64,000 nt of DNA. It comes from Citricoccus muralis. Lineage in GTDB: Bacteria; Actinomycetota; Actinomycetes; Actinomycetales; Micrococcaceae. The first letter of the stretch is position 1; each line of letters begins with the position of its first letter. Below, piece after piece: positions 1-64,000 of the stretch. The notes beneath the pieces were generated by a model that was given only the letters and a program-made list of their open reading frames with translations, had not been told where the DNA came from and did no database searches. Position numbers and translations under genes: made by a program. The stretch covers positions 1,178,001 to 1,242,000 of the forward strand of contig NZ_CP121252.1 of the NCBI RefSeq assembly GCF_029637705.1, read 5' to 3'.

Positions 1-2
1 TC

Positions 3-203
3 CGGCAGGTCCTCGACATCCGCGACCACGGCCAAGCTCCCTGCGATCACGTACGCGACCTGCTCGACGCACGCCTGACCGACATTGACCTGAAACTCAG
101 ACAGCTCCACGACCTGCGCGACACCCTCGCCGGGCTACGCGACCAGGCCGAGCACGTTGAGCCCGACACGTGCAGCTCCGACCAGGTCTGCCGGTACCTG
201 TAG
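3..203 (+). CDS. MerR-family heavy-metal regulator, C-terminal part (5' end outside window)
   Basis: The window opens inside an open frame that stops at 201-203. The 66 visible residues form the dimerisation helix and metal-binding tail of a MerR-type regulator. A Cys follows a PCDHV motif near the start of the long helix, and two more Cys sit in the tail (DTCSSDQVC). This spacing of three Cys is typical of metal-sensing MerR proteins (mercury, zinc or copper types), which twist the promoter spacer when metal is bound. The DNA-binding half is missing, so the inducer cannot be named. Its position next to an arsenic island suggests a wider metal-resistance region to the left. The call rests on recognised motifs only. 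Confidence 0.75.
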   Translation, partial: RQVLDIRDHGQAPCDHVRDLLDARLTDIDLKLRQLHDLRDTLAGLRDQAEHVEPDTCSSDQVCRYL

Positions 204-291
204 CCAAGCCCGACGCCGCACGGACACGCCATCGAGGGGTGGTGGTCGACCGAGCCCCAGCCGCACAGCTGGAACGTTCCGCCTCGACCTA

Positions 292-309
292 CTGACACGA
301 AAGTGTCAG
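292..309. repeat. Perfect 7-bp inverted repeat with GAAA loop
   Basis: CTGACAC and GTGTCAG flank GAAA. No T-run follows, so this is not a classical terminator. It could be a recombination sub-site, an operator, or an RNA hairpin capped by a GNRA-type tetraloop. Its function is unknown. Confidence 0.4.
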
Positions 310-514
310 CGGCGCAGTGGGCATCGGAACTGCGCCCGAGGGACTCACAGCACGTATCGATCCGGGTGGGTCGACAGGGGTGAGGGTCGCCAACCCCGGT
401 AGTCGTATGGGGATCCTCTTGCGGGACATTGTTCTCACTCCCAGCAAGCCTTGCCTGCGGGAGCGGAGACCGCCGCGGAGCGCCTGACGAACCCCGCCAT
501 TTAGCTCACAAAGT

Positions 515-541
515 CACAGATCAGTGGAAATATGATCTGTG
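515..541. promoter_or_regulatory. Inverted repeat upstream of serine recombinase (operator or res sub-site candidate)
   Basis: CACAGATCA at 515-523 and TGATCTGTG at 533-541 are perfect inverted arms around a 9-base spacer. They lie 40 bases before the recombinase start. Serine resolvases bind inverted-repeat sub-sites of about this size and often repress their own gene, so a res sub-site or operator is plausible. A possible -10 (TATAAG) follows at about 559. Confidence 0.45.
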
Positions 542-580
542 TGTCACGTAAACGAAGGTATAAGTGATGGAGGTTTGGCG

Positions 581-1192
581 ATGCTGGTCGGATACATCCG
601 AGTGTCGAAAGCCGACGGATCTCAAACCACGGATCTGCAACGGGATGCACTCACCGCCGCCGGCGTCGGCCCCGAACAGTTCTATGAAGACAAAGCCTCC
701 GGTAAGAAGGACGACCGTCCGGAGCTCTTGGCTTGCCTGAAAGCTCTCCGGTCCGGTGACACCCTGATCGTGTGGAAACTCGACAGGCTCGGCCGAGACC
801 TGCGCCACCTGGTCAACATCGTCCACGACCTCACCGACCGCGACATCGGGCTTAAAGTACTCACCGGACAAGGAGCAGCCATCGACACCACCACCGCTTC
901 CGGAAAATTGGTGTTCGGCATCTTCGCTGCGCTGGCGGAGTTCGAACGAGAGCTCATCTCCGAGCGCACCAAGGCTGGGCTGACCTCAGCTCGTGCTCGT
1001 GGGCGGAAGGGCGGCCGGCCCTTCAAGATGACGCCGGCGAAAGTCCGATTGGCGATGGCTTCAATGGGCCAGCCGGGCACTCACGTCGGAGACCTATGCA
1101 AGGAACTCGGGGTCACGCGGCAGACCCTGTATCGCCACGTCTCTCCCACTGGTGAACTTCGGTCCGCCGGAAGCAAGCTACTGCAGCGGTGA
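581..1192 (+). CDS. Serine recombinase (resolvase/invertase family)
   Basis: The 203-residue protein has the small-serine-recombinase layout. The N-terminal catalytic domain starts GYIRVSKADGSQ, with the nucleophilic Ser in the RVS motif. A KLDRLGRDL motif follows, then the long helix GIFAALAEFERELISERT, then a C-terminal helix-turn-helix (LCKELGVTRQTLYRHV). The length matches Tn3-type resolvases and DNA invertases. An upstream in-frame start exists at 539, but ATG 581 is preceded by GGAGG at a good distance and begins exactly at the conserved domain. It sits at the left edge of the arsenic island and probably belonged to the transposon that brought it. Whether it resolves cointegrates or inverts DNA cannot be told. 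Confidence 0.88.
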   Translation: MLVGYIRVSKADGSQTTDLQRDALTAAGVGPEQFYEDKASGKKDDRPELLACLKALRSGDTLIVWKLDRLGRDLRHLVNIVHDLTDRDIGLKVLTGQGAAIDTTTASGKLVFGIFAALAEFERELISERTKAGLTSARARGRKGGRPFKMTPAKVRLAMASMGQPGTHVGDLCKELGVTRQTLYRHVSPTGELRSAGSKLLQR

Positions 1193-1279
1193 CTGGCCGC
1201 CTCTAGGTTCCCCCGCGCTCCAGGTCGAAGGCGTTATGAGAGCCGGTAGGTTGCTGTGGCAATCGGTTGAGGAAATTTC

Positions 1280-2332
1280 TCAGACGAGTTTGGAGCGGAT
1301 GTCATTGGCGGTAGCTTTCGCTGTTGCTCCGACGCCGATGAGGGTGGCTGACCCTGGCCCGGTCCAGTCGCCGTAGCCGACGAGATAAAGGCCCGGGATA
1401 CGTGTGGAAGCGGTCCCGTTCAGATCGATTGTTCCGTCGGATTCCCGGAGGTCGAGACGGCGTAGATGGCGCAACGCTGGACGGAAGCCGGTGCACCACA
1501 CCACGGCCTCAATACAATGCGTTCTTCCGTTGGGCCAAACCACGCCGCCGGGACTGAAGTGCTCAAACATCGGTTGAGCGGTCAGCAACCCAGCATCACG
1601 TGCCCGCCTGACAGGTGGGACAGCGACGATGTCGCCCAGATCGCTTACCCCGCCGGGATCGGGCTGGCCTGTTGCTCTCGCGCGCACCTGCTGGCTTGCC
1701 ACTCGGAACAATTCGCGCCCGTCGACGTCATCGGGCAGGTAGCGAGGCTCTCCGCGTAGACACCAGGTCACCTCGGCGCTGCCAACGAGGTCCGCTGCGA
1801 TCTGAGCGCCGGAATTCGCCCCACCGACGACGAGCACGGAAGAGTTCTCGAACTGTTCTGGGCCGCGGTACCAGGCGCTGTGCACCTGGACTCCCTGGAA
1901 CGTTGACTGCCCCGGCATGGACGGCCAGAACGGTTGAGACCAAGTGCCCGTCGTGTTCACGACGATGCGTGCCAGCCAGTCTTCGTAGTGCGTAGCTACG
2001 CGGAACCCCTCGGGCCCATGCTCGACGTGGTCGACCTGGATCGGCCGCCGCACGGGCAGTCGGTAGCGCTCCTCGTAGTCAGCGAGGTAGTCAATCACAT
2101 GAGACGCGTCGGGGTTGGCGCGCGGCGACGCGGGCATCGGACGGCCCGGTAGCGATGAGTACTGTGCTGGTGAGAACAGGCGCAACGATGGCCAGGTGCT
2201 CTGCCATGCGCCCCCTGACCTTTCGCGGTCGTCAAGGATCACGAACGACAGGCCGGCACGACGAAGATAGTAACCGATCGCCAGCCCTGCTTGTCCGCCC
2301 CCGATGACTACGACATCGACGCGCTCAGTCAC
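1280..2332 (-). CDS. arsO: Flavin-dependent monooxygenase, ArsO-like
   Basis: This 350-residue protein has a GGGQAGLAIGYYL dinucleotide-binding loop for FAD at the N-terminus and a second VVGGANSGAQIAAD loop for NAD(P)H near residue 168. The C-terminal WCTGFRP and LYLVGYGDWTG segments are typical of small bacterial flavoprotein monooxygenases of the ArsO/CzcO type. ArsO-like genes are common next to arsR and acr3 in actinobacterial arsenic operons, but their substrate is not firmly established. The start ATG at 2332 lies 22 bases after the arsR stop, so the two form a leftward operon. The role in arsenic handling is inferred from context. Confidence 0.8.
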   Translation of the reverse strand: MTERVDVVVIGGGQAGLAIGYYLRRAGLSFVILDDRERSGGAWQSTWPSLRLFSPAQYSSLPGRPMPASPRANPDASHVIDYLADYEERYRLPVRRPIQVDHVEHGPEGFRVATHYEDWLARIVVNTTGTWSQPFWPSMPGQSTFQGVQVHSAWYRGPEQFENSSVLVVGGANSGAQIAADLVGSAEVTWCLRGEPRYLPDDVDGRELFRVASQQVRARATGQPDPGGVSDLGDIVAVPPVRRARDAGLLTAQPMFEHFSPGGVVWPNGRTHCIEAVVWCTGFRPALRHLRRLDLRESDGTIDLNGTASTRIPGLYLVGYGDWTGPGSATLIGVGATAKATANDIRSKLV

Positions 2333-2354
2333 TCTCGGTCCGCCCCCGTAGCGG

Positions 2355-2711
2355 TCAGTCCAGCGACAAGAATTGACGCAGCTCTGCGAATGCTTCGCGC
2401 ACGACGGTGTAATGGGCCCATTTCCCGCGCTGCTCTCGGGTCAGGAGGCCTGCTTCGACGAGTTTCTTGAGGTGGTGGCTGATCGTGGGCTGGCTGATGT
2501 CGAGGACGTCGATCAGGTCGCAGGCGCACACTGCGTCGCAGCCTTGGGCCGCCACATGCGACAAGACGCGCAATCGCGTCGGATCGGACAGCGCCTTGAG
2601 CTTCTTCGCCATCCGGTCGGCATCTGAGACCCCTAGCGGGGACGCGTCCAACGCACAGCATTCGGTCGCGGCTCCGAGACGCAGCTCACTGGTTTCCACT
2701 GAAGTACTCAT
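2355..2711 (-). CDS. arsR: ArsR-family As(III)-responsive repressor
   Basis: The 118-residue winged-helix protein has the ArsR recognition helix (DISQPTISHHLKKLVEAGLL). A Cys pair lies near the N-terminus (ECC, residues 18-19), with more Cys at 58, 62 and 64 (GCDAVCAC). An N-terminal Cys pair plus a Cys near residue 55-60 is the arsenite site described for the Corynebacterium glutamicum ArsR type; the CxC pair resembles the classical site. Having both is notable. A longer frame begins at 2726, but ATG 2711 (MSTSVET) is chosen by similarity of length; no strong Shine-Dalgarno decides it. It is divergent from the efflux gene, which suits control of both directions from one operator. Confidence 0.9.
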   Translation of the reverse strand: MSTSVETSELRLGAATECCALDASPLGVSDADRMAKKLKALSDPTRLRVLSHVAAQGCDAVCACDLIDVLDISQPTISHHLKKLVEAGLLTREQRGKWAHYTVVREAFAELRQFLSLD

Positions 2712-2794
2712 CACACCATCATACATTGACGCTCATCGATGCATGCGCTTAGTCTGTTCCATAGACATCCATCGATACAAGGAGCTTAGTGCCG
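2712..2794. promoter_or_regulatory. Divergent arsR / acr3 promoter-operator region
   Basis: This short gap separates the divergent regulator and pump genes. It carries two copies of CATCGAT (2734-2740 and 2770-2776), with AT-richer sequence between them. Repressor half-sites overlapping both promoters would be expected here. Assigning CATCGAT as the operator is inference. Confidence 0.5.
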
Positions 2795-3913
2795 ATGAGC
2801 ACCACTGCAACAACGGCTGCGCAGAACGCGGTGCCGGTGGCGAAGGAGATGTCCTTCCTGGACCGGTGGCTGGCGGTGTGGATCCTGATTGCGATGGCCG
2901 TGGGTCTGCTGCTGGGGCGCTTCGTGCCCGGGCTCGACACGGCCTTGGACTCTGTGAAGGTCGGTGGGATCTCCGTGCCGATCGCGATCGGTCTGCTGGT
3001 CATGATGTATCCGGTGCTGGCGAAGGTCCGCTACGACGAGATGCACCGGGTGACCGGGGACCGGAAGCTGCTGGCTCTGTCGCTGTTCCTCAACTGGGTC
3101 GTCGGTCCGGCCTTCATGTTCACGCTCGCCTGGGTCTTCCTGCCCGACCTGCCGGAGTTCCGCACCGGACTGATCATCGTCGGCCTGGCCCGCTGCATCG
3201 CCATGGTCTTCATCTGGAACGACCTCGCCTGCGGCGACAGAGAGGCTGCCGCGGTGCTGGTTGCCATCAATTCCGTCTTCCAGGTTGTGGCCTTCGGTGC
3301 GCTGGGCTGGTTCTATCTGCAGGTGCTGCCGTCCTGGCTGGGACTGGAGACGACTTCGGCGCAGTTCTCCGTGTGGGCGATCGTGGCATCGGTGCTCGTC
3401 TTCCTCGGCATCCCGCTGCTGGCGGGCTTCCTCACCCGCGTATTCGGGGAGAGAGCCAAGGGCCGGGAGTGGTATGAGGAGACGTTCCTGCCGAAGATCG
3501 GCCCCTGGGCACTCTATGGGCTGCTGTTCACGATCGTGCTGCTGTTCGCGATGCAGGGTGAGGCGATCACATCGCAGCCTCTGGACGTGGCGCGGATGGC
3601 GGTGCCGTTGCTGCTGTACTTCGTGCTCATGTTTGCAATCAGCCTGTTCGCGTCGAAAGCGGTGGGGCTGAACTACGCGAAGTCGACCAGCGTGGCCTTC
3701 ACCGCCTCGGGAAACAACTTCGAACTGGCCATCGCCGTGTCGATCGGCACCTTCGGTATCACCTCGGGCCAGGCGTTGGCGGGAGTCGTCGGCCCGTTGA
3801 TCGAGGTCCCCGTCCTCGTCGGCCTCGTCTACGTCGCTCTCTGGCTTGGGCCCAAGCTTTTTCGCAACGACCCGACCGTCCCGAACCGTGCAGTCGCGGG
3901 GGTGCGATCATGA
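2795..3913 (+). CDS. acr3: Acr3-family arsenite efflux permease
   Basis: This is a roughly 370-residue hydrophobic protein with about ten membrane segments. It carries the Acr3 signature around [19 protein letters not shown], whose Cys is the residue known to be essential in characterised Acr3 proteins, and a [13 protein letters not shown] segment in the second half. Acr3 exports arsenite from the cytoplasm using the proton motive force. GTG 2789 is also possible. ATG 2795 is preferred because AAGGAG at 2779-2784 sits about ten bases before it and only four before the GTG. It is the first gene of the rightward ars operon and overlaps the next gene by ATGA. Confidence 0.93.
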
Positions 3914-4329
3914 CCGGCAAGCCCAGCGTGCTGTTCGTCTGCGTCAAGAACGGCGGCAAGTCGCAGATGGCCGCGGCCCTGCTGCGCCACCGCGCTGGCG
4001 ACACGGTTGAGGTCCACTCGGCAGGCACCGCGCCGGGCGGCTCTCTCAACAGCCTCTCCGCAGAAGCGGTCGCCGAAGCAGGAGCCGATATGGCGGATGA
4101 GCAGCCCAAACCGATTGACCCGGAGCTGCTGCGCCGCGTCGATCGAGTCGTCGTGCTCGGCCAGGAGGCCCACGTGGAGCCCGTCGCGGGCATGACGGCC
4201 ACCATCGAGACGTGGACGACCGATGAGCCCTCCGAGCGCGGCATCGAAGGACTTGAGCGGATGCGCCTGGTCTGTGGCGACATCGACGCCCGCGTCCGTG
4301 CCCTGCACGCCGAACTCCTCCCCCGCTGA
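3910..4329 (+). CDS. arsC: Arsenate reductase, low-molecular-weight phosphatase fold, variant P-loop
   Basis: The 139-residue protein has the LMW tyrosine-phosphatase fold used by mycothiol- and thioredoxin-coupled arsenate reductases. The catalytic Cys11 starts the loop C-V-K-N-G-G-K-S. The usual Arg of the CX5R loop is Lys17, unlike the other two ArsC proteins of this cluster, and the product also lacks their GCGDACP segment. Such KNGGKSQ proteins are known in actinobacterial ars operons. Translation is coupled to acr3 by a 4-base overlap. Whether it uses mycothiol or another thiol cannot be read from sequence. Confidence 0.85.
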
Positions 4330-4356
4330 CCCCACCCCCTGATTGGAAGACACCCC

Positions 4357-4782
4357 ATGACTTCTGCACCCAAGCCCAGCGTCCTCTTCGTCTGTGTCCA
4401 CAACGCCGGCCGCTCCCAGATAGCGGCGGGTTACCTCACCGCTTTGGCCGGTGACCGGATCGAGGTCCGCTCGGCCGGCTCCGAACCTGCCGACCAGATC
4501 AACCCGGTCGCCGTGGAGGCAATGGCCGAAGAAGACATCGACATCACCGCAGCGTCCCCGAAGGTGCTGACCACCGAGGCGGTGCAGGCCTCCGATGTCG
4601 TGATCACCATGGGCTGCGGCGACGCCTGCCCGATCTTCCCCGGCAAGCGCTACGAGGACTGGGAACTGACCGACCCGGCAGGCAAGGGCATCGACGACGT
4701 CCGCGTGGTCCGCGACGACATCAAGTCCCGTATCCAGCAGCTGATCAGCGAACTGATTCCGACACCGACCGCATCGAACTGA
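4357..4782 (+). CDS. arsC: Arsenate-mycothiol transferase / arsenate reductase
   Basis: This canonical ArsC of 141 residues has a P-loop C-V-H-N-A-G-R-S at Cys13-Arg19. The downstream block VITMGCGDACPIFPGKRYEDW is seen in actinobacterial arsenate-mycothiol transferases. These enzymes form an arseno-mycothiol adduct that mycoredoxin or a second thiol then reduces to arsenite for Acr3. A 27-base gap separates it from the previous arsC, and ATG 4357 matches the usual family start. It lies in the same operon as the efflux pump and thioredoxin reductase, which fits thiol-driven reduction. Confidence 0.93.
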   Translation: MTSAPKPSVLFVCVHNAGRSQIAAGYLTALAGDRIEVRSAGSEPADQINPVAVEAMAEEDIDITAASPKVLTTEAVQASDVVITMGCGDACPIFPGKRYEDWELTDPAGKGIDDVRVVRDDIKSRIQQLISELIPTPTASN

Positions 4783-4794
4783 GACGACGACACG

Positions 4795-5784
4795 ATGACG
4801 AACTCACCTCTCGACACGACCGATGAGCTGATCATCATTGGTTCCGGTCCCGCCGGTTATACCGCTGCCATCTATGCCGCCCGTGCGGGATTGTCCCCGC
4901 GCGTGATCGCCGGGTCTGTCACACACGGTGGTGCTCTCATGAATACCACTGACGTGGAGAACTTCCCCGGCTTCCCCGGCGGCATTCAGGGCCCGGACTT
5001 GATGATGGGTCTGAGCGCGCAGGCCAGCAGATTCGGTGCCCGCATCGAATACGACGACGTCACCGCCGTGGAACTCACCGGGACTCTGAAAGAGGTCACC
5101 ACCCTGGCAGGGGCGACGTACCGCGCACCTGCGGTGATCGTGGCGACCGGTTCGGCGTACAAGGAACTTGGTCTGCCCGAAGAGAAGCGACTCACCGGGC
5201 ACGGCGTGTCCTGGTGTGCCACCTGTGACGGGTTCTTCTTCCGCGACCAGCACCTCGTGGTCGTCGGTGGTGGGGACTCCGCGATGGAAGAAGCTCTCTT
5301 CCTCACCCGCTTCGCCCAGACAGTGACCATCGTGGTCCGCCGAGACACCCTGCGCGCCTCGAAGATCATGGCCGAGCGGGCCCGGGAGAACGAGAAGATC
5401 CGCTTCGTCTACAACAGCCACATCACCACCATCCACGGCGAAGACAAGGTCACCGGAGTATCCCTGATGGACTCCGTGTCTGGGCAGACCACCTATCTCG
5501 ACGCCACCGGGGTGTTCGTCGCCATCGGACACCTGCCCCGCACCGAACTCCTCCGCGGCCAGCTGGATCTGGACCCGGACGGATACATCCTCGTCGACGC
5601 TCCGACCACCCACACCAACCTGCCCGGCGTCTTCGCCTGCGGCGACGCGGTCGATCACCGCTACCGCCAAGCCATCACCGCAGCCGGCACCGGCTGCTCA
5701 GCGGCGCTGGACGCCGAGCGCTACCTCGCCACTATCGCACCACCGGCCCTCACCCCCGTCCTTCAGGAGATCAGCCATGCGTGA
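4795..5784 (+). CDS. trxB: Thioredoxin reductase (ars operon copy)
   Basis: The 329-residue pyridine-nucleotide disulphide oxidoreductase has an FAD-binding loop [19 protein letters not shown] at about residues 14-32. The redox-active CATC pair is at Cys141/Cys144, followed by the NADPH loop [12 protein letters not shown]. The C-terminal [23 protein letters not shown] binds FAD. It reduces thioredoxin or a similar small protein with NADPH. Its place between arsC genes suggests it regenerates the reductant for arsenate reduction, as ArsT-type reductases do. The next gene starts 8 bases inside its 3' end, indicating one transcript. Confidence 0.92.
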
Positions 5785-7120
5785 CCTCGCGAGTGCCCAC
5801 CAGGATCTGCCCGTCGTCATCATCGGTGCCGGTCCCGTCGGACTGGCCGCCGCCGCCCATGTCCGCGAACGAGGCCTCACCCCTGTGGTCCTCGAAGCCG
5901 GAGACACCGTGGCTGCAGCAATCCGCACATGGGGGCACACCCGACTGTTCTCGCCGTGGCGCTACAACATTGATGAAGCCGCCAGGCGCTTATTGGAGCC
6001 CAACGGGTGGCAGGAGCCAGACCTCGACGCCCTGCCCACCGGCCACGAACTCGTCGACGACTACCTGACCCCGCTGTCAGCAGCACTGGGCCACGTCATC
6101 CGCACCAGCACCCGGGTCGTTGCGGTCTCTCGCCAGGGCATCGACAAGACCCGCAGCCAGAACCGCGACAACACGCCGTTCCTCGTCCGCATCGCCCAGA
6201 CAGATGGCTCATACGACGACGTGCAGGCCCGCAGCGTCATCGACGCCTCCGGCACCTGGGAGCAGCCCAATCCGCTGGGACGATCAGGTCTTCCCGCACC
6301 CGGAGAAGCCGAGGCCGCGGCGCGTGGTCTCATCACGCAGCCCCTGCCGGCCGTCACGGATGCCCATCGCGATCGATTCGCCGGCCGTCACATCCTCGTG
6401 ATCGGTGCCGGACATTCGGCAGCGAACACACTGCTCGACCTAGCCGAACTGGCCCAGGACGCCCCGGAGACCCGGATCAGCTGGGCGGTCCGCTCTGCTG
6501 ACGTCACCGGCGTCTACGGCGGAGAAGACCGCGATGAACTCGCCGCACGTGGAGCACTCGGGTCCCGCCTGCGCGCACTCGTCGAATCCGGCGTCATCGA
6601 CGTCCACACGACGTTCACGATCTCCGGCTTCGAAGCTGCCGGTGACCAGCTCCGAGTCCTCGCAACCGGGTCTGCCGGGCCCGAGGAGCTGAGGGTCGAC
6701 CTGCTCGTGCCGGCCACCGGCTTCCGCCCGGACTTGTCGATGCTGGCCGAGCTGCGCCTCGAACTCGATCCCGCAGTGGAGGCTCCCCGCCAGCTTGGAC
6801 CGCTCATCGACCCGGAGTTCCATTCCTGCGGCAGCGTCGAGCCGCACGGCGAGAGCGTCCTGTCCCATCCCGAAGCAGGCTTCTACATCGTGGGTATGAA
6901 GAGCTACGGTCGGGCGCCGACGTTCCTCATGGCCACCGGATACGAGCAGGTCCGCTCCATCGCCGCGGCGATGGCCGGTGACCGTGCCGCCGCGGACGAG
7001 GTGCACCTCAACCTTCCGGAGACCGGTGTGTGCAGCACCGACCTCGGTGGATCCTGTGACGCGCCCGCAGAACCCCAGCTGGTGACGATCGGCGCACCTG
7101 CTGCCGCCTCGTGCTGCTGA
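5777..7120 (+). CDS. FAD/NAD(P)-dependent oxidoreductase with Cys-rich C-terminal tail
   Basis: This 447-residue flavoprotein has an N-terminal FAD loop ([17 protein letters not shown]) and a second nucleotide loop ([19 protein letters not shown], about residue 205). [10 protein letters not shown] lies in the distal part, an arrangement like flavin monooxygenases and ferredoxin-type reductases. The last 40 residues hold four Cys: a CX7C pair, then two terminal residues, Cys-Cys. That resembles thiol pairs used for metal or redox transfer. Start ATG 5777 follows AGGAG and overlaps trxB. Homologues occur beside arsC in actinobacterial ars clusters, but I know of no assigned reaction. Direct action on an arseno-thiol is a guess. 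Confidence 0.75.
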
Positions 7121-7138
7121 GACTGAAAGGACGTGGCC

Positions 7139-7768
7139 ATGACCGCCGAAACCCCGCCCCTCGATACCCGGGTTCTCCAGCGCACAGCTGCTGATCTCTC
7201 GCGCGTCTACGAGGGGACCTTCTCCCCGGAAACAGTTGAGCGATACGTCTTTGAGTCCTACACGACCCTCTCGCGAACAGCGAAGATCCGCACCTACCTC
7301 GCGATCCTCGCTGAACGCTTCGCCACCGACCGTCTGCGAGCTTTGGCCATCGCACAAGGGAAGATCGCGACGACTGTTCCTCAGGTTCTTTTCGTTTGTG
7401 TGCACAACGTCGGCCGGTCGCAGATTGCAGCCGCGCTGCTGTCCCACCTGGCTGGTACCGCCGTAGAAGTCCGTTCTGCCGGCTCACTGCCCGGCTCCGA
7501 AATCCACCCACTTGTCATCGAAGCGCTGGAAAGTCGCGGCATTGATCTTGCCGGAGCCTTCCCGAAACCACTGACCGATGATGTCGTCCGCGCCGCCGAC
7601 TACGTCATCACCATGGGCTGCGGTGACGCCTGCCCCATCTACCCAGGCAAGCGCTACCTCGATTGGGAACTCGCCGACCCCGCCGAAGAAACACCCGAAC
7701 GGGTACACGACATCGTTGACCAGATCGAGGACCACGTCCGCAGCCTGTGGGCCGACATCCAGACGTGA
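7139..7768 (+). CDS. arsC: Arsenate reductase ArsC with N-terminal helical domain
   Basis: The protein has 209 residues. Residues 1-78 form an all-helical domain starting with RVLQRTAADLSRVYEG, known from actinobacterial proteins as a three-helix bundle. Residues 80-209 are a complete ArsC: P-loop C87-V-H-N-V-G-R93-S and VITMGCGDACPIYPGKRYLDW. GTG 7133 is also in frame, but GAAAGGA sits only one base before it and seven before ATG 7139, so ATG is chosen. This is the third ArsC of the operon. The helical domain may mediate DNA, protein or thiol-cofactor contacts; its role is unknown to me. Confidence 0.88.
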   Translation: MTAETPPLDTRVLQRTAADLSRVYEGTFSPETVERYVFESYTTLSRTAKIRTYLAILAERFATDRLRALAIAQGKIATTVPQVLFVCVHNVGRSQIAAALLSHLAGTAVEVRSAGSLPGSEIHPLVIEALESRGIDLAGAFPKPLTDDVVRAADYVITMGCGDACPIYPGKRYLDWELADPAEETPERVHDIVDQIEDHVRSLWADIQT

Positions 7769-7782
7769 GTGCGTGCCTTGCG

Positions 7783-7813
7783 TGAGGAGCCAGCGTGTCT
7801 CGTTGGCTCCTCA
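7783..7813 (+). terminator. Stem-loop after the ars operon
   Basis: Perfect 10-bp arms (TGAGGAGCCA / TGGCTCCTCA) surround an 11-base loop, 15 bases after the arsC stop. No T-run follows, so this would be the tail-less hairpin type seen in high-GC bacteria. It could instead be a processing site that lets the MFS gene be partly co-transcribed. Confidence 0.6.
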
Positions 7814-7891
7814 CCGTTCCACCTGCGCACGACCTGCCCCGACATACTGGAGTCATGAGACCTTTGCCAGGTTCCCCACACAGTCTCGCCC

Positions 7892-9052
7892 ATGACTGAC
7901 CGTCTCCGTGGTGGTCTCGTCGCACTCTGCATCGCCGAGACCACCAGCTGGGGGCTGCTGTACTACTCACTGCCCGTCGCTGTCGCGCCCATCTCCGAGG
8001 ACACGGGGTGGAGCCACACCGCGATCACAGCTGCCCTGTCCGTGGGCCTGCTCGTGTCCGCGATCGCCGGTATCCGCGTCGGCAGAATCCTGGACACTCA
8101 GGGGCCACGCACCGTCATGACGCTGGGAGCACTCATCGGAGTGCTCTCCCTGGTGCTCGTCGCGTGGTCTCCGAACCTGCCAATGTTCTACCTTGCATGG
8201 CTGCTGGCAGGGTTCGCCCAATCCGCAGTTCTCTACCCGCCCGCGTTCGCTGTCATCACACGCTGGTACGGTCCCCAGCGCGTCGTCCCGTTGACGACCT
8301 TGACTCTTGTCGCGGGACTGGCCTCCACGATCTTCGCTCCGATCGTGGCCTATCTCATCGATCAGGTCGGGTGGCGGACCAGTTACCTCATCATGGCCGG
8401 CATCCTCGCTGCTGTGACTGTGCCACTGCACGCCTTCTTCCTTAATAGCTCCTGGACAGACAACATCACCCACTCTGCTCACGGGTCGAAAGCCCACGTC
8501 CGCGCCATCACCCGCACTCCGCGCTTCGTCATCCTGCAGATCACCATGGCGCTGGCGACGTTCACTCTTTTCGCCGTCACGATCAACATCATCCCCGTAC
8601 TCCTGGAACGAGGGATCTCTTACAGCACCGCTGCCCTCACCCTCGGTCTCATTGGTGCCGGGCAGGTGATCGGACGAATCGGCTACTCGAGATTGGCCAG
8701 ATCTACCGCTGCGCACACGCGCACCGCACTCATCTTCGGTCTTGGTGCTAACGGGCTCTGGCTTCTGGCGTACGTCCCCGGTCCCGCCGCACTCCTCATC
8801 GCCATCGCTGTCTTGCTCGGCGCTGTCCGTGGATGCCACACCCTGCTGCAAGCCACTGCTGTCTCTGACAGATGGGGCACACAGAACTTCGGCACGATCA
8901 ACGGTGTCTTCACCGCGCCAATGACCGCTGTCGGTGCCCTGGCTCCCGTTTCTGGCCCAGCCCTTGCCAGTGTGCTCGGCAGCTACTCAGCTATGGCAGT
9001 TGTCATGGCCGTGATACTGACTGTTGCGGCACTCTCTTCCATGCGTTCCTGA
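7892..9052 (+). CDS. MFS transporter, 12-TM type
   Basis: The 386-residue protein has about twelve hydrophobic segments in two halves. The major-facilitator loop between TM2 and TM3 reads GRILDTQGPRTVMTLGA (a degenerate G-X3-D-X2-G-R-R/K motif). It belongs to the large family of single-component permeases. There is no Shine-Dalgarno at ATG 7892, but the conserved first helix begins directly after it. Because it lies downstream of the ars operon hairpin it may export an arsenical or an unrelated drug. Organoarsenical MFS exporters exist, but I see nothing that assigns this one. Confidence 0.8.
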   Translation: MTDRLRGGLVALCIAETTSWGLLYYSLPVAVAPISEDTGWSHTAITAALSVGLLVSAIAGIRVGRILDTQGPRTVMTLGALIGVLSLVLVAWSPNLPMFYLAWLLAGFAQSAVLYPPAFAVITRWYGPQRVVPLTTLTLVAGLASTIFAPIVAYLIDQVGWRTSYLIMAGILAAVTVPLHAFFLNSSWTDNITHSAHGSKAHVRAITRTPRFVILQITMALATFTLFAVTINIIPVLLERGISYSTAALTLGLIGAGQVIGRIGYSRLARSTAAHTRTALIFGLGANGLWLLAYVPGPAALLIAIAVLLGAVRGCHTLLQATAVSDRWGTQNFGTINGVFTAPMTAVGALAPVSGPALASVLGSYSAMAVVMAVILTVAALSSMRS

Positions 9053-9116
9053 CCTCTGGTCAATCTGCGCCGAGTGGAGAGTGCGCTGACGCGATTGCAC
9101 TCGACTTCTGAATTCA

Positions 9117-9329
9117 ATGCAGACAGCTTCTGAAACTGACAACACTCGTAGGGGACTGGCTTACGCTCGAGCGCAAGGTCGAGTGGGTGGACGCCCCACG
9201 GTGATGTCCGAGCAACGTAGACGTGCAGCTGAGGATCTGAAGGCCCAAGGCCATAGCCTCAACGAGATCGCGGCCGCGCTAGGAGTCAGCCGGTCTAGCG
9301 TCTGGAGAGCGCTGAACCGTGTTGATTGA
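9117..9329 (+). pseudogene. Serine recombinase, C-terminal fragment
   Basis: The 70-residue frame matches only the end of a small serine recombinase. It has the exit of the long helix and linker (TRRGLAYARAQGRVGGRPT) and the helix-turn-helix (SLNEIAAALGVSRSSVWRALNRV). The catalytic domain with its Ser is absent; the frame is closed by a stop at 9087-9089. It is a different recombinase from the one at 581, since their C-terminal sequences differ. It marks the right edge of the arsenic island and the point where the conjugative element is cut off. Confidence 0.75.
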
Positions 9330-9352
9330 GTCGGCTCTGGTTTGTAAGTCTG

Positions 9353-9616
9353 TCATCCGTACTTGCCCCGCGCCCTGTTGTGCTTCTTGATCGCCTCTAA
9401 ATGGGCGTTCAGCACGCGTCTTTCGACGTGGTGTGCGTCCATCCAGGCGGTGCGGGTGACCCACCGGTTGACCTCCCACTCGGCCTGGACCATCGTTTGC
9501 GTCCAGGCGATCGCGTATCCGTCGAAAGTTGCGCCCTCGTCGTTGGTGACCGTCACTGCTATGGGTTCAGATGCTTGAGTTACATGCCCAACTGGGTTTC
9601 CATGCTCATAGATCAT
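9353..9616 (-). CDS. Hypothetical protein, conjugative-element cargo
   Basis: The predicted 87-residue soluble protein begins MIYEHGNPVGHV and ends in a basic tail (KKHNRARGKYG). A longer frame begins at 9652. ATG 9616 is chosen because a perfect TATAAT lies seven bases before it, so the message would start at or next to the A of the ATG (leaderless). The middle is Trp-rich (WTQ, WEVNRWVTRTAW). I do not recognise the family. It is the last leftward gene before the truncated recombinase and has its own promoter. Confidence 0.65.
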   Translation of the reverse strand: MIYEHGNPVGHVTQASEPIAVTVTNDEGATFDGYAIAWTQTMVQAEWEVNRWVTRTAWMDAHHVERRVLNAHLEAIKKHNRARGKYG

Positions 9617-9653
9617 GCGTCCTATTATAGGTGGGCGTGTCCGACAAGGCATT
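9617..9653 (-). promoter_or_regulatory. Promoter with perfect -10 for leaderless gene
   Basis: Read on the minus strand, TATAAT (9629 to 9624) is followed by seven bases and the ATG at 9616. A -35 near 9647-9652 is weak. The spacing predicts transcription starting at the start codon. Confidence 0.6.
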
Positions 9654-9667
9654 TCGATCCCTGCGTA

Positions 9668-9997
9668 TTAGATGCTCTTGAGGCTCATGATTCCAGTAAT
9701 GGTGACACTCACGATGATGGCGGCCACTACGACGATCACGAGCCACGTGATATTCCTCTGAGTGAAGGTCCCCGGACGATACGCATTCCTCCGCAGAAAT
9801 GCCGCAACGGAGGCGAACGCTGTAGCGACGAATACACCCCTGATTCCAGCTACAACACTCACAGTCAGCGTCACCGCTGCCACGAATGAGAAGTAGGTGG
9901 CGATTCCCAAGGTGACGAACATCAGTACCTTGTGGGTTCCTGAAGTTCCTGGAAGCTGGACTCTGACTGGCTGCTCACTAATCCGGATCCTTCTCAT
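9668..9997 (-). CDS. Small membrane protein of the conjugative element
   Basis: The protein has 109 residues. A basic N-terminus (MRRIRISEQPVRVQL) is followed by two closely spaced hydrophobic stretches at about 25-48 and 50-68, a basic loop (RRNAYRPGTFTQRN), and a third membrane segment at about 83-104. The start overlaps the end of the upstream DUF4913-like gene by 20 bases, which indicates translational coupling. No family is recognised. By position it may be an accessory or exclusion-type membrane protein of the transfer operon, but that is a guess. Confidence 0.65.
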   Translation of the reverse strand: MRRIRISEQPVRVQLPGTSGTHKVLMFVTLGIATYFSFVAAVTLTVSVVAGIRGVFVATAFASVAAFLRRNAYRPGTFTQRNITWLVIVVVAAIIVSVTITGIMSLKSI

Positions 9998-10814
9998 CGG
10001 CTATTGTTTTCCAATCCTGGCCATCCGTTGACTGCTCCCACACCAACCCGGCATCTTCAGGTGTGCCGACGACTGTCGCGGACAGTTCTGCTTTCCCCGT
10101 GGCCATGGATCCGAATTCGAGTCCCACGTGGGCGTCGGGGAGCGGTGCATCTGCTCTCAGACCGATGGGAGACGACACGGCAAGCCGTTCGCCTTTCGCG
10201 CTCACTGCAGCGGCTCGCACATATCGGACACCGGTTTCTGGCCGGTCTACCAGCTCGGCGCGTCGGATCGTGGAGGCATGCACGCGCCAGTCTGTCTCGT
10301 TGTAGTCACGTTCGTAGGCGCCGATGCCTGATTTGTATCCGGTGGGCTCTTGGTGGCCACCGTTGTTCGCGCACCCGGCTTTCTCCGTCATGGCGCGAAC
10401 CCGGTAGAGCATCTGTTGTAGATTCGGGTGCCACATCATCATGGGGGAGAGCCCTGGAGCTTGTTCTTCCCACACCTTGTATTCCATGCACATCGCCGCG
10501 TAGAGTTCCGCGGTGATGTCAGGGTGGTGATACCAACAATCCGGGATTTCCTGGGCGCTGACCCGGTACTCGTGGATGAGCCAGTCCACCCATCGCCGCA
10601 ACCCGTTCCAGGCGTCCCACTGCTGCTCCGGGGGAATCTCTCTCCACCGGACACCAAACCAGGCCGGCGGCCCCTCCGCCAGCAGCTCCGCTGCGATCTC
10701 CGGGTCCATATGCGGTAAAGGCGTCCCCACCCCGGGCCTTTTGTTCTGGCCGGTTTCCGAGTTCTCCCGCACTTCGGTGTCGAGGTCTTCGTCTTCCACC
10801 CACGGACTACTCAT
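9978..10814 (-). CDS. DUF4913-like protein of actinobacterial mobile elements
   Basis: The protein has 278 residues from ATG 10814, which overlaps the upstream stop as ATGA; the longer frame to 10937 is rejected for that reason. Residues 40-150 hold a Trp-rich region (WFGVRWREIPPEQQWDAW, DCWYHHPDITAELYA). It resembles the DUF4913 domain found on actinobacterial plasmids and integrative elements. The C-terminal 100 residues are less conserved and end acidic. There is no catalytic motif and no signal peptide. The family name is from memory of its motif pattern and is not certain. Confidence 0.65.
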   Translation of the reverse strand: MSSPWVEDEDLDTEVRENSETGQNKRPGVGTPLPHMDPEIAAELLAEGPPAWFGVRWREIPPEQQWDAWNGLRRWVDWLIHEYRVSAQEIPDCWYHHPDITAELYAAMCMEYKVWEEQAPGLSPMMMWHPNLQQMLYRVRAMTEKAGCANNGGHQEPTGYKSGIGAYERDYNETDWRVHASTIRRAELVDRPETGVRYVRAAAVSAKGERLAVSSPIGLRADAPLPDAHVGLEFGSMATGKAELSATVVGTPEDAGLVWEQSTDGQDWKTIADEKDPD

Positions 10815-11283
10815 AGTGTGATGCGCTCCTGACCTGTTTCTTGATCGTAGAATTGCCACGTCTGAGGACGCCCGCCGTTCAAGGGGAAACGCCACAGCAG
10901 TGCCCGAAAACAATCTCGGCAATGCCCGACCGCCCACGCATCAGTCTCATCGTCGAGCAGATAGTGCTCGGCAGTGAGCCGATGGCCACCGAGGCCAGCA
11001 GCGAAACAATCAGGACGCGAGAGCATCCTGTGAGCCTCCTCCCGGGTCTCCGGGGCTCGGATCATTCCCCATTGTTCGCGCAAGAACTCGGCGGCATCGC
11101 GGGTCTCGATTTCGACCCATCGGCGCATCAGATGGTTGTTCAACGAAGCCGGGGGCGACTGCACGTCGTGCGGACTGACACCTTGCCACATCACCTCATC
11201 CAAGAACGGAGTCATCTCCGCTGCACCACTGAGCACCGCTCCCTTTCCTAGGGTCAGCAAAAGGAACCAGTCCGGTGCGACTG
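10811..11283 (-). pseudogene. Element gene interrupted by IS3 copy 1, 3' part
   Basis: This frame runs unbroken from the insertion sequence to a stop at 10811. Removing the IS and one copy of the ACTG target duplication joins it in frame to 12628-12688 and gives a 177-residue protein (178 codons, exactly divisible by three). The product has a CX2C pair (HCRDCF) and is Trp-rich. It has no recognised family. TTG 11260 could start a truncated product, but nothing supports its translation. Confidence 0.8.
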
Positions 11284-11352
11284 TGAGGCTACCCTCGAAT
11301 AGTGGACACCCAAGTTAGCGGGATTCGCAGTCCTGCTGGAAGGATGTTCAAT

Positions 11353-11679
11353 ATGTCAGACCAGAAGCGACAGCGTCGCTCTTTCACCCCGGAATATCGG
11401 ATCGAGGCGGCGAATCTCGTCATTGACACCGGCAGGTCTATCGCCGCGGTGGCAAAGGAAATCGGAGTCGGTGAACAGACCCTGGGCACCTGGGTCAAAG
11501 CCGAGAAAGACCGACGCCGCGCCGAGGGTGAACCCACGGGTGCGTTGAACGAGGACGAACGGGCTGAACTGGCACGGTTGAGGCGGGAGAACTTCGATCT
11601 GAAACAGGACAACGAGTTCCTGGGAAAAGCAGCCGCCTTCTTCGCGTCGAAGCCTCGAAACAAGAGAAATTCGAGCTGA
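11353..11679 (+). CDS. IS3-family transposase OrfA (helix-turn-helix)
   Basis: OrfA has 108 residues with the IS3 N-terminal helix-turn-helix (RRSFTPEYRIEAANLVI, then SIAAVAKEIGVGEQTLGTWV) and a leucine-zipper-like helix (RAELARLRRENFDLKQDNEFL). It binds the terminal repeats. GGAAGG directly abuts ATG 11344, so ATG 11353, nine bases on, is the likely start. Its stop overlaps the orfB start by one base (TGATG). OrfB is in the -1 frame, the arrangement used for programmed frameshifting in this family. Confidence 0.92.
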   Translation: MSDQKRQRRSFTPEYRIEAANLVIDTGRSIAAVAKEIGVGEQTLGTWVKAEKDRRRAEGEPTGALNEDERAELARLRRENFDLKQDNEFLGKAAAFFASKPRNKRNSS

Positions 11680-12587
11680 TGGACTCGGAGAAGGCCCACT
11701 ATGCGATTCGCCGGATGGCCAGGCTCCTCGAGGTGACGAAATCTGGGTACTACGCATGGAAGAAACGTCGGCAGGCCGGGCCATCGAAACGCGCGAGAGC
11801 GCAACGGAATCTTGACGGGCAAGTCGCAGCGGTTCATGCGGAGTCTGATGGTGTCTATGGGGCACCACGGGTGGCAGCGCAACTGGCTCGACAAGGCGTG
11901 AGTGTGGACGAGAAGACGGTCGCGGCTTCGTTGCGCAGGCAGGGCCTTGAAGGCATCAGTCCACGTCGGTTTCGGCCGGTGACGACACTGCCGGGTGTGG
12001 CGACTCATCACATTCCGGACCTCGTGAAACGAGTCTGGGACCGAGGTGAGTTGGATGCTGTGTGGATCAGCGATATTACGTATCTGCGCACGTGGGAAGG
12101 GTTCGTGTATTTGTGCGTCATCCGCGATGGGTGCTCACGCCGAGTGCTCGGCTGGGCGATGGATGCCAGACAAGATTCTGACCTCGTGGAACGAGCGTTG
12201 AGGATGGCTCATACGCTACGAGAAATGGTTCCAGATGACGTCATTTTTCATGCCGACAAAGGAGCGCAGTACACGTCAGCGCAGTTGCATCAGGCCTCTG
12301 TGGAGCTGGGGCTCAAGCAGTCGGTAGGCCGGACTGGAGTGTGTTGGGATAATGCGATGTCGGAGTCGTTCTGGTCATCACTGAAGACTGAGTTCTTCGA
12401 ACGCCGGGTCTGGCAGACTCGGGCTGAGGCGATGCGGGAAGTCGCTCGGTGGGTCGAGGTGGTATATAACCGGCGGCGGTTGCACTCGGCGTTGGGGATG
12501 GTCCCGCCGGTGGAGTTTGAGGAGAAGTTCCGGGCCGAGCACAGTGCCGGCCGGGTTCAGGAGGAAGTGTCTACGCAGGCTGCGTGA
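11679..12587 (+). CDS. IS3-family transposase OrfB (DDE integrase)
   Basis: OrfB has 302 residues with a retroviral-type integrase core. The catalytic residues are the Asp in WISDITYL, the Asp in FHADKGAQYTS, and the Glu in FWSSLKTEFF, spaced as expected for D,D(35)E. The N-terminal YAIRRMARLLEVTKSGYYAW is the usual OrfB start. The -1 frame stays open upstream of the ATG, so an OrfAB fusion by ribosomal slippage near 11650-11677 is likely to be the active transposase. Confidence 0.95.
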   Translation: MDSEKAHYAIRRMARLLEVTKSGYYAWKKRRQAGPSKRARAQRNLDGQVAAVHAESDGVYGAPRVAAQLARQGVSVDEKTVAASLRRQGLEGISPRRFRPVTTLPGVATHHIPDLVKRVWDRGELDAVWISDITYLRTWEGFVYLCVIRDGCSRRVLGWAMDARQDSDLVERALRMAHTLREMVPDDVIFHADKGAQYTSAQLHQASVELGLKQSVGRTGVCWDNAMSESFWSSLKTEFFERRVWQTRAEAMREVARWVEVVYNRRRLHSALGMVPPVEFEEKFRAEHSAGRVQEEVSTQAA

Positions 12588-12623
12588 CGTGGTTCACGTG
12601 TCCACGACTTGCGGGGAGCCCCA

Positions 12624-12688
12624 ACTGGAGTCCCGTTCAGGGGGATGGTCCGTTCTCGATCAAGGAACTTTCGGGTTTTCGTTGCCAT
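12624..12688 (-). pseudogene. Element gene interrupted by IS3 copy 1, 5' part
   Basis: ATG 12688 is preceded by AGGAG at nine bases and encodes MATKTRKFLDRERTIPL before the frame meets the insertion sequence. It is in frame with 10811-11283 once the IS and one ACTG are removed. It lies 26 bases after the previous gene of the leftward operon. Confidence 0.8.
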
Positions 12689-12714
12689 GGTGTTCTGCTC
12701 CTGGATTTGCCTGG

Positions 12715-13044
12715 TCAGTGTTGCTTGCGTCGATACCGCCGCGGGGGAGCGAATATCGCTTTCGAGAGTCTGGCGAACATCGCATTCACCGCCTTCTCAG
12801 CTGCCCCTGGACCGGGATGAGCGCTCATCCACCGATGGACGGCGTCTTCACACATCGTGCATAACCACACCCCGGTCTCAGGGTCGCTGGTAGTTCGACA
12901 GTGAGCACGGTCGACGATGTCAACCGAAGTCGCATGGAAAACCAACGGTTGAGAGCGTTGACAGATCCCACACGTCCCCAGCGGAGACTCAGGATCGGAC
13001 CAATCCCCGTGAATGACTTCGTTCCAGTCCGCGTTCTCGTTCAT
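12715..13044 (-). CDS. Small zinc-ribbon-like protein of the conjugative element
   Basis: The 109-residue protein has two CX2C pairs (TCGIC at about residue 25 and LCTMC at about residue 63) separated by about 35 residues, a zinc-ribbon-like pattern, and a basic C-terminus (RRYRRKQH). It may bind nucleic acid. ATG 13044 follows a GGAGGGG sequence at about 12 bases. It lies between the HNH gene and the IS-interrupted gene in the leftward operon. No family is recognised. Confidence 0.6.
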   Translation of the reverse strand: MNENADWNEVIHGDWSDPESPLGTCGICQRSQPLVFHATSVDIVDRAHCRTTSDPETGVWLCTMCEDAVHRWMSAHPGPGAAEKAVNAMFARLSKAIFAPPRRYRRKQH

Positions 13045-13066
13045 GATTCGTTTTGTCCCCTCCGGA

Positions 13067-13457
13067 TCACTGATTTCTGCGTAGATGTCGAATCATCCGA
13101 GCGATGATCACCACCGTTGCGCGGCGGCGGTCCCACCCGTAAAACTCTTTGCGTCCGTCCATGATCCGGTGAAGATCTCGGTGATGGTCTCTACACAGTG
13201 ACACGAGATCCTCATCCGTTTCCTGTGCCCGCCACTTACCTGTGGATGAATCTCTCCCCACCCCCCGCATAGGAGACGTGGTGGAGGTCCAGCGTCCCCG
13301 CCTCTGCCAGTGTGATTCCGCAGACCTGGCACGCCGGCTCGAATCCTTCCTTGCGTTGATCACGAAACCACCGCACCCGTCGAAAACCCCATTGCGGGGA
13401 GCGCAGGTACTCGCGGTAACTGGAGGAACCGGTCCGGTGCAGCGACAGTCTCGACAT
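13067..13457 (-). pseudogene. HNH endonuclease, frameshifted in a G6 run
   Basis: Two overlapping frames together make one HNH nuclease. The first (from ATG 13457) has YREYLRSPQWGFRRVRWFR, a CQVCG zinc knuckle and LDLHHVSYA. The second carries DEDLVSLCRDHHRDLH and the C-terminus. Deleting one G from the run of six (13261-13266, C on the plus strand) restores a continuous protein of about 129 residues. As read, the product stops soon after the HH motif. This is a pseudogene, a phase-variable tract, or a sequencing error. It starts eight bases after the coupling-protein stop. Confidence 0.75.
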
Positions 13458-13464
13458 GTTGTCA

Positions 13465-15321
13465 TCACCGGACCGGCACCGGCAGGCGACCATCGAGGTC
13501 CGCGTTCACATCCACGTCCCTGGTCGACGGGCCCGAGGACAATACGTCAGCACCACCCAGCAACTCTGAGAGCAGCGCCTGATTGTACGCACCGGCCGCC
13601 GCCTTGATCTGCTTAGCGTCAGCGCGGTCTGGCCATTTCGTCATCTGCATCACGATCGGTCGACCGTTGCGATTGAAGAGAATGCCCCACCCGAACGGCA
13701 GCCGCCGCAAATCAGAGATATTCAACACCTGCAGCTCCGCGACCTGTTCAGAGGTGGAGACCGAATCTCTAGAACGGGACTTCGAGAACCGGGTGATCTC
13801 CCTGGATCCCGCCAGTTTCGAGAAGGTTTCCAAATCTGAGACGTTAGAGGCTCCACCGAGTTGGATCTTCACGGTTGCGGAATCGAATAGGGCGGTGGCT
13901 TGTTGTTCTCCCCATTCGTTGCGGGCCTGAGCCAGGGACTGAAAGACCGCGAACACGCTGATCCCGACACCACCACCATCGGCCATGAGTTGTGTGAGTC
14001 CCGGCCACGCACCAGAGATGTTCGCAATTTCATCCAGCACCAATGACAGGGGAGGGTCCAGTCGGTTTCCTGGTGACTTCGCAGCTAATTCACGGGCACG
14101 TTCGGTGATCGCGTCCATCATCGCAATCAGGAACGGTCCCGCCGAGGAACCACCGGTCTTGGTGCCCACAATGTAGAGGGTGCCGTTCTCGGTGAGGAAG
14201 CGGTCGATGTCGAAGGTTTCATCCACCCGGGCCGGGTTCAACACGGCTCGTACCTCCGGCACCGCGAGCCCTTTGACCGCGCCCTCAACGCCGAACCACT
14301 TATTCTGCAACAGCTTCGGATCGCCCTCGATGATGCCTTGCAACACCAGGTTCCAGTTCGACGCTGCACCTGGATGATCCGAGAGAATCCGGACGGCTTC
14401 TTTGGCTTCCATCGGGTTATTGCCCCACCGCATCAGATCATCCACCGTCCGGTGGCCCAATGCGGCAGCGTGCAGCAAACACTCCATGATCGTCGTGGCC
14501 GGTGCCCGCCACTCTTGATTTCCCGCGGACGCACCCAACCCGGATGCCCCGATCAGTGATGTGGCCCGCTGATTGGCGACCATCGGGCGTTCACACCCAG
14601 TGATAGGGGACCATTTCAACGTGGTAGCACGACCCGTTAGCCCCTGTGGGTCAAACAGGGCTACGGGTCCTTTCTCCTTGCGCAGATCCCACGTCATGGC
14701 CAGATTGTCGGCTCGTGACGAGGTGGTGATCACTGGGCCAGGAGCATCCAGAATCGCCCCTACCAGCAGGTGCAGGCCCTTACCCGACCGTGGTGGCCCA
14801 ATCAGACACACCGATTCCTCCAGTGACGCCCACACCGGGGACCCCTCAGAGACCCCGAGTTTCAGCGCACCCTGTACGGGTTTCGGATTCTTCAACGACG
14901 GACGGACCTTGCCCACGCGCTTACCCACGGACCGTGTCCCCACGGTACGGCGCACCTCGGAAGATCGGGCGATTCCTTCACGACGGCGCAGATCCTTCAA
15001 AAACGCTCGGTCTGATTGCTTCCACTTGGCCCGCGCCCAGAACCCGACTCCTACCAGTAAGGCTACAACCACGATCGCCCCGACGAGGACGGTCACGACC
15101 GCAGCGGTGGGGGCACTACACCCGTCAACGGTTCCGAACACGGTGGTGTCCCCGCTGGTGAAGAAGCTCATCGGCCCAAACAGCGATTCTGGGAACCCGC
15201 CTGGTCCGCACACCGCCCGGGTGGCTCCCATCCCGGTGAGCACGAACAGCCCATACAGTGCTGCTATGCCCAGGCCAATGAGGATCAGTCGTTCCTGATT
15301 GCCAGTACTGTTCTCACTCAT
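13465..15321 (-). CDS. Type IV coupling protein, TraG/TraD/VirD4-like
   Basis: The 618-residue protein has two N-terminal membrane segments (about 10-32 and 75-95). Its cytoplasmic ATPase has Walker A GPPRSGKGLHL (near residue 175) and Walker B LSLVLDEIANI. A block near LTQLMADGGGVGISVFAVFQSLAQ is typical of TraG/TraM-recognition ATPases. It would bring the relaxase-DNA complex to the secretion channel. ATG 15321 follows GAGAGGG. It lies directly downstream of the VirB4-like ATPase, as in other actinobacterial conjugative elements. The frame is intact although its neighbours are broken. Confidence 0.9.
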   Translation of the reverse strand: MSENSTGNQERLILIGLGIAALYGLFVLTGMGATRAVCGPGGFPESLFGPMSFFTSGDTTVFGTVDGCSAPTAAVVTVLVGAIVVVALLVGVGFWARAKWKQSDRAFLKDLRRREGIARSSEVRRTVGTRSVGKRVGKVRPSLKNPKPVQGALKLGVSEGSPVWASLEESVCLIGPPRSGKGLHLLVGAILDAPGPVITTSSRADNLAMTWDLRKEKGPVALFDPQGLTGRATTLKWSPITGCERPMVANQRATSLIGASGLGASAGNQEWRAPATTIMECLLHAAALGHRTVDDLMRWGNNPMEAKEAVRILSDHPGAASNWNLVLQGIIEGDPKLLQNKWFGVEGAVKGLAVPEVRAVLNPARVDETFDIDRFLTENGTLYIVGTKTGGSSAGPFLIAMMDAITERARELAAKSPGNRLDPPLSLVLDEIANISGAWPGLTQLMADGGGVGISVFAVFQSLAQARNEWGEQQATALFDSATVKIQLGGASNVSDLETFSKLAGSREITRFSKSRSRDSVSTSEQVAELQVLNISDLRRLPFGWGILFNRNGRPIVMQMTKWPDRADAKQIKAAAGAYNQALLSELLGGADVLSSGPSTRDVDVNADLDGRLPVPVR

Positions 15322-15336
15322 GGGTCCGTTTCCCTC

Positions 15337-16030
15337 TCAGCTCTGTCCCTGACCGGCCAAAACGGTTGCGTCTTCGTCGGTGATGTCGAGGGTGCGCATC
15401 CGCTCGTCGGTGTCGAACAGCGGTGTCTCAGCGCGCGACCGGTCGTTGGCGACCTCGAAACTCGACTCCCGCAGCCGCCACAGCCCCACCCCTTTATCCA
15501 GGGACTTAATGAGTGCGCGTTCCCGGTCGGAGAGATCGAGTTCGTCCATGGTGACCTTCAACGCGGAAGCGTCTTGGCGGTAGATGACCTTCACATCAGA
15601 ATCTGCCAGCAGTGACCGGGCCATAGCAGCCATCCGAGATTTCTGATCTCCGGCCATATCCAGGTCACTGATCTTGTGCATCACCAAAATGTTGAACAAC
15701 CCATAAGCCCGGGCCAGTTTCCAGGACTCCACCATCCGTTGCAGGTCAGCTTCCGAGGAGATGTTGTCCCAACCCTCTTCATAGATGACCAGCCGCTGAC
15801 CGTAATCACTGTTAGTGATCATCGCCTCCGTCCATGCACCCGCACAGGCATTCACCACGCGCACCGCTTCCGGACTGGCCCCCGACAGCGCTGAAGAATC
15901 GATGGAGACCGCTGGGGCGTTCGGGTCGAAGGTCACCGTGGACTCCCCATCAAACATGCCCGCCAGGTCCCCGCTGGTGATCCTGTGTAGCGTCAGCTCA
16001 AGGTGGCCGGCGGCTTTTGTCAACGGCGGC
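15337..16030 (-). pseudogene. VirB4-like conjugation ATPase, C-terminal half (split by IS21)
   Basis: About 230 residues of the ATPase end remain, including SGDLAGMFDGEST, a Walker-B-like strand RLVIYEEGWDNI with the catalytic acidic pair, and DLSDRERALIKSLDKGVGLWRLR near the end, typical of VirB4/TraC ATPases. The frame continues a few codons into the IS21 end (to 16044), but that is an artefact of the insertion. The Walker A half is at 18182-19063. The halves do not rejoin cleanly: no target duplication is seen, and direct joining is out of frame by one base. Confidence 0.8.
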
Positions 16031-16079
16031 TGAAAAGTGGACATTAATCGACGTCTGAAAACTGGACACTCTGACAGGT

Positions 16080-16865
16080 TCAGGTCGTGATGTTGGTGTT
16101 CTTCTCAAGGAGTTCCCGTCGGGTTCGTGTCCGATAAGACTCTCCATCGAGGGTGAGGACCTCTGAATGATGGATCAATCGGTCAATCATCGCTGCTGCA
16201 ATCGTGTCATCAGCAAAGATCTCACCCCACCGGCTGAAGGGCAGGTTAGAAGTAATGAGCAACGAACCCTGCTCATACCTTGAGGCGACTAGCTGGAAAA
16301 ACAGATTCGCAGAGTCAGCGTCTAAGGGCAGGTACCCGAGCTCATCAATAATGAGTAAGCGGTATCGTCGCAGGCGTTTGATTTCAGCTGCTAATCCTCC
16401 ATGACGCTGATGAGCAACGCTAAGCCTGTTGATCCACCCAGCAGCGGTATCAAACAACACGGGATACCCAGACTGACAGGCCCGAATGCCGAGTCCGATC
16501 GCTAAGTGCGTCTTGCCTACTCCGGGCGGGCCAAGCAAAATCACGTTGTCAGCTTTCGGAATGAAACTCGTGGTCCCTAGATGCGCGATCAGATCACGGC
16601 GTAGGGTTGGCTGAAAATCAGGGTTGAAGTCCTCGAGAGTCTTCATCGCTGGAAACCGGGCGGTGGAAATCCTCAAGCTGGTGCCATTGGCTTCGCGATC
16701 AGCAACCTGACGTTCAAGCACGGCAGCTAAATACTCCTCGTGTGTCCATCCCTGCTCACGAGCGGTGTTGGCCAGTTGTTCCCAGACCTTCGCGATCGTG
16801 GGAGTCTTCATCGCTCGAGCTAGATGTGACAGCGTGGCCCCGATCTTCTCTGGATTGGTCCTCAT
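16080..16865 (-). CDS. istB: IS21-family helper ATPase IstB
   Basis: The 261-residue AAA+ ATPase resembles DnaC: Walker A LLGPPGVGKTHLAIGLG at about residue 110, Walker B LLIIDELGYLPLD, and a sensor-like SLLITSNLPFSRWGEIF. IstB loads on target DNA and recruits IstA. ATG 16865 overlaps the istA stop by four bases, the normal coupling in this family. The gene looks intact, although its partner is frameshifted. Confidence 0.94.
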   Translation of the reverse strand: MRTNPEKIGATLSHLARAMKTPTIAKVWEQLANTAREQGWTHEEYLAAVLERQVADREANGTSLRISTARFPAMKTLEDFNPDFQPTLRRDLIAHLGTTSFIPKADNVILLGPPGVGKTHLAIGLGIRACQSGYPVLFDTAAGWINRLSVAHQRHGGLAAEIKRLRRYRLLIIDELGYLPLDADSANLFFQLVASRYEQGSLLITSNLPFSRWGEIFADDTIAAAMIDRLIHHSEVLTLDGESYRTRTRRELLEKNTNITT

Positions 16866-18113
16866 ACTGCCTCCTGTTCCGTCACCGGCGCCGGTGCAGC
16901 CGGTGCAGATCTCAATCCGAAGAGCTCGTCGTAGACGCTCAGAGGTCGATACGCGACCTCAGTATCGCGCCCGACAGGACGACGTCGGATCTGGTTGTAA
17001 TGGGCTCGGAGCATCTTCGCGGTAGCAACATGACCGGGATCAGTGATCGTTTGCGCGGTGGCCCAACAACGGGGGTGATCAGCAACAGTCTCCCCATCAC
17101 AGACCACGAGAATCCGTTCTAGGGTCGTGGTGACTTGTACCAGTCGCCCGATGTATCGGGGATCCACACTGTAGTCATTGGTATCGACACGAACGTAGTA
17201 GTCCCGGCCTAGTCTGATCTGGAAATTCAACCCGACAGCCGGTGGTGACGGAGGAAGCGCAGTCATAGCTGCTCGATCCTGATCAAGTACATTCACTGGA
17301 CGATCTCCCAGGCTGCGCACGAGTCGTTGATTAGCGCGTGTCTCTAACCACGCTTCCATCTGGGCGTTGAAATCTTGGGGTGAGCCGAAGGTTCGCCCCG
17401 GCAGGAAACTCGTCTCGAAGAACTGGTTATTTCGTTCCGTCATGCCCTTAAACTCTGGGTCTCTGGCCGGAGCGATAATCATCTTGGCCGCGATCGTGCC
17501 GGCGAAGCCTTGGACTGCAGGCAGAGGCTTTCCCTTCGGTGCGATTGCTGCTTCACGGTCCCAGATCAATGACTTGCTCACAGCGCCAACGCCAGTGATC
17601 AGATGCCACATACCTGCCAGCAGATCCCCCGACTGTCTCGAGGGAATCATCCGAGCACGAAGGAATCTACTGAAAGTCAGAGTCATCACTAGCACCGGTA
17701 AGACGCGTACTTGGCTGAACCCCACCGGGATCTTCGGCTCGGGAAACCACAAATCGAACTGGGCAGCCTCACCAGGAGCATGCTCTAACCGGTCCGCTGG
17801 ATCTACCCCGGTATACAAAGGACGGATCTGACGCACGCGATCTTTGAGGATCGTCATCGAATGCTGCCACTGCAAGCGTTCCGCGATAACGAACGGTCGC
17901 TGGCATCCTCGGAGCGTCTTTAAGAAGCTTATGGATCTCTGGGACCACCGCATCTACAATCGAGCCCTTCGACGCTCGTTGATACTTCGGTGGCTCTGTT
18001 GACTCAAGAGCTCGATACACCGTGGTCCGAGAGACTCCCAATCGCTCAGCGATCTGCTTCTTCGGCATCTTCTCCGCACGATGCAGCCGACGGATTTCAG
18101 CCCAATCTTCCAT
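16862..18113 (-). pseudogene. istA: IS21-family transposase IstA, frameshifted by a 4-bp duplication
   Basis: The N-terminal part (MEDWAEIRRLHRAEKMPKKQ, then a helix-turn-helix IAERLGVSRTTVYRAL) reads in one frame up to RMPATV. The rest, starting VIAERLQWQHSMTILKDRV and including the DDE residues (Asp in FDLWFPE, Asp in IWDREAA, Glu in MTERNNQFFE), continues in another. The break coincides with a tandem CGTTCGTT on the coding strand (plus 17888-17895). Removing one CGTT restores the family sequence. ATG 18113 has AGGAGG ten bases upstream; ATG 18122 is too close to it. Confidence 0.88.
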
Positions 18114-18181
18114 AGTGATCATGCCTCCTAGCATGGATGAAACTGTCCAGTTTTCATCCGTCGCTACGTGCCCACTATTCA

Positions 18182-19063
18182 CCCGTCGTCGACAGCTTTG
18201 CGGACCTCGTCCTTCCGCTCAGTCTCGCTGGCCTCGGCAAGCTCATGGATCACGTCTGGGATCACGACCTCCCGGCCCCGCCGCGCAGCAGCATTCACCG
18301 CTCGGTCCAAGCCCAGGGAGAGTGCGTAGCGCTGCTCTGAGTCCATGTCGTGGTTGCCGATCAGGATCTTCACCAGCGTGCCCAGAATTGCCATGCGACG
18401 GGTGCGCACGATCATCGCCCACTCATCATCGCCCATCGGTTCCCCTTTCGGGTTCTGCACCGGACGGTGACCCTCATCCAGTGGGTTCAACCGGTTCCTC
18501 GCCCCGGGACCGACCTGGATCACGACCCCACCTAGGGCGTGGATGACTTTCGTCCACTCACCCTTTTTATCCGAGGGCACCGCCAGCTTCCGCCCGATCA
18601 GGACCTGCCGCACGGCCAAGGACTTCGCCAACGTGGACTTACCGGTGCCAATCTGGCCGAAGAGCATCATCGACATTCCCGAGATGACACCGCGCTTGTA
18701 GAGTTCCCAGGGGTCGAACGTGAACGCGCCACCGCCATTGAGATCCCGGCCGATGTACACCCCTTCGGGTCCCAACGAGGGCCCCGCCACATAGGGGTAA
18801 GCGGTCGCGGCTGTGTGTGCGGTCGTCGGGATGCCCTTGACCGTCAGCGGTCGTGTCCCGCGCAGTGACCTCGGACGATTCTGGCCTCCGGCTGACCACG
18901 CTTGTTTCGGCAGCCCATACTCATCGTCGTTGTTGTCTGCTTTTTTGGCTTCGGCTCGCTGTTTTAGCGCTGCGCGCGTCTGCTTCACCAGCTCACGTCG
19001 AGCTGCACGAGTGTTCTCCGTGAACCCGAAACTGGTCGTGGTTTGATGCTTCGTGCTTCCCAT
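18182..19063 (-). pseudogene. VirB4-like conjugation ATPase, N-terminal half (split by IS21)
   Basis: About 294 residues include Walker A MLFGQIGTGKSTLAKSLA near residue 140, preceded by VYIGRDLNGGGAFTFDPW. The partner Walker B is across the IS21 copy at 15337-16030. ATG 19063 (MGSTKHQ) is preferred over GTG 19075 because a weak AGGTG precedes it at a normal distance. The intact protein would energise pilus assembly and DNA transfer; as it stands no full ATPase can be made. Confidence 0.82.
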
Positions 19064-19103
19064 ACGGACCCACACCTACTTTCTGATTCTTCTTCGTCCC
19101 GGG

Positions 19104-20708
19104 TTAGCGTTTGATCCACCCGAACGGCAGACCAGCGGCGAGCATGCCCGATCCTTGTTCGGCGTAGAGGACACGTAGCTCACAGTTGGCTTGGACCGCC
19201 CGGCCGAGAAGATCAGCACAGTTCGCTTCCAACTCGAGTTCGTCTTTGCCCGTCACCACCACAAACGCGGCAACATCCAAGGGCGCGTGCCCGTCGACCA
19301 GCTCTGCTTCTTCTGCCTCGATGTCGTCCCATTCCCGCTGGTGCTCCAACGAGGGAGGACGATCCAGTTTCGTGAGCATCCGGTCCGAGGTCGTCCAGGT
19401 CGCTTTACGCCCACCCACGCGGGCCTTGGCCTTCCTCAAATCACCGGGAAGGTAATACACAGTCACCGTGTGGCGGAACTCGCCGGAAAAGACGAAAGCA
19501 TCGAGAAACCCCAACCGGGCCTGCCGCTGCGGGAACTCCGAGACCTTATACACCCGGTGCAGATACCCATCCGTGGCCAAATGACTCACGAACACGTCCA
19601 ACGCCATCGGACCCGCCTGCGACGGGGAGGCACCAACCCAGGAAGCGGAACGCTCAGAAATCATCACAGATGAATCCGGGTCAAACGCCGACCTCGACAA
19701 CCCCGCCAACGAACGCGGGGAATGCCAGGACACCACCTGGGTCCCAGACGGTGGCAGCACTCCTTCAATGGTGGACATTAGCTTCAGCGCGATCTCCATG
19801 AATCCAGAGAGCCCTCCACCCAGGACCTTGATACGTTTCCCAAGTTTCTCCTTCGACAACACCACGGTCAGCCACATCTCGTGGACTGGCATATCCTGGG
19901 CCTCTGTCATCAGATCCTCAAGCCCGGCGTGTAAGAACGGGTCCACCTCGGCACCGGCTTTACCTCCAGAGGCCACGGTGTCTTCAACACGGGACTCGTA
20001 GAATCTCTGGATCCTTGACCCCGAGATCAAGGTGGTCTGATCACTGCACTGAATCCTCAAAACTCCCGGGAGATTTGCGACGGCGGTCAGCCCGTCGCGC
20101 CAGTGCCCGGTTCGTTCTTCTTGTGAGTCGAAGGACTCCAACGCGAAACCCTTCGAAGTCATGATCTTTGCTGAGACCATGCCTTCACCGGTGCGCGGGT
20201 CATAGCAGAAACCAGCCCCGCCAGGCAGCTCATAAGCCAAGAGCTCTCCGGCTTCACCCGGCAGTTGGAACCGCCACCCCCGACCAGGAATAATCCGACC
20301 CTTCTTGTCACGACGCTGCGCATCTTCCACCTGATCCGAAGCGGAAAGCACACCAGCGGAGGGTTCACCCACCTCATCGTAGGAATCCGCCTGAACATAC
20401 GACAGTTGCCCTCGGGACCCCTGGACACCATGACGAATCAGAGCCACGATCCAATCCGCGACCGGGACGCCCTGAACTTTCGGGATCGCAAGACCTGCGG
20501 CGAGCAAGACGACGATCACGGCCAGGATCAACCCCGTCGGTGCACCACCGGCGATGATGAACACCATTCCCAGACCAATACCGGTCCCGGCGATGATGAC
20601 TTGTCGAAGGTTCAGTCCCAACACCACCCCGGAGGATTGCTCTTTAGCGAAGTGCGCTCCATCCCATTCGGAGGCCTCCGACGTCGGGGTCTGTGCGTGC
20701 TGTGCCAT
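19104..20708 (-). CDS. SCO6880-like type IV secretion protein
   Basis: The 534-residue protein has two adjacent membrane helices near the N-terminus (about 36-75) and a long cytoplasmic region lacking Walker motifs. In actinobacterial conjugation loci this family (named for Streptomyces SCO6880) precedes the ATPase gene. It appears to correspond to VirB3 plus the non-catalytic N-terminal domain of VirB4; that reading is an interpretation. ATG 20708 is preceded by GGAAGGAC at a good distance. The gene is intact. Confidence 0.82.
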   Translation of the reverse strand: MAQHAQTPTSEASEWDGAHFAKEQSSGVVLGLNLRQVIIAGTGIGLGMVFIIAGGAPTGLILAVIVVLLAAGLAIPKVQGVPVADWIVALIRHGVQGSRGQLSYVQADSYDEVGEPSAGVLSASDQVEDAQRRDKKGRIIPGRGWRFQLPGEAGELLAYELPGGAGFCYDPRTGEGMVSAKIMTSKGFALESFDSQEERTGHWRDGLTAVANLPGVLRIQCSDQTTLISGSRIQRFYESRVEDTVASGGKAGAEVDPFLHAGLEDLMTEAQDMPVHEMWLTVVLSKEKLGKRIKVLGGGLSGFMEIALKLMSTIEGVLPPSGTQVVSWHSPRSLAGLSRSAFDPDSSVMISERSASWVGASPSQAGPMALDVFVSHLATDGYLHRVYKVSEFPQRQARLGFLDAFVFSGEFRHTVTVYYLPGDLRKAKARVGGRKATWTTSDRMLTKLDRPPSLEHQREWDDIEAEEAELVDGHAPLDVAAFVVVTGKDELELEANCADLLGRAVQANCELRVLYAEQGSGMLAAGLPFGWIKR

Positions 20709-20747
20709 CGCTTAAGTCCTTCCAGTTTTCTTGAACTGATTCTGTTC

Positions 20748-21776
20748 TCAGCGTTTCGCTGTTCTGACGGCTGCTCGTGTCATGCTCGTCGCACGGCGAG
20801 CACTACCCGCCACCACGCGGTTTCCCTGCCGGGCGGCGGAGCGTCCCATCCCGGTCGCGGCGCGTTCCATTGAGTCCGACGCCCCACCGGTGGCGAAGGC
20901 TATGAAGGTGAGCATCACGACCGGCATCGCCGCCGCCATCAGTACAAGCACCATCCCCGCCACCAGCTGAATCCAGTTGTTGCTGATGGCCGAGGCGACC
21001 AGCCCGAACTTCACGATGACCGCCGCCACGGGTTTGGCGAGCAGTAACGCGACGATCACCGACACCCAACGGGTAGCCACGGCTTTAGCCGGCTCCAGAG
21101 CTAGTGAGTAAATTGCCACCGGGCCGAAGGTCAACAAGATAAGAATCGCCACGAGTCGGAAGATCATCATCATCTGCAAGATCAAACCCAACGCGAAAAT
21201 GATGATCATCGCTCCCAAGGGGACAATTATTTGGCCGGGTTCGTTTCGATTCACGGCCATTTCCCAGAGCATGAAGTTCTCATCCATGATGATCTCGCCC
21301 GAAGATGGGTCGTAGTAGAGACCGAACAATGCCAGGATGCCGCCCGCTGCGGACGTTTCGTCATCGCCGCCGATTTCGAGGATCCATTGGGTTATCTGAT
21401 CGGTGGCGATTAGTAGCATCCACCCGATTCCGGTGGTGATATAGACGCTAGGCACGGAAACAAGAGCCACGACGAAGGCTCGGACCACACCTTCAATGGA
21501 GGACCGGAAGAGTGACCAAATCACTTGAACTGCGACGAAGATAATCAGGAGCGGGATCATTGCCACGACCATCACGTTGAGCATGCCGGGATGGTCGATC
21601 ACCGTCTGAGCGCCGTCGACGTCTACGATGATCGTGCCACCCACCAGCACGGCCCACCACTCGGCCGTGACGGCCCCGGCTTCAAAGGAATTCCGCAAGA
21701 ACTCCCACGCAGCCAACGCCAGCCCGAGAATGCCGTCGTTCATGAACTGGTGCAGCCAATCCGACCCGAAATCCAT
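20748..21776 (-). CDS. TrbL/VirB6-like channel protein
   Basis: The polytopic protein has 342 residues, with six or more hydrophobic segments between about 45 and 300 and a basic Arg/Ala-rich tail ending in RTAKR. This layout is that of the VirB6/TrbL inner-membrane channel component. GGAGG sits seven bases before ATG 21776 and four before GTG 21779; ATG is chosen. It follows the pilin gene and precedes the SCO6880-like gene. The assignment rests on topology and position more than on motifs. Confidence 0.75.
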   Translation of the reverse strand: MDFGSDWLHQFMNDGILGLALAAWEFLRNSFEAGAVTAEWWAVLVGGTIIVDVDGAQTVIDHPGMLNVMVVAMIPLLIIFVAVQVIWSLFRSSIEGVVRAFVVALVSVPSVYITTGIGWMLLIATDQITQWILEIGGDDETSAAGGILALFGLYYDPSSGEIIMDENFMLWEMAVNRNEPGQIIVPLGAMIIIFALGLILQMMMIFRLVAILILLTFGPVAIYSLALEPAKAVATRWVSVIVALLLAKPVAAVIVKFGLVASAISNNWIQLVAGMVLVLMAAAMPVVMLTFIAFATGGASDSMERAATGMGRSAARQGNRVVAGSARRATSMTRAAVRTAKR

Positions 21777-21811
21777 CACATCACCTCCTTACCCTCGATC
21801 ACCTCAAACCC

Positions 21812-22108
21812 TTAAATCAGTGGCAGCCCTGCCGCCCAGCCCACCAGGCCACCGATCGCGCCGACAATCCCGGCTGCGAGCAGTCCCCAGAGGATGATGC
21901 TGATTCCCGCGTCTTGGCCCCGCCCGGATGATCCGAGCTTGCTGGCGATCCACACCACGGCACCGACCACGAGAACGATCACGAGTACCACCAGGGCAGT
22001 ACCACCAGCCCAACCGGCGATACTTCCCAGGAAGCCCATCCACGGTGCATTGAACGTAGGGGAGATGCTCTCTGGGGTTACTGACGCCACAACAGTTGTG
22101 AGTTGCAT
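21812..22108 (-). CDS. VirB2-like small hydrophobic pilin candidate
   Basis: The protein has 98 residues. A short polar N-terminus is followed by two long hydrophobic helices (about 25-52 and 70-95) separated by a short basic loop (KLGSSGRGQD). Size, two-helix hairpin and position just upstream of the TrbL-like gene match VirB2/TrbC-type pilin subunits. AAAGGA precedes ATG 22108 by eight bases. There is no classical signal peptidase site that I would trust. Confidence 0.7.
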   Translation of the reverse strand: MQLTTVVASVTPESISPTFNAPWMGFLGSIAGWAGGTALVVLVIVLVVGAVVWIASKLGSSGRGQDAGISIILWGLLAAGIVGAIGGLVGWAAGLPLI

Positions 22109-22189
22109 TGCCTTGTTCCTTTCGCTCTAACCGACAACCCGGTGTTACCGGTCCTTTACTGATCACCGGGAGTGATGACCAGGAAACAT

Positions 22190-22816
22190 TTAGGAGTCTC
22201 CGCCGCGTCGGGGGACTTCCACTGTTTGGGAACCGCTGCCTTGAACCACGATTGAGACCTCGGTCCCTGCCGCAGCGCGCAGGTTGTTCTCGGAGCAATC
22301 GTTGCCTTGCGGATACCAACTGATGGACTGGATGAGACCGGATCCCCCTAGCGGGATTCCTGTCGCGCCGTCCCGGGATCCGAGATCGAACTCGTTGAAC
22401 GCTGCATCGCCTGCAATCTGGTACAGAGCGTCTTCGCGGTCCTCGAAGGTGACACCTTCGGTGACTCCCCAAGTCTTGGTGACCCGGTCGGTACAACTCG
22501 TCAGAGCGGCTTCACGCTCGATGACGATCTCGCGGGGCTGTGCAGCTTCCGGCATCAGCTCCGAGGTGCCCAGGGTGGTGCTGAACTGGATCACCCCACC
22601 CACGCTGCCCAACAGAACAGCACCAGCTAACGACGCACCCAGGGTCTTCAGGCCTCGGGCAGCCGCTGCTTGTGAATGCTTCACCTTCCCACCGATCCAC
22701 ATCACGACACCGATCGAACCACCAGCCACCATGATCAGCAGTGCAGATCCGAGGAACCATCGTGCGACGAGATTGATCTGTGACAGGCCACCGAGATCCA
22801 AGAGTCCATCCAACAT
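22190..22816 (-). CDS. Membrane-anchored conjugation protein, unknown family
   Basis: The protein has 208 residues, with two membrane helices at about 18-42 and 52-75. A predicted extracytoplasmic domain of about 125 residues holds two Cys (LTSCTDRV and GNDCSENN) that could form a disulphide. It is cotranscribed with the pilin gene, with AAGGAC before ATG 22816. The topology would suit a small channel or pilus-assembly component such as a VirB8-like or lineage-specific part. I do not recognise it. Confidence 0.65.
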   Translation of the reverse strand: MLDGLLDLGGLSQINLVARWFLGSALLIMVAGGSIGVVMWIGGKVKHSQAAAARGLKTLGASLAGAVLLGSVGGVIQFSTTLGTSELMPEAAQPREIVIEREAALTSCTDRVTKTWGVTEGVTFEDREDALYQIAGDAAFNEFDLGSRDGATGIPLGGSGLIQSISWYPQGNDCSENNLRAAAGTEVSIVVQGSGSQTVEVPRRGGDS

Positions 22817-22898
22817 CGCAAAAGTCCTTACTGCACCCCGGTCCCGGGCGCTTTGTTCGATTCGTGAACAGTTCGCGGCCAGCGGTCGTTGTGGTGTG

Positions 22899-23228
22899 TC
22901 AGCTGATCACGGCGACCGCCACCACGCCCCACCCGAGGATCAGGGCCACCGCAGTGACTCCGAGCAATACCCGGCCTTTCACCGTGCACGCCCAGCCGGG
23001 TAGCCGGTGTCCGATCCGATCCGGCAGGGGCGCTTCAATCGTGTGAGTGACCCAAGCGTGTTTTTTCTCATCGAACCAATCCCTTCGGGCCTGTCTCCGA
23101 GCATGCCGTCGCTGTCGCCAAGTCGGGCGGGGCACCATCAGGTACTCGACGAAGACGTCTTCCTCGAGGCCGCGGCCATCTGTGACTGGTACTGGGTGAA
23201 CGTTTCTGGCCTGGTGTTCGTTGTTCAT
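22899..23228 (-). CDS. Small tail-anchored membrane protein of transfer operon
   Basis: The protein has 109 residues. The N-terminal 75 residues are hydrophilic and strongly basic in the middle (RQRRHARRQARRDWF). One membrane helix lies at the end (VLLGVTAVALILGWGVVAVAV). Its ATG overlaps the stop of the sigma-factor gene as ATGA. That coupling to a sigma factor, together with a single helix, would suit an anti-sigma-like or anchoring role, but there is no anti-sigma motif. No family is recognised. Confidence 0.65.
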   Translation of the reverse strand: MNNEHQARNVHPVPVTDGRGLEEDVFVEYLMVPRPTWRQRRHARRQARRDWFDEKKHAWVTHTIEAPLPDRIGHRLPGWACTVKGRVLLGVTAVALILGWGVVAVAVIS

Positions 23229-23940
23229 CGCTTCATCTCTTCACTGCTTTGGTGAGTGGTCGTTTTGTGGTGGTTGAACACGGTGGCCGCGACACGAAGC
23301 AGATGTTGCGTCTGGGCCAGGTACTGGCGTGCCGTGTTGAAGCTGAACCCGGTCACCGCCATCACATCCCCAGCAGTCACGTTGCCCAGCTGTCCACCGG
23401 CCCGGGCCACCAGTAGGCCCATCTGTCCGGCCCAGTTCCCGGACTCGTCACCCTGCGGCAGGCACTCGATCAAGTGCCGCATCGTGGCCGGTCGTCCCTG
23501 CCGCACGGCCTCCTGCGCTTTCACCACAACCTGGCAACACCGCACCAGCTCACGACGAGCTTGCCGCAGCCGGTCCATCGACACCCCTAAAGCCCGGGAC
23601 GCCAGCTCCACATCGTCACCGAAGACCATCAGCAGCGATAGTCCCCGGGCGGTGGATTCGCGATTGACGATGACCTGATTCACCACGGAGAGAATCTCAA
23701 TAAGGGTTTGCCTGGTTTCCAGGCTCATCATCGTCTCGTCGGCGTGATCGTTTTCGGTGATCGAGAGCATCGAGGCTACCCGGGAGGTGGATTCCCGCTC
23801 CGCCCGATGCTGGACATCCAGGTCACGGGAGCGGGAACGCAGCACATCAATAGCGCGTCGTTTCGCGATCACCACCACCCAGGCGTGCAAGCTTGATCCC
23901 TTCGCCGGGTCGAACGATGCTCGTGCCCGCCACGCCGATT
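23225..23940 (-). pseudogene. Sigma-70-like factor interrupted by IS3 copy 2, 3' part
   Basis: This part begins at the IS junction with SAWRARASFDPAKGS and HAWVVVIAKRRAIDVLRSR, the second half of sigma region 2. It then runs through a linker and a region-4-like helix-turn-helix (ELASRALGVSMDRLRQARREL), plus about 90 extra C-terminal residues that include another helix-turn-helix-like stretch (AGDVMAVTGFSFNTARQYL). Joined with 25285-25468 after removing the IS and one GATT, it gives a 299-residue protein of 300 codons. A truncated product from internal starts is possible but would lack most of region 2. Confidence 0.85.
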
Positions 23941-24009
23941 TGAGGCTACCCTCGAATAGTGGACACCCAAGTTAGCGGGATTCGCAGTCCTGCTGGAAGG
24001 ATGTTCAAT

Positions 24010-24336
24010 ATGTCAGACCAGAAGCGACAGCGTCGCTCTTTCACCCCGGAATATCGGATCGAGGCGGCGAATCTCGTCATTGACACCGGCAGGTCTATCG
24101 CCGCGGTGGCAAAGGAAATCGGAGTCGGTGAACAGACCCTGGGCACCTGGGTCAAAGCCGAGAAAGACCGACGCCGCGCCGAGGGTGAACCCACGGGTGC
24201 GTTGAACGAGGACGAACGGGCTGAACTGGCACGGTTGAGGCGGGAGAACTTCGATCTGAAACAGGACAACGAGTTCCTGGGAAAAGCAGCCGCCTTCTTC
24301 GCGTCGAAGCCTCGAAACAAGAGAAATTCGAGCTGA
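24010..24336 (+). CDS. IS3-family transposase OrfA, copy 2
   Basis: The 108-residue protein is identical to OrfA of copy 1: helix-turn-helix followed by a coiled-coil helix, with the stop overlapping the orfB start by one base. The start was chosen as in copy 1, nine bases after GGAAGG. Confidence 0.92.
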   Translation: MSDQKRQRRSFTPEYRIEAANLVIDTGRSIAAVAKEIGVGEQTLGTWVKAEKDRRRAEGEPTGALNEDERAELARLRRENFDLKQDNEFLGKAAAFFASKPRNKRNSS

Positions 24337-25244
24337 TGGACTCGGAGAAGGCCCACTATGCGATTCGCCGGATGGCCAGGCTCCTCGAGGTGACGAAATC
24401 TGGGTACTACGCATGGAAGAAACGTCGGCAGGCCGGGCCATCGAAACGCGCGAGAGCGCAACGGAATCTTGACGGGCAAGTCGCAGCGGTTCATGCGGAG
24501 TCTGATGGTGTCTATGGGGCACCACGGGTGGCAGCGCAACTGGCTCGACAAGGCGTGAGTGTGGACGAGAAGACGGTCGCGGCTTCGTTGCGCAGGCAGG
24601 GCCTTGAAGGCATCAGTCCACGTCGGTTTCGGCCGGTGACGACACTGCCGGGTGTGGCGACTCATCACATTCCGGACCTCGTGAAACGAGTCTGGGACCG
24701 AGGTGAGTTGGATGCTGTGTGGATCAGCGATATTACGTATCTGCGCACGTGGGAAGGGTTCGTGTATTTGTGCGTCATCCGCGATGGGTGCTCACGCCGA
24801 GTGCTCGGCTGGGCGATGGATGCCAGACAAGATTCTGACCTCGTGGAACGAGCGTTGAGGATGGCTCATACGCTACGAGAAATGGTTCCAGATGACGTCA
24901 TTTTTCATGCCGACAAAGGAGCGCAGTACACGTCAGCGCAGTTGCATCAGGCCTCTGTGGAGCTGGGGCTCAAGCAGTCGGTAGGCCGGACTGGAGTGTG
25001 TTGGGATAATGCGATGTCGGAGTCGTTCTGGTCATCACTGAAGACTGAGTTCTTCGAACGCCGGGTCTGGCAGACTCGGGCTGAGGCGATGCGGGAAGTC
25101 GCTCGGTGGGTCGAGGTGGTATATAACCGGCGGCGGTTGCACTCGGCGTTGGGGATGGTCCCGCCGGTGGAGTTTGAGGAGAAGTTCCGGGCCGAGCACA
25201 GTGCCGGCCGGGTTCAGGAGGAAGTGTCTACGCAGGCTGCGTGA
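24336..25244 (+). CDS. IS3-family transposase OrfB, copy 2
   Basis: The 302-residue DDE integrase is identical to OrfB of copy 1, with the same catalytic Asp, Asp and Glu motifs. It is probably made as an OrfAB fusion by -1 frameshifting. With intact ends and intact genes, this copy should be mobile. Confidence 0.95.
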   Translation: MDSEKAHYAIRRMARLLEVTKSGYYAWKKRRQAGPSKRARAQRNLDGQVAAVHAESDGVYGAPRVAAQLARQGVSVDEKTVAASLRRQGLEGISPRRFRPVTTLPGVATHHIPDLVKRVWDRGELDAVWISDITYLRTWEGFVYLCVIRDGCSRRVLGWAMDARQDSDLVERALRMAHTLREMVPDDVIFHADKGAQYTSAQLHQASVELGLKQSVGRTGVCWDNAMSESFWSSLKTEFFERRVWQTRAEAMREVARWVEVVYNRRRLHSALGMVPPVEFEEKFRAEHSAGRVQEEVSTQAA

Positions 25245-25284
25245 CGTGGTTCACGTGTCCACGACTTGCGGGGAGCCCCAGATT

Positions 25285-25468
25285 CCCAGGCGGCCTGCAA
25301 CACGTCCTCCACATCACCTTCCCGACGCTGATCACCCAGAGCATTCACCACGGCTGGGCGGGTCCGTTGAACCGCTTCAGCCAGTACCTGACCATCCAAT
25401 TCATGAGCCCGTGTCACTGCGTCCTGATCCGGTGTTGAAACCTGTTGGACCGTCTCTTGGTTATTCAT
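25285..25468 (-). pseudogene. Sigma-70-like factor interrupted by IS3 copy 2, 5' part
   Basis: ATG 25468 is preceded by AAAGGA at seven bases. It encodes about 61 residues ending GDVEDVLQAAWE, the start of sigma region 2.2, right at the insertion. The continuation at 23940 completes the helix as ...VLQAAWESAWRARASF, a good sigma-70 core-binding sequence. The frame extending into the IS is an artefact. Confidence 0.85.
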
Positions 25469-25495
25469 CCCCGCATCCTTTCCGCGACCCTCGGT

Positions 25496-26626
25496 TCAGG
25501 CGTTGACGCCTCGAACCGATAACGCCCACGCCCGGTGTCGTTCGGGAAGACGGTCGATTTGGTCCTCAGTGAGGTCATCCACGTGAGGAAATGCCTGCCC
25601 CGTTTTCGCCTCACCCCGGCAAGCCCCGCAATTGGTCAGGTCGTATCCGGAACCCCAATGGTCTGGGTTCGTGCACGGCACCGCGTCGGTGTGCACCACC
25701 GGTTGCGTGCCCGGCACGCCGTCAGCTGGTCGCTCATCCGTTGTGGTCTGGGCCGGAGACAGGCTGGCGCGCGCCTCAGCCAGCAGACCAGCCCGGTCGG
25801 CCATAACCGCTCGAGCCACATAACGGGCTGGTGCTTTGACGTGGGTAATTGCTCGATCCAGGACCACGTTGACGACCCGGGCAGCTAAGTCGTAATCGTC
25901 TGCCTCGAGTCCGAGCTGGTCGGTGAGCACATCGAGATCCACTCCTCGATGAAAGATCCGATCATCATCGTCATCATCGATCCGATCAGTTTCGCCCAGG
26001 TCCTGGTGAGCACGTTGGTCAACCGAGGATGATGATGATTCTTGAGGGTTAATCCGCGCGCGTTCCTTATAGTGCCCAAAACGCGAATTTGCGTTTGGGT
26101 CATACGCCAATTTGCGTTTGGGTCCCTCAAACGCAATATTTGCGTGTCGCTCATTCTCGCGGGACGCAACTTCTGCGTCTCGCAAGGGTTCAGGAGACGC
26201 AGATTCTGCGTGTCGCTTATCCTCGCGATACGCAACTTTTGCGTGTGGCTTGTTTACACGGCCCGCAAGTTTTGCGTGTCGCTCATTCTCGCGGACTGGA
26301 GCCTCCTTGCTCGCTGCTCTTTCAGCGGTTTCGGACAGGGTGAATAGGGCTTCTTCTTGCAGGTAGTAGCGCATCCCGATCCGACCACCACCTGGCCCAT
26401 GACGGTCCTCCACCCGGACCAGTCCCAATTTCTTCAACCGACCGATCTGGGTGCTGATCGTGCGCAGCGACTGATTCGTCTCACGCGCGATGGTGTCCTG
26501 CGAGGGCCAGCACGACCACGCCTCATCAGCCATGTCAGCCAGTTGCCATAACACCAGAATCTCTGGAGCCCTGAGAACACCGGTGGCCCCAACCTGACGA
26601 GCCCAATTGATGGCCTGAATACTCAT
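25496..26626 (-). CDS. Replication-initiator-like winged-helix protein with internal 11-residue repeats
   Basis: The protein has 376 residues. Residues 1-90 form a winged helix of the kind found in plasmid Rep proteins (EILVLWQLADMADEAWSCWPSQ, then a recognition segment NQSLRTISTQIGRLKKLGLV). Residues 112-166 are five tandem 11-residue units (pattern R-E-N-E-R-H-A-x-x-A-x), encoded by 33-bp repeats. An acidic run (DDDDDD) and a conserved helical domain (about 230-290) follow. A C-terminal Cys cluster (PCTNP...NCGAC) may bind zinc. The repeats coincide with DNA dyads (see 26081-26277). The Rep role is inferred from this layout; no biochemical motif proves it. Confidence 0.65.
   Translation of the reverse strand: MSIQAINWARQVGATGVLRAPEILVLWQLADMADEAWSCWPSQDTIARETNQSLRTISTQIGRLKKLGLVRVEDRHGPGGGRIGMRYYLQEEALFTLSETAERAASKEAPVRENERHAKLAGRVNKPHAKVAYREDKRHAESASPEPLRDAEVASRENERHANIAFEGPKRKLAYDPNANSRFGHYKERARINPQESSSSSVDQRAHQDLGETDRIDDDDDDRIFHRGVDLDVLTDQLGLEADDYDLAARVVNVVLDRAITHVKAPARYVARAVMADRAGLLAEARASLSPAQTTTDERPADGVPGTQPVVHTDAVPCTNPDHWGSGYDLTNCGACRGEAKTGQAFPHVDDLTEDQIDRLPERHRAWALSVRGVNA
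26081..26277. repeat. Seven iteron-like dyads inside the rep-like gene (candidate replication or partition origin)
   Basis: Seven imperfect palindromes of 14-15 bp with core ACGCAA-N-TTTGCGT start at 26081, 26104, 26131, 26164, 26197, 26230 and 26263. The last five are exactly 33 bp apart, matching the 11-residue protein repeat. Both DNA symmetry and phase are kept although several third-position bases are free to vary, so selection on the DNA itself is likely. Rep genes with binding sites inside their own coding sequence are known in RepA_N-type plasmids. Confidence 0.7.
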
Positions 26627-26946
26627 TGGTCCTCACCTTCTAGCGCGATCACGTATCCGGCCCCAGCAAGCACCGTGGCGTGGTCGAGCGCGTTCATCCT
26701 GGAACCGGGAAGCTGCATGAAATCTGTGACCCGGTGTTGATTCGCGGGAAAGATTAAGGTCTCGCACCCACCATCGGCTCGTTCCACGGCCGAGACCATC
26801 ACGTGCTCGTTCCCGTTCATTGGTGGATTCAGCCGGTAAATCACCGCCCGTCCCACCCCAGGACGAGGAACCTCTCGGACCGGGGCAGCCATCCCATCCG
26901 GAACCTGTCCCCGGGTTACGGGATCATTGATTGCTGGCTTGCGCAT
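26623..26946 (-). CDS. Small hypothetical protein coupled to the rep-like gene
   Basis: The 107-residue soluble protein carries the strand-like stretch GVGRAVIYRLNPPMNGNEHVMVSAVERADG and a LIFPANQH segment. The rep-like gene starts inside its stop as ATGA, and its own start overlaps the upstream DUF2637 gene by 23 bases, so it sits in a tight operon. There are no membrane segments, Cys motifs or recognised domain. It may be a DNA-binding accessory, but nothing shows that. Confidence 0.6.
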   Translation of the reverse strand: MRKPAINDPVTRGQVPDGMAAPVREVPRPGVGRAVIYRLNPPMNGNEHVMVSAVERADGGCETLIFPANQHRVTDFMQLPGSRMNALDHATVLAGAGYVIALEGEDQ

Positions 26947-28084
26947 CCTGGATCACTCCGTCGATGTCGTCATGGTCTTCACTTGGTGTTTCGAACACGT
27001 CTGGCCGGTCGGTGCGTAGCTTCTGCAACCAACGCCGCCCCGTCCGGTCGGAGACCTCGAACTGTTCCGCGATCATCTCCGCAGTGACTTCCACGCCGTG
27101 CTCGGTGTGCTCACGGATGAACTCAGCGGCCGCATCCGGTCCTGTCGCCCGCCCGGGCCCAGTGACCGGCTTGTGTTTACGATCGGGACGATCATCGAGG
27201 TCATCGACCAAGTGGAGCCCCTGTCCGGTCTGTCTAGAGGCTGGACTCTCATCCGGTTCTGTAGCGGCCTTCACCTCCAACGCTCGTCGTGCCCGGACCT
27301 TCTCCAGCTCGGTCGCGTGACGCTCCCGCTCAAGTTCCCGCGCCCGGTCTTCTTCCTCGCGCTCCCACTGCATCCGGCGGGCCAGTTGAGCCTGTTCAAA
27401 TTCCAGGCGTTGCCGCATCTGAGCGTGTTCAACCTGGGCCTGATCCATCAGCGATTGCTGATGCATCTCCGCCCGACGCGAAGCCGGATCTTCTACCGCG
27501 ACCCGTGAGAGTTGTTCTGTGGCCACGAAGATCGCCACCGGAACCATGCCCGCGATGATCGCCCCGACGAGGCCCTGCCAGGACTGTTCATGGGTATGAC
27601 TCAAAGCGTGCGCGGCGTTCGCAAACACGCTGAGTGTGGTGAAGATCCCCAACGCGGCCCAGGAGGGCCACGTTCGTTCACCGCGTGCTTTATGCACGAG
27701 AACGGAGGCCGCGTACACCAGAATCGCCAGATCAATGAACACCGGCACCGCCCACCACATAAACTGTGGCAGTCCCAGCCATTCGGCAACTTCGTAGAGA
27801 GCGGCGAAACTAATTGCGAATGCCACCACCCCAGCGATAACGACGCCGGCCACGACGAGGCGGATAAAGCGCCCATCATCAGGGTTGATCCTCTTCGCAG
27901 TGCGTGCAGCCCGGTGCGGGTGCGTGGTAGTGTCTGAGCCGGAAACAGAGATCCCCGCAAAGATTCCTGTCTTTCCATTGGTGTCCCACGATTCGTCACT
28001 GCTTCGTGGGGCACCGTCTTGTTCCAGGCCTTCTGCCTCTTCGATCAGGCCGTCGTCTGCCAGGGCGTCGTGGTGGCGCGTCAT
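26924..28084 (-). CDS. DUF2637 membrane protein with coiled coil and C-terminal helix-turn-helix
   Basis: The protein has 386 residues. After a 70-residue polar leader come four membrane helices (about 73-185), with the DUF2637 pattern LYEVAEWLGLPQFMWWAVPVFIDLAILVYAA. A long charged coiled coil follows (about 205-260, rich in Glu, Arg and Gln), then a helix-turn-helix-like end (EVTAEMIAEQFEVSDRTGRRWLQKL). DUF2637 proteins occur in actinobacterial conjugative plasmids and integrative elements, where Spd-type spread functions are proposed. The start overlaps the upstream stop by one base. Confidence 0.8.
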   Translation of the reverse strand: MTRHHDALADDGLIEEAEGLEQDGAPRSSDESWDTNGKTGIFAGISVSGSDTTTHPHRAARTAKRINPDDGRFIRLVVAGVVIAGVVAFAISFAALYEVAEWLGLPQFMWWAVPVFIDLAILVYAASVLVHKARGERTWPSWAALGIFTTLSVFANAAHALSHTHEQSWQGLVGAIIAGMVPVAIFVATEQLSRVAVEDPASRRAEMHQQSLMDQAQVEHAQMRQRLEFEQAQLARRMQWEREEEDRARELERERHATELEKVRARRALEVKAATEPDESPASRQTGQGLHLVDDLDDRPDRKHKPVTGPGRATGPDAAAEFIREHTEHGVEVTAEMIAEQFEVSDRTGRRWLQKLRTDRPDVFETPSEDHDDIDGVIQDAQASNQ

Positions 28085-28995
28085 CAGTTCAGTCCTTCCA
28101 GAGCGTTGAGAATCCGCTCGAGGTCATCAATCGCGTCCTGCAAGTTCGTGGTCATCTCGGTCATCGAATGCCCTGCGGTCTTCTGCTCCGTCAGGGGCGT
28201 TTCCATGGACCGAACAACGTAGGAGAGGGTGCGGACCCCGCGGGAGACATCGAATGCCAGCGCCTCGATCCGCTCGCCACTGACCACAGCTTGTCCAGTA
28301 ACGGGGGAGACCAGCCCGGACATCTTCGAAGCAAGTTTGATCGTCATCGGAAGTGCTGCCGACCCCGTGCCGTGGAACTCACGGATTGCCCGCTCGACCT
28401 GCTTCCGATCCTGATCAGCGAGTTGGTCGACATCCAAGGGCTCAATGCCTAGATCTGTGGCCGGCATGTCCAAAACATCCTCGACGGATACTTCCTCGGA
28501 CGCTGGCGCAACCCGGTCGCCCTCACCCGGGACAACGCGATCCTGCTTGCCAGTTTGCGCAGGTTTGGGCTTCGTAGTTGGCCGGTGTTTGCCATCCAAC
28601 CCGAGCACTGTCTCCATACCTGGCGTTTCAGAGGTGCCAACTGTCCCATTTGGGACAGTAGAACTTTGTATCTCGCGGTGCACGGTGTTCTTGCTCAGCT
28701 GCGTGGCTGTCGCGATTGCGCGGACACTCATCCCGGCCTCACGCATTGACTTGATGACTGCAGATCTCTCCTCGAGCGGCGGACGCAGGTAGAGGTTCCC
28801 GAACTCGCGAAGCACATAGTCATCCCACGAGGCGAAGCCGAGAACCGACCACGCCCGACCTCGGTAGGCAGCCTTAATCAGGTGGAAAACTCCCTCAAGG
28901 CCAGTGCGAATCTGATCCGTAAGCTCCCTTGCGGCTTCCGACGAAAGTTGGTCAACGGACACTGATGTCTGCGGCGAATGAACGATAGTTTCCAT
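28084..28995 (-). CDS. Helix-turn-helix protein of ParB/plasmid-maintenance type
   Basis: The protein has 303 residues. The N-terminal helical region (residues 15-80) resembles the segment in actinobacterial plasmid proteins with AYRGRAWSVLGFASWDDY. A helix-turn-helix follows (MSVRAIATATQLSKNTVHREI, about 90-110), then a disordered linker and a C-terminal helical domain (residues 190-300). There is no ParB box or nuclease motif, so the ParB comparison is loose. It is the second gene of the leftward operon, three bases downstream of a small XRE regulator. Confidence 0.6.
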   Translation of the reverse strand: METIVHSPQTSVSVDQLSSEAARELTDQIRTGLEGVFHLIKAAYRGRAWSVLGFASWDDYVLREFGNLYLRPPLEERSAVIKSMREAGMSVRAIATATQLSKNTVHREIQSSTVPNGTVGTSETPGMETVLGLDGKHRPTTKPKPAQTGKQDRVVPGEGDRVAPASEEVSVEDVLDMPATDLGIEPLDVDQLADQDRKQVERAIREFHGTGSAALPMTIKLASKMSGLVSPVTGQAVVSGERIEALAFDVSRGVRTLSYVVRSMETPLTEQKTAGHSMTEMTTNLQDAIDDLERILNALEGLN

Positions 28996-28997
28996 GA

Positions 28998-29252
28998 TCA
29001 GCTCACCACCAAGTTCCCTGCCGCCTCAGCGGAGAACTCCTGTTGGACATTGGCGAGGATTGTGCCGAGATCGATTCCAAGCAGTTCGCAGATGGTCAGA
29101 AGTTCGGATAGGCGAAACTCGACACGCCCGTGAAGCCTTGCTGAAAGTGCGTTCTGCGGTAACCCGATTGCGCGTGCTGCTTGCGTTTGTGTGACGTCGT
29201 TTCTGCTGAGCTCAGCCATGAGATTGGCTCTCAGCTGTCGTTGATACCTCAT
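28998..29252 (-). CDS. XRE-type helix-turn-helix regulator, first gene of the leftward operon
   Basis: The 84-residue protein has a Cro/C1 helix-turn-helix (VTQTQAARAIGLPQNALSARLHGRVEF) followed by the usual last helices (LSELLTICELLGIDLGTIL). ATG 29252 (MRYQRQL) is chosen over the longer frame to 29324. A -10-like TACGCT lies six bases before it, which predicts a leaderless message. A perfect palindrome AGCGTAAACGCT overlaps that -10 and is a likely autoregulatory operator. It is divergent from a second XRE gene at 29362, like an immunity/excision switch. Confidence 0.78.
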   Translation of the reverse strand: MRYQRQLRANLMAELSRNDVTQTQAARAIGLPQNALSARLHGRVEFRLSELLTICELLGIDLGTILANVQQEFSAEAAGNLVVS

Positions 29253-29361
29253 AGGTCTAGCGTAAACGCTCAGCCTATAAATGCAAGAGCATTTATCTGC
29301 TGAGCCTCGATTCGTGTCGCCCACCGTATCTTTCAGAGGCTAGACGAGGTATGGTGGTCGC
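29253..29361. promoter_or_regulatory. Divergent switch region between two XRE regulators
   Basis: Leftward: TACGCT (29264 to 29259) six bases before ATG 29252, inside the perfect palindrome at 29259-29270. Rightward: TATGGT (29350-29355) six bases before ATG 29362. Both genes therefore look leaderless. The two-repressor layout suggests a decision region for the element. Confidence 0.55.
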
Positions 29362-29691
29362 ATGACAGTCGTAGATGGAGATCGCAGCACTCTAACCACT
29401 GGGCAACGGGTAGGCGCCGAAGTTCGAGCATGGATGGCTCGCTTAGGCGTCCGGCAGAAGGCTGTCGCCGAATTGCTCCAAATTGCTCAGCCGGGAGTCT
29501 CTGCACGACTTCGTGGTCAAGTTGCCTTTGATGTGGAGGAGCTCGCGCTAATTGCGCAGGCGTTTAATATTTCGCTAGGTGAGTTGCTGGGCAATTCCCT
29601 GGTTAACGAGAAAAGCCCCCGCCCCGCGATGCGGGACGAGGGCTTTGACGAGCTCCCCCGGCTGGACTCGAACCAGCAACCCTTCGATTAA
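29362..29691 (+). CDS. XRE-type helix-turn-helix regulator reading into the tRNA-Asn locus
   Basis: The 109-residue frame has residues 15-80 as an XRE domain (VRQKAVAELLQIAQPGVSARLRGQVAF, then LALIAQAFNISLGELLG). From about residue 82 on, the codons run through the tRNA-Asn terminator and the 3' half of the tRNA itself. The native C-terminus is therefore probably lost or replaced at the element boundary. The domain is complete, so the protein may still work. Start ATG 29362 has a TATGGT six bases upstream. Confidence 0.7.
   Translation: MTVVDGDRSTLTTGQRVGAEVRAWMARLGVRQKAVAELLQIAQPGVSARLRGQVAFDVEELALIAQAFNISLGELLGNSLVNEKSPRPAMRDEGFDELPRLDSNQQPFD
29611..29646 (-). terminator. Rho-independent terminator of tRNA-Asn
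   Basis: On the minus strand, a GC-rich hairpin (AAAGCCCTCGTCCCGC, loop, GCGGGGCGGGGGC) is followed by TTTT, seven bases after the tRNA 3' end. It lies inside the frame of the XRE gene on the other strand. Confidence 0.85.
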
Positions 29692-29725
29692 CAGTCGAAT
29701 GCTCTGCCAATTGAGCTACGGGGGA
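29653..29725 (-). tRNA. tRNA-Asn (anticodon GTT)
   Basis: The full cloverleaf is visible on the minus strand: a 7-bp acceptor stem (TCCCCCG with CGGGGGA), TAGCTC D-stem start, anticodon loop CTGTTAA with GTT, T-loop GGTTCGAGTCC, and discriminator G. No CCA is encoded. It lies at the right end of the conjugative element and its 3' end points toward that element, the geometry of a tRNA used as an attachment site. Confidence 0.95.
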
Positions 29726-29795
29726 AAGCAACGGATAAGACTCTACCACCGGTTCTCCGGATATGTGAAATCGGCGTGACTGCTTTCGCTACGCG

Positions 29796-30463
29796 TCAGA
29801 TTTGGTCCGTGAAGCGTCGACTCGCCTGCATGAGAATCGTCTGGTGATTGCTGATGGCGGCGGCGTCAATCGTGCCATCATGGGCAACGAGATTGATGGA
29901 GGCAATGACGTCTCCCTCCACCGATCGGACCGGTGCGGTAATCCTCACGGTGCCACGGTGGCGCTCTGACTGGCTCACGAAGTATCCGGTGTCCCGCGCG
30001 GACTGTAGATCCGCGCGCAGTGTGTCGGCCGTCTGGACGCGTCCGTCCGCAAGACCGAAGGGTTCGTATGAGCCCAGGAGACACTCCTGGTCCTCTTCGG
30101 GAGCATGCGCAAGGAGCACTTTTCCGCCGCCGAGGAACAGGCTCAGCAATTGACCTACGGGGAACTGGTAGCTCAGGGGGCTGGGTGACTCGCAACGGGC
30201 GATCAAAACGCGTTCATCGCCGGTGCGGACAAACACCGACGACGTCAGTCCGGTGTGGTGGGTGATGTCGCTCAAAATGCTGGGTGCAATCAGGGCGAGC
30301 CGATCCTGAACCACGAAGGTGTGTGACAGGGGAAGTACTCGTGGGCCTAGCGTGTATCCCCGTGGAATGGACGCTAGGTAGTCTCTCGCGACGAAGCCAC
30401 GCACTCGAGCAGGTCTAGTGCTCGATCAAGCGTGCGACCTTGATTGCCAGCGGCTTCGGCCAT
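29796..30463 (-). pseudogene. IclR-family regulator with DNA-binding domain deleted
   Basis: ATG 30463, after GAAAGG, opens MAEAAGNQGRTLDRALDLLECVASS, the start of an IclR winged helix. It then meets a stop after RETT. From about 30404 a second frame carries the wing end (IPRGYTLGPRVLPL) and a complete effector domain to 29796. Compared with the usual family layout about 40 residues with the recognition helix are missing and the frame is shifted. The remaining product could not bind DNA in the normal way. Confidence 0.75.
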
Positions 30464-30578
30464 GGGTGCCTTTCGGTGTGTGGACGCGTGAAATCACTGG
30501 GCGTTTGAGTGTGTTCCCGTTCGTTTTCTCAGAGTCCTCGACGAGGCAAGGACGCGCCCAAGAACTGCTGAATCGTGC

Positions 30579-30917
30579 TTGACAGCTGGTGTGAGCATCC
30601 ACGCAATGATCCGAGTCACTCTATTGAGTGATAGAAAACTTCATACCGCCACGCTCAGCGCTGTGGGGCAAGTGTCTCTCTTCACCCTCGTCGGCGCCGG
30701 AGTTGATCCACTGCTCGCCGTGATCGCAATTCTGGTCTTCGCCTCGGCCGAAGGTGCCTCTCCTCCGGCCTCGGGGTCGATCTTAGTTGCCTGCGGTATT
30801 ACCGAGGCGCGACCTGAAAATACATTCATACCACTCGTGGTCTACTACGTGCTTCCGTTCTTTGTGCTCGGCGTGCTCATTGCGCTGGGAATCGCACCGT
30901 ACCGATGGGATGACTGA
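30579..30917 (+). pseudogene. C-terminal remnant of a multi-pass permease
   Basis: The 112-residue frame has two to three hydrophobic segments and the motif FASAEGASPPASGSILVACGI. This resembles the proline/glycine re-entrant loop near the end of large TRAP/DctM-like carboxylate permeases. There is no plausible N-terminal half upstream, and the only starts are a TTG or an internal ATG. I read it as the tail of a deleted permease. The family assignment is tentative. Confidence 0.5.
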
Positions 30918-30918
30918 G

Positions 30919-31227
30919 ATGAAAACCGCCTTGAAAAAAGTACTTCTGCCCCTGTGCACTGTCGCTATCGTGGCGTTCCTACTCATGGCTTTTGCCATCG
31001 TGCTGACGCAGCTCGCCGGACTATTGCTGGGACAGGGTGTCTGGATCGACCGCGCTTATGAGGTGCTCGCGCAACCGAGCATTATCTCGGCCATTTCGGT
31101 CGGGCTACTGGGGTATGCCTACTACTACACGATGGAGAGGGAGTCGACCGTGGAGGGCAAGACTGAATCACTGACCACCTTGCGGAGCCTCAGCTGTATC
31201 CCGGACCGAGCGGGGCGGGTAGTCTAA
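30919..31227 (+). CDS. Small two-helix membrane protein
   Basis: The protein has 102 residues. A Lys-rich start (MKTALKKV) precedes a membrane helix at about 8-38, then a second around 55-72. A polar tail of about 30 residues follows. ATG 30919 overlaps the permease stop by one base (TGAGATG context), suggesting they were cotranscribed as transporter subunits. It could be the small subunit or an added helix pair of the same transporter. The tail looks non-native, so the gene may be damaged. No family assigned. Confidence 0.45.
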   Translation: MKTALKKVLLPLCTVAIVAFLLMAFAIVLTQLAGLLLGQGVWIDRAYEVLAQPSIISAISVGLLGYAYYYTMERESTVEGKTESLTTLRSLSCIPDRAGRVV

Positions 31228-31271
31228 TCGGAGTGACATTCTGACACTCAACTACCACTTAAGGAATTGCC

Positions 31272-31910
31272 ATGTTCATGGATCTTGATGCTTCCTCGAT
31301 TCGGGTTGCAGCATTTGATCGGACCGCCGACTTGGGGCAGGTGGAGCAGCTGGCGAAATTTCCCGTTGCTCTCATCGGCGATACGCGTGGGCGCATGGGG
31401 ATGATGGATCCGCGGATCCGTCCGATCACTCCGAAGCCGCTCATGTTCGGTTCGATTCTTCCAGTGTGGTGTCGCGAGGGGGATAACTTGGCTGTGCATC
31501 GAGCTCTTGAAGAGATCCGACCCGGAGACGTCATGGTCATCAACGCCATGGGGGAGGTGACCCGAGCCATTATCGGCGCCTTGATCGCCGAAGCTGCGGT
31601 GATCCATGGAATGGCGGGATTGGTGGTGGACGGCTCCATTCGAGACGCCGAGGAGCTGGCGGAGCTCGGGCTGCCCGTGTATGCGCGAGGCGTCAGTCCC
31701 GCCGGGCCGTACAAGAGCGGGCCCGGAACCGTGGGGGAATCGGTGGCCTGCGGTTCGTTGGTATGTCGCGGTGGGGACGTGATTATCGGTGACGCTGACG
31801 GTCTGATCGTGCTCCCGCCCAGTGAGGTCGCTGGTGCCCTGACCGCGGCGTCGGCACAGCAAGACTACGAGGAGACGATGAAGACTCGATTCAGGTCACA
31901 GGGTTCCTGA
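31272..31910 (+). CDS. RraA-like / 4-hydroxy-4-methyl-2-oxoglutarate aldolase family protein
   Basis: The 212-residue protein has the RraA fold signature: RPGDVMVINAMGEVTRAIIGALIAEAA, then GMAGLVVDGSIRD with the substrate-binding Arg-Asp, and GDVIIGDADGLIVLP. Family members are class II pyruvate aldolases or oxaloacetate decarboxylases, and some bind RNase E. In this catabolic neighbourhood an aldolase or decarboxylase is more likely. AAGGA lies eight bases before ATG 31272. Its end overlaps the convergent TetR gene by 20 bases. Confidence 0.85.
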   Translation: MFMDLDASSIRVAAFDRTADLGQVEQLAKFPVALIGDTRGRMGMMDPRIRPITPKPLMFGSILPVWCREGDNLAVHRALEEIRPGDVMVINAMGEVTRAIIGALIAEAAVIHGMAGLVVDGSIRDAEELAELGLPVYARGVSPAGPYKSGPGTVGESVACGSLVCRGGDVIIGDADGLIVLPPSEVAGALTAASAQQDYEETMKTRFRSQGS

Positions 31911-32553
31911 TGCCTTCGAGAGCGGCCTGGTAGAGCGCACTGAAGTGCTGGACTAGCTGGCGGTCGCTCAGCCCAGTGGCGGTGCGCAAATCGAGAATCT
32001 CCCGCGAGTTCACCAGGGTATTGAATAGGGTGAGCGCGCTGGGAAATTGGGACGGTGAAATCTCCCGTTCCGCGAGCATGCCGCGAAGGGCCTCGCCCCA
32101 CACTTGAGCGATGGCTAAGGTGTGCGCCTCACCCTGGAGATACCGTGTCAAAAAGCCTTCCCGGGAGCGCACGATGACCATGGCCCGTCCATAGTGCGAC
32201 ACAATACGCACCCAGTGCTGCAGGATCTCTTCAAACCTGGCGGTGCCTGTGCTGGTGAGCAGGGACGTTTCCTCCTGCAAGCCACGGATGACCGAGAGCA
32301 TAAATTCGCGGTGGAGATGATCCATCGTCGGGAAATACCGGTACGCGGTGGTCAAGGACAGGCTGGCGCGCTCGGCCACGGCGGGCATGAGGGCCCCTTC
32401 TGGATCAGAGATGAGTAGCTCACCGACGGCGCGTACCAGCTCCGCCTTGTTGCGTAATGCGTCCTGCCTCACCGCTCGCTGCCGTCGGGGTGTCACGGAG
32501 GCTCTGGGCTGCTGGGATGGGGTGCCGGTGGTGCGCGGGTGCTCTGCGGTCAT
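31891..32553 (-). CDS. TetR-family transcriptional regulator
   Basis: The protein has about 220 residues. The N-terminal helix-turn-helix is preceded by a basic arm (TPRRQRAVRQDALRNK), with the recognition part VAERASLSLTTAYRYFPTMDHL. The rest is helical ligand-binding domain. GTG 32559 and ATG 32553 are both in frame without a clear ribosome site; ATG is used. It is divergent from the TPP-enzyme pair, with a 106-base gap that holds the palindrome GTTAAC, so control of those genes is likely. Confidence 0.85.
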   Translation of the reverse strand: MTAEHPRTTGTPSQQPRASVTPRRQRAVRQDALRNKAELVRAVGELLISDPEGALMPAVAERASLSLTTAYRYFPTMDHLHREFMLSVIRGLQEETSLLTSTGTARFEEILQHWVRIVSHYGRAMVIVRSREGFLTRYLQGEAHTLAIAQVWGEALRGMLAEREISPSQFPSALTLFNTLVNSREILDLRTATGLSDRQLVQHFSALYQAALEGIRNPVT

Positions 32554-32659
32554 GGTCACGTCCAGAGGAGATCGGTGCGGTGGGGGAGAGAAGTCTTCCG
32601 CTTCGAGTGTACTGATGTTTATGATGTGGTTGTTAACTTCCAGATAGAGGAGAATGCGG
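32554..32659. promoter_or_regulatory. Divergent tetR / decarboxylase promoter region
   Basis: TATGAT at 32620-32625 is a candidate -10 for the rightward genes. GTTAAC (32632-32637) lies just downstream, where a TetR repressor could block. AT content rises sharply here against the flanks. There is no experimental or comparative support. Confidence 0.4.
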
Positions 32660-33202
32660 ATGGCTGAGACGAGCTACGCCGAAGCGGTCGCGAGAGGTGT
32701 GTGGAGGTCCGGAGCTGACCTGGTGGGCTATGTGCCTTCGGTGACGGTGGCTCCGGTGATCGATTCACTGGTGGAAGCCGACGGCGGCGCCGCTGGTTCG
32801 TCGCCGCGAGTTACTCCGCTCTCGCGGGAAGAAGAAGCGGTCGGTCTGGTCGGTGCTTTGCCTCTGGCCGGTCAGTTCGGTGCGGTCGTGATGCAGGACA
32901 ACGGATTCGGCAACGCACTCACCGCGCTGACAACCTTCAGCGTCTCCTACCATCTGCCACTGCTGATCGTGGCGAACACCCGCGGCAGCTTGGGAGAGTA
33001 CAACTCGATGATCCACTCCGTCAGCCAGCCCGTGCCTGCCTGGTTGGAAGCGGCCGGCATTCATACCCTGCACTTGGACCGTCGGTCCGGCGTCGACGAC
33101 TGGGAAGACGTGATTGCCGAGGCGGGTGTGCACGCGCGCATGACGTTCCGGCCCGTGGTCGTCTTGGCATCGTTCTGGAATACCGATGGGAAGGTGGCTT
33201 GA
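32660..33202 (+). CDS. TPP-dependent decarboxylase, N-terminal (PYR) subunit
   Basis: The 180-residue protein matches the pyrimidine-binding domain of two-subunit TPP enzymes such as sulfopyruvate or phosphonopyruvate decarboxylase. The conserved catalytic Glu is in SREEEAVGLVGAL, and QDNGFGNALTALTTFSVSYHLPLL follows. GAGGAGA abuts ATG 32654 but sits seven bases before ATG 32660, which is therefore chosen. It is paired with the next gene, three bases downstream. The substrate is probably a 2-oxo acid; which one is not visible. Confidence 0.85.
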   Translation: MAETSYAEAVARGVWRSGADLVGYVPSVTVAPVIDSLVEADGGAAGSSPRVTPLSREEEAVGLVGALPLAGQFGAVVMQDNGFGNALTALTTFSVSYHLPLLIVANTRGSLGEYNSMIHSVSQPVPAWLEAAGIHTLHLDRRSGVDDWEDVIAEAGVHARMTFRPVVVLASFWNTDGKVA

Positions 33203-33204
33203 TC

Positions 33205-33801
33205 ATGAAGCGGATCGAAGCGCTGCGCATCATCAACGACCTCACCCCGGACCTGCCGGTGGTGCTGACCTGTGCGGCCACCAGCCGCGAGATGGCATCG
33301 GTAGAGGACCGAGACAACCATTTCCCGGTGTTGGACTCGATGGGTCTGGTGGGCTCCATCGCCACCGGCCTGTCCTGGGCAGTGCGCGATACGGACATGG
33401 CCAAGGTAGTGGCGGTCGAAGGGGACGGCTCCTTGCTGATGAACCCCAACGTTCTGCCCACCGGCGGGTTCTTGGCTCCGGAGAAGCTGATGCTGATCGT
33501 GTTGGACAACCAGGTGTACGGGTCGACAGCCGGTCTGCCCACGTATGCCTCCCGACTGGACCTGGGCGCCCTGGCCGAGGCTGCCGGTTGGAGAGTCGGG
33601 CGCGCCATGGATGGCGAAGGACTGAAGACCGAGTTCACCCAACTTCTGACCGAGCAGGGCCCGGCGGTGCTGCACGTGCGGATCGAGCCGGGCAACGCAG
33701 CAAACATTCCCAAACTGCTGGTGGATCCGGTGACCATCACGGCCCGGTTCACCCGGTGGCTGACCACCCGTATCGAGGGTGCCCGCACCCCCATCGCGTA
33801 G
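33205..33801 (+). CDS. TPP-dependent decarboxylase, C-terminal (PP) subunit
   Basis: The 198-residue protein is the diphosphate-binding half. The TPP/Mg motif EGDGSLLMNPNVLPTGG is followed by KLMLIVLDNQVYGSTAGLPTYASRLDL. Together with the previous gene it would make a heteromeric enzyme of the ComDE (sulfopyruvate decarboxylase) type. ATG 33205 is preceded by GGAAGGTGG; TTG 33199 is less likely. With RraA and TetR nearby this looks like an oxo-acid catabolic set whose own IclR regulator and permease have decayed. Confidence 0.87.
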   Translation: MKRIEALRIINDLTPDLPVVLTCAATSREMASVEDRDNHFPVLDSMGLVGSIATGLSWAVRDTDMAKVVAVEGDGSLLMNPNVLPTGGFLAPEKLMLIVLDNQVYGSTAGLPTYASRLDLGALAEAAGWRVGRAMDGEGLKTEFTQLLTEQGPAVLHVRIEPGNAANIPKLLVDPVTITARFTRWLTTRIEGARTPIA

Positions 33802-33845
33802 ACTGCACAGCACATCCGACCGATGACGTCGATGAAGGAGACAAG

Positions 33846-34916
33846 ATGCCAGTCATCGTCGTGAGCGTCGTGGGCACGATCGCCGGGCTGCTGATCGCCG
33901 GGGTCGGACTCTGGCGGACCGTGCGGGATCCTCGGGGATTCCTCGCCTATGGCGTGGTGGCACTCGGGCTGGTGCTGGCGGGAGTCGGATTCAGTGGGTG
34001 GCGGTATGAGGCAGGTGATCATCTGCCGTTACTCCTGCTGATCGGTATCTCCCTCGGAGTACTGCTGCTGTTCAATCTGCTGGGGTATCCCGGTCTCGTC
34101 GTTTTTCTGATCTGGAGTGGCGTGACGATTCTGCGGCGCGAAAGCCGCACTCTCGGCAATGGGCTGGCCCTGCTCGCCGGCATCGGCCTCCTTTTCCTTC
34201 CGGGCACGCTGGAACGGCTCGCCCCCCAGGGGGAGATCCGCGACGACCCCTGGTACATGATCGGCTATGGCGTGCATACTTTCGCGATCCTGGTGGTGGC
34301 GTACTTTTCGGCGGTGTTCGCACTGTTCTTGATCGGCTCGCTGCTCTACCGATGGCGCCGGTCATCCACCCGCCCCTCAGCGGTGGTGGTGCTGGGCTCT
34401 GGTCTGATCCAGGGCGAGGTTCCGCCCTTGCTGGGTGCCCGGCTGCGCCGCGGCGTCGAGGTTCAGCGGATATTCACCCCGGCACCCGTGCTCATTCCGA
34501 GCGGCGGGCAGGGTGCGGATGAACCACGCAGTGAGGGCGAAGCGATGGCTGAGTACCTGCGAGACGAACTCGGTGTGCCCGCGACGCAGATACAGCCCGA
34601 AACGGAGTCACGCACCACCCGAGAAAACCTCATCAATTCCCGTGCGCTGTTGGGTTCGAAACACGATCCGATCACCGTGGTGACCAGCAGCTACCACGTG
34701 TTCCGGGCGGCCTTGCTGACCCGCAGGCTGGGACTCACCGCGCACGTGGTCGGCGCACGCACGGCCTGGTATTACCTGCCGAGCGCGATCCTGCGCGAAT
34801 TCGCGGCGGTCCTGCGCGACCACTGGAAAGTGCATGCCTTGGCGGTGCTGGCTGTGCTGATCGTGGCCGTCACGCTGGCGGTGGTGCTCGTTCCGGCGAT
34901 GGCGTGGTCACCATGA
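33846..34916 (+). CDS. YdcF/SanA-like DUF218 membrane protein
   Basis: The protein has 356 residues. Six or so membrane helices occupy the first 175 residues. The DUF218 domain follows (AVVVLGSGLIQGEVPPLLGARLRRGVE, PETESRTTRENL, VTSSYHVFRAALLTRRLG), then a last helix (residues 330-352). Family members (ElyC, SanA, YdcF) affect envelope integrity, and some bind S-adenosylmethionine; the reaction is not settled. AAGGAG lies five bases before ATG 33846. It stands alone between the decarboxylase pair and the acidic protein. Confidence 0.87.
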   Translation: MPVIVVSVVGTIAGLLIAGVGLWRTVRDPRGFLAYGVVALGLVLAGVGFSGWRYEAGDHLPLLLLIGISLGVLLLFNLLGYPGLVVFLIWSGVTILRRESRTLGNGLALLAGIGLLFLPGTLERLAPQGEIRDDPWYMIGYGVHTFAILVVAYFSAVFALFLIGSLLYRWRRSSTRPSAVVVLGSGLIQGEVPPLLGARLRRGVEVQRIFTPAPVLIPSGGQGADEPRSEGEAMAEYLRDELGVPATQIQPETESRTTRENLINSRALLGSKHDPITVVTSSYHVFRAALLTRRLGLTAHVVGARTAWYYLPSAILREFAAVLRDHWKVHALAVLAVLIVAVTLAVVLVPAMAWSP

Positions 34917-34965
34917 TCCGCCCCGCTCTCATCCAGGTCTCATCGAGGTGCGGCACACTGAGACC

Positions 34966-35460
34966 ATGAGTCGAAATTCTGCCGTTTCTCGGGCCTATCC
35001 GTGGGTGAGCATTGCCAGCGTGGTAGCGGTGATCGTCGCCGCCGCGGCGATCATCGTGACGCTGTCGACCGCCAGCCCGGGCACCGTGGACCTGGGCCCC
35101 TCGGTCTCGGTGAGTGACGAGCCCACGGACACGGGAAACCAGCCGTCGTCGATGGCCAGTGAGTCGGAATCCGCATCCGCCTCCGCCACGGAATCAGCAT
35201 CCGAGACCGCGTCATCCTCGGCCAGCGCCACCGCCTCGAAGACGGCCACGACTCCTGCCGCCACCACCAGTTCCGCCCCACCTCCGGCCACCAAGGCGCC
35301 GTCCACGCCGCGCGCCGTGCCCGAACCGGCACCGTCTCGTGCCCAGACGCAAACCTGGGATGACGATGATGATGATGACGACTGGGATGATGACGACTGG
35401 GATGATGACGATGACGATGACGATGATGACTGGGACGACGACTGGGACGATGACGACTGA
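34966..35460 (+). CDS. Membrane-anchored protein with Ser/Thr/Ala linker and Asp/Trp tail
   Basis: The protein has 164 residues. One N-terminal membrane helix lies at about 14-36 (VSIASVVAVIVAAAAIIVTL). A Ser/Ala/Thr-rich stretch and a Pro-rich stretch to about residue 125 follow. The last 34 residues consist only of Asp and Trp, with five Trp spaced by runs of 8, 4, 10, 3 and 4 Asp. The tail should be outside the cell and would bind divalent cations or cationic peptides. The histidine kinase starts 21 bases downstream, so a sensing partnership is plausible. GTG 34948 is an alternative start. Confidence 0.75.
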   Translation: MSRNSAVSRAYPWVSIASVVAVIVAAAAIIVTLSTASPGTVDLGPSVSVSDEPTDTGNQPSSMASESESASASATESASETASSSASATASKTATTPAATTSSAPPPATKAPSTPRAVPEPAPSRAQTQTWDDDDDDDDWDDDDWDDDDDDDDDDWDDDWDDDD

Positions 35461-35481
35461 CGCGCTCGCTAAGGTGGGGGT

Positions 35482-37074
35482 GTGAGCGCAACTTCCACTC
35501 GACGATCGACCAGCGCCTGGGGTCGGTTCACCGTGCGCACCCGCGTGGTGATTACCCTCGTGGTACTCACCGTGGCCGCATTGACCGTGACCGGCCTCAT
35601 CTCCTACGGTCTGCAACGCACCGACTATCAGCAGCGCATTGATGACTCGCTCACGCGTACGGTCGACGAGGTGCGCATCCTCGCCCAAGAGGGGGTGGAC
35701 CCGGGCACCGGGGAGCCGTTCGTGGAGTCGGACCAGATGGTGTACGTGGCCATGCTGCGGCACCTCCCCCGCGCCACGGAAGGCATGCTCGGCATGAACT
35801 CCTCGGGCGTCGTGTGGACAGCTAACTCCTCGGTGCCGTTGCGCCTCGAGGACGACCGCGAACTGGTAGCCCAGCTGATGAACCGCGTGGGCCCGGACTC
35901 CCGCGCCGAAGTGGTGCTCGAAACGATCACCACCTCCACCACGGACTATCGTGTGGCGATCATTCCCATCTCCTTCCCCGACGACGCAGAGCCCTCCGTA
36001 ATGGTGGTGGCGGAGGACCAACGCGCTGCATTGCGCGCACTGGACAACACGTTCCTCACCTACGCTGCCACCGGACTCGGGGTGATGATCGTCGCCGGAC
36101 TCATCGGATCTCTGGTGGTGGGGCGGCTGCTGGCTCCGCTGCGGGTGCTGCAGTCGACGGCGGCCGAAATCTCTGGAGATGAGGATCTCGACCGCCGGGT
36201 GCCGATCGGTGGTGGTGATGATGTTGCCCGGCTGGCCGAAGACTTCAACGCCATGCTGGACCGGCTCTCCAGCAGCTTCGCCTCGCAGCGGCAGTTGCTC
36301 GACGACGTCGGGCATGAGCTGCGCACTCCTATCACCATCGTGCAGGGTAATCTGGAGCTGATGGATCCCAACGATCCGGCCGATGTGGCGCAGGTCCGCG
36401 ATATCTCCCTCGACGAGCTCGACCGGGTCACCCGCCTCACCGAGGATCTGGTGACGCTGGCCAAATCGAACCGGCCCGACTTCGTCACCCCGCGCCCGAT
36501 GGACGTCGCGACCCTCACCCACGCCGTCGCTGAAAAGGCCGCACGACTGGGCCCGCGCGCCTGGATGGTGGAATCCGTGGCCGAAGTAGTGCACGAATTG
36601 GACGAACAGCGCATCACTCAGGCGTGGCTTCAGCTGGCCAATAACGCCGTCAAGTATTCTGAGCCGGATACCGAGGTGTGGATTGGCTCGCGGGTGGAAA
36701 ACATTGGCGGCCCGGTGCACGTCGTCGCCGACTCCCCGGAGGTCACCCTGCCCGGCCAGACGCCTGCACCCACCCCGGCCAACGGGCGATGGCTGAGTCT
36801 GTGGGTGACCGACCGCGGCATTGGGGTGACCGCCGAAGACGCCCAGCGCATTTTTGAACGTTTCGGTCGCGGCGGAAACTCGTCTCGGGCCGAAGGTTCC
36901 GGGCTGGGGCTGAACATTGTGGTGGAGATCGCCCGCGCCCACAGCGGTACCGTGTCGGTGCGTTCCACGCCCGGTGTCGGCTCCACGTTCATGATGCATT
37001 TGCCACTGACCGACCAGCATTCCCCCCTCGACTCGGCCCCTGGCCCGACCGCCATTTCAGGAGGACATTCGTGA
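35482..37074 (+). CDS. Two-component sensor histidine kinase
   Basis: The protein has 530 residues. TM1 at about 20-43, an extracytoplasmic sensor domain to about 190, TM2 at about 192-214, then HAMP. The phosphoacceptor His278 lies in LLDDVGHELRTPITIV. The N box (LANNAVKYS), D/F box (TDRGIGVTAEDAQRIFERFGRG) and G box (GSGLGLNIV) of the ATPase follow. GTG 35482 is preceded by AAGGTGG. It overlaps the response-regulator start by four bases. The signal may involve the Asp/Trp-tailed protein encoded just upstream. Confidence 0.94.
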   Translation: MSATSTRRSTSAWGRFTVRTRVVITLVVLTVAALTVTGLISYGLQRTDYQQRIDDSLTRTVDEVRILAQEGVDPGTGEPFVESDQMVYVAMLRHLPRATEGMLGMNSSGVVWTANSSVPLRLEDDRELVAQLMNRVGPDSRAEVVLETITTSTTDYRVAIIPISFPDDAEPSVMVVAEDQRAALRALDNTFLTYAATGLGVMIVAGLIGSLVVGRLLAPLRVLQSTAAEISGDEDLDRRVPIGGGDDVARLAEDFNAMLDRLSSSFASQRQLLDDVGHELRTPITIVQGNLELMDPNDPADVAQVRDISLDELDRVTRLTEDLVTLAKSNRPDFVTPRPMDVATLTHAVAEKAARLGPRAWMVESVAEVVHELDEQRITQAWLQLANNAVKYSEPDTEVWIGSRVENIGGPVHVVADSPEVTLPGQTPAPTPANGRWLSLWVTDRGIGVTAEDAQRIFERFGRGGNSSRAEGSGLGLNIVVEIARAHSGTVSVRSTPGVGSTFMMHLPLTDQHSPLDSAPGPTAISGGHS

Positions 37075-37847
37075 CCGCCCAGCGCATTCTGATCATCGAA
37101 GACGAGCAGCGCATCAGCGACTTCGTATCGAAAGGGTTGATGTCGGAGGGGTTCGAACCCACCGCGGTGTCGACCGGTGCTGATGGCATCCGCGAGGTGT
37201 TTGATGCTTGCTCCGGTGAAGGCTACCAGCTGGTGATCCTGGATCTGGGTCTGCCCGATATGGACGGGTTCGAGGTGCTCAAGAAGATCCGGTCCGGTTA
37301 CCCGCAGCTGCCGGTGATTATCCTCACCGCCCGGACCTCGGGCGCCGATACGGTCACCGGGCTCACCTCCGGTGCCGACGATTATGTGCCCAAGCCGTTC
37401 CGCTTCCCCGAGCTGGTGGCCCGGATCCGGCTGCGGCTCAAGGCGCACGAGGGCATGGGTGACGACGACTCGGCCTCGGGTGCTGGTGGTTCCTGGTCTC
37501 ACGGGAACAACAGCAATGGCGGTACCGCTCAGGACGCGGAGACCTTGCGCCACGCGGATCTGGTGATTGATCCGGTGCGCCATCTCGTGACCCTGGACGA
37601 GACGGTCGTGGAGCTCTCCCCGCGCGAGTTCACCCTGGCCGAGACGTTCTTGCGCCACCCCGGACAAGCACTCACCCGCGACCAGCTGCTGTCGCGTGTG
37701 TGGGGAGACGACTTCGAGGGCAGCTCCAATGTCGTCGACGTGTATGTGCGGTACCTGCGCACCAAACTCGGTGCCTCACGCTTCTCCACCGTGCGTGGTA
37801 TTGGCTACCGGCTGGTGGAGGAACGGAACTATCAACCCGAGGCGTGA
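37071..37847 (+). CDS. OmpR-family response regulator
   Basis: The 258-residue protein has a receiver domain with phospho-acceptor Asp58 (LVILDLGLPDMDGFEVL), a conserved Thr (LTAR) and Lys (PKPF). The C-terminal OmpR winged helix (LSPREFTLAETFLRHPGQALTRDQLLSRVWG, then VDVYVRYLRTKLG) binds DNA. The linker (about 128-158) is unusually long and Gly/Asn/Ser-rich. It starts at GTG 37071, after AGGAGG, inside the kinase stop. Its 3' end overlaps the convergent ABC gene by 16 bases. Confidence 0.95.
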   Translation: MTAQRILIIEDEQRISDFVSKGLMSEGFEPTAVSTGADGIREVFDACSGEGYQLVILDLGLPDMDGFEVLKKIRSGYPQLPVIILTARTSGADTVTGLTSGADDYVPKPFRFPELVARIRLRLKAHEGMGDDDSASGAGGSWSHGNNSNGGTAQDAETLRHADLVIDPVRHLVTLDETVVELSPREFTLAETFLRHPGQALTRDQLLSRVWGDDFEGSSNVVDVYVRYLRTKLGASRFSTVRGIGYRLVEERNYQPEA

Positions 37848-39589
37848 AGCACCGGCAGTTCTGCGGTGACCGGTTCGGCGTCAACGTTCCAGAGCACTGC
37901 ACCAGCCTCGGCACGGCGGCTGTACCGCAACAGGGCCTGCGGGTTCGACGACGACACCAGCACCACCCCGGGGTGGCGGTCGATGAGACCGGCCAGCCGG
38001 CGCAGCCCATCGGTGTTCAGATCCTGGTCCACCTCGTCCAGCACCACCAGCGGAGGCTGGCCCAAAAATGCCCGAGCCACTTTCAATCGTGCTACCTGCT
38101 GCGCCGTCCAGGGGGCACCGTCGTTCTTCAACCGGCGCCCCAGATCCCGCGGATGATCCTCCACGGTTTCGAGCAGACCCACCCGATCCAGCATCCACCG
38201 GATCTCGCCATCACTGGCCTCCGGGGTGCGATAGGCGACCAGTCGGCGCACCGAACCCCGCTCCAGCGGCAGGTGGCGGGCGGCCACGCCCACCAGATGG
38301 CGGCGCTCACGCAGCGGAGCCAACGGGTACTCCGCCCCGGCAATGCGCACTTTGGCCGGAGAGTCCTCCGCGGCCATCAACATCGCATCCAGGGCCTGAC
38401 GACGACGCAGCGGGTCCGTGGCCTGCAGCTGCACCACCGAGCCGGGGGCCGCATGCAAGGCAGACAGCCGAACGTGAGTGTCCCGGTGCGCAATGGTGGC
38501 CCCCACGACGTCGACGCCGGCGGGAGTGTTGCCGGGCTGTGCCTCGGCTTCTGCCTCGACCTCTTCCCATCGGCGCTCGCGCTCGGCTTCGGCTGCTGTC
38601 AGCTCCTGCGCTTGATGCAACACCGGGGCGATCACCCGACGCGCGGCCCGGAAGTTCTGCCGGTACTCAACCACCTGACCCAGATCAGTCAGCGGGGTGG
38701 ACATGACACCCAGCAGGGTCATCACGGAAGCCACCGAGGCGGTATCGATCCAACCGAAGGTGGACAGCAACACCACGGCCACGGTGCTCAGTGAGGCTGC
38801 CGTCACCGTCAGCGCCCGGATCAGACCGGTTACATAGGAGCGCTGCACGGCAGCATCCACCACCTTGCGGGAGTCGCGGTCCACGGCGTTGAGCTCGCGA
38901 CGCACCGCGCCGGCCAGGATCACCGAGTCGCCGGCTTTCACCGCGTCGGCGATGCGCGCGGACATCCGCCCGCGCATCCGGCGCACGGTGCGGGCCCGCT
39001 CGCGAGCCATCCGTGCCAGCCAGGGCAGCAGGGCGGCCATCAACAGCAGTGGCAGGGCCACCGCGGCGGCGATCACCAGATGAGAGAAAGTCAGCGCCCC
39101 CAGCACCACCAGGATCAGCGGCAGCCCGGTGAGCAGCGGGACCAGCCCGCGAGAGATCCAGGTGCGCACCGCTGTGAGGTCGTTGGAGGCCCGGGTGACG
39201 ATCACGCCTAGCGAGCGGTTCCCGGCACCCCCGAAAGCCGCGGTCACCAGACGACGTCGCTGCTCGAACACGTAGTCCTGCCCCAGGTCCTCGGCCACGA
39301 TGCGCTCGATCCAGCGGATGATGCCGATACCGAGCACCGAACCGACGAGACCCGCCACCAGCATCCAGGTCGGCAGGGCGTGAGCGGGATCGGTGCCAGG
39401 CTCCGCGGAGGCCGCCGAGAGCAGCGTCTCTACGAGCAGTGCCATCGCCAGTCCTGCCACCGCCTGTGCCACACCGCAGCCGACCAACTGCAACAGCAGC
39501 AGGCGACGACGCCCCTTCCAGACCCGCGGCATGGCGGGGTCACGGGAGTCATTCGAGCGGGTGGAAGGGTGCGTGGTGACAGCCATCAT
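37832..39589 (-). CDS. ABC exporter-like protein with degenerate nucleotide-binding domain
   Basis: The protein has 585 residues. Six membrane helices fill about residues 25-320, as in a half-size type-IV ABC exporter, followed by a nucleotide-binding domain. Walker B is kept (PPLVVLDEVDQDL). Where Walker A should stand (GxxGxGKS/T) the sequence is LQATDPLRRRQA, with no Gly-Lys-Ser. The signature loop reads WTAQQVARLKVA instead of LSGGQ. ATP hydrolysis by this subunit alone is therefore doubtful. It is the last gene of the leftward four-gene set and starts inside the stop of the P-loop NTPase gene. Confidence 0.85.
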   Translation of the reverse strand: MMAVTTHPSTRSNDSRDPAMPRVWKGRRRLLLLQLVGCGVAQAVAGLAMALLVETLLSAASAEPGTDPAHALPTWMLVAGLVGSVLGIGIIRWIERIVAEDLGQDYVFEQRRRLVTAAFGGAGNRSLGVIVTRASNDLTAVRTWISRGLVPLLTGLPLILVVLGALTFSHLVIAAAVALPLLLMAALLPWLARMARERARTVRRMRGRMSARIADAVKAGDSVILAGAVRRELNAVDRDSRKVVDAAVQRSYVTGLIRALTVTAASLSTVAVVLLSTFGWIDTASVASVMTLLGVMSTPLTDLGQVVEYRQNFRAARRVIAPVLHQAQELTAAEAERERRWEEVEAEAEAQPGNTPAGVDVVGATIAHRDTHVRLSALHAAPGSVVQLQATDPLRRRQALDAMLMAAEDSPAKVRIAGAEYPLAPLRERRHLVGVAARHLPLERGSVRRLVAYRTPEASDGEIRWMLDRVGLLETVEDHPRDLGRRLKNDGAPWTAQQVARLKVARAFLGQPPLVVLDEVDQDLNTDGLRRLAGLIDRHPGVVLVSSSNPQALLRYSRRAEAGAVLWNVDAEPVTAELPVLHASG

Positions 39590-40770
39590 CAGGCCTGTTC
39601 GTTCAGCAGCAGCCGGGTGGCCACCTCGGGGTCAGTCAGTTCCAAGGTGTTGATGACCGGCACACCGGCACCGGAGAGCACCTGGCCGGCCTCGCGGGTG
39701 GCCAGCGGCGACGACGTCATCACACCGGAAGCAGCAGCCACGGAGAGCCCGACGTTCTGCAGTGCCTGCACACCCGCCTGGGCGCCCAGTGCGTCCGAAG
39801 CGGTGAAGACCACCTGGTCGACGACCTCGTGGAACAGGGGGTCACGCAGCAGGGCAGCGGTTTCCTCCTGGTAGACACCATCGGCGATCTCCACGATCAC
39901 CACGTCCACGGACCCGGAAGCGCTGTCGGCCAGGCGGTCGATCAGGTTCACGGTGAGGCTGCGAACCTCGGGCATCGAGGTCTTGAAGGTGGTGGGGTAG
40001 CCGAAATCGGTGAAGTCCAGCACCTTCTGCGCCCCGGCGTCGTGGTAGTGCATGGGATCATTACCGGCCCCGGTCCCGGTGATCTTGCCCGCGGCGACCC
40101 GACGGTCCGAGGCGGTAAGACCGTTCACCAGGCAGGCGGCCGCCGTGGACTTCCCGGAGTTCATCGAGGTACCCAGCACCGCGATCACCTTGGGCCGCGA
40201 GACGCGCAGGCGCTCCAGTGCGGCGGCGTCGTCGAAGTGCAATGGGGCTGAACGCGCCACGTTGACCACACCGTGCTCATCGGCCAGCAGACCCAGCGGC
40301 TCGATCAGCGTGGGCTCTTCCATATCGGCGTGGGATTCGGTGACCAGTCCGGCAATTCCACCGGCGGCGACCAGGTGGCAGGGCTGCAGCGAGTCCGGCA
40401 CGTGTGCCAGGAACTGGTCGGCGGCGTAGCGGTGACCGTAGGCCAGCATGATGATCGAGTTCTCGAATAGGATGGCTTTACGCGACTCCATGGTTTCCAC
40501 GCGCTTGTGGTTACCGATCTCGACCACGCGGGCCACCACGACGTCGCCGGTCATCGGCCGCATCCCATTGCCGGAGAGCAGATGGAAGGCATCGGGGCGG
40601 GCTGCCAGATCAGCCGCGGCGAAGCGGGTGGTGTAGGAACCCTGGACCCGGGCCGGCACGGGATGGCGGACGATCGACAGCTGGTTCAGCGGGGAAGCCG
40701 AGCGGAGCAATTCCTCGGCGCTCAGCGGGGCGGGGAGGGAAGCGATGGAGGAAGTCAGAGAAGCAGTCAT
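39589..40770 (-). CDS. P-loop NTPase of DUF1611-like type
   Basis: The protein has 393 residues. Residues 1-170 form a beta-rich N-terminal domain (GDVVVARVVEIGNHKRVE). The NTPase half starts at about 195 with VIAVLGTSMNSGKSTAAACLVNGL, whose GxxxNSGKST loop is a proper Walker A. It continues with GKITGTGAGND and VDVVIVEIADGVYQEET as the Walker B region. The N-x-G-K-S/T style is that of the MobB/BioD/DUF1611 branch. AAAGGA precedes ATG 40770 by six bases. Its close pairing with an ATPase-dead ABC protein is suggestive. No function is known to me. Confidence 0.75.
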   Translation of the reverse strand: MTASLTSSIASLPAPLSAEELLRSASPLNQLSIVRHPVPARVQGSYTTRFAAADLAARPDAFHLLSGNGMRPMTGDVVVARVVEIGNHKRVETMESRKAILFENSIIMLAYGHRYAADQFLAHVPDSLQPCHLVAAGGIAGLVTESHADMEEPTLIEPLGLLADEHGVVNVARSAPLHFDDAAALERLRVSRPKVIAVLGTSMNSGKSTAAACLVNGLTASDRRVAAGKITGTGAGNDPMHYHDAGAQKVLDFTDFGYPTTFKTSMPEVRSLTVNLIDRLADSASGSVDVVIVEIADGVYQEETAALLRDPLFHEVVDQVVFTASDALGAQAGVQALQNVGLSVAAASGVMTSSPLATREAGQVLSGAGVPVINTLELTDPEVATRLLLNEQA

Positions 40771-40826
40771 GGCGGGTCCTTTCGGGTCAGACCGAGGGGT
40801 GCGGTGTCAAGAAGTAGAAGACCACG

Positions 40827-41735
40827 TCAAGATGACGAGCCCGTGAGATGTGCATGAGAATCCGATGAGGGCAGGTCCCACGGGAAGAACGACAGGTACG
40901 CCACCCCTGAGGTGTTGTAGGAAAATTTGATGCCCATCATCCGGCGAATGCCCCAGTGCATTCCCCAGGCGCCGACGGCAAAAAGTTGCCCCAGGCGAGG
41001 GTGCGCCAGCGCCGCGGGGGCCCCGAGTTCCACGGCCAGGGATACCGCCGCAAGCACTCCAAACGGGGTACCCGAGGACTCCAAATGCCGTGCGGTTTCC
41101 GGGGGAGTGGAACCGAAGACTTCTTTGCGGAGCGCATCGGCGGCAATCTGATCCCGCAGCGTATCTCCGGACGCCCACTTCCAACCGCGGGGGGAGCGGA
41201 CCTTGGCCACGCCCGAAATGAGGTAGATCGCACAGGTTGCCACATTCATGGCTGGCGCCACCGCACCGTAGGAGCGTCCGCTGCGTTCGGGCAGTAGTTC
41301 GCCGTCGCGCAGCAGGGAATCCACCGAGAGCGAATCCGCCGAACGGGTCACGCCTAGCACGCTCTGATGCAGCAGCATCATGTTGTCGTGATGGAAGATC
41401 ATGCCCCAGGAGTTGCGGTAGGTCAGGGTCCACCACTGCAGGGCGGCGTTGGCGGGGCCGGTGATGCGGTGGGCCACCCCGGCCGTCGCAAGCACATTAG
41501 TGACCAGCGACAGATCCAACACGGCATCGGCAACGCGCGGAGGCAACGGGCGTTTCAACACGGAGACGACGCCGACCGGTTTGAAACGCTTCGGGTCCTG
41601 GCGGTGCAGGCTTCGGAACATTTTCCGACGGCGCACCTGCTGGGCCACCGAGTAGGCGCCCACGCCCACACGCAGCACCGCCGGACGCGAGGCATCGGCG
41701 ATGGGTCGCAACAGAGAAATCATGGTGTTCAGCAT
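40827..41735 (-). CDS. HTTM-domain (vitamin-K-carboxylase-like) membrane protein
   Basis: The 302-residue protein has several membrane helices and the HTTM pattern: LTYRNSWGMIFHHDNMMLLHQ, AIYLISGVAKVRS, GWKWASGDTLRDQIAADALRK. The His-rich and GW/GD segments are the family hallmark. The domain is related to gamma-glutamyl carboxylase, but bacterial members are uncharacterised. The frame extends to 41792. ATG 41735 is chosen because GAAGGA lies eight bases upstream and the start overlaps the upstream stop as TGATG. It is the second gene of a four-gene leftward set. Confidence 0.82.
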   Translation of the reverse strand: MLNTMISLLRPIADASRPAVLRVGVGAYSVAQQVRRRKMFRSLHRQDPKRFKPVGVVSVLKRPLPPRVADAVLDLSLVTNVLATAGVAHRITGPANAALQWWTLTYRNSWGMIFHHDNMMLLHQSVLGVTRSADSLSVDSLLRDGELLPERSGRSYGAVAPAMNVATCAIYLISGVAKVRSPRGWKWASGDTLRDQIAADALRKEVFGSTPPETARHLESSGTPFGVLAAVSLAVELGAPAALAHPRLGQLFAVGAWGMHWGIRRMMGIKFSYNTSGVAYLSFFPWDLPSSDSHAHLTGSSS

Positions 41736-42322
41736 CAGCGGTCCTTCATCGAGGTATCGGAATCGGGGCGAGCGAGTATGCCGGGGGAGCACAGCGTGGC
41801 CGTGCCTCCGGGGGCACAGCGTGCGTGGACGTTCTCGGCGAAGGGACGGCGGTCACCGGCGAAATAATCGGAGAAGATGAAGCGGCTGCGCACCACCAGA
41901 ACCTCGGAAATCTCCTCCGGGTTGCAGTAGCGGTGCAGCGCATCCGCGTAGTTCTGGGCGACCGTGTCGGCATGGCCTTGACGTACCGCGCGAGCCACCT
42001 GCTTGCGTACCTGGTTCAGGCCACCGGTGCCGTAGAGCCGGTAGGAGAGGTTAATGCGCTCGCCGTCGGCCGTCTCACCCACCACATGGGGGACGACGAT
42101 GCGCCCGGCTCGATCGGCCGAGAACATCGGATAGGTGGAGATCGGAAATGAATCGTGCTTGATTTTGTCGCGCTGGACCTTCTTCTGCGGACCCACGTAG
42201 TGGCGCAGCGGCGATAGCAGTGCGGCGGCGAACGCGGCGGTGGCCAATAGTCCCGCCACATCCGAACGCTGTGGAGCGGTGGATGCAGCGGGGCCCGGTG
42301 GAGGCGTGAGGAACGGTGTCAT
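41735..42322 (-). CDS. HTTM partner protein, single-helix membrane protein
   Basis: The protein has 195 residues. After a Pro-rich start and one membrane helix (about 20-38) comes a soluble domain with KHDSFPISTYPMFSADR and INLSYRLYGTGGLNQVRKQVARAV. Two Cys near the end (ARCAPGGTATLCSP) might form a disulphide. A longer in-frame extension to 42583 lies in the divergent promoter region and overlaps the holin-like gene start, so ATG 42322 is used. Similar proteins accompany HTTM genes in actinobacteria. No function known. Confidence 0.7.
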   Translation of the reverse strand: MTPFLTPPPGPAASTAPQRSDVAGLLATAAFAAALLSPLRHYVGPQKKVQRDKIKHDSFPISTYPMFSADRAGRIVVPHVVGETADGERINLSYRLYGTGGLNQVRKQVARAVRQGHADTVAQNYADALHRYCNPEEISEVLVVRSRFIFSDYFAGDRRPFAENVHARCAPGGTATLCSPGILARPDSDTSMKDR

Positions 42323-42546
42323 GAGGCTCGGCTTCCGGTGGTGAGTGGACCGACGGCGTCCCAGCGCCGTCAGGCTAATGTGCACATCCTGACCCTGACG
42401 GATGAGAAACATGTGAACATCAGATGAGATGGTGGTGAGAAGAACCGGGGGAGTGGCGTTGATGTGAACTACGCGGGGCGCTGGGGCCGGTGATACTTTT
42501 GTAGGCGACAAGACCACCGTCCGAGATGTTAAAGAGGTAGTTCCGA
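42323..42546. promoter_or_regulatory. Divergent promoter region, HTTM set / holin-like gene
   Basis: This 224-base gap lies between divergent genes. It is AT-richer than its flanks around 42400-42440, with a loosely repeated GATGAGA/GATGAGAT element at 42398-42430. No confident -35/-10 pair was found. Confidence 0.35.
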
Positions 42547-43476
42547 ATGGCAAATCCCGGTACTCATGCGGCCGCTGACGCATCAGCGCAGCACTCGTCG
42601 CAGCGCGGACGCGTGCGTGTGACGGATCAGACGCGGTCCAGCTCCATGCTCGATCTGACCGCCACGGGCCTGCGACTGGTGCCGAAACAGCTTAAGGACG
42701 AGTCCGCGCTGGCCGTCAACCACATCAAGTCCAAGGGCATGGGTCTCGGCGTCGGCATCGGCCTGGCCGTGCTGGGGCTGTTCCTGCTGGCTATCGTGCT
42801 GATCGCGCTGGTCGTGGCCCTCATCGGTGCGTTCGCCGACACCGGAAACCTCTGGTTCTGGTCGCTGATGGTCGCCGCTGGCGCTCTGGTGATCAGCCTG
42901 ATCTTCATCGGCATTGGAGCACTCATCCTCAAGGGCCAGATGCCGCTGGTGCCCCAGGAGACTATCCGCGGATTTAAGCATGACCTGGGCTACCTCGCCG
43001 AGGGCAACGCCTTCGACCCGGTGGAATTCGACCGCCTCGAGGCCGAGAAGGCCGAGCGCAAGAAGCAGGAGAAGCTGCGCGAGAAGGAACTCACCAAGCA
43101 GGCCCGCAAGGAAGAGAAGGCCGCCCGTAAGCGCGGTGAGGCGCCCACCACGGTGGCCTCCATCAAGCCTTCTTCCGAGGAACTGCGCCACCGCGCTGAA
43201 CTGCGCCGTCGTCACTTGGGTGATATCCGCTCGGGCCTTGAAGAGAAGACAGACGTCAAGGCCCAGTTCGCTGCCTTCACTGCGGCCGCTACCGGTCGTC
43301 GTCGAGAGGACGCCGGCACCTCGCCGGTCTCGCCCTACACCGGGGCGGTTCGCGCCGGTGAAAAGGTGGGCGACGCCAGCGACTACGTGAAGGACCGTTG
43401 GCAGCCGATCGCACTGCTCGGAGCGTCGTCCACCGCCCTGGCGGTATTCTTGAAGAAGCTCACAGACAAGAAGTGA
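42547..43476 (+). CDS. Holin-X-like (phage holin family) membrane protein
   Basis: The 309-residue protein has two adjacent membrane helices at about 60-85 and 95-120, the actinobacterial holin-X pattern (GIGLAVLGLFLLAIVLIALVVALI). A long Lys/Glu-rich helix follows (about 160-210: EAEKAERKKQEKLREKELTKQ is its core), then a basic C-terminal part ending in a third hydrophobic stretch. Such proteins are chromosomal and not phage-derived in most actinobacteria; their role is unknown. ATG 42547 has GAGG about nine bases upstream. Confidence 0.75.
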   Translation: MANPGTHAAADASAQHSSQRGRVRVTDQTRSSSMLDLTATGLRLVPKQLKDESALAVNHIKSKGMGLGVGIGLAVLGLFLLAIVLIALVVALIGAFADTGNLWFWSLMVAAGALVISLIFIGIGALILKGQMPLVPQETIRGFKHDLGYLAEGNAFDPVEFDRLEAEKAERKKQEKLREKELTKQARKEEKAARKRGEAPTTVASIKPSSEELRHRAELRRRHLGDIRSGLEEKTDVKAQFAAFTAAATGRRREDAGTSPVSPYTGAVRAGEKVGDASDYVKDRWQPIALLGASSTALAVFLKKLTDKK

Positions 43477-43522
43477 GTCGCCGCCCGCTCGTCGACTCAC
43501 ACCACCCCTCGGGAGTGACGGG

Positions 43523-44218
43523 ATGAAGCTGATTGGCGCCGGCACCAGAACCGATATCGACTACCGGGTATCGGACCGATGGCTCACCGCGCCGAACATC
43601 ATCACCCTGGTGCGGTTCTGTCTGGTTCCGCTCTTCGTCTGGCAGACCTTCACCGGTCAGTACCTGGGAGCCTTCATTACCCTGGCGGTATTGTTCAGCA
43701 CCGACTGGGTGGACGGCTACGTCGCACGCCGGTTCAACCAGATTTCGACGGTCGGGAAATGGCTGGACCCGCTAGCCGACCGGATTTCGATTGTCGTCGT
43801 CGCCATCACCGTGGTGATCACCGGGGTGGCCCCCAGCTGGTTGGTTCTCACCCTGCTCATCCCGGATCTACTGCTCTTCGTGCTCAACGCCGTACTTTTC
43901 CTCGGTTCTCCGGAGCTGGAAGTCACTGCGCTGGGGAAGATCCGCACCGCGATGCTCATGGCCGGAATCCCTTTCCTGCTCTTGGCCCAGGTAGCGGACA
44001 TGGATTCCACGTTCTGGCATGTGGTGGCCTATGTCTTCTTGATCCCGGGCTGCCTTGGGCACTGGGGTGCTGCGATCGACTACACGCTCCGCTCGTTGCG
44101 CAAGCACCGTGAGCTCCGCGCCGCCGGAATTAACCCGCGCGAACGACAGGCCTGGACCTTTAAACATCAGCAGGGCCGACCTGAAAACAGCATCGCCGCA
44201 GAAACCGGAGCATCATGA
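43523..44218 (+). CDS. CDP-alcohol phosphatidyltransferase
   Basis: The 231-residue protein has six membrane helices. The family signature DG-x2-AR-x8-G-x3-D-x3-D is intact as DGYVARRFNQISTVGKWLDPLADR (split: DGYVARR, GKWLDPLAD). It transfers a phosphoalcohol onto CDP-diacylglycerol at the membrane. The alcohol could be glycerol phosphate (PgsA-like) or inositol phosphate; sequence alone does not decide. The neighbouring GT4 enzyme of the phosphatidylinositol-mannoside type leaves both open. The next gene starts in its stop (ATGA). Confidence 0.88.
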   Translation: MKLIGAGTRTDIDYRVSDRWLTAPNIITLVRFCLVPLFVWQTFTGQYLGAFITLAVLFSTDWVDGYVARRFNQISTVGKWLDPLADRISIVVVAITVVITGVAPSWLVLTLLIPDLLLFVLNAVLFLGSPELEVTALGKIRTAMLMAGIPFLLLAQVADMDSTFWHVVAYVFLIPGCLGHWGAAIDYTLRSLRKHRELRAAGINPRERQAWTFKHQQGRPENSIAAETGAS

Positions 44219-45138
44219 TCATTTGGGCCGTGGTGGCCGCACTGCTTGGAGCGGTGTGCCTGGCGGTTGGCTCGGAACGACAATCATCGGGAGTTCGTAA
44301 ATACGCCGGGGTGACGGTGCTGCGCCCCTTGGATTACTTCAAGCTGGTGCGACAGGGGCGCTGGCTGGTCGGTGGGTTGCTGTTGTTGCTGGGCATCGCG
44401 CTCAACGTTTATGCCTTGGCCACCGCGCCCCTGACGGTCGTGCAACCCATCGGCGCGGTCGCGGTGGTGATCACCACCGTGCTGCACGCTCGAATTGCTG
44501 CCCTGAAGTTGAACCGGTCCACCATCATTGCCATCGCCTGCTGTGTGGGTGGCTCGGCAGGGTTCGTCGCTCTCGCGATTGTGGCGACCCGGGAGAATCA
44601 CCGCCCCCTCATGGACCAGGAGAACCTGACGAATTGGATCGCCATCGCAGTCATTTTCGTGTTCGCGATCACGGCGGCGATTCTTCGGTCTCACCCCTCG
44701 GCCTTCCTCTACATCATGGGCGCAGGTGTGCTGTTCGCCTTCGTCGCCGTCTCCACCCGATTGGCCATTCTGCACGTGCTCGATCGGGACGCCGGCGGAT
44801 TCATGGGCATCCCGTGGCTACAGCTGGCGGTGCTGGTTACTGCCGCATTACTGGGTAGCTACTTCGTGCAGCGGGCGCATCAGCATGGTCCACCCGATCT
44901 GGTGGTAGCGGGTCTCACCGTGGTGGACCCGCTGGTCGCCGTCGTCATCGGAATCTTCGTGCTCGGCGAGTTGCAAGATGGGGTATCTCTCTTCGTGTTG
45001 GCTGGAATGGTCGTGGCTGCTGCCGTAGCATCGGGGGGAGTTCTGGTGTTGGCCAGGGACCACCCCGATGTGATCAAGCGCAAGGTCGAGTGGGACCAAG
45101 CGGCTCAACCCGAATCCCCGAAACAAACCGCGCCCTAG
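44215..45138 (+). CDS. DMT-superfamily transporter (EamA / NIPA-like)
   Basis: The 307-residue protein has nine or ten membrane helices. The pattern LATAPLTVVQPIGAVAVVITTV, and the matching LVVAGLTVVDPLVAVVIGIFVLGE in the second half, are drug/metabolite-transporter hallmarks shared with NIPA-like magnesium transporters. The substrate is unknown. It is translationally coupled to the phosphatidyltransferase and followed after 21 bases by a glycosyltransferase, so export of a lipid-linked or sugar precursor is conceivable. Confidence 0.82.
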   Translation: MIIWAVVAALLGAVCLAVGSERQSSGVRKYAGVTVLRPLDYFKLVRQGRWLVGGLLLLLGIALNVYALATAPLTVVQPIGAVAVVITTVLHARIAALKLNRSTIIAIACCVGGSAGFVALAIVATRENHRPLMDQENLTNWIAIAVIFVFAITAAILRSHPSAFLYIMGAGVLFAFVAVSTRLAILHVLDRDAGGFMGIPWLQLAVLVTAALLGSYFVQRAHQHGPPDLVVAGLTVVDPLVAVVIGIFVLGELQDGVSLFVLAGMVVAAAVASGGVLVLARDHPDVIKRKVEWDQAAQPESPKQTAP

Positions 45139-45159
45139 CTCGAGAAGGAGCAGCTCGAC

Positions 45160-46359
45160 GTGACCGACGCTGACCGCGCACCCTTGAAGGTACTGATCGC
45201 GGCGGACACTTATCCTCCGCATGTCAACGGCGCGGCAACGTTCTGTCATCGGCTGGCCACCGCGTTGCACGCGCGCGGACATGAAGTCCACGTGGTCGCC
45301 CCCCGCAATGAATCCGGTCCGAACACGGTCGAGCACACCGATGTGGCCACGGTGCACCGGGTGCGGTCCGTACCTGCCCCCACGCACGAGTATTACCGAC
45401 TGGTGAGTAAACGCGGCGCAGCCCGTGCCATCGGGCGGATTCTGGACGAAGTTCAACTCGATGTGGTGCACGTGCAGTGTCACTATATGATCGGCGAAGC
45501 TGCTATCAAACAAGCCACGAAGCGTCGTGTTCGCGTCATTTCGACCAACCACTTCATGCCGGAAAACCTTGAGCCGTTCTTGCCGTTTCCGCAGTGGTTC
45601 CTCAATATCGTCTCCCGCAGTTCTTGGCGCGACATGGGACGGCTCATGGGCCAGACCGCCGTGGTGACCACTCCCACCAAACTGGCCGCACGTACCATGA
45701 TGGAAAACGCGGGGCTAGAGGATGTCCTGGCGGTGTCCAACGGCATTGATTCAGCAAAGTACGAACTGAAACCAGAGGAGAAGCTGATCAAGCATCAGCA
45801 GCCCACCGTATTGTTCGTCGGCCGGCTGGCGGTCGAGAAAAACATCGACGTCTTGTTGCGCGCTCTTCCGCTCACTGATCCTGATCTGCAGGTTCGTGCC
45901 GAAATCGTCGGCGACGGCGAACAGCGGGACGCCTTGCGCTCCCTTGCCGAGGAACTGGGTATCACCGACCGAGTCGCTTTCCGCGGCCACGTGACGGAAG
46001 CTGAGCTGCGTGAGGCGTACCTGTGCGCCGACGTGTTCTGTCAGCCCGGTACCGCCGAGTTGCAGTCGTTGGTGAGCTTGGAAGCAATGAGCGCCTCGAA
46101 GCCGGTGGTTCTTGCCGACGCGTTGGCCCTGCCACACCTGGTCGACAACGGCGAAAACGGGTACCTGTTCACCCCCGGCGACTCCGCAGATCTGGCACAG
46201 AAGCTGGAAGCGGTGCTCGGCGCCGACCCGGCTGTCCGTCAGTCCATGGGGGAGAAATCCCACGAGAAAGTACAGCAGCACGCAGAATCGAAAACCATCG
46301 ACATCTTCGAGCGCATTTACCGTGGAGCTTCCGCCAATGAAATCCGCGCGTTGAACTGA
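45160..46359 (+). CDS. GT4-family glycosyltransferase (PimB-like)
   Basis: The 399-residue GT-B enzyme has an N-terminal half beginning KVLIAADTYPPHVNGAATF. The C-terminal donor-binding half has TVLFVGRLAVEKNIDVLL and the E-x7-E region FCQPGTAELQSLVSLEAMSASKPVV. The AADTYPPHVNGAA start is typical of actinobacterial mannosyltransferases acting on phosphatidylinositol or glycolipids. With the CDP-alcohol transferase upstream, a membrane glycolipid role is likely. GTG 45160 is preceded by AAGGAG. Confidence 0.88.
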   Translation: MTDADRAPLKVLIAADTYPPHVNGAATFCHRLATALHARGHEVHVVAPRNESGPNTVEHTDVATVHRVRSVPAPTHEYYRLVSKRGAARAIGRILDEVQLDVVHVQCHYMIGEAAIKQATKRRVRVISTNHFMPENLEPFLPFPQWFLNIVSRSSWRDMGRLMGQTAVVTTPTKLAARTMMENAGLEDVLAVSNGIDSAKYELKPEEKLIKHQQPTVLFVGRLAVEKNIDVLLRALPLTDPDLQVRAEIVGDGEQRDALRSLAEELGITDRVAFRGHVTEAELREAYLCADVFCQPGTAELQSLVSLEAMSASKPVVLADALALPHLVDNGENGYLFTPGDSADLAQKLEAVLGADPAVRQSMGEKSHEKVQQHAESKTIDIFERIYRGASANEIRALN

Positions 46360-46398
46360 CAGTATGATGGACGGGTTGCCGTTTCGACGGCAGCGCAG

Positions 46399-46472
46399 GG
46401 GGCGTTAGCTCAGTTGGTCAGAGCAGAGGACTCATAATCCTTGGGTCGCGGGTTCAAGTCCCGCACGCCCTA
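46399..46472 (+). tRNA. tRNA with CAT anticodon (elongator Met or Ile2)
   Basis: A complete cloverleaf: acceptor GGGGCGT/ACGCCCT with one G-U pair, TAGCTC, anticodon loop CTCATAA, T-arm GCGGGTTCAAGTCCCGC, discriminator A, no encoded CCA. The CAT anticodon fits elongator tRNA-Met or tRNA-Ile2, whose C34 becomes lysidine. The arm sequence CATAATCCTTGGGTCG resembles Ile2 genes more than elongator Met genes, but this is not conclusive. Confidence 0.9.
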
Positions 46473-46481
46473 CCGCATGAA

Positions 46482-46516
46482 TACAAGGGAGTCGCCTCAT
46501 CAGAGGTGGCTCCCTT
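46482..46516 (+). terminator. Stem-loop after the CAT tRNA
   Basis: AAGGGAGTCGCCTC and GAGGTGGCTCCCTT form a long stem with two mismatches around a short loop, ten bases after the tRNA. There is no clear T-run. It is probably the tRNA transcript end. Confidence 0.5.
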
Positions 46517-46606
46517 GGTGGTTTACCTGGAACGAAACCTGGAACAGGGTGAGGCAGATAGAGTTCTCGATGGAACCACCCGTGCTGGAGGAGAGGAGCC
46601 CGGTCC

Positions 46607-47755
46607 GTGATTCAGGGTCGATCGTTGCGACTATTCATGGATGCCCGATACACGCGAACGGACTTCCATGATGGAATTTCCCGGTACGGTGCCTCCCTCA
46701 TCGAAGCCACTGCGAGGCGGGCCGATGTCACGATGATCATCCACGACGAGGCACAGTTGCCGATGCTTCCGGCCGGCGTGCCCTGGGTCAAAGTCTCTGC
46801 CCCGACCTCGGCCCGTGAGCCCATGGTCGCTCAGCAGTTAAACGCTTTTTCCCCCGATGTGGTTTTCTCCCCGATGCAGACCATGGGATCGGCCGGTCGA
46901 CGCTTCGGCCTCATTCTGACTCTGCACGACCTGATCTACTACCAGCACCGCACCCCACCTCGAGACTTGCCCCTGCCGGTGCGTGGACTCTGGCGGCTCT
47001 ACCACTTGGCATACTGGCCACAGCGGCTGCTATTGGACCGGGCCGACGACGTTGTTACCGTCTCCCGCACGACCCAGCGACTGATGCGACATCACCGTCT
47101 CACCCGTAGGCCGATCACCGTGGTCTCCAACGCGCCCCAGCCCACCGCCGAGCCACGCGAGCCCGACCGAACACCTGAGAAGTCACTGGTCTACATGGGC
47201 TCCTTCATGGATTACAAAAACGTGGAGTCTCTGATCGCAGCCATGCCGCACCTGTCCGGCTACCGGCTTCATCTCCTCTCCAGGATCACAGCGAATCGTG
47301 AATCTGAGCTCTTGGAACTGGCGGATGAGCTGGGTGTTGCCTCGGATGCGTTGGTGTTCCACCGCGGTACCAGCGAAGAAGAGTACCGGGACTTACTCCG
47401 TTCCTGCACCGCACTGGTCACGATGTCGCGTGCCGAAGGATTCGGGCTGCCGTTGGCCGAAGCGATGGCCGAAGGGACCCCGGTGATCGTCTCCGATCTC
47501 GAAATTTTCCGGGAGATCGGTGGCGAAGCCGGAGCAGCTCAATTCATCGAACTGGAAGAGCAACGTCAAGCCGGAGAAAAACTGGCCGCGGCGGTGCGAC
47601 GCTGGGAAGATCCCACGGCCTTTGCCGATGCATCTCGGGCCGCTGTCGAACAGGCCTCCCTGTTTACGTGGGAGCGATCGGCCGAAGAACTACTGCGAGT
47701 CGCCGAATCTGTGGCGGCTCGTCGTTCACTCCGTCCACGCCGCCAATCCAACTGA
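46607..47755 (+). CDS. GT4-family glycosyltransferase
   Basis: The 382-residue GT-B protein has an N-terminal half with DARYTRTDFHDGISRYGASLIEA and LTLHDLIYY. The donor half has SLVYMGSFMDYKNVESLIAAM and MSRAEGFGLPLAEAMAEGTPVIVSD, the retaining GT4 E-x7-E signature. This subtype resembles mannosyltransferases acting on polysaccharide or glycolipid acceptors. GTG 46607 follows GAGGAG at about nine bases. It stands alone between a tRNA and the convergent peptidase gene. The acceptor is unknown. Confidence 0.88.
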   Translation: MIQGRSLRLFMDARYTRTDFHDGISRYGASLIEATARRADVTMIIHDEAQLPMLPAGVPWVKVSAPTSAREPMVAQQLNAFSPDVVFSPMQTMGSAGRRFGLILTLHDLIYYQHRTPPRDLPLPVRGLWRLYHLAYWPQRLLLDRADDVVTVSRTTQRLMRHHRLTRRPITVVSNAPQPTAEPREPDRTPEKSLVYMGSFMDYKNVESLIAAMPHLSGYRLHLLSRITANRESELLELADELGVASDALVFHRGTSEEEYRDLLRSCTALVTMSRAEGFGLPLAEAMAEGTPVIVSDLEIFREIGGEAGAAQFIELEEQRQAGEKLAAAVRRWEDPTAFADASRAAVEQASLFTWERSAEELLRVAESVAARRSLRPRRQSN

Positions 47756-47783
47756 CGAGCACTTCACTTCGACGAGCCAGCTA

Positions 47784-48401
47784 CTACCGGAACGGAGACC
47801 CCTGCAGCGGCCACAACACCGACGGTCCCGACCAGCCCAACAGCAGTCCAGGGTCGATGTAGCGATCACGCACGGTCGACCCGATTGTCCAACCGTCTGG
47901 GATGCGCACGCCCCAGTGCACGCACGACATCTCGCAGTGCTGTTCGCCGCTCAGCGAGCCGAGGACCTGTCCCCGCCGGACGACATCCCCGAAGCTTAAC
48001 TCAGTAGCCACTGGCTCAAACGAGGACAACATCCCGTTGTCGTGCTCGATGGTCAACACCGGGCGATCGACCACCGTGCCCACAAAACGGACCGTACCAC
48101 CGTCGGGTGCCACCACCTCCGAAGACGCGGACAGGTCGATTCCGCGATGGCCAGCACCCCACGGAGTCGATGGCCCGTGGAACTCGCGCACGACCGATGA
48201 CGCGTTCGCCCCTTCTACGGGCGGCGTCCAGTTTGCGCCAGCGGTGCTTGTTGCTGGCACTGCATGACGAGCAGAAGTGATCGCATGACCGTGAGCGTCG
48301 AAGGCAGTCAGCGTGCCACACGCCAGTACGAGGGCAGTAACGGCGATCACCCATGTACCGTGAAATGTGGTGCGTGGTGATTCTAGTGGGGGAGCAGTCA
48401 T
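47784..48401 (-). CDS. M23-family (LytM-like) peptidase, exported
   Basis: The 205-residue protein has an N-terminal signal or anchor helix (VIAVTALVLACGTLTAF). An M23 domain follows: FHGPSTPWGAGHRGIDLSASS with the first zinc ligands (His and Asp), and HCEMSCVHWGVRIPDG with the HxH-like pair CVHWG, in which the first His appears replaced. M23 enzymes cut peptidoglycan cross-links. The usual HLHFE/HVHWG motif reads SCVHWG here, which leaves one His of the pair, so activity is uncertain. ATG 48401 is chosen; the longer frame lies in the rpsB upstream region. Confidence 0.82.
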   Translation of the reverse strand: MTAPPLESPRTTFHGTWVIAVTALVLACGTLTAFDAHGHAITSARHAVPATSTAGANWTPPVEGANASSVVREFHGPSTPWGAGHRGIDLSASSEVVAPDGGTVRFVGTVVDRPVLTIEHDNGMLSSFEPVATELSFGDVVRRGQVLGSLSGEQHCEMSCVHWGVRIPDGWTIGSTVRDRYIDPGLLLGWSGPSVLWPLQGSPFR

Positions 48402-48832
48402 AGTGACATCGTGATTCCCGATCCACGTCAGTGCCGCCGAGCAATCCGGCACATGTGGAAATGGGACGACTGGGACGGTCGTCGCAAGGGTTGTGGAGGA
48501 GACAGAGCCGTTCAAGACGGAGGCCAAGATGGGGTATGCTGGTGCGAGCAGCTCTGTGTCCAATCGTCGTGCCTCGGCGCGAAGAAACCATGGAGCTGAC
48601 TACGCGCACAGCAAGTGAAGGGCAAACGCTCTTCGACGTGCGGCCATCGGTCCGCCGCGGACGTTTTCCGCATCGGTCATCGGCCGCAGAGTGGCAACCG
48701 CCATTGCTCTGCCAGGGGCAACCGTCACCAGAGGGTCCGCCAAACAACCGAGAAACTACGATAAGCAGTGTGCCACGCCCTGTGCACCGCGGTCTGCGGT
48801 GCCCGGCGTCTCGCCTGCACAGAAGGAGCGAC
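48402..48832. promoter_or_regulatory. Upstream region and long leader of rpsB
   Basis: This 431-base gap lies between the divergent peptidase and rpsB genes. A candidate rpsB promoter is TTCAAG (48511-48516), 18 bases, TATGCT (48535-48540), giving a leader of about 285 bases. GC-rich complementary stretches around 48640-48690 could fold. Long leaders before rpsB are often used for feedback by ribosomal protein S2. No gene was found in the leader; a frame joined to rpsB from 48431 has no support. Confidence 0.5.
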
Positions 48833-49693
48833 ATGCCAGTCGTGACAATGCGCCAGATGCTGGATTCCGGCGTCCATTTCGGCCACCAGACCCGTCGTTG
48901 GAACCCGAAGATGAAGCGCTTCATCTTCACCGAGCGCAACGGCATCTACATCATCGACCTGCAGCAGTCCCTGTCTTACGTGGACCGCGCCTACGAGTTC
49001 ATCAAGGAGACCGTCGCTCACGGCGGTTCGATCCTGTTCGTCGGCACTAAGAAGCAGGCTCAGGAAGCCATCGCAGAGCAGGCTACTCGCGTGGGCATGC
49101 CCTACGTGAACCACCGCTGGCTCGGAGGTATGCTGACCAACTTCCAGACCGTTTCCAAGCGCGTGAACCGCATGAAGGAACTGGAAGCTATTGACTTCGA
49201 GGACGTCGCAGGTTCGCAGTACACCAAGAAGGAATTGCTGTTGCTGCACCGCGAACTGGAGAAGCTGCAGGCTAACCTCGGCGGTATCCGCAACATGACC
49301 CGCACGCCTTCGGCCGTGTGGATCGTGGACACCAAGAAGGAGCACCTGGCCGTCGACGAGGCGGAGAAGCTGGGTATCCCGATCGTCGCCATCCTCGACA
49401 CTAACTGCGACCCGGACGAAGTCACCTACCCGATCCCGGGTAACGATGACGCTATTCGCTCCGTGTCCCTGCTGACCCGCGTGATCGCCGACGCTGTGGC
49501 CGATGGCCTCATCGCCCGCAACCAGGGCAAGTCCGGCGGACAGGGCACCACCGAAGAGCCCATGGCTGAGTGGGAGCGCGAGCTCCTCGAGCAGCACAAC
49601 GAAGCTCAGGCACAGCAGTCCGCTGCTGAAGGCGAGACCGCAGAGGCTGCAGAGCAGTCCGAGCCGGCCGCCGAAGCCGAGAAGTCCGAGTAA
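48833..49693 (+). CDS. rpsB: 30S ribosomal protein S2
   Basis: The 286-residue protein starts [23 protein letters not shown], the S2 signature, and contains [17 protein letters not shown] and [15 protein letters not shown]. The C-terminal 45 residues are an acidic Glu/Ala-rich extension common in actinobacteria. AAGGAG lies seven bases before ATG 48833. Followed by tsf, the usual pair. Confidence 0.98.
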
Positions 49694-49760
49694 GACCTCT
49701 ACGATCACTGACCAACATCACTGCGGAGACCCCGCGTAACTGAAGGATGTGTTAACAGCA

Positions 49761-50597
49761 ATGGCGAACTACACCGCTGCTGACATTAAGGCACTGCGTG
49801 AACGCACCGGTGCCGGCATGATGGACGTCAAGAAGGCTCTGGACGAGGCCAACGGTGATGCCGAGAAGGCCATCGAGATCATTCGCGTGAAGGGCCTCAA
49901 GGGCGCCACCAAGCGCGAAGGTCGTTCGGCCGCTGAAGGCCTCATCGCCGCGACCGTCGCCGATGGCGCCGGCGTGATGATCGAGATCAACTGCGAGACC
50001 GACTTCGTGGCCAAGGCCGACAAGTTCATCAACCTGGGCAACACCGTGCTCGAGGTCGCCGCCGCCTCCAAGGCTGCCGATGTCGACGCCCTGCTGGCTG
50101 CCGAGTACAACGGCCGCACCCTGGGTGACCACGTCACCGAAGAAGGCGCCCTGATGGGCGAGAAGGTCGTCGTGCGCCGCGTGGCTCGTGTGGAAGGCGC
50201 CTTCGTGGATGCCTACCTGCACAAGACCTCCAAGGACCTGCCGGCTCAGGTGGGCGTGCTCATGGCTGTGGATTCGGACTCCGCTGAAGCGCAGACCGCG
50301 GCTCACGACGTCGCCGTTCACATTGCTGCCATGGCCCCGACCTACCTGTCCCGCGACGAGGTTGCCGAGGACGTTGTGGCCAACGAACGCCGCATCGCCG
50401 AGGAGACCGCGCGCGCCGAGGGCAAGCCGGAGCAGGCCATGCAGAAGATCATCGAAGGACGCCTGACCGGCTTCTTCAAGGAGATCGTGCTGGAGGACCA
50501 GGGCTTCGCAAAGGACCCGAAGGTCTCCGTGGGCAAGGTCCTCGAGCAGGCCGGAACCAAGGGCGTGAAGTTCGCTCGCTTCCGCGTCGGTAGCTGA
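49761..50597 (+). CDS. tsf: Elongation factor Ts
   Basis: The 278-residue protein has the N-terminal UBA-like module (YTAADIKALRERTGAGMMDVKKAL) and the EF-Ts signature INCETDFVAKADKF. It exchanges GDP on EF-Tu. ATG 49761 (MANYT) is the family start; four upstream in-frame codons (from 49749) are rejected. It shares the transcript with rpsB and ends before a strong terminator. Confidence 0.98.
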   Translation: MANYTAADIKALRERTGAGMMDVKKALDEANGDAEKAIEIIRVKGLKGATKREGRSAAEGLIAATVADGAGVMIEINCETDFVAKADKFINLGNTVLEVAAASKAADVDALLAAEYNGRTLGDHVTEEGALMGEKVVVRRVARVEGAFVDAYLHKTSKDLPAQVGVLMAVDSDSAEAQTAAHDVAVHIAAMAPTYLSRDEVAEDVVANERRIAEETARAEGKPEQAMQKIIEGRLTGFFKEIVLEDQGFAKDPKVSVGKVLEQAGTKGVKFARFRVGS

Positions 50598-50656
50598 TCC
50601 CAGTAGACTGCACCACAACGTCCGTCGTCGTCCATCGACGATGAACACCTGAAGGA

Positions 50657-50691
50657 GGGGGTGATCACCACATGGTGGTCACCCCCTTTTT
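50657..50691 (+). terminator. Rho-independent terminator after tsf
   Basis: GGGGGTGA (50657-50664) pairs with TCACCCCC (50679-50686), with further pairing of CACCA/TGGTG inside, followed by TTTTT. It separates the rpsB-tsf transcript from pyrH. Confidence 0.92.
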
Positions 50692-50773
50692 CTCTGCCGA
50701 ACCACGAATTCGGCGCCACACCCGTCCGCTTCTGCGCACCACCTCGCGCGCGTTCGATGTCTAGGAGACGCCC

Positions 50774-51586
50774 ATGCCGGATCAGCATGCACCGGAAACA
50801 TCCTCCACCCCGACCATCAATACTCCCGGCGGCCTTCAAGATGGCCCGGACGCCCAACAACGCTACAACTCCACCGCCCCGTCGGGACGCCGTCGGGTAC
50901 TGCTGAAGCTCTCCGGTGAGGTCTTCGGCGGTGGCAAAGTCGGAATTGACCCAGCAACCGTGCGTTTCGTTGCCGAACAAATTGCCGCCGTGAAAAACAC
51001 CATCGAGGTGGCGGTCGTCGTCGGTGGTGGCAACTTCTTCCGCGGCGCCGAACTGTCTGAGAACGGCATGGACCGTCGTCGCGCCGACTACATGGGCATG
51101 CTCGGCACAGTCATGAACTGCCTGGCCCTCCAGGACTTTTTGCTACAGGCCGGCGTCGACACCCGTGTGCAGTCGGCCATCTCGATGGAGCAGGTTGCGG
51201 AGCCTTACATTCCGCTGCGTGCGATTCGCCACATGCAGAAGAATCGCGTGGTCATTTTCGGTGCCGGCACGGGTCTGCCTTACTTCTCTACCGATACGGT
51301 GGCCGCGCAGCGCGCCCTAGAAATCGGTGCCGACGAGGTGCTGATGGCCAAGTCCGGGGTGGACGGCGTCTACACCGCAGACCCGAAGAGGGACCCCACG
51401 GCCGAGAAATACGACCGGCTCACCTACGACGATGCGCTGCTGAAGAACATCCGCGTCATGGATCTGACCGCCATGACCATGTGCAAGGACAACGACCTGC
51501 CGATGATGGTGTTCGGCATGGAAGGCGACGGCAACGTCACTCGAGCGCTGCGCGGTGAGCGCATCGGTACCACCGTCACTGTCTGA
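50774..51586 (+). CDS. pyrH: UMP kinase
   Basis: The 270-residue amino-acid-kinase-fold enzyme phosphorylates UMP to UDP. The core starts at about residue 39 ([13 protein letters not shown]), with [14 protein letters not shown] and [19 protein letters not shown] as uridylate-kinase motifs. The first 38 residues are a polar, probably disordered extension. ATG 50774 is preceded by AGGAG and is kept because no better start lies closer to the core. frr follows, the standard order. Confidence 0.97.
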
Positions 51587-51667
51587 CGCGGCGGCGAGCG
51601 CTGGCCCGCAATGCCCGCGCCGTAGCCTAGGATTGACAACAGACCCATCAACGTCGAAGGAGACATC

Positions 51668-52225
51668 GTGACCGCAGAGAATCTGGTCGAAGCCGAACAG
51701 CAGATGGAACGCACCCTGGAAGCCACGCGAGAAGATTTCGCCGGGGTCCGCACGGGCCGCGCCAACCCGGGGCTGTTCTCCAAGGTCATGGTCGATTACT
51801 ACGGCACCTACACTCCGCTGCAGCAGCTGGCGTCCTTCACCACTCAGGATGCCCGCACGCTGATGATCGCCCCCTATGACGTCTCGGCGCTGCGCAACAT
51901 CGAGAAGGCCCTGTCCGACTCCGAGGTCGGCGCTAACCCCTCCAACGACGGGAAAGTCATCCGCGTGGTGATGCCTGAGCTGACCGAGGAGCGCCGCAAG
52001 GAATACGTGAAGCTGGTGAAGACCAAGGCCGAGGATCACAAGGTCTCGGTGCGCAACACCCGCCGCAAGACCAAGGAAACCCTCGACAAGCTCGTTAAGG
52101 ACGGAGAGATTGGCGAGGACGAAGGCGCACGCGCGGAAAAGGAGCTTGACGCTCTGACCCGCCGCTTCACCGACTCTATCGACGAGATGGCAAAGAACAA
52201 GGAACAGGAACTGATGGAGGTCTGA
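51668..52225 (+). CDS. frr: Ribosome recycling factor
   Basis: The 185-residue protein has the classic length. It shows REDFAGVRTGRANPGLFSKVMVDYYG and PELTEERRKEYVKLVKTKAEDHKVSVRNTRR, the tRNA-mimic RRF signature. With EF-G it splits post-termination ribosomes. GTG 51668 is preceded by GAAGGAG. A possible own promoter -10 (TAGGAT) lies at about 51628. Confidence 0.98.
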   Translation: MTAENLVEAEQQMERTLEATREDFAGVRTGRANPGLFSKVMVDYYGTYTPLQQLASFTTQDARTLMIAPYDVSALRNIEKALSDSEVGANPSNDGKVIRVVMPELTEERRKEYVKLVKTKAEDHKVSVRNTRRKTKETLDKLVKDGEIGEDEGARAEKELDALTRRFTDSIDEMAKNKEQELMEV

Positions 52226-52247
52226 TCTGTTCGCTTGCGAATAGATC
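52224..52247 (+). other. Hairpin between frr and cdsA
   Basis: GATCTGTTCGC and GCGAATAGATC form an 11-bp stem (one G-T pair) with a 2-base gap. It overlaps the frr stop and lies 19 bases before the cdsA start. No T-run follows, so it may be an mRNA processing or attenuation element. Confidence 0.5.
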
Positions 52248-52266
52248 TCTGACCTGGCCATTTGAT

Positions 52267-53490
52267 ATGTCAGACCCAGCAGACACCGCGACGTCGTCTC
52301 CTCGTGAGGAGACGACGTCGTCGTCACACCCCGAGACCGCATCTGGGCCGGTGATTACCGAGCTTGAAGGGTTTCCGGATCCCGTGCGTGATCCGGACAC
52401 GGGAATGATCATCCCGCAGTCCCGTAAAGAACGCCGGGCGCTCGAGGCTGCCCAGGCGGCTGCCGCAGCGTCCTCGACCGTAGGGGAACCACCAGTACCA
52501 CCAGAACAGCTACCGGCCGCAGTGGCGGCCGCGCCGCTGGTGAGCCGGATTCCGGGCACGGGCAGCGGGGCCGCCATTGATCCGCGCGGCGGACGCGCCG
52601 CTATCGGCATTGACCTCACGGACGAAGGCGCCCAGGCGGCACTGGACTCACCACTGGAGCTTCCGGCCGCGGAAGAACCGAAGAAATCCCGCGCGGGACG
52701 GAACCTTCCCGCCGCGATCATCACCGGCGTGATCCTGCTGGGCACTGCCATTGTAGGTTTGCTTTACGTACACCTGGTGCTCGTGGTGCTGATTGTGGTG
52801 CTGCTGCTCATGGGGACCTGGGAGATCGCACGGGCGCTACGGCCCCGCGGTATCGATGTTCCGCTGGCCCCCCTGTGGGTAGCCTCGGCGGCCATGCCGC
52901 TAACAGCGTACTTTGGTGGCATCGACGCGATGATGTTCGCCCTTTTCGGCACCATGTTGCTGGCGCTGTACTGGTGTGTCGTCGAGAGCTCCACCACCCC
53001 CGTGGGTACGGTACTTTCCGCCATGCTGATCCTGCTGTGGGTGCCGTTCCTGCTGTCCTTCGGTGTGGTGCTGTTGCACGAACCCCAGGGTAGCCTGATG
53101 GTGGCCTCCCTGCTGCTGATCGTCGTCGCCAATGACACTGGTGGTTACGTGGTCGGAGTGCTGTTTGGCAAGCACCCCATGGCGCCGAAAGTGAGCCCGA
53201 AGAAGTCCTGGGAAGGGTTGATGGGATCGCTGGTGGCAGCCATGGGCGTGGGCGCCGGTTGCTTCCACTGGGCCCTGCACGAGCCCTGGTGGATCGGCGC
53301 CTTGCTGGGCTTCGCCATCGTTTTTGCCGCCACGGCCGGCGATTTCTCGGAGTCCATGGTCAAACGTGAACTGGACATTAAGGACATGGGCAACTCGCTA
53401 CCGGGACACGGAGGCGCGATGGACCGCCTCGACTCGCTGGTGTTCGCCGCCCCTGTCGCTTACACCGTCTTCGTGGTGCTGATGCCATGA
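52267..53490 (+). CDS. cdsA: Phosphatidate cytidylyltransferase (CDP-diacylglycerol synthase)
   Basis: The protein has 407 residues. The first ~140 are an Ala/Pro-rich, low-complexity cytoplasmic extension. About eight membrane helices follow, with GVLFGKHPMAPKVSPKKSWEG and the CDS signature DIKDMGNSLPGHGGAMDRLDSLVFAAP. It makes CDP-DAG, the substrate of the CDP-alcohol transferase at 43523. There is no Shine-Dalgarno before ATG 52267; the extension has no later Met that is clearly better. Confidence 0.95.
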   Translation: MSDPADTATSSPREETTSSSHPETASGPVITELEGFPDPVRDPDTGMIIPQSRKERRALEAAQAAAAASSTVGEPPVPPEQLPAAVAAAPLVSRIPGTGSGAAIDPRGGRAAIGIDLTDEGAQAALDSPLELPAAEEPKKSRAGRNLPAAIITGVILLGTAIVGLLYVHLVLVVLIVVLLLMGTWEIARALRPRGIDVPLAPLWVASAAMPLTAYFGGIDAMMFALFGTMLLALYWCVVESSTTPVGTVLSAMLILLWVPFLLSFGVVLLHEPQGSLMVASLLLIVVANDTGGYVVGVLFGKHPMAPKVSPKKSWEGLMGSLVAAMGVGAGCFHWALHEPWWIGALLGFAIVFAATAGDFSESMVKRELDIKDMGNSLPGHGGAMDRLDSLVFAAPVAYTVFVVLMP

Positions 53491-53545
53491 GCGCACGCAC
53501 CACCGCCCTCGCACCACAGAACGGCATCAAGGGAGCTGATCGATC

Positions 53546-54163
53546 ATGAACGCGAAAGCCCGAAGCGCTGCCAAGCGCGGGTCCAAGCGCGCACCACTGT
53601 CCGCGAACCCCGATGAGGCCAACCCGTTCTCGACGACCTCGCGCAAGAACTACGGCTACGATCCCAAGCAGGTTGACGAGTTCATTCGGCGTGCCCGCCA
53701 CGCTTACCACGGTGACGGAACCATGACGGCCGCCGAGGTGCGCTCCACCTCGTTTGACGCCGTCAAAGGCGGGTACACCGCTCACCAGGTGGACCAGGTG
53801 CTGGACCGGTTGGAGGACGCCTTCCTGCGCACCGAGCGCGATGAGCTCATCCAAAAGCAGGGCATGGAGACCTGGAATACGTACCTGGACGAGCTGATCC
53901 GGCGGCTGATGTTGCGCCTGGATCGTCCCGACGGCGAACGCTTCCGCCGCCCCAGTAACGAAGAGTCCACCAGCTATCACCAGCAGGATGTCGACACCCT
54001 GTGCCGGAAACTGCGGGGGCACCTCACCGACGAATCTTCAGTGTCGGTGACGGATCTGCGGGTGGTCTCGTTCCGCTCGGTGCAGGGTAGCGAGGGATAT
54101 GAAGAGGGTCAGGTCGACGCGTTTATTGACGACGCCGTGGAACTTCTCACCGTTCTCGATTGA
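53546..54163 (+). CDS. DivIVA-domain protein
   Basis: The 205-residue protein has two DivIVA-like motifs: SRKNYGYDPKQVDEFIRRARHAYH with STSFDAVKGGYTAHQVDQVLDRLEDAF (residues 32-93), and a related C-terminal VVSFRSVQGSEGYEEGQVDAFIDDAVELL. There is no long coiled coil, so it differs from the main polar-growth DivIVA/Wag31. It is commonly found after cdsA in Micrococcales. A role linking envelope synthesis to membrane curvature is possible but inferred. Confidence 0.82.
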   Translation: MNAKARSAAKRGSKRAPLSANPDEANPFSTTSRKNYGYDPKQVDEFIRRARHAYHGDGTMTAAEVRSTSFDAVKGGYTAHQVDQVLDRLEDAFLRTERDELIQKQGMETWNTYLDELIRRLMLRLDRPDGERFRRPSNEESTSYHQQDVDTLCRKLRGHLTDESSVSVTDLRVVSFRSVQGSEGYEEGQVDAFIDDAVELLTVLD

Positions 54164-54202
54164 GCACCGGGAAAAGTACGGACGCCAGGGCGACCGGAAC
54201 GA

Positions 54203-54670
54203 TTAGGCGCTCAGCTCCAGAACGAGCTCGGTCACGACCTCGGCGCGAGCATTCGAAAAAGTCTTGACTTCGTCGACGACGGCGAATCCGCGGCGGGTGA
54301 GGACCTTCTGCGAACCGATATTGTCAACCGGCACATGGGCGCGGACCGGGCGCGGCTCGAAACCGGCCAGGAACTCATCGACCGCAGCCGTGGTGATGCC
54401 CTGACCCCAAAACTGTCGAGCGGTCCAGAACGACAACTCGGGCACATCATTGAGTCCTGCGCACACCAACGCTCCGGCCACGTGACCGTCGTGCTCAATG
54501 GTGTACACGAGCGAATTCTCGTCACGCAACAGCGCTGACCAGTGGAAATCGAAGACGCCTCGATCTCGGGGATTGCGAGGCGCGAAGGCGGCCATCACAT
54601 TCGCCTGCTCGTCCTGCTGCTGCAGGAAAAACTCGTCGACATCCGTAGAACGGACCTCACGCAGGATCAT
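54203..54670 (-). CDS. GNAT-family N-acetyltransferase
   Basis: The 155-residue protein has the RimJ/RimL-type layout: ILREVRSTDVDEFF start, PELSFWTARQFWGQGITTAAVDEFL (acetyl-CoA loop, with the usual Gly-rich motif reduced to GQGIT), and NIGSQKVLTRRGFAVVDEV, the Asn-Ser-x-Lys-Val-x-x-x-x-Gly-Phe end motif. GAGGAGG lies 11 bases before ATG 54670. Substrate unknown. The longer frame to 55300 lies over the protease gene and is rejected. Confidence 0.85.
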   Translation of the reverse strand: MILREVRSTDVDEFFLQQQDEQANVMAAFAPRNPRDRGVFDFHWSALLRDENSLVYTIEHDGHVAGALVCAGLNDVPELSFWTARQFWGQGITTAAVDEFLAGFEPRPVRAHVPVDNIGSQKVLTRRGFAVVDEVKTFSNARAEVVTELVLELSA

Positions 54671-54772
54671 GATTGTCGTGACCTCCTCGTCACCGTCGGT
54701 CGATGTTCTCACTACTCTACGTGGTTCCGGTCGATTCAGCCGACACACAGCGCATACCTGCATAATGGTGCG

Positions 54773-56131
54773 GTGACTTTCTCTGCCGTGGCCTTTGTGA
54801 TCGGTGTGCTCGTCGTCGCCGTTGGCATCATCCTCTCGATCGCCCTTCACGAAATCGGGCACCTCGTTCCCGCCAAACTTTTTGGGGTGCGGGTCACCCA
54901 ATACATGGTCGGTTTCGGCAAGACCCTGTTCTCGTTCAAACGTGGAGACACCGAGTACGGGATTAAAGCAATACCGCTGGGTGGCTACGTGGCCATGATC
55001 GGCATGTACCCGCCGGCCCACCCCGACCAGGGGGAGCAACCGCGTAACGCCTCCACCGGGTTGCTGCAGCAAATGTCCCAGGACGCCCGTGAAGTCGCGG
55101 CCGCCGAGCTGCGCGAGGGTGACGAGCACCGGATGTTCATCTCCCTGCCCGTGTGGAAACGCATCATCATCATGCTGGGCGGGCCGTTCATGAACCTGGT
55201 GATCGGCACCGTGCTCACCGCTATCCTGGTGACCAGCGTGGGCGTATCCACCCCCACCACCACGGTCTCGGAAGTGTTCCGCTGTGCGATAAGCGCCCAA
55301 GAACAGACAGAGCGTGCCGAAGCCGGTGCTGAAGAATGCACCGACGAGGATCCCACTTCACCGGCGTACGCGGCGGGGTTGGAGCCGGGAGACGAGATTA
55401 CCTCGTTCAACGGGGAACCGGTCGTCGACTGGGAGTCTCTCACCGAGGGCATCCAGCAGCGCGCGGATCAGGTTACCGAGATCACCTACCTGCGGGACGG
55501 GACCGAGCACACCACCACGATCACCCCGCAACTCACGGCACGCCCGCAACTCGATTCGTTGGGACGTGTCCAATACGACGATGACGACAACATCATCACC
55601 CACCACGTCGGCTTCATCGGCATGGGATCTCTCGTGGAGAACCAGACGCAACCGGTCACCGAGACGTTTCCCGTGCTGGGTCAGCAGCTGGAAGCCACTG
55701 CGCGCGTGGTGGTGGCCCTGCCCGTGCGGCTGTGGGACACCGTCGTCGTGATTGCCACCGACGGCGAACGAGACCCCAACGGTCCCATGTCCGTGGTGGG
55801 GGTCGGCCGAATCGCCGGTGAGGCGGCCGCACAAGAAACGGTTTCGGTAGCCGACCGGGCGGCGATGCTCTTGTCGCTGATCGCCTCCGTGAACATTGCA
55901 CTGATGGTGTTCAACCTCATCCCGTTGTTGCCCCTTGATGGCGGGCATGTGGCGGGGGCGCTGTGGGAGAAAATCCGCCGGACGTGGGCCAAACTGCGCG
56001 GGCAGAAGGACCCCGGTCCGTTCGATATTGCCCGACTGCTGCCGCTGACCTACATAGTGGCTGCTGGGCTGATGGTGATGGGCGCCATACTCATCGTGGC
56101 GGACATCGTCAAACCTGTTCAGCTGTTCTAG
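54773..56131 (+). CDS. rseP: Site-2 zinc metalloprotease, M50 (RseP/Rip1-like)
   Basis: The 452-residue membrane protease has catalytic HEIGH in the first helix (ALHEIGHLVPAKLFGV), a PDZ domain at about 190-280 (AYAAGLEPGDEITSFNGEPV), and the distal zinc ligand in NLIPLLPLDGGHVAGAL. It cleaves membrane-bound anti-sigma factors or similar. GTG 54773 is chosen because a CATAAT box lies six bases upstream, suggesting a leaderless message. Upstream in-frame codons to 54542 overlap the divergent GNAT gene and lack homology. Confidence 0.94.
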   Translation: MTFSAVAFVIGVLVVAVGIILSIALHEIGHLVPAKLFGVRVTQYMVGFGKTLFSFKRGDTEYGIKAIPLGGYVAMIGMYPPAHPDQGEQPRNASTGLLQQMSQDAREVAAAELREGDEHRMFISLPVWKRIIIMLGGPFMNLVIGTVLTAILVTSVGVSTPTTTVSEVFRCAISAQEQTERAEAGAEECTDEDPTSPAYAAGLEPGDEITSFNGEPVVDWESLTEGIQQRADQVTEITYLRDGTEHTTTITPQLTARPQLDSLGRVQYDDDDNIITHHVGFIGMGSLVENQTQPVTETFPVLGQQLEATARVVVALPVRLWDTVVVIATDGERDPNGPMSVVGVGRIAGEAAAQETVSVADRAAMLLSLIASVNIALMVFNLIPLLPLDGGHVAGALWEKIRRTWAKLRGQKDPGPFDIARLLPLTYIVAAGLMVMGAILIVADIVKPVQLF

Positions 56132-56152
56132 CTCGTCGTTAGAGTGGCCCCT

Positions 56153-57154
56153 ATGCCTGACCCCTTCGACGCTACTTCACGCCTCGTCTCGTTCCCGACC
56201 CGTCGTACCGTTCTGACCGGCCTGACAGGGGTGGGTGCGACATGGGTGCTGGCGGCATGCGGATCGGGAGGTTCCAACGCCTCGGAAAGTCCGTCCGCTT
56301 CGGGCAGCGCGTCCGCTTCGGTGAGCGCCGCGGCGTCGCCGTCACCCACCTCCATACCGAAACCCGAGTTGCCCGGTGGCGGCACCCGGCTGTTCCCGGG
56401 ACGGCGATTTGTGGCCCTTTATGGTTCACCGGGAATCCCCTCCTTGGGGTTGCTGGGGGAGCAGGACCTGGAAGAATCCATCACCCGCGCCCAGGAACTG
56501 GCGGCATCCTATGAGGGAACCAGCCGCGAGCCGGTGATGCCCGCCTTCGAGATCATCTCCACGGTCGCCACCGCATCCGAAGGACCTACCGGTGAATACA
56601 CTTCCGCGGTGGACATGGACGTGTTGCGTGAGTGGGTCGAAGCCGCGGCCGAGAACGACATCTACGTCATCCTCGACCTCCAGCCCGGACTCTCGGATTT
56701 CCTCACCCAGGCGAAACACTTCGAGGACTTGTTGCTGGAACCACACGTGGGCCTGGCGCTGGATCCCGAATGGCGACTGCAACCTGGCCAACGGCATATG
56801 GCTCAAATCGGACAGGTGCAGGCCGATGAGGTCAATGCGACGACCGAATGGCTGGCCAAACTGGTGGCCGAAAACAATCTGCCCGAGAAACTGGTGATCC
56901 TGCATCAGTTCCAGCTGCGGATGATTGTCGACCGCGAAAAAGTGGTGGAGCGCCCGGGACTGGCGTTGCTGGTCCACGCGGATGGTCACGGCACTCCCGG
57001 TCAGAAAATGGACACCTATCGCACCCTGACGAAGGACCTGGCCCCGCATGTGCGAATTGGGTGGAAGAACTTTATTGACGAGGACAACCCCACCTTTACG
57101 CCGTCTGAGACGATGGACATTGTCCCCAAACCCTGGTTCGTGTCGTATCAGTGA
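56153..57154 (+). CDS. Putative lipoprotein with TIM-barrel-like domain
   Basis: The protein has 333 residues. A twin-Arg-like leader (SFPTRRTVLTGLTGVGATWVLAACG) ends in a lipobox (LAAC-G), followed by a Ser/Ala/Pro linker. The folded domain starts RRFVALYGSPGIPSLGLLG and includes NDIYVILDLQPGLSDF and KLVILHQFQLRMIVD, alternating strands like a barrel. Homologues are common and uncharacterised in actinobacteria. TAGAGT lies seven bases before ATG 56153, so it is probably leaderless; GTG 56144 is an alternative. Confidence 0.8.
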   Translation: MPDPFDATSRLVSFPTRRTVLTGLTGVGATWVLAACGSGGSNASESPSASGSASASVSAAASPSPTSIPKPELPGGGTRLFPGRRFVALYGSPGIPSLGLLGEQDLEESITRAQELAASYEGTSREPVMPAFEIISTVATASEGPTGEYTSAVDMDVLREWVEAAAENDIYVILDLQPGLSDFLTQAKHFEDLLLEPHVGLALDPEWRLQPGQRHMAQIGQVQADEVNATTEWLAKLVAENNLPEKLVILHQFQLRMIVDREKVVERPGLALLVHADGHGTPGQKMDTYRTLTKDLAPHVRIGWKNFIDEDNPTFTPSETMDIVPKPWFVSYQ

Positions 57155-57182
57155 GCCAGACTGCTGCTGAAGGAGGACGCCG

Positions 57183-58112
57183 ATGAGTGTGATGCCGCAC
57201 GGGGTGCACTGGACCGCCGAAGTCGACGCGGCGATCCGGTTGCGCACCCAAGACACGGTGCGTCTGCTCACGGACGCCGACACCGAAGCGCTCGGGCGGC
57301 TGTGCGCCAGCGATCCTGTTGCTCATTGTTACGTCCAGGCCATTCTCGATACCGGACGACTGGCCGGACCGTTGCGCGCCCTGCATCGCGGAGTGTTCCT
57401 GGGGATTGACGATCTTGACCGTCCCGGTGAACTGCTCAGCGCCTGCTGGGTGGGCTCCAACGTGGTCCCCGTCGGTTCCGACTGGTTAGCCGGCGAATTG
57501 ATCGGACTCGCCGTGCGCGTGCTCGGCCGCCGATTGGGCTCAATTTTCGGTCCCCGGGAATCCGTGATGAGCATCTGGTCCGCCCTGCAAGAAGGCCCGC
57601 AACGGGCTCGGGACGTCCGCGAACACCAGCCGCTGATGATGCTGGACACCCAGCCGACCGGTCCGCTCAACCCGCGGGTTCGACCGGCGCGAGTGGACGA
57701 GTTCTCCCGCGTGCTTCCGGCTTCCGTGGCCATGTTCACCGAAGAGCTCGGATACTCACCCCTCGACGACGGACCCGTGATGTACCGCAGCCGGGTGGAG
57801 TCACTGATCTCTCGTGGGCACTGCCTCGTCGACATTGACGAAACCCCCGGTGAAACGGCGGGACGAGTGCGGTTCAAAGCCGACATCGGTGTCTTCACTC
57901 GCGCCTGCATCCAACTGCAAGGGGTTTGGCTGGCTCCCTGGGCCCGCGGCCAGGGCCAAGCAGCCGCCGCGGTGGCCGCCACCGCCGCCCACGCGCTCAC
58001 CATGTCGCCGCGGGTGAGCCTCTACGTCAACGACTACAACAAGCCGGCCATCCGCACTTATCAACGGGTCGGATTCGAAACGGTCGGCGATTTCGCCACC
58101 GTGCTGTTCTGA
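57183..58112 (+). CDS. GNAT acetyltransferase with DUF4081 domain
   Basis: The protein has 309 residues. The N-terminal DUF4081-type half (DADTEALGRLCASDPVAHCYVQAIL, then GIFGPRESVMSIW-like) precedes a GNAT half with VWLAPWARGQGQAAAAVAA (acetyl-CoA loop) and VSLYVNDYNKPAIRTYQRVGF (Asn-x-x-Ala-Ile-x-x-Tyr-x-x-x-Gly-Phe). This family typically lies between rseP and proS in actinobacteria, as here. GAAGGAGG precedes ATG 57183. Substrate unknown. Confidence 0.88.
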   Translation: MSVMPHGVHWTAEVDAAIRLRTQDTVRLLTDADTEALGRLCASDPVAHCYVQAILDTGRLAGPLRALHRGVFLGIDDLDRPGELLSACWVGSNVVPVGSDWLAGELIGLAVRVLGRRLGSIFGPRESVMSIWSALQEGPQRARDVREHQPLMMLDTQPTGPLNPRVRPARVDEFSRVLPASVAMFTEELGYSPLDDGPVMYRSRVESLISRGHCLVDIDETPGETAGRVRFKADIGVFTRACIQLQGVWLAPWARGQGQAAAAVAATAAHALTMSPRVSLYVNDYNKPAIRTYQRVGFETVGDFATVLF

Positions 58113-58198
58113 GCCGGCGGGTGATCCTGGCGGTACACTGGCAACGGTGTCGGGAGCGAGTGGCGCGCCCGACAGGTCATCGCGTCGAAGGAATACCC

Positions 58199-58792
58199 AT
58201 GCGAGCACGCCTCAGCGCACTCCCGTTGCGCGGCGCCGTCGTCGCCGTTGCCCTCTTGCTCTTGACCGGCTGTGGTGCCCCGAAAGAAGAACCCGAGCCG
58301 AGTCCGTCCGAGGCGCCGCCGCAGGAAGCGGCCAGTCACGCCGTCTTCACCGCTCCCGATTTCACGGCCGATTCCGTGTCCGTGGAATTCGAGGAGGCGC
58401 TGCTGGCCGAACTGGGGGAGCAGTCCACCACCTTGGCCGGCGAGTCCGCACTGGCAGCGCCCCAGGACTCCGACGACATGATCGAAACCTCCGGAGTGAG
58501 CCCCGAAGACTGCGCCCCGGCCCCGGGGCTGGTCGTCACCACCGAAACCTCCCTGGTCATGGATGAAGAGCTGACGGAGGCGCCGGAGGACTCCGCCACC
58601 GATGGTGCAACCGAGGCCGTGACCGATGCCCCGTCCGGAACCGCCGCGACCCCGTCGTTGGACCTGGACCCCACTCTCGCGGTGTACGTGCCCGCCGGCA
58701 CCGACCTCTACGTTGACACCGGGGACGCTGACACCGACACCGACGCCGCCGTGGAGCTCATCGAGCGACTGCGCGAACGTCTGGAGTCGTGA
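58199..58792 (+). CDS. Putative lipoprotein, tandem member 1
   Basis: The 197-residue protein has an export signal LRGAVVAVALLLLTGCG with lipobox LTGC. A very acidic, low-complexity body follows, including EEALLAELGEQSTTLAGESALAAPQ and one Cys (PEDCAPAP), and a DADTDTDAAVELIERLRERL end. The LGEQSTTLAGESAL segment matches LGEDTEILTGEAVL in the next gene, so the two are related. No family function known. AAGGA lies seven bases before ATG 58199. Confidence 0.75.
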   Translation: MRARLSALPLRGAVVAVALLLLTGCGAPKEEPEPSPSEAPPQEAASHAVFTAPDFTADSVSVEFEEALLAELGEQSTTLAGESALAAPQDSDDMIETSGVSPEDCAPAPGLVVTTETSLVMDEELTEAPEDSATDGATEAVTDAPSGTAATPSLDLDPTLAVYVPAGTDLYVDTGDADTDTDAAVELIERLRERLES

Positions 58793-58812
58793 CCCGCCGA
58801 TGAAGGAGACCC

Positions 58813-59670
58813 ATGACCGCTCATGACGCCTCACACATGGTGCGATTGGCCGGCACCCTGATGCTCGGCGCGCTGCTGTTGACCGGCTGCCGCGAGGGTG
58901 CCCCCGGCACCGAGGAGACTCCCGAGCCCACCGCGTCCACCACCGCGACCAGTGCGGAAGAAACCCCGTCGGCGACCGACCCGGAGGACCTTACCGAAGA
59001 GCATCTCGCGCAGGCGCTCTTGGACCTTCTGGGCGAGGACACCGAGATCCTCACCGGTGAAGCCGTGTTGGCCCAGCAAGTGTTGCGCCAGCAGTGGAGC
59101 GATGTGGAGTCAGCAGAGCCCGCCGAGTGCTTGGCCACCCTGGTCGGCTCCGGATCACACGAAGACGGCGCCGACACGGCCGAACCGAGCGAGGAAGAAA
59201 CCCCCGGCCCCCTTGAAGAGGCCGGAGCCACGCTCGCCGCGGCTGGCACTACTGTGGATGCCTCCCAGCCCGGTAGCTATATCATCGAGCAGCTCACCGT
59301 GATGACCTTCGACTCCCCGGAGGCAGCATCCGAGTATGTGCTGAACCAGCGTGACGTCGCGATCCGCTGCGACACCGTGGACGTCACCCTCGGCAATGGC
59401 ACCCAGTTGCGCGCCGACACCGAAGTCACCGAGCTCAGTCACCACACCGATGAAGCCCTCGAACTGCTCAACTCGATCGTCCCTGCCGAATCCGAGGATG
59501 ACGAGGAAGAACAGGGCAGCGCCCAATTACCGTCCATGGACATCTCCACCGTGCTGGTCCGCGACGGTGACCAGGTGTACAGCTACCTCAGCTCCGAACC
59601 ATCCGACGTCGGGGTCGGGCTCACGTTCATCGATCAGCTCAGCGAGTCCCTCCGCCTCGAGGAGAGCTGA
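58813..59670 (+). CDS. Putative lipoprotein, tandem member 2
   Basis: The 285-residue protein has signal GTLMLGALLLTGCR with lipobox LTGC, a Thr/Glu/Pro-rich linker, then a domain with ALLDLLGEDTEILTGEAVLAQQ and two Cys (PAECLATL and AIRCDTVD) that could form a disulphide. The later part (VMTFDSPEAASEYVLNQRDVAIRC) resembles sensor-type lipoprotein domains. AAGGAG precedes ATG 58813. It lies 20 bases after member 1 and shares its core. Possibly a cell-surface sensor or substrate-binding partner; unknown. Confidence 0.75.
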   Translation: MTAHDASHMVRLAGTLMLGALLLTGCREGAPGTEETPEPTASTTATSAEETPSATDPEDLTEEHLAQALLDLLGEDTEILTGEAVLAQQVLRQQWSDVESAEPAECLATLVGSGSHEDGADTAEPSEEETPGPLEEAGATLAAAGTTVDASQPGSYIIEQLTVMTFDSPEAASEYVLNQRDVAIRCDTVDVTLGNGTQLRADTEVTELSHHTDEALELLNSIVPAESEDDEEEQGSAQLPSMDISTVLVRDGDQVYSYLSSEPSDVGVGLTFIDQLSESLRLEES

Positions 59671-59763
59671 ACCGCGCTCAGACGGTAAGCTGGAGCAGGC
59701 TGTCCGAAGCGCCGTCTTGCGCCGGGCATCCCACCCTGTCGCCCCAGTTCGAACGGAGCCGAA

Positions 59764-61578
59764 ATGCCGTTGCGCATGTCCACCCTCTTCCTGCGCACCC
59801 TGCGTGATGATCCCGCAGAGGCCGAGGTCGCCAGCCACAAGTTGCTGGTCCGAGCCGGGTACATCCGGCGCGCCGCCCCGGGAATCTACACCTGGCTGCC
59901 GCTGGGGCTGCGGGTGAAGAACAAGGTCGAGCAGATCGTGCGCGAGGAAATGAACGCCATCGGCGGCCAGGAAGTGCTCTTCCCCGCCCTGCTGCCGCGC
60001 GAACCTTACGAGACCACCGGACGCTGGGACGACTACGGGGACAACCTCTTCCGTCTGCGAGACCGTAAGGACGCCGACTACCTACTGGCCCCCACCCACG
60101 AGGAAATGTTCACCCTGCTGGTGAAGGACCACTACTCCTCCTACAAGGATCTGCCGGCCTACCTGTACCAGATTCAGACCAAGTACCGTGACGAAGCTCG
60201 TCCGCGGGCGGGTCTGTTGCGCATGCGCGAATTCATCATGAAGGATTCCTACTCCTTCACCGTGGATGAGGCCGGTCTCGACGAGGCCTACGCCGCCCAC
60301 CGCAGCGCCTATCTGAAGATCTTCGCCCGGCTAGGTCTCGAGGTCGTGCCCGTGCAGGCCACCGCTGGTGCCATGGGCGGCTCCCAGTCTGAAGAATTCC
60401 TGCACCCCTCGCCGGTGGGCGAGGACACCTTCGTTGAGTCCGCCGGCGGATTCCGCGCCAACGTTGAGGCCGTGACCACCGTGGTCCCCGAACCACTGGA
60501 CTACACCAACGCTCCGGCGGCCGAGGTCAAGGACACCCCGGATTCCACCACCATCGCCACTCTGGTGGACGTCTCCAACCAGTTGCTGCCCCGCGAGGAC
60601 CGGGCATGGGAAGCGGCAGACACGCTCAAGTGCGTGGTGCTCACCGCGGTCGTCGACGGCGGAGAACGCCGCCAGTTCGTCGTCGGTGTGCCCGGAGATC
60701 GCGACGTCGACCTGAAGCGCCTCGAAGCCAGCGTGGCCCAGCTGCTCCAGGTCAACGGCGAACCGACACTGGAACCGGCCACTGAAGAGGACCTGCGCAA
60801 GCACCCGGGACTGGTCAAGGGGTACATCGGCCCCACCGATTTCAGCAGCGGCACCGCTCGAGCGTTCTTTGGCGAAGAATCCCAGACCGGGCTGCCGTTC
60901 TTCGTGGACCCGCGCATTGTGGCCGGTACCGCCTGGATCACTGGCGCCAACTCCGCCCAGCAGCACGTCTTCGGCCTGGTGGCCGAACGTGACTTCACCT
61001 GGGACGGCGTCGTTGAAGCCACCGAGGTGCGTGACGGCGACCCGGCCCCCGACGGTTCCGGACCGCTACAGACCCGCCGCGGCATGGAAATGGGTCACAT
61101 CTTCCAGCTCGGCCGCAAATACGCCGAAGCATTGGACCTGAAGGTGTTGGACGAAAACGGCAAGCAGGTCGTCGTCACCATGGGCTCCTACGGCATCGGT
61201 GTCACCCGCGCGGTCGCTGCCCTGGCCGAGGCCCACCACGACGAGCACGGCCTGGCCTGGCCTATCGCCGTGGCCCCGGCCGAAGTGCACATCGTGGCTA
61301 CCGGTAAGGGCGACGAGATTTTGGCAGCAGCTGAAAAGCTCAGCTCTGAGCTCGAGTCACGCGGACTGGAAGTGCTCCTGGACGACCGCAAGAAGGTCTC
61401 CGCCGGCGTGAAGTTCTCCGACTCCGAACTCCTCGGCGTCCCGCTGACCGTGGTCGTGGGCCGCGGCCTCGCCGACGGTGAGGTGGAACTCAAGGTCCGT
61501 GCCACCGGTGAGCGCCGCAACGTCGACGTCGCCGACGCCGCCGAGATCATCGACGATCAGCTGCGCTCCCTGCGCTGA
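59764..61578 (+). CDS. proS: Prolyl-tRNA synthetase
   Basis: The 604-residue class II synthetase is of the long bacterial type. Motif 2 region [27 protein letters not shown], the LLAPTHEE motif, an editing-type insertion between motifs 2 and 3, motif 3 [21 protein letters not shown] and the anticodon-binding C-terminal domain are all present. It charges tRNA-Pro. ATG 59764 starts the family sequence [21 protein letters not shown]. Followed by rimP-nusA, the usual order. Confidence 0.97.
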
Positions 61579-62329
61579 GCTCCTCGAGCACCGTGGCCTG
61601 CCACAAACCGTTGCGGGCCACGGTCTCGACCTTCTCGGAATCCGCATCCACCCACACCCGGGTCCACTGATCGGTCAGCGCGGGCAACAGCCGCGTCAAC
61701 TCAGAGGCCGGAGCCTCCGTGACCTGGAACGCGGTGCCCGCCTCATCCCAGCACTCGGTCGGCACCCACTGCTGCAGTGCCCGCCACATCGTATACGTGC
61801 CTTGGGTGGTTTGTTCCGCGAATTCGGCGTCGCCGGCAGCGGCAGCGCGCGCTTCGGCGGTCTCGCTCAACTGGCCCAGGGCGCGGGTCGATGCCATAGC
61901 GGTCTGCACCGCCGAGAGGGTGGAGGACTCACAGGACAGTGCTTCCGTGCCCGCCACCGCCTCGCTCAGTGTGGACACCGCCGGGGGAGTCTCGCCAGCC
62001 GCGGCCAGACGCCGGTACTCCGCCACCAAGGCCGCACCGCGCTGCTCGCGATTCTCTTGCACCCATCCGGTACCCGGCGCCAGGTTTCCGCCGGCATCCG
62101 AGACGATCGGAGTTTGCCCGGGGGAGTGCTCGCCCACCAGGGCCCGAACCACACCGGATGCGAGTCCCCACAACGCCACCAGAAATCCGGCGGCCAGTAG
62201 CAATCCCAGTCCCACCACCAGCCACCGAGACCACACGCGACGCGGCTGCGACCTCGTCGAGGCTGGACCCGCGCTGGGGTTCTCCGGTGAATTTGGCGTG
62301 CTGGTGCTCACGCCTGTGTATTGTGTCAT
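61547..62329 (-). CDS. Hypothetical single-helix membrane protein, convergent with proS
   Basis: The protein has 260 residues from ATG 62329. A basic segment ([11 protein letters not shown]) precedes one membrane helix at about 36-62. An extracytoplasmic domain follows, with an Ala/Glu-rich helical middle and two Cys (LSCESST and PTECWDEA) that could pair. Such DUF4439-like or uncharacterised proteins are common between proS and rimP. Its 3' end overlaps proS by 32 bases. The frame to 62464 overlaps rimP and is rejected. Confidence 0.72.
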
Positions 62330-62397
62330 GTTCTGGGCCTGTCCTGAGTACCCTGGTAGCCGAGAGTCATCCGTTTCCCACTCCAGAAGGAGCCGAC

Positions 62398-62973
62398 ATG
62401 TCTGCACAGCCTGCACCGAGGAGCCTGCCGGTCTCCGCACGCCCCGAAGACGAGCGCACCGCATTGGAGCGGCTGGTGCTGGGCGCCCTGGACACCACCG
62501 GGCTGTGGCTCGAGGAGGTGCGGGTCACCGGTTCGGGACCGTCCCAGGTGCTGACCGTGATCGTCGACCTGCGCGAAGGAACCGAGGGCGTTGACATGGA
62601 CACCCTGCAGACCGCCACCGAAGCGGTCTCCCACGCCCTGGATGCGATCGACGACCTGCCCGAGCTGGGCCGCGACGCCTACCAGCTGGAAGTCAGCTCC
62701 CCGGGAGTCACCCGCCCGCTGACCAGCCCGCACCACTGGGCTCGCAACGTCGGCCGCGTCGTGGAAGTGACCATTGGCGACGACGACGAGGCCGTCTGGG
62801 GGCGCATCATCGCCGCCGATGATGAGGGTATCGACTTCGCCGAAATCCGCCCCGGCGCCAAGAAAGGCATGCCCGCCAAGGAGTCCGCACCGAAACGCCA
62901 CTCCTACGCGATACTGTCTAGCGCCGTCGTCCAGGTAGAGTTGACCCACGGCCGGTCGATCACCGGAGCCTGA
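62398..62973 (+). CDS. rimP: Ribosome maturation factor RimP
   Basis: The 191-residue protein has the RimP two-domain pattern: LVLGALDTTGLWLEEVRVTG, then DAYQLEVSSPGVTRPLTSPHHWARNVGRVVEV with the conserved SSPG-x-R-PL motif. A longer linker follows (EIRPGAKKGMPAKESAPKRH), then a last strand. It assists 30S assembly. AGAAGGAG precedes ATG 62398. It lies directly upstream of nusA. Confidence 0.95.
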   Translation: MSAQPAPRSLPVSARPEDERTALERLVLGALDTTGLWLEEVRVTGSGPSQVLTVIVDLREGTEGVDMDTLQTATEAVSHALDAIDDLPELGRDAYQLEVSSPGVTRPLTSPHHWARNVGRVVEVTIGDDDEAVWGRIIAADDEGIDFAEIRPGAKKGMPAKESAPKRHSYAILSSAVVQVELTHGRSITGA

Positions 62974-63078
62974 TGCTGTCCTGACAGCGAGGTTGGGGCT
63001 GGAAATTCGGCAACGAGATCGACAGCCCACGGCCCAGCACCCACAAGCGAATACAGGGAAAGAAACGGGAGGCACACG

Positions 63079-64000
63079 GTGGACATTGACATCAGCGCGC
63101 TGCGCATGCTGGAGAAAGAGCGGGAAATTCCGCTGGATCAGCTGCTGCCCACCATCGAGCAGGCCATCTATCTGGCCTATCAGAAGTCGCCCGGCGCCTT
63201 GAGCAAGGCCCGCGCCGAGGTCGATCGCAAAACCGGCAAGGTCACCATCTGGGCCGCCGAGATCGATGAAGACGGCACCGAGATCGGCGAATTCGACGAC
63301 ACCCCCTCCGGGTTTGGCCGCGTCGCCGCGTCCACCGCCCGTCAGGTCATCCTGCAGAAGCTGCGCGACGTCGAAGACAACCAGATTCTTGGTGAATTCC
63401 GCGACAAGCAGGACGAGTTGATCTCGGGGGTGATCCAGCAGGGCAAGAACCCGCACATGGTGATGGTCAACCTCGGCTCCGTCGAGGCCGTGCTGCCGCC
63501 CCAGGAGCAGGTGCCCGGCGAGGATTACACCCACGGCCGGCGGCTGCGCTCCTACGTGGTCTCGGTGCAGCGGGGCATGAAGGGCCCCTCCATCACCCTG
63601 TCCCGCTCCCACCCCTACCTGGTGCGCAAGCTCTTTGAACTTGAGGTGCCTGAAATTGCCGACGGTTCCGTCGAGGTGATGGCGCTGGCTCGCGAAGCCG
63701 GACACCGCACCAAGATCGCAGTGCGCGCCACCCAGCCCGGCGTCAACGCCAAGGGCGCTTGCATCGGTGAAATGGGCGCTCGTGTGCGTGCGGTGATGAC
63801 GGAACTGAACGACGAGAAGATCGACATCGTCGATTACTCCGAAGATCCGGCGACCTTCATCGCCAACGCGCTGTCCCCGGCCAAGGTGGCTTCCGTGCCG
63901 CGCGCCGATGAAGCCACGCGCACGGCCCGGGTGATCGTGCCCGACTACCAGCTGTCCCTGGCCATCGGCAAAGAAGGTCAGAATGCACGCCTGGCGGCGA
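63079..64000 (+). CDS. nusA: Transcription termination/antitermination factor NusA (3' end outside window)
   Basis: The first 307 codons are visible. The N-terminal RNA-polymerase-binding domain ([30 protein letters not shown]) is followed by S1 ([28 protein letters not shown]) and KH domains ([18 protein letters not shown] and the start of [12 protein letters not shown]). GTG 63079 (VDIDISAL) follows GGGAGG. The frame is open to the window edge. Confidence 0.96.

Follow-up and report, generated by a model that had tools for sequence, protein, structure and literature searches.

Origins of replication that lie inside the gene for their own initiator are already known, including that of one HTH_36 plasmid initiator, from pPR9. 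In phage lambda (J02459), the annotated iterons of ori-lambda occupy codons 117-145 of O and are read in three frames. In the RepA_N plasmid pSK41, Rep boxes in the middle of rep are bound by the N-terminal winged helix, and the central protein linker is dispensable (PMC5703833). The initiator of pPR9 (pPR9/pUSA03 type) carries an HTH_36 N-terminus (pfam13730) on a RepA_N-type protein; the block covering the RepA_N domain and the origin differs between pPR9 and pSK41, and the pPR9 region still replicates (PMC5703833). In repABC replicons oriV lies inside repC, for which the accessible part of the source gives no iterons or DnaA boxes (PMC3155836). HTH_36 (PF13730) proteins are also described, in the part of the report available, from the replication regions (Eru types) of non-lambdoid Stx phages (PMC8951638). 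Among actinobacterial elements, the accessible descriptions of BreLI and RUSTI hold that they are thought to transfer single-stranded DNA (PMC6579920, PMC5526665), and a mycobacterial prophage study, in its available portion, says only that an origin may be in repA or ahead of it and describes no repeats (PMC7157519). In the accessible parts of the open-access literature, subscription papers lying mostly outside that scope, we found neither an initiator-origin arrangement of the kind described below for actinobacterial conjugative elements nor a residue-base rule for HTH_36 initiators. Within the literature searched, the conjugative-element setting and the residue-base rule thus appear new.

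The window, by which we mean the whole 64,000-nucleotide stretch of Citricoccus muralis DNA that was analysed, contains a gene for a 376-residue protein with short palindromes (dyads) in its coding region (Table 1). We regard it as quite likely that this protein initiates the replication of an integrative conjugative element, that the dyads are its iterons and that the origin sits within the gene itself, on the pattern of lambda O. An intragenic origin had been proposed in a sequence-only reading of the locus, and it gains support from the O-like profile, the lambda parallel, linker DnaA boxes in some homologues, and the occurrence of the same gene cassette on circular plasmids. That reading had drawn its comparison from RepA_N plasmids; closer than the classical RepA_N initiators are the O-like initiators of phages and, among plasmids, the HTH_36 type of pPR9. 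RepA_N plasmids differ in the N-terminal family, the window protein being HTH_36 by Pfam scan, with no RepA_N (PF06970) and no lambda-O family. Lambda shares the 'O-like' initiator profile class and a similar position of the iterons in the gene, but it is a phage, whereas the window gene belongs to a conjugative element, has an only weakly AT-rich linker and encodes zinc-site-like residues in its C-terminal part. Compared by description, the staphylococcal pPR9/pUSA03-type initiators have the same Pfam domain and differ in C-terminus and host phylum; the Eru-type proteins, also compared by description, differ in that the available part of their report names no iterons or intragenic origin (PMC8951638). 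RepC shares an oriV within the initiator gene and differs in the repeats, as far as its source is accessible; one homologue of the window protein (L011) has a weak N-terminal similarity to RepC (E 0.0055, which falls well short of the family cut-off). BreLI and RUSTI differ in that such an origin or initiator is absent from the accessible part of their descriptions (PMC6579920, PMC5526665).

Table 1. Features of the putative initiator gene and its surroundings (positions in the window)
Feature	Position	Strand	Basis or remark
Putative O-like/HTH_36 replication-initiator gene, 376 aa	25496..26626	-	ORF, HTH_36 1.1e-14, PHROGs profiles
Winged-helix DNA-binding domain, residues 20-90	26357..26569	-	HTH_36 and high-confidence model
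Recognition helix, residues 54-66	26429..26467	-	helix in predicted model
Residue 59 (Thr), predicted base-reading residue	26450-26452	-	top residue-base pair of 407
Dyad 1 (putative iteron)	26263..26277	.	15 bp, codon 117
Dyad 2	26230..26244	.	15 bp, codon 128
Dyad 3	26197..26211	.	15 bp, codon 139, perfect 7/7
Dyad 4	26164..26178	.	15 bp, codon 150
Dyad 5	26131..26145	.	15 bp, codon 161
Dyad 6	26104..26117	.	14 bp, codon 170, other frame
Dyad 7	26081..26094	.	14 bp, codon 178
Tract just 3' of dyads, candidate unwinding/loading element	26027..26071	-	TATAAGG, then CGCGCGCG-GATT-AACCCTCA-AGAATCATCATCATCC; putative function
Second folded domain, helical, residues 222-290, candidate partner-binding domain	25757..25963	-	pLDDT and conservation
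Zinc-site-like C-x4-H ... C-x2-C stretch, residues 317-337	25616..25678	-	invariant residues
Cassette genes upstream of initiator gene	26623..29324	-	Pfam/ORF list and recurrence in loci
Small ORF	26623-26946	-	upstream of initiator gene; no match in homologous loci
DUF2637 gene	26924-28084	-	beside initiator gene in 11 loci
HTH protein	28084-28995	-	beside initiator gene in 11 loci
Cro/C1-type gene	28998-29324	-	upstream cassette
Element end, likely attachment site	29362..29725	.	divergent xre gene 29362-29691 (+), 3' end overlapping tRNA-Asn 29652-29725 (-)

The seven 14-15-bp palindromes first noted from sequence alone in the winged-helix gene are indeed there, between codons 117 and 182. 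Dyads 1-5 start exactly 33 bp apart and encode five 11-residue units (HAKLAG, HAKVAY, HAESAS, DAEVAS and HANIAF), again as described earlier, and six of the seven dyads have a reading frame in common. Between five and seven of the seven possible pairs are complementary in each, and only dyad 3 is perfect. A site-picking algorithm picked five sites and missed dyads 6 and 7; a consensus scan counts seven sites in the stretch.

In order to gauge chance, the consensus ACGCA-N4/5-TGCGT was counted in codons 111-190. With at most one mismatch, the seven sites compare with a mean of 2.50 after synonymous shuffling (1 of 5000 shuffles reaches seven) and of 0.37 when codons are resampled from neighbouring genes (0 of 5000). 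With no mismatch there are four sites against 0.69 expected (7/5000 synonymous shuffles), and with two mismatches seven against 4.63 (91/5000). In generic tests of the window gene, inverted repeats with perfect 6-bp arms number 3 vs 0.42 expected (P 0.013), inverted 8-mer pairs 10 vs 4.1 (P 0.037) and out-of-frame 8-mer pairs 10 vs 0.9 (P 0.001). Scanning the window against plain dinucleotide shuffles gives a weaker signal (12 matches vs a mean of 3.24, with 1 of 100 shuffles as high). Genome-wide, the dyad motif occurs 22 times forward and 22 times reverse, window dyads included, vs 26 and 28 for a reversed-pattern control.

The protein itself carries the vague label 'helix-turn-helix domain protein', which on the origin reading would become an initiator with its target written in its own gene. 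HTH_36 covers residues 22-70, and the N-terminus matches the PHROGs profiles phrog_1032 'replication initiation protein' (2.4e-17) and phrog_391 'replication initiation O-like' (2.8e-15). The predicted structure has a mean pLDDT of 68.4, which is unevenly distributed: the ten 10-residue blocks spanning residues 1-100 reach 86-97, residues 110-218, which hold the dyad-coded linker, are unfolded in the model (pLDDT under 50), and the blocks at 221-290 average 86-94 in a second domain conserved among homologues. In the zinc-site-like stretch, H323, C333 and C336 are invariant in 12 aligned homologues and C318 in a 7-sequence alignment. A PDB fold search was uninformative, returning generic winged helices, with the N-terminal domain of DnaD at rank 42, and the solved structures matched by sequence belong to transcription regulators, none with E below 0.02. 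The 50 BFVD fold matches listed include one putative replication protein O and a single putative replicon initiation protein, and the named ones are mostly phage helix-turn-helix proteins.

The earlier proposal that the DNA rather than the peptide is conserved is strongly supported across homologues, which alter both sequences. Most retain linker dyads with other letters, for example CCCGCCA-ATT-TGGCGGG (L005), CCCGACA-N3-TGTCGGG (L006), CGGACAC-N-GTGTCCG (L011), GGGGACA-N3-TGTCCCC (L045) and GTGCAGA-A-TCTGCAC (L057); L002, L013 and L052 offer weak candidates only. One dyad is often read in two or three frames within a single gene (L011, L046, L057, L062, L063 and others). These altered letters and frames indicate that the DNA is the conserved thing, and they contradict the outcome that would have spoken against it, namely a protein repeat kept by homologues while the palindromes are lost. 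Rows left out of these comparisons were L016 (partial contig), L017 (start misplaced), L051 (hybrid reading frame), L053 (no matching ORF), L058 (near copy of L057), L065 (short gene) and, in the residue-59 set, L084 (near copy of L083).

The sequence-only reading had also called for a nucleotide-level comparison of homologues, and here linker dyads exceed synonymous nulls and their letters track the encoded recognition helix. In 26 genes, synonymous codons were shuffled inside each region (HTH part, linker and C-terminal part). Linkers hold 564 inverted 8-mer pairs vs 122 expected (significant in 22/26 genes) and 552 out-of-frame direct pairs vs 38 (25/26). The HTH part has no overall excess (inverted 62 vs 60, 2/26 genes; out-of-frame 9 vs 13, 0/26), and the C-terminal part has some (inverted 301 vs 202, 5/26; out-of-frame 150 vs 68, 7/26). 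With perfect 6-bp arms required, the null test gave an uneven picture in 25 genes: 47 vs 13.1 in linkers, 35 vs 15.3 in C-terminal parts and 12 vs 7.2 in HTH parts. Twelve further O-like genes, chosen by protein or profile similarity with dyads disregarded, pass for out-of-frame repeats in 9 cases and for inverted repeats in only 2, so that not all of the wider class shows perfect symmetry; their linker total of inverted pairs (148 vs 41.8) comes mostly from one gene (L077, 86 pairs). The origin part of lambda O passes the out-of-frame test (18 vs 1.42, P 0.0005) and just misses the inverted-repeat test (2 vs 0.4, P 0.064), while its HTH part (codons 1-110) has an inverted 8-mer excess (10 vs 2.0, P 0.0035); the inverted test alone therefore cannot pick out origins. 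The HTH profile of the window family fails to detect lambda O (E 0.052 for the full sequence; the best domain, E 0.16, falls at residues 135-143 and so not in the HTH).

A comparison of half-sites with recognition helices suggested a simple rule: arginine at residue 59 goes with C three bases from the dyad axis, and other residues go with A. The 34 odd-gap genes that suggested it, with eight even-gap genes left out, contain no exception (34/34; 16 and 18 in the two classes). Most of these genes had been inspected beforehand and only newly fetched genes count as a test, for which the rule and its thresholds were fixed in writing before use on genes from IMG/VR and class-wide genomes. From 109 loci, 17 were excluded (7 duplicates, 5 without an HTH hit, 5 with too short a linker); 42 of the 92 usable genes were strong, and leaving out the 10 even-gap genes among them gave 32 test genes. 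Several of these are near copies of each other, and another newly fetched gene, L103, shares its HTH with L019 from the set that suggested the rule. In these 32 genes, Arg-C occurs 14 times, Arg-A once, non-Arg-A 14 times, non-Arg-G three times and non-Arg-C never; that is, Arg59 is paired with C in 14/15 genes and C with any other residue in 0/17. Newly fetched genes with weaker dyads fit less well (Arg-C 21/28; non-Arg with A 7, G 4 and T 1 of 12).

We then asked how residue 59 and base 3 rank among all residue-base pairs. Of 61 genes kept, 44 served as representatives under 70% HTH identity, half of them (22/44) newly fetched. These fall into 18 Arg-C, one Arg undecided, 20 non-Arg-A, three non-Arg-G, two non-Arg undecided and no non-Arg-C. 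The pair 59 x base 3 is the strongest among 407 (z 10.9); next come 56 x base 2 (z 7.0) and 55 x base 5 (z 6.5), and all three residues are in helix 54-66. A near-minimal pair shows the same switch, with GGTCTCA beside Arg59 and GGTCTAA beside Asn59 in proteins of 79% HTH identity (16 aligned differences). A tree was built with residue 59 withheld, and 3/61 genes were dropped for want of a majority base or of the residue. Each of the two traits changes 10 times on it, and the five well-supported independent pairs are all in agreement, where a sign test with five pairs has a floor of 0.0625.

As residue 59 predicts base 3, the encoded protein very probably reads the dyads of its own gene, and direct binding of the winged helix to these dyads is the simplest reading of the covariation. 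Across related elements and phages the protein and its target dyads change in step, and the pairing can partly be read from sequence. We lean towards a broader version, in which HTH_36/O-like initiators, whether from phages, plasmids or conjugative elements, would share a readable code (Arg59 for C at half-site base 3, otherwise A or G, with 56-base 2 and 55-base 5 as further terms). Origins behind the helix could then be located and typed from sequence alone, incompatibility groups would shift by paired helix-iteron switches, and actinobacterial single-strand-transfer elements would thereby replicate as plasmids. The rule would also make origin recognition, incompatibility and the coupled evolution of a protein and a DNA site written in shared bases testable by single-residue swaps. 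Even-gap dyads occur in nine Arg59 genes of class-wide genomes (L168, L172, L173, L182, L185, L188, L189, L192 and L195), with half-sites that contain GCCGCA in eight of the nine; these lie outside the rule as stated.

Winged helices that bind short dyads are typical of repressors, and the initiator gene stands just upstream of transfer genes in most loci, so that the protein might be a transcription regulator and the dyads operators repressing its own operon or the transfer genes. We consider this improbable. In 13 loci, 50 cognate dyads lie inside linkers and 26 elsewhere, vs 26.9 expected by chance; the dyads are confined to the linker, and the lack of an excess outside speaks against an operator network. 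The profile matches, moreover, are to initiators. A partition or stability site, centromere-like and bound either by the O-like protein or by the neighbouring HTH protein (28084-28995), is a shade less probable still: tandem dyads near plasmid-type genes are compatible with a centromere, but the dyad letters track the helix of the O-like protein, and phage O-like genes have like linker dyads with no DUF2637 gene annotated within about 2 kb, which makes the O-like protein itself the more likely reader. Each dyad could form a short hairpin in the mRNA and act in attenuation or decay control; such hairpins are not expected to covary with a DNA-binding helix, and we give this very little credence. 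That the repeat is a protein feature, five flexible in-frame 11-residue units with dyads as a side effect of codon choice, is already contradicted by the same dyad in different frames of one gene (L011, L046, L057, L062, L063) and by counts beyond the synonymous nulls, and is the least credible of all.

With the origin reading thus preferred, we infer a tentative course of events. After excision, the winged helix would bind the dyads, probably with one subunit per half-site, and the dyad array would probably be wrapped. The AACC(N)TCA / TCATCATC tract beside the dyads, or a nearby stretch, would open, and the helical domain and zinc-like tail may help bring in the helicase or primase of the host. 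The linker peptide would be largely a by-product of iteron DNA. Against the origin reading, the window linker is only mildly AT-rich (0.47 vs 0.41 for the gene).

Many linkers contain further short words. The word AACCNTCA occurs 28 times in the linkers of 19/31 genes vs 5.9 expected, in all three frames and with one occurrence on the opposite strand, and CGCGCGC occurs 25 times (19 genes) vs 4.4; that a AACCNTCA/CGCGCGC tract acts in opening or loading is a guess. Strand-biased AACCNTCA repeats lie behind the iterons in the linkers of L003 (there as AACCACCA), L013, L045-L049, L054, L063 and others. As a general element of O-like origins AACCNTCA was rejected, being rare in the 12 further genes (2 vs 0.54). 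Exact DnaA boxes (TTATCCACA) number seven in the linkers of 5/31 genes (L012, L014, L015, L019, L054) vs 0.88 expected, all on one strand and in dyad-holding linkers; the HTH and C-terminal parts of the 31 genes have none, and neither does the linker of the window gene.

If the origin reading is true, a conserved class of actinobacterial conjugative elements gains a located origin and initiator, which would explain how such elements could persist after excision or as plasmids. The gene is present in one copy in the source genome, and a search of 295 Micrococcaceae genomes, including its own, found matches in 17, from 9/32 genera. No close relatives were found by a single-protein search of genome and viral contigs or by an alignment-based search of viral contigs, and blastn of the dyad region against plasmids returned nothing. 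A sigma-70-like gene, the same one throughout, comes next after the initiator gene in 12/16 widely fetched loci, and nine of those 12 cassette loci continue with SCO6880 and other transfer genes; L037 and L038 end soon after the initiator/sigma-70-like genes, and in L028 the 10 kb after the initiator gene has no match to membrane, SCO6880 or VirB4-like genes. Ahead of the initiator, 11/12 cassette loci have the DUF2637 gene and the HTH protein, the sequence of L043 beginning within the gene. L039-L042 match the HTH gene alone.

The same cassette is found on two circular plasmids of 61 and 95 kb, from Arthrobacter and Pseudarthrobacter (NZ_CP015735 and NZ_CP047899), and on both the gene next to the initiator is annotated sigma-70-like. 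On the 61-kb plasmid a Pfam search of ten further proteins turned up no replication initiator, but this plasmid has 48 annotated features and PLSDB assigns replicon tags to both plasmids. The window element contains conjugation genes, including a member of the SCO6880 family (6.2e-54); by reading, others appear VirB4-like and VirD4-like, in line with the plasmid annotation. At the right end of the element, the overlap of the tRNA with the end of the divergent xre gene recurs in 10/11 scanned homologous loci (Asn 7, Lys 2, Met 1), which fits tRNA-targeted integration. A repeat of 83 nt (71/83 identical) lies 50 kb from the tRNA-Asn end, at genome position 1157472-1157534, and is possibly the second attachment site. 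It adjoins an hsdM-like ORF with a shortened methylase domain. Six ORFs tested at the far (left) end include no integrase, and the left boundary of the element is uncertain.

Two insertions have damaged the element. An IS3-type element (ORFs 23959-25244) sits in the sigma-70-like gene after the initiator (23225-25480) and cuts it in two, as an IS21-type element (about 16080-18182) does in the VirB4-like gene (15337-19075); in both cases both pieces match the homologue, which for the sigma-70-like gene is intact. With the VirB4-like gene split, conjugation has probably been lost in this strain, and with two genes split the element looks decayed, so that the origin may be silent here. A second IS3-type copy, by eye with the same 302-aa ORF, is found at 11679-12587. 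Elsewhere in the window, an ORF at 34948-35460 ends in a long Asp/Trp low-complexity run and is followed, at 35482-37074, by a gene that by reading resembles a sensor histidine kinase.
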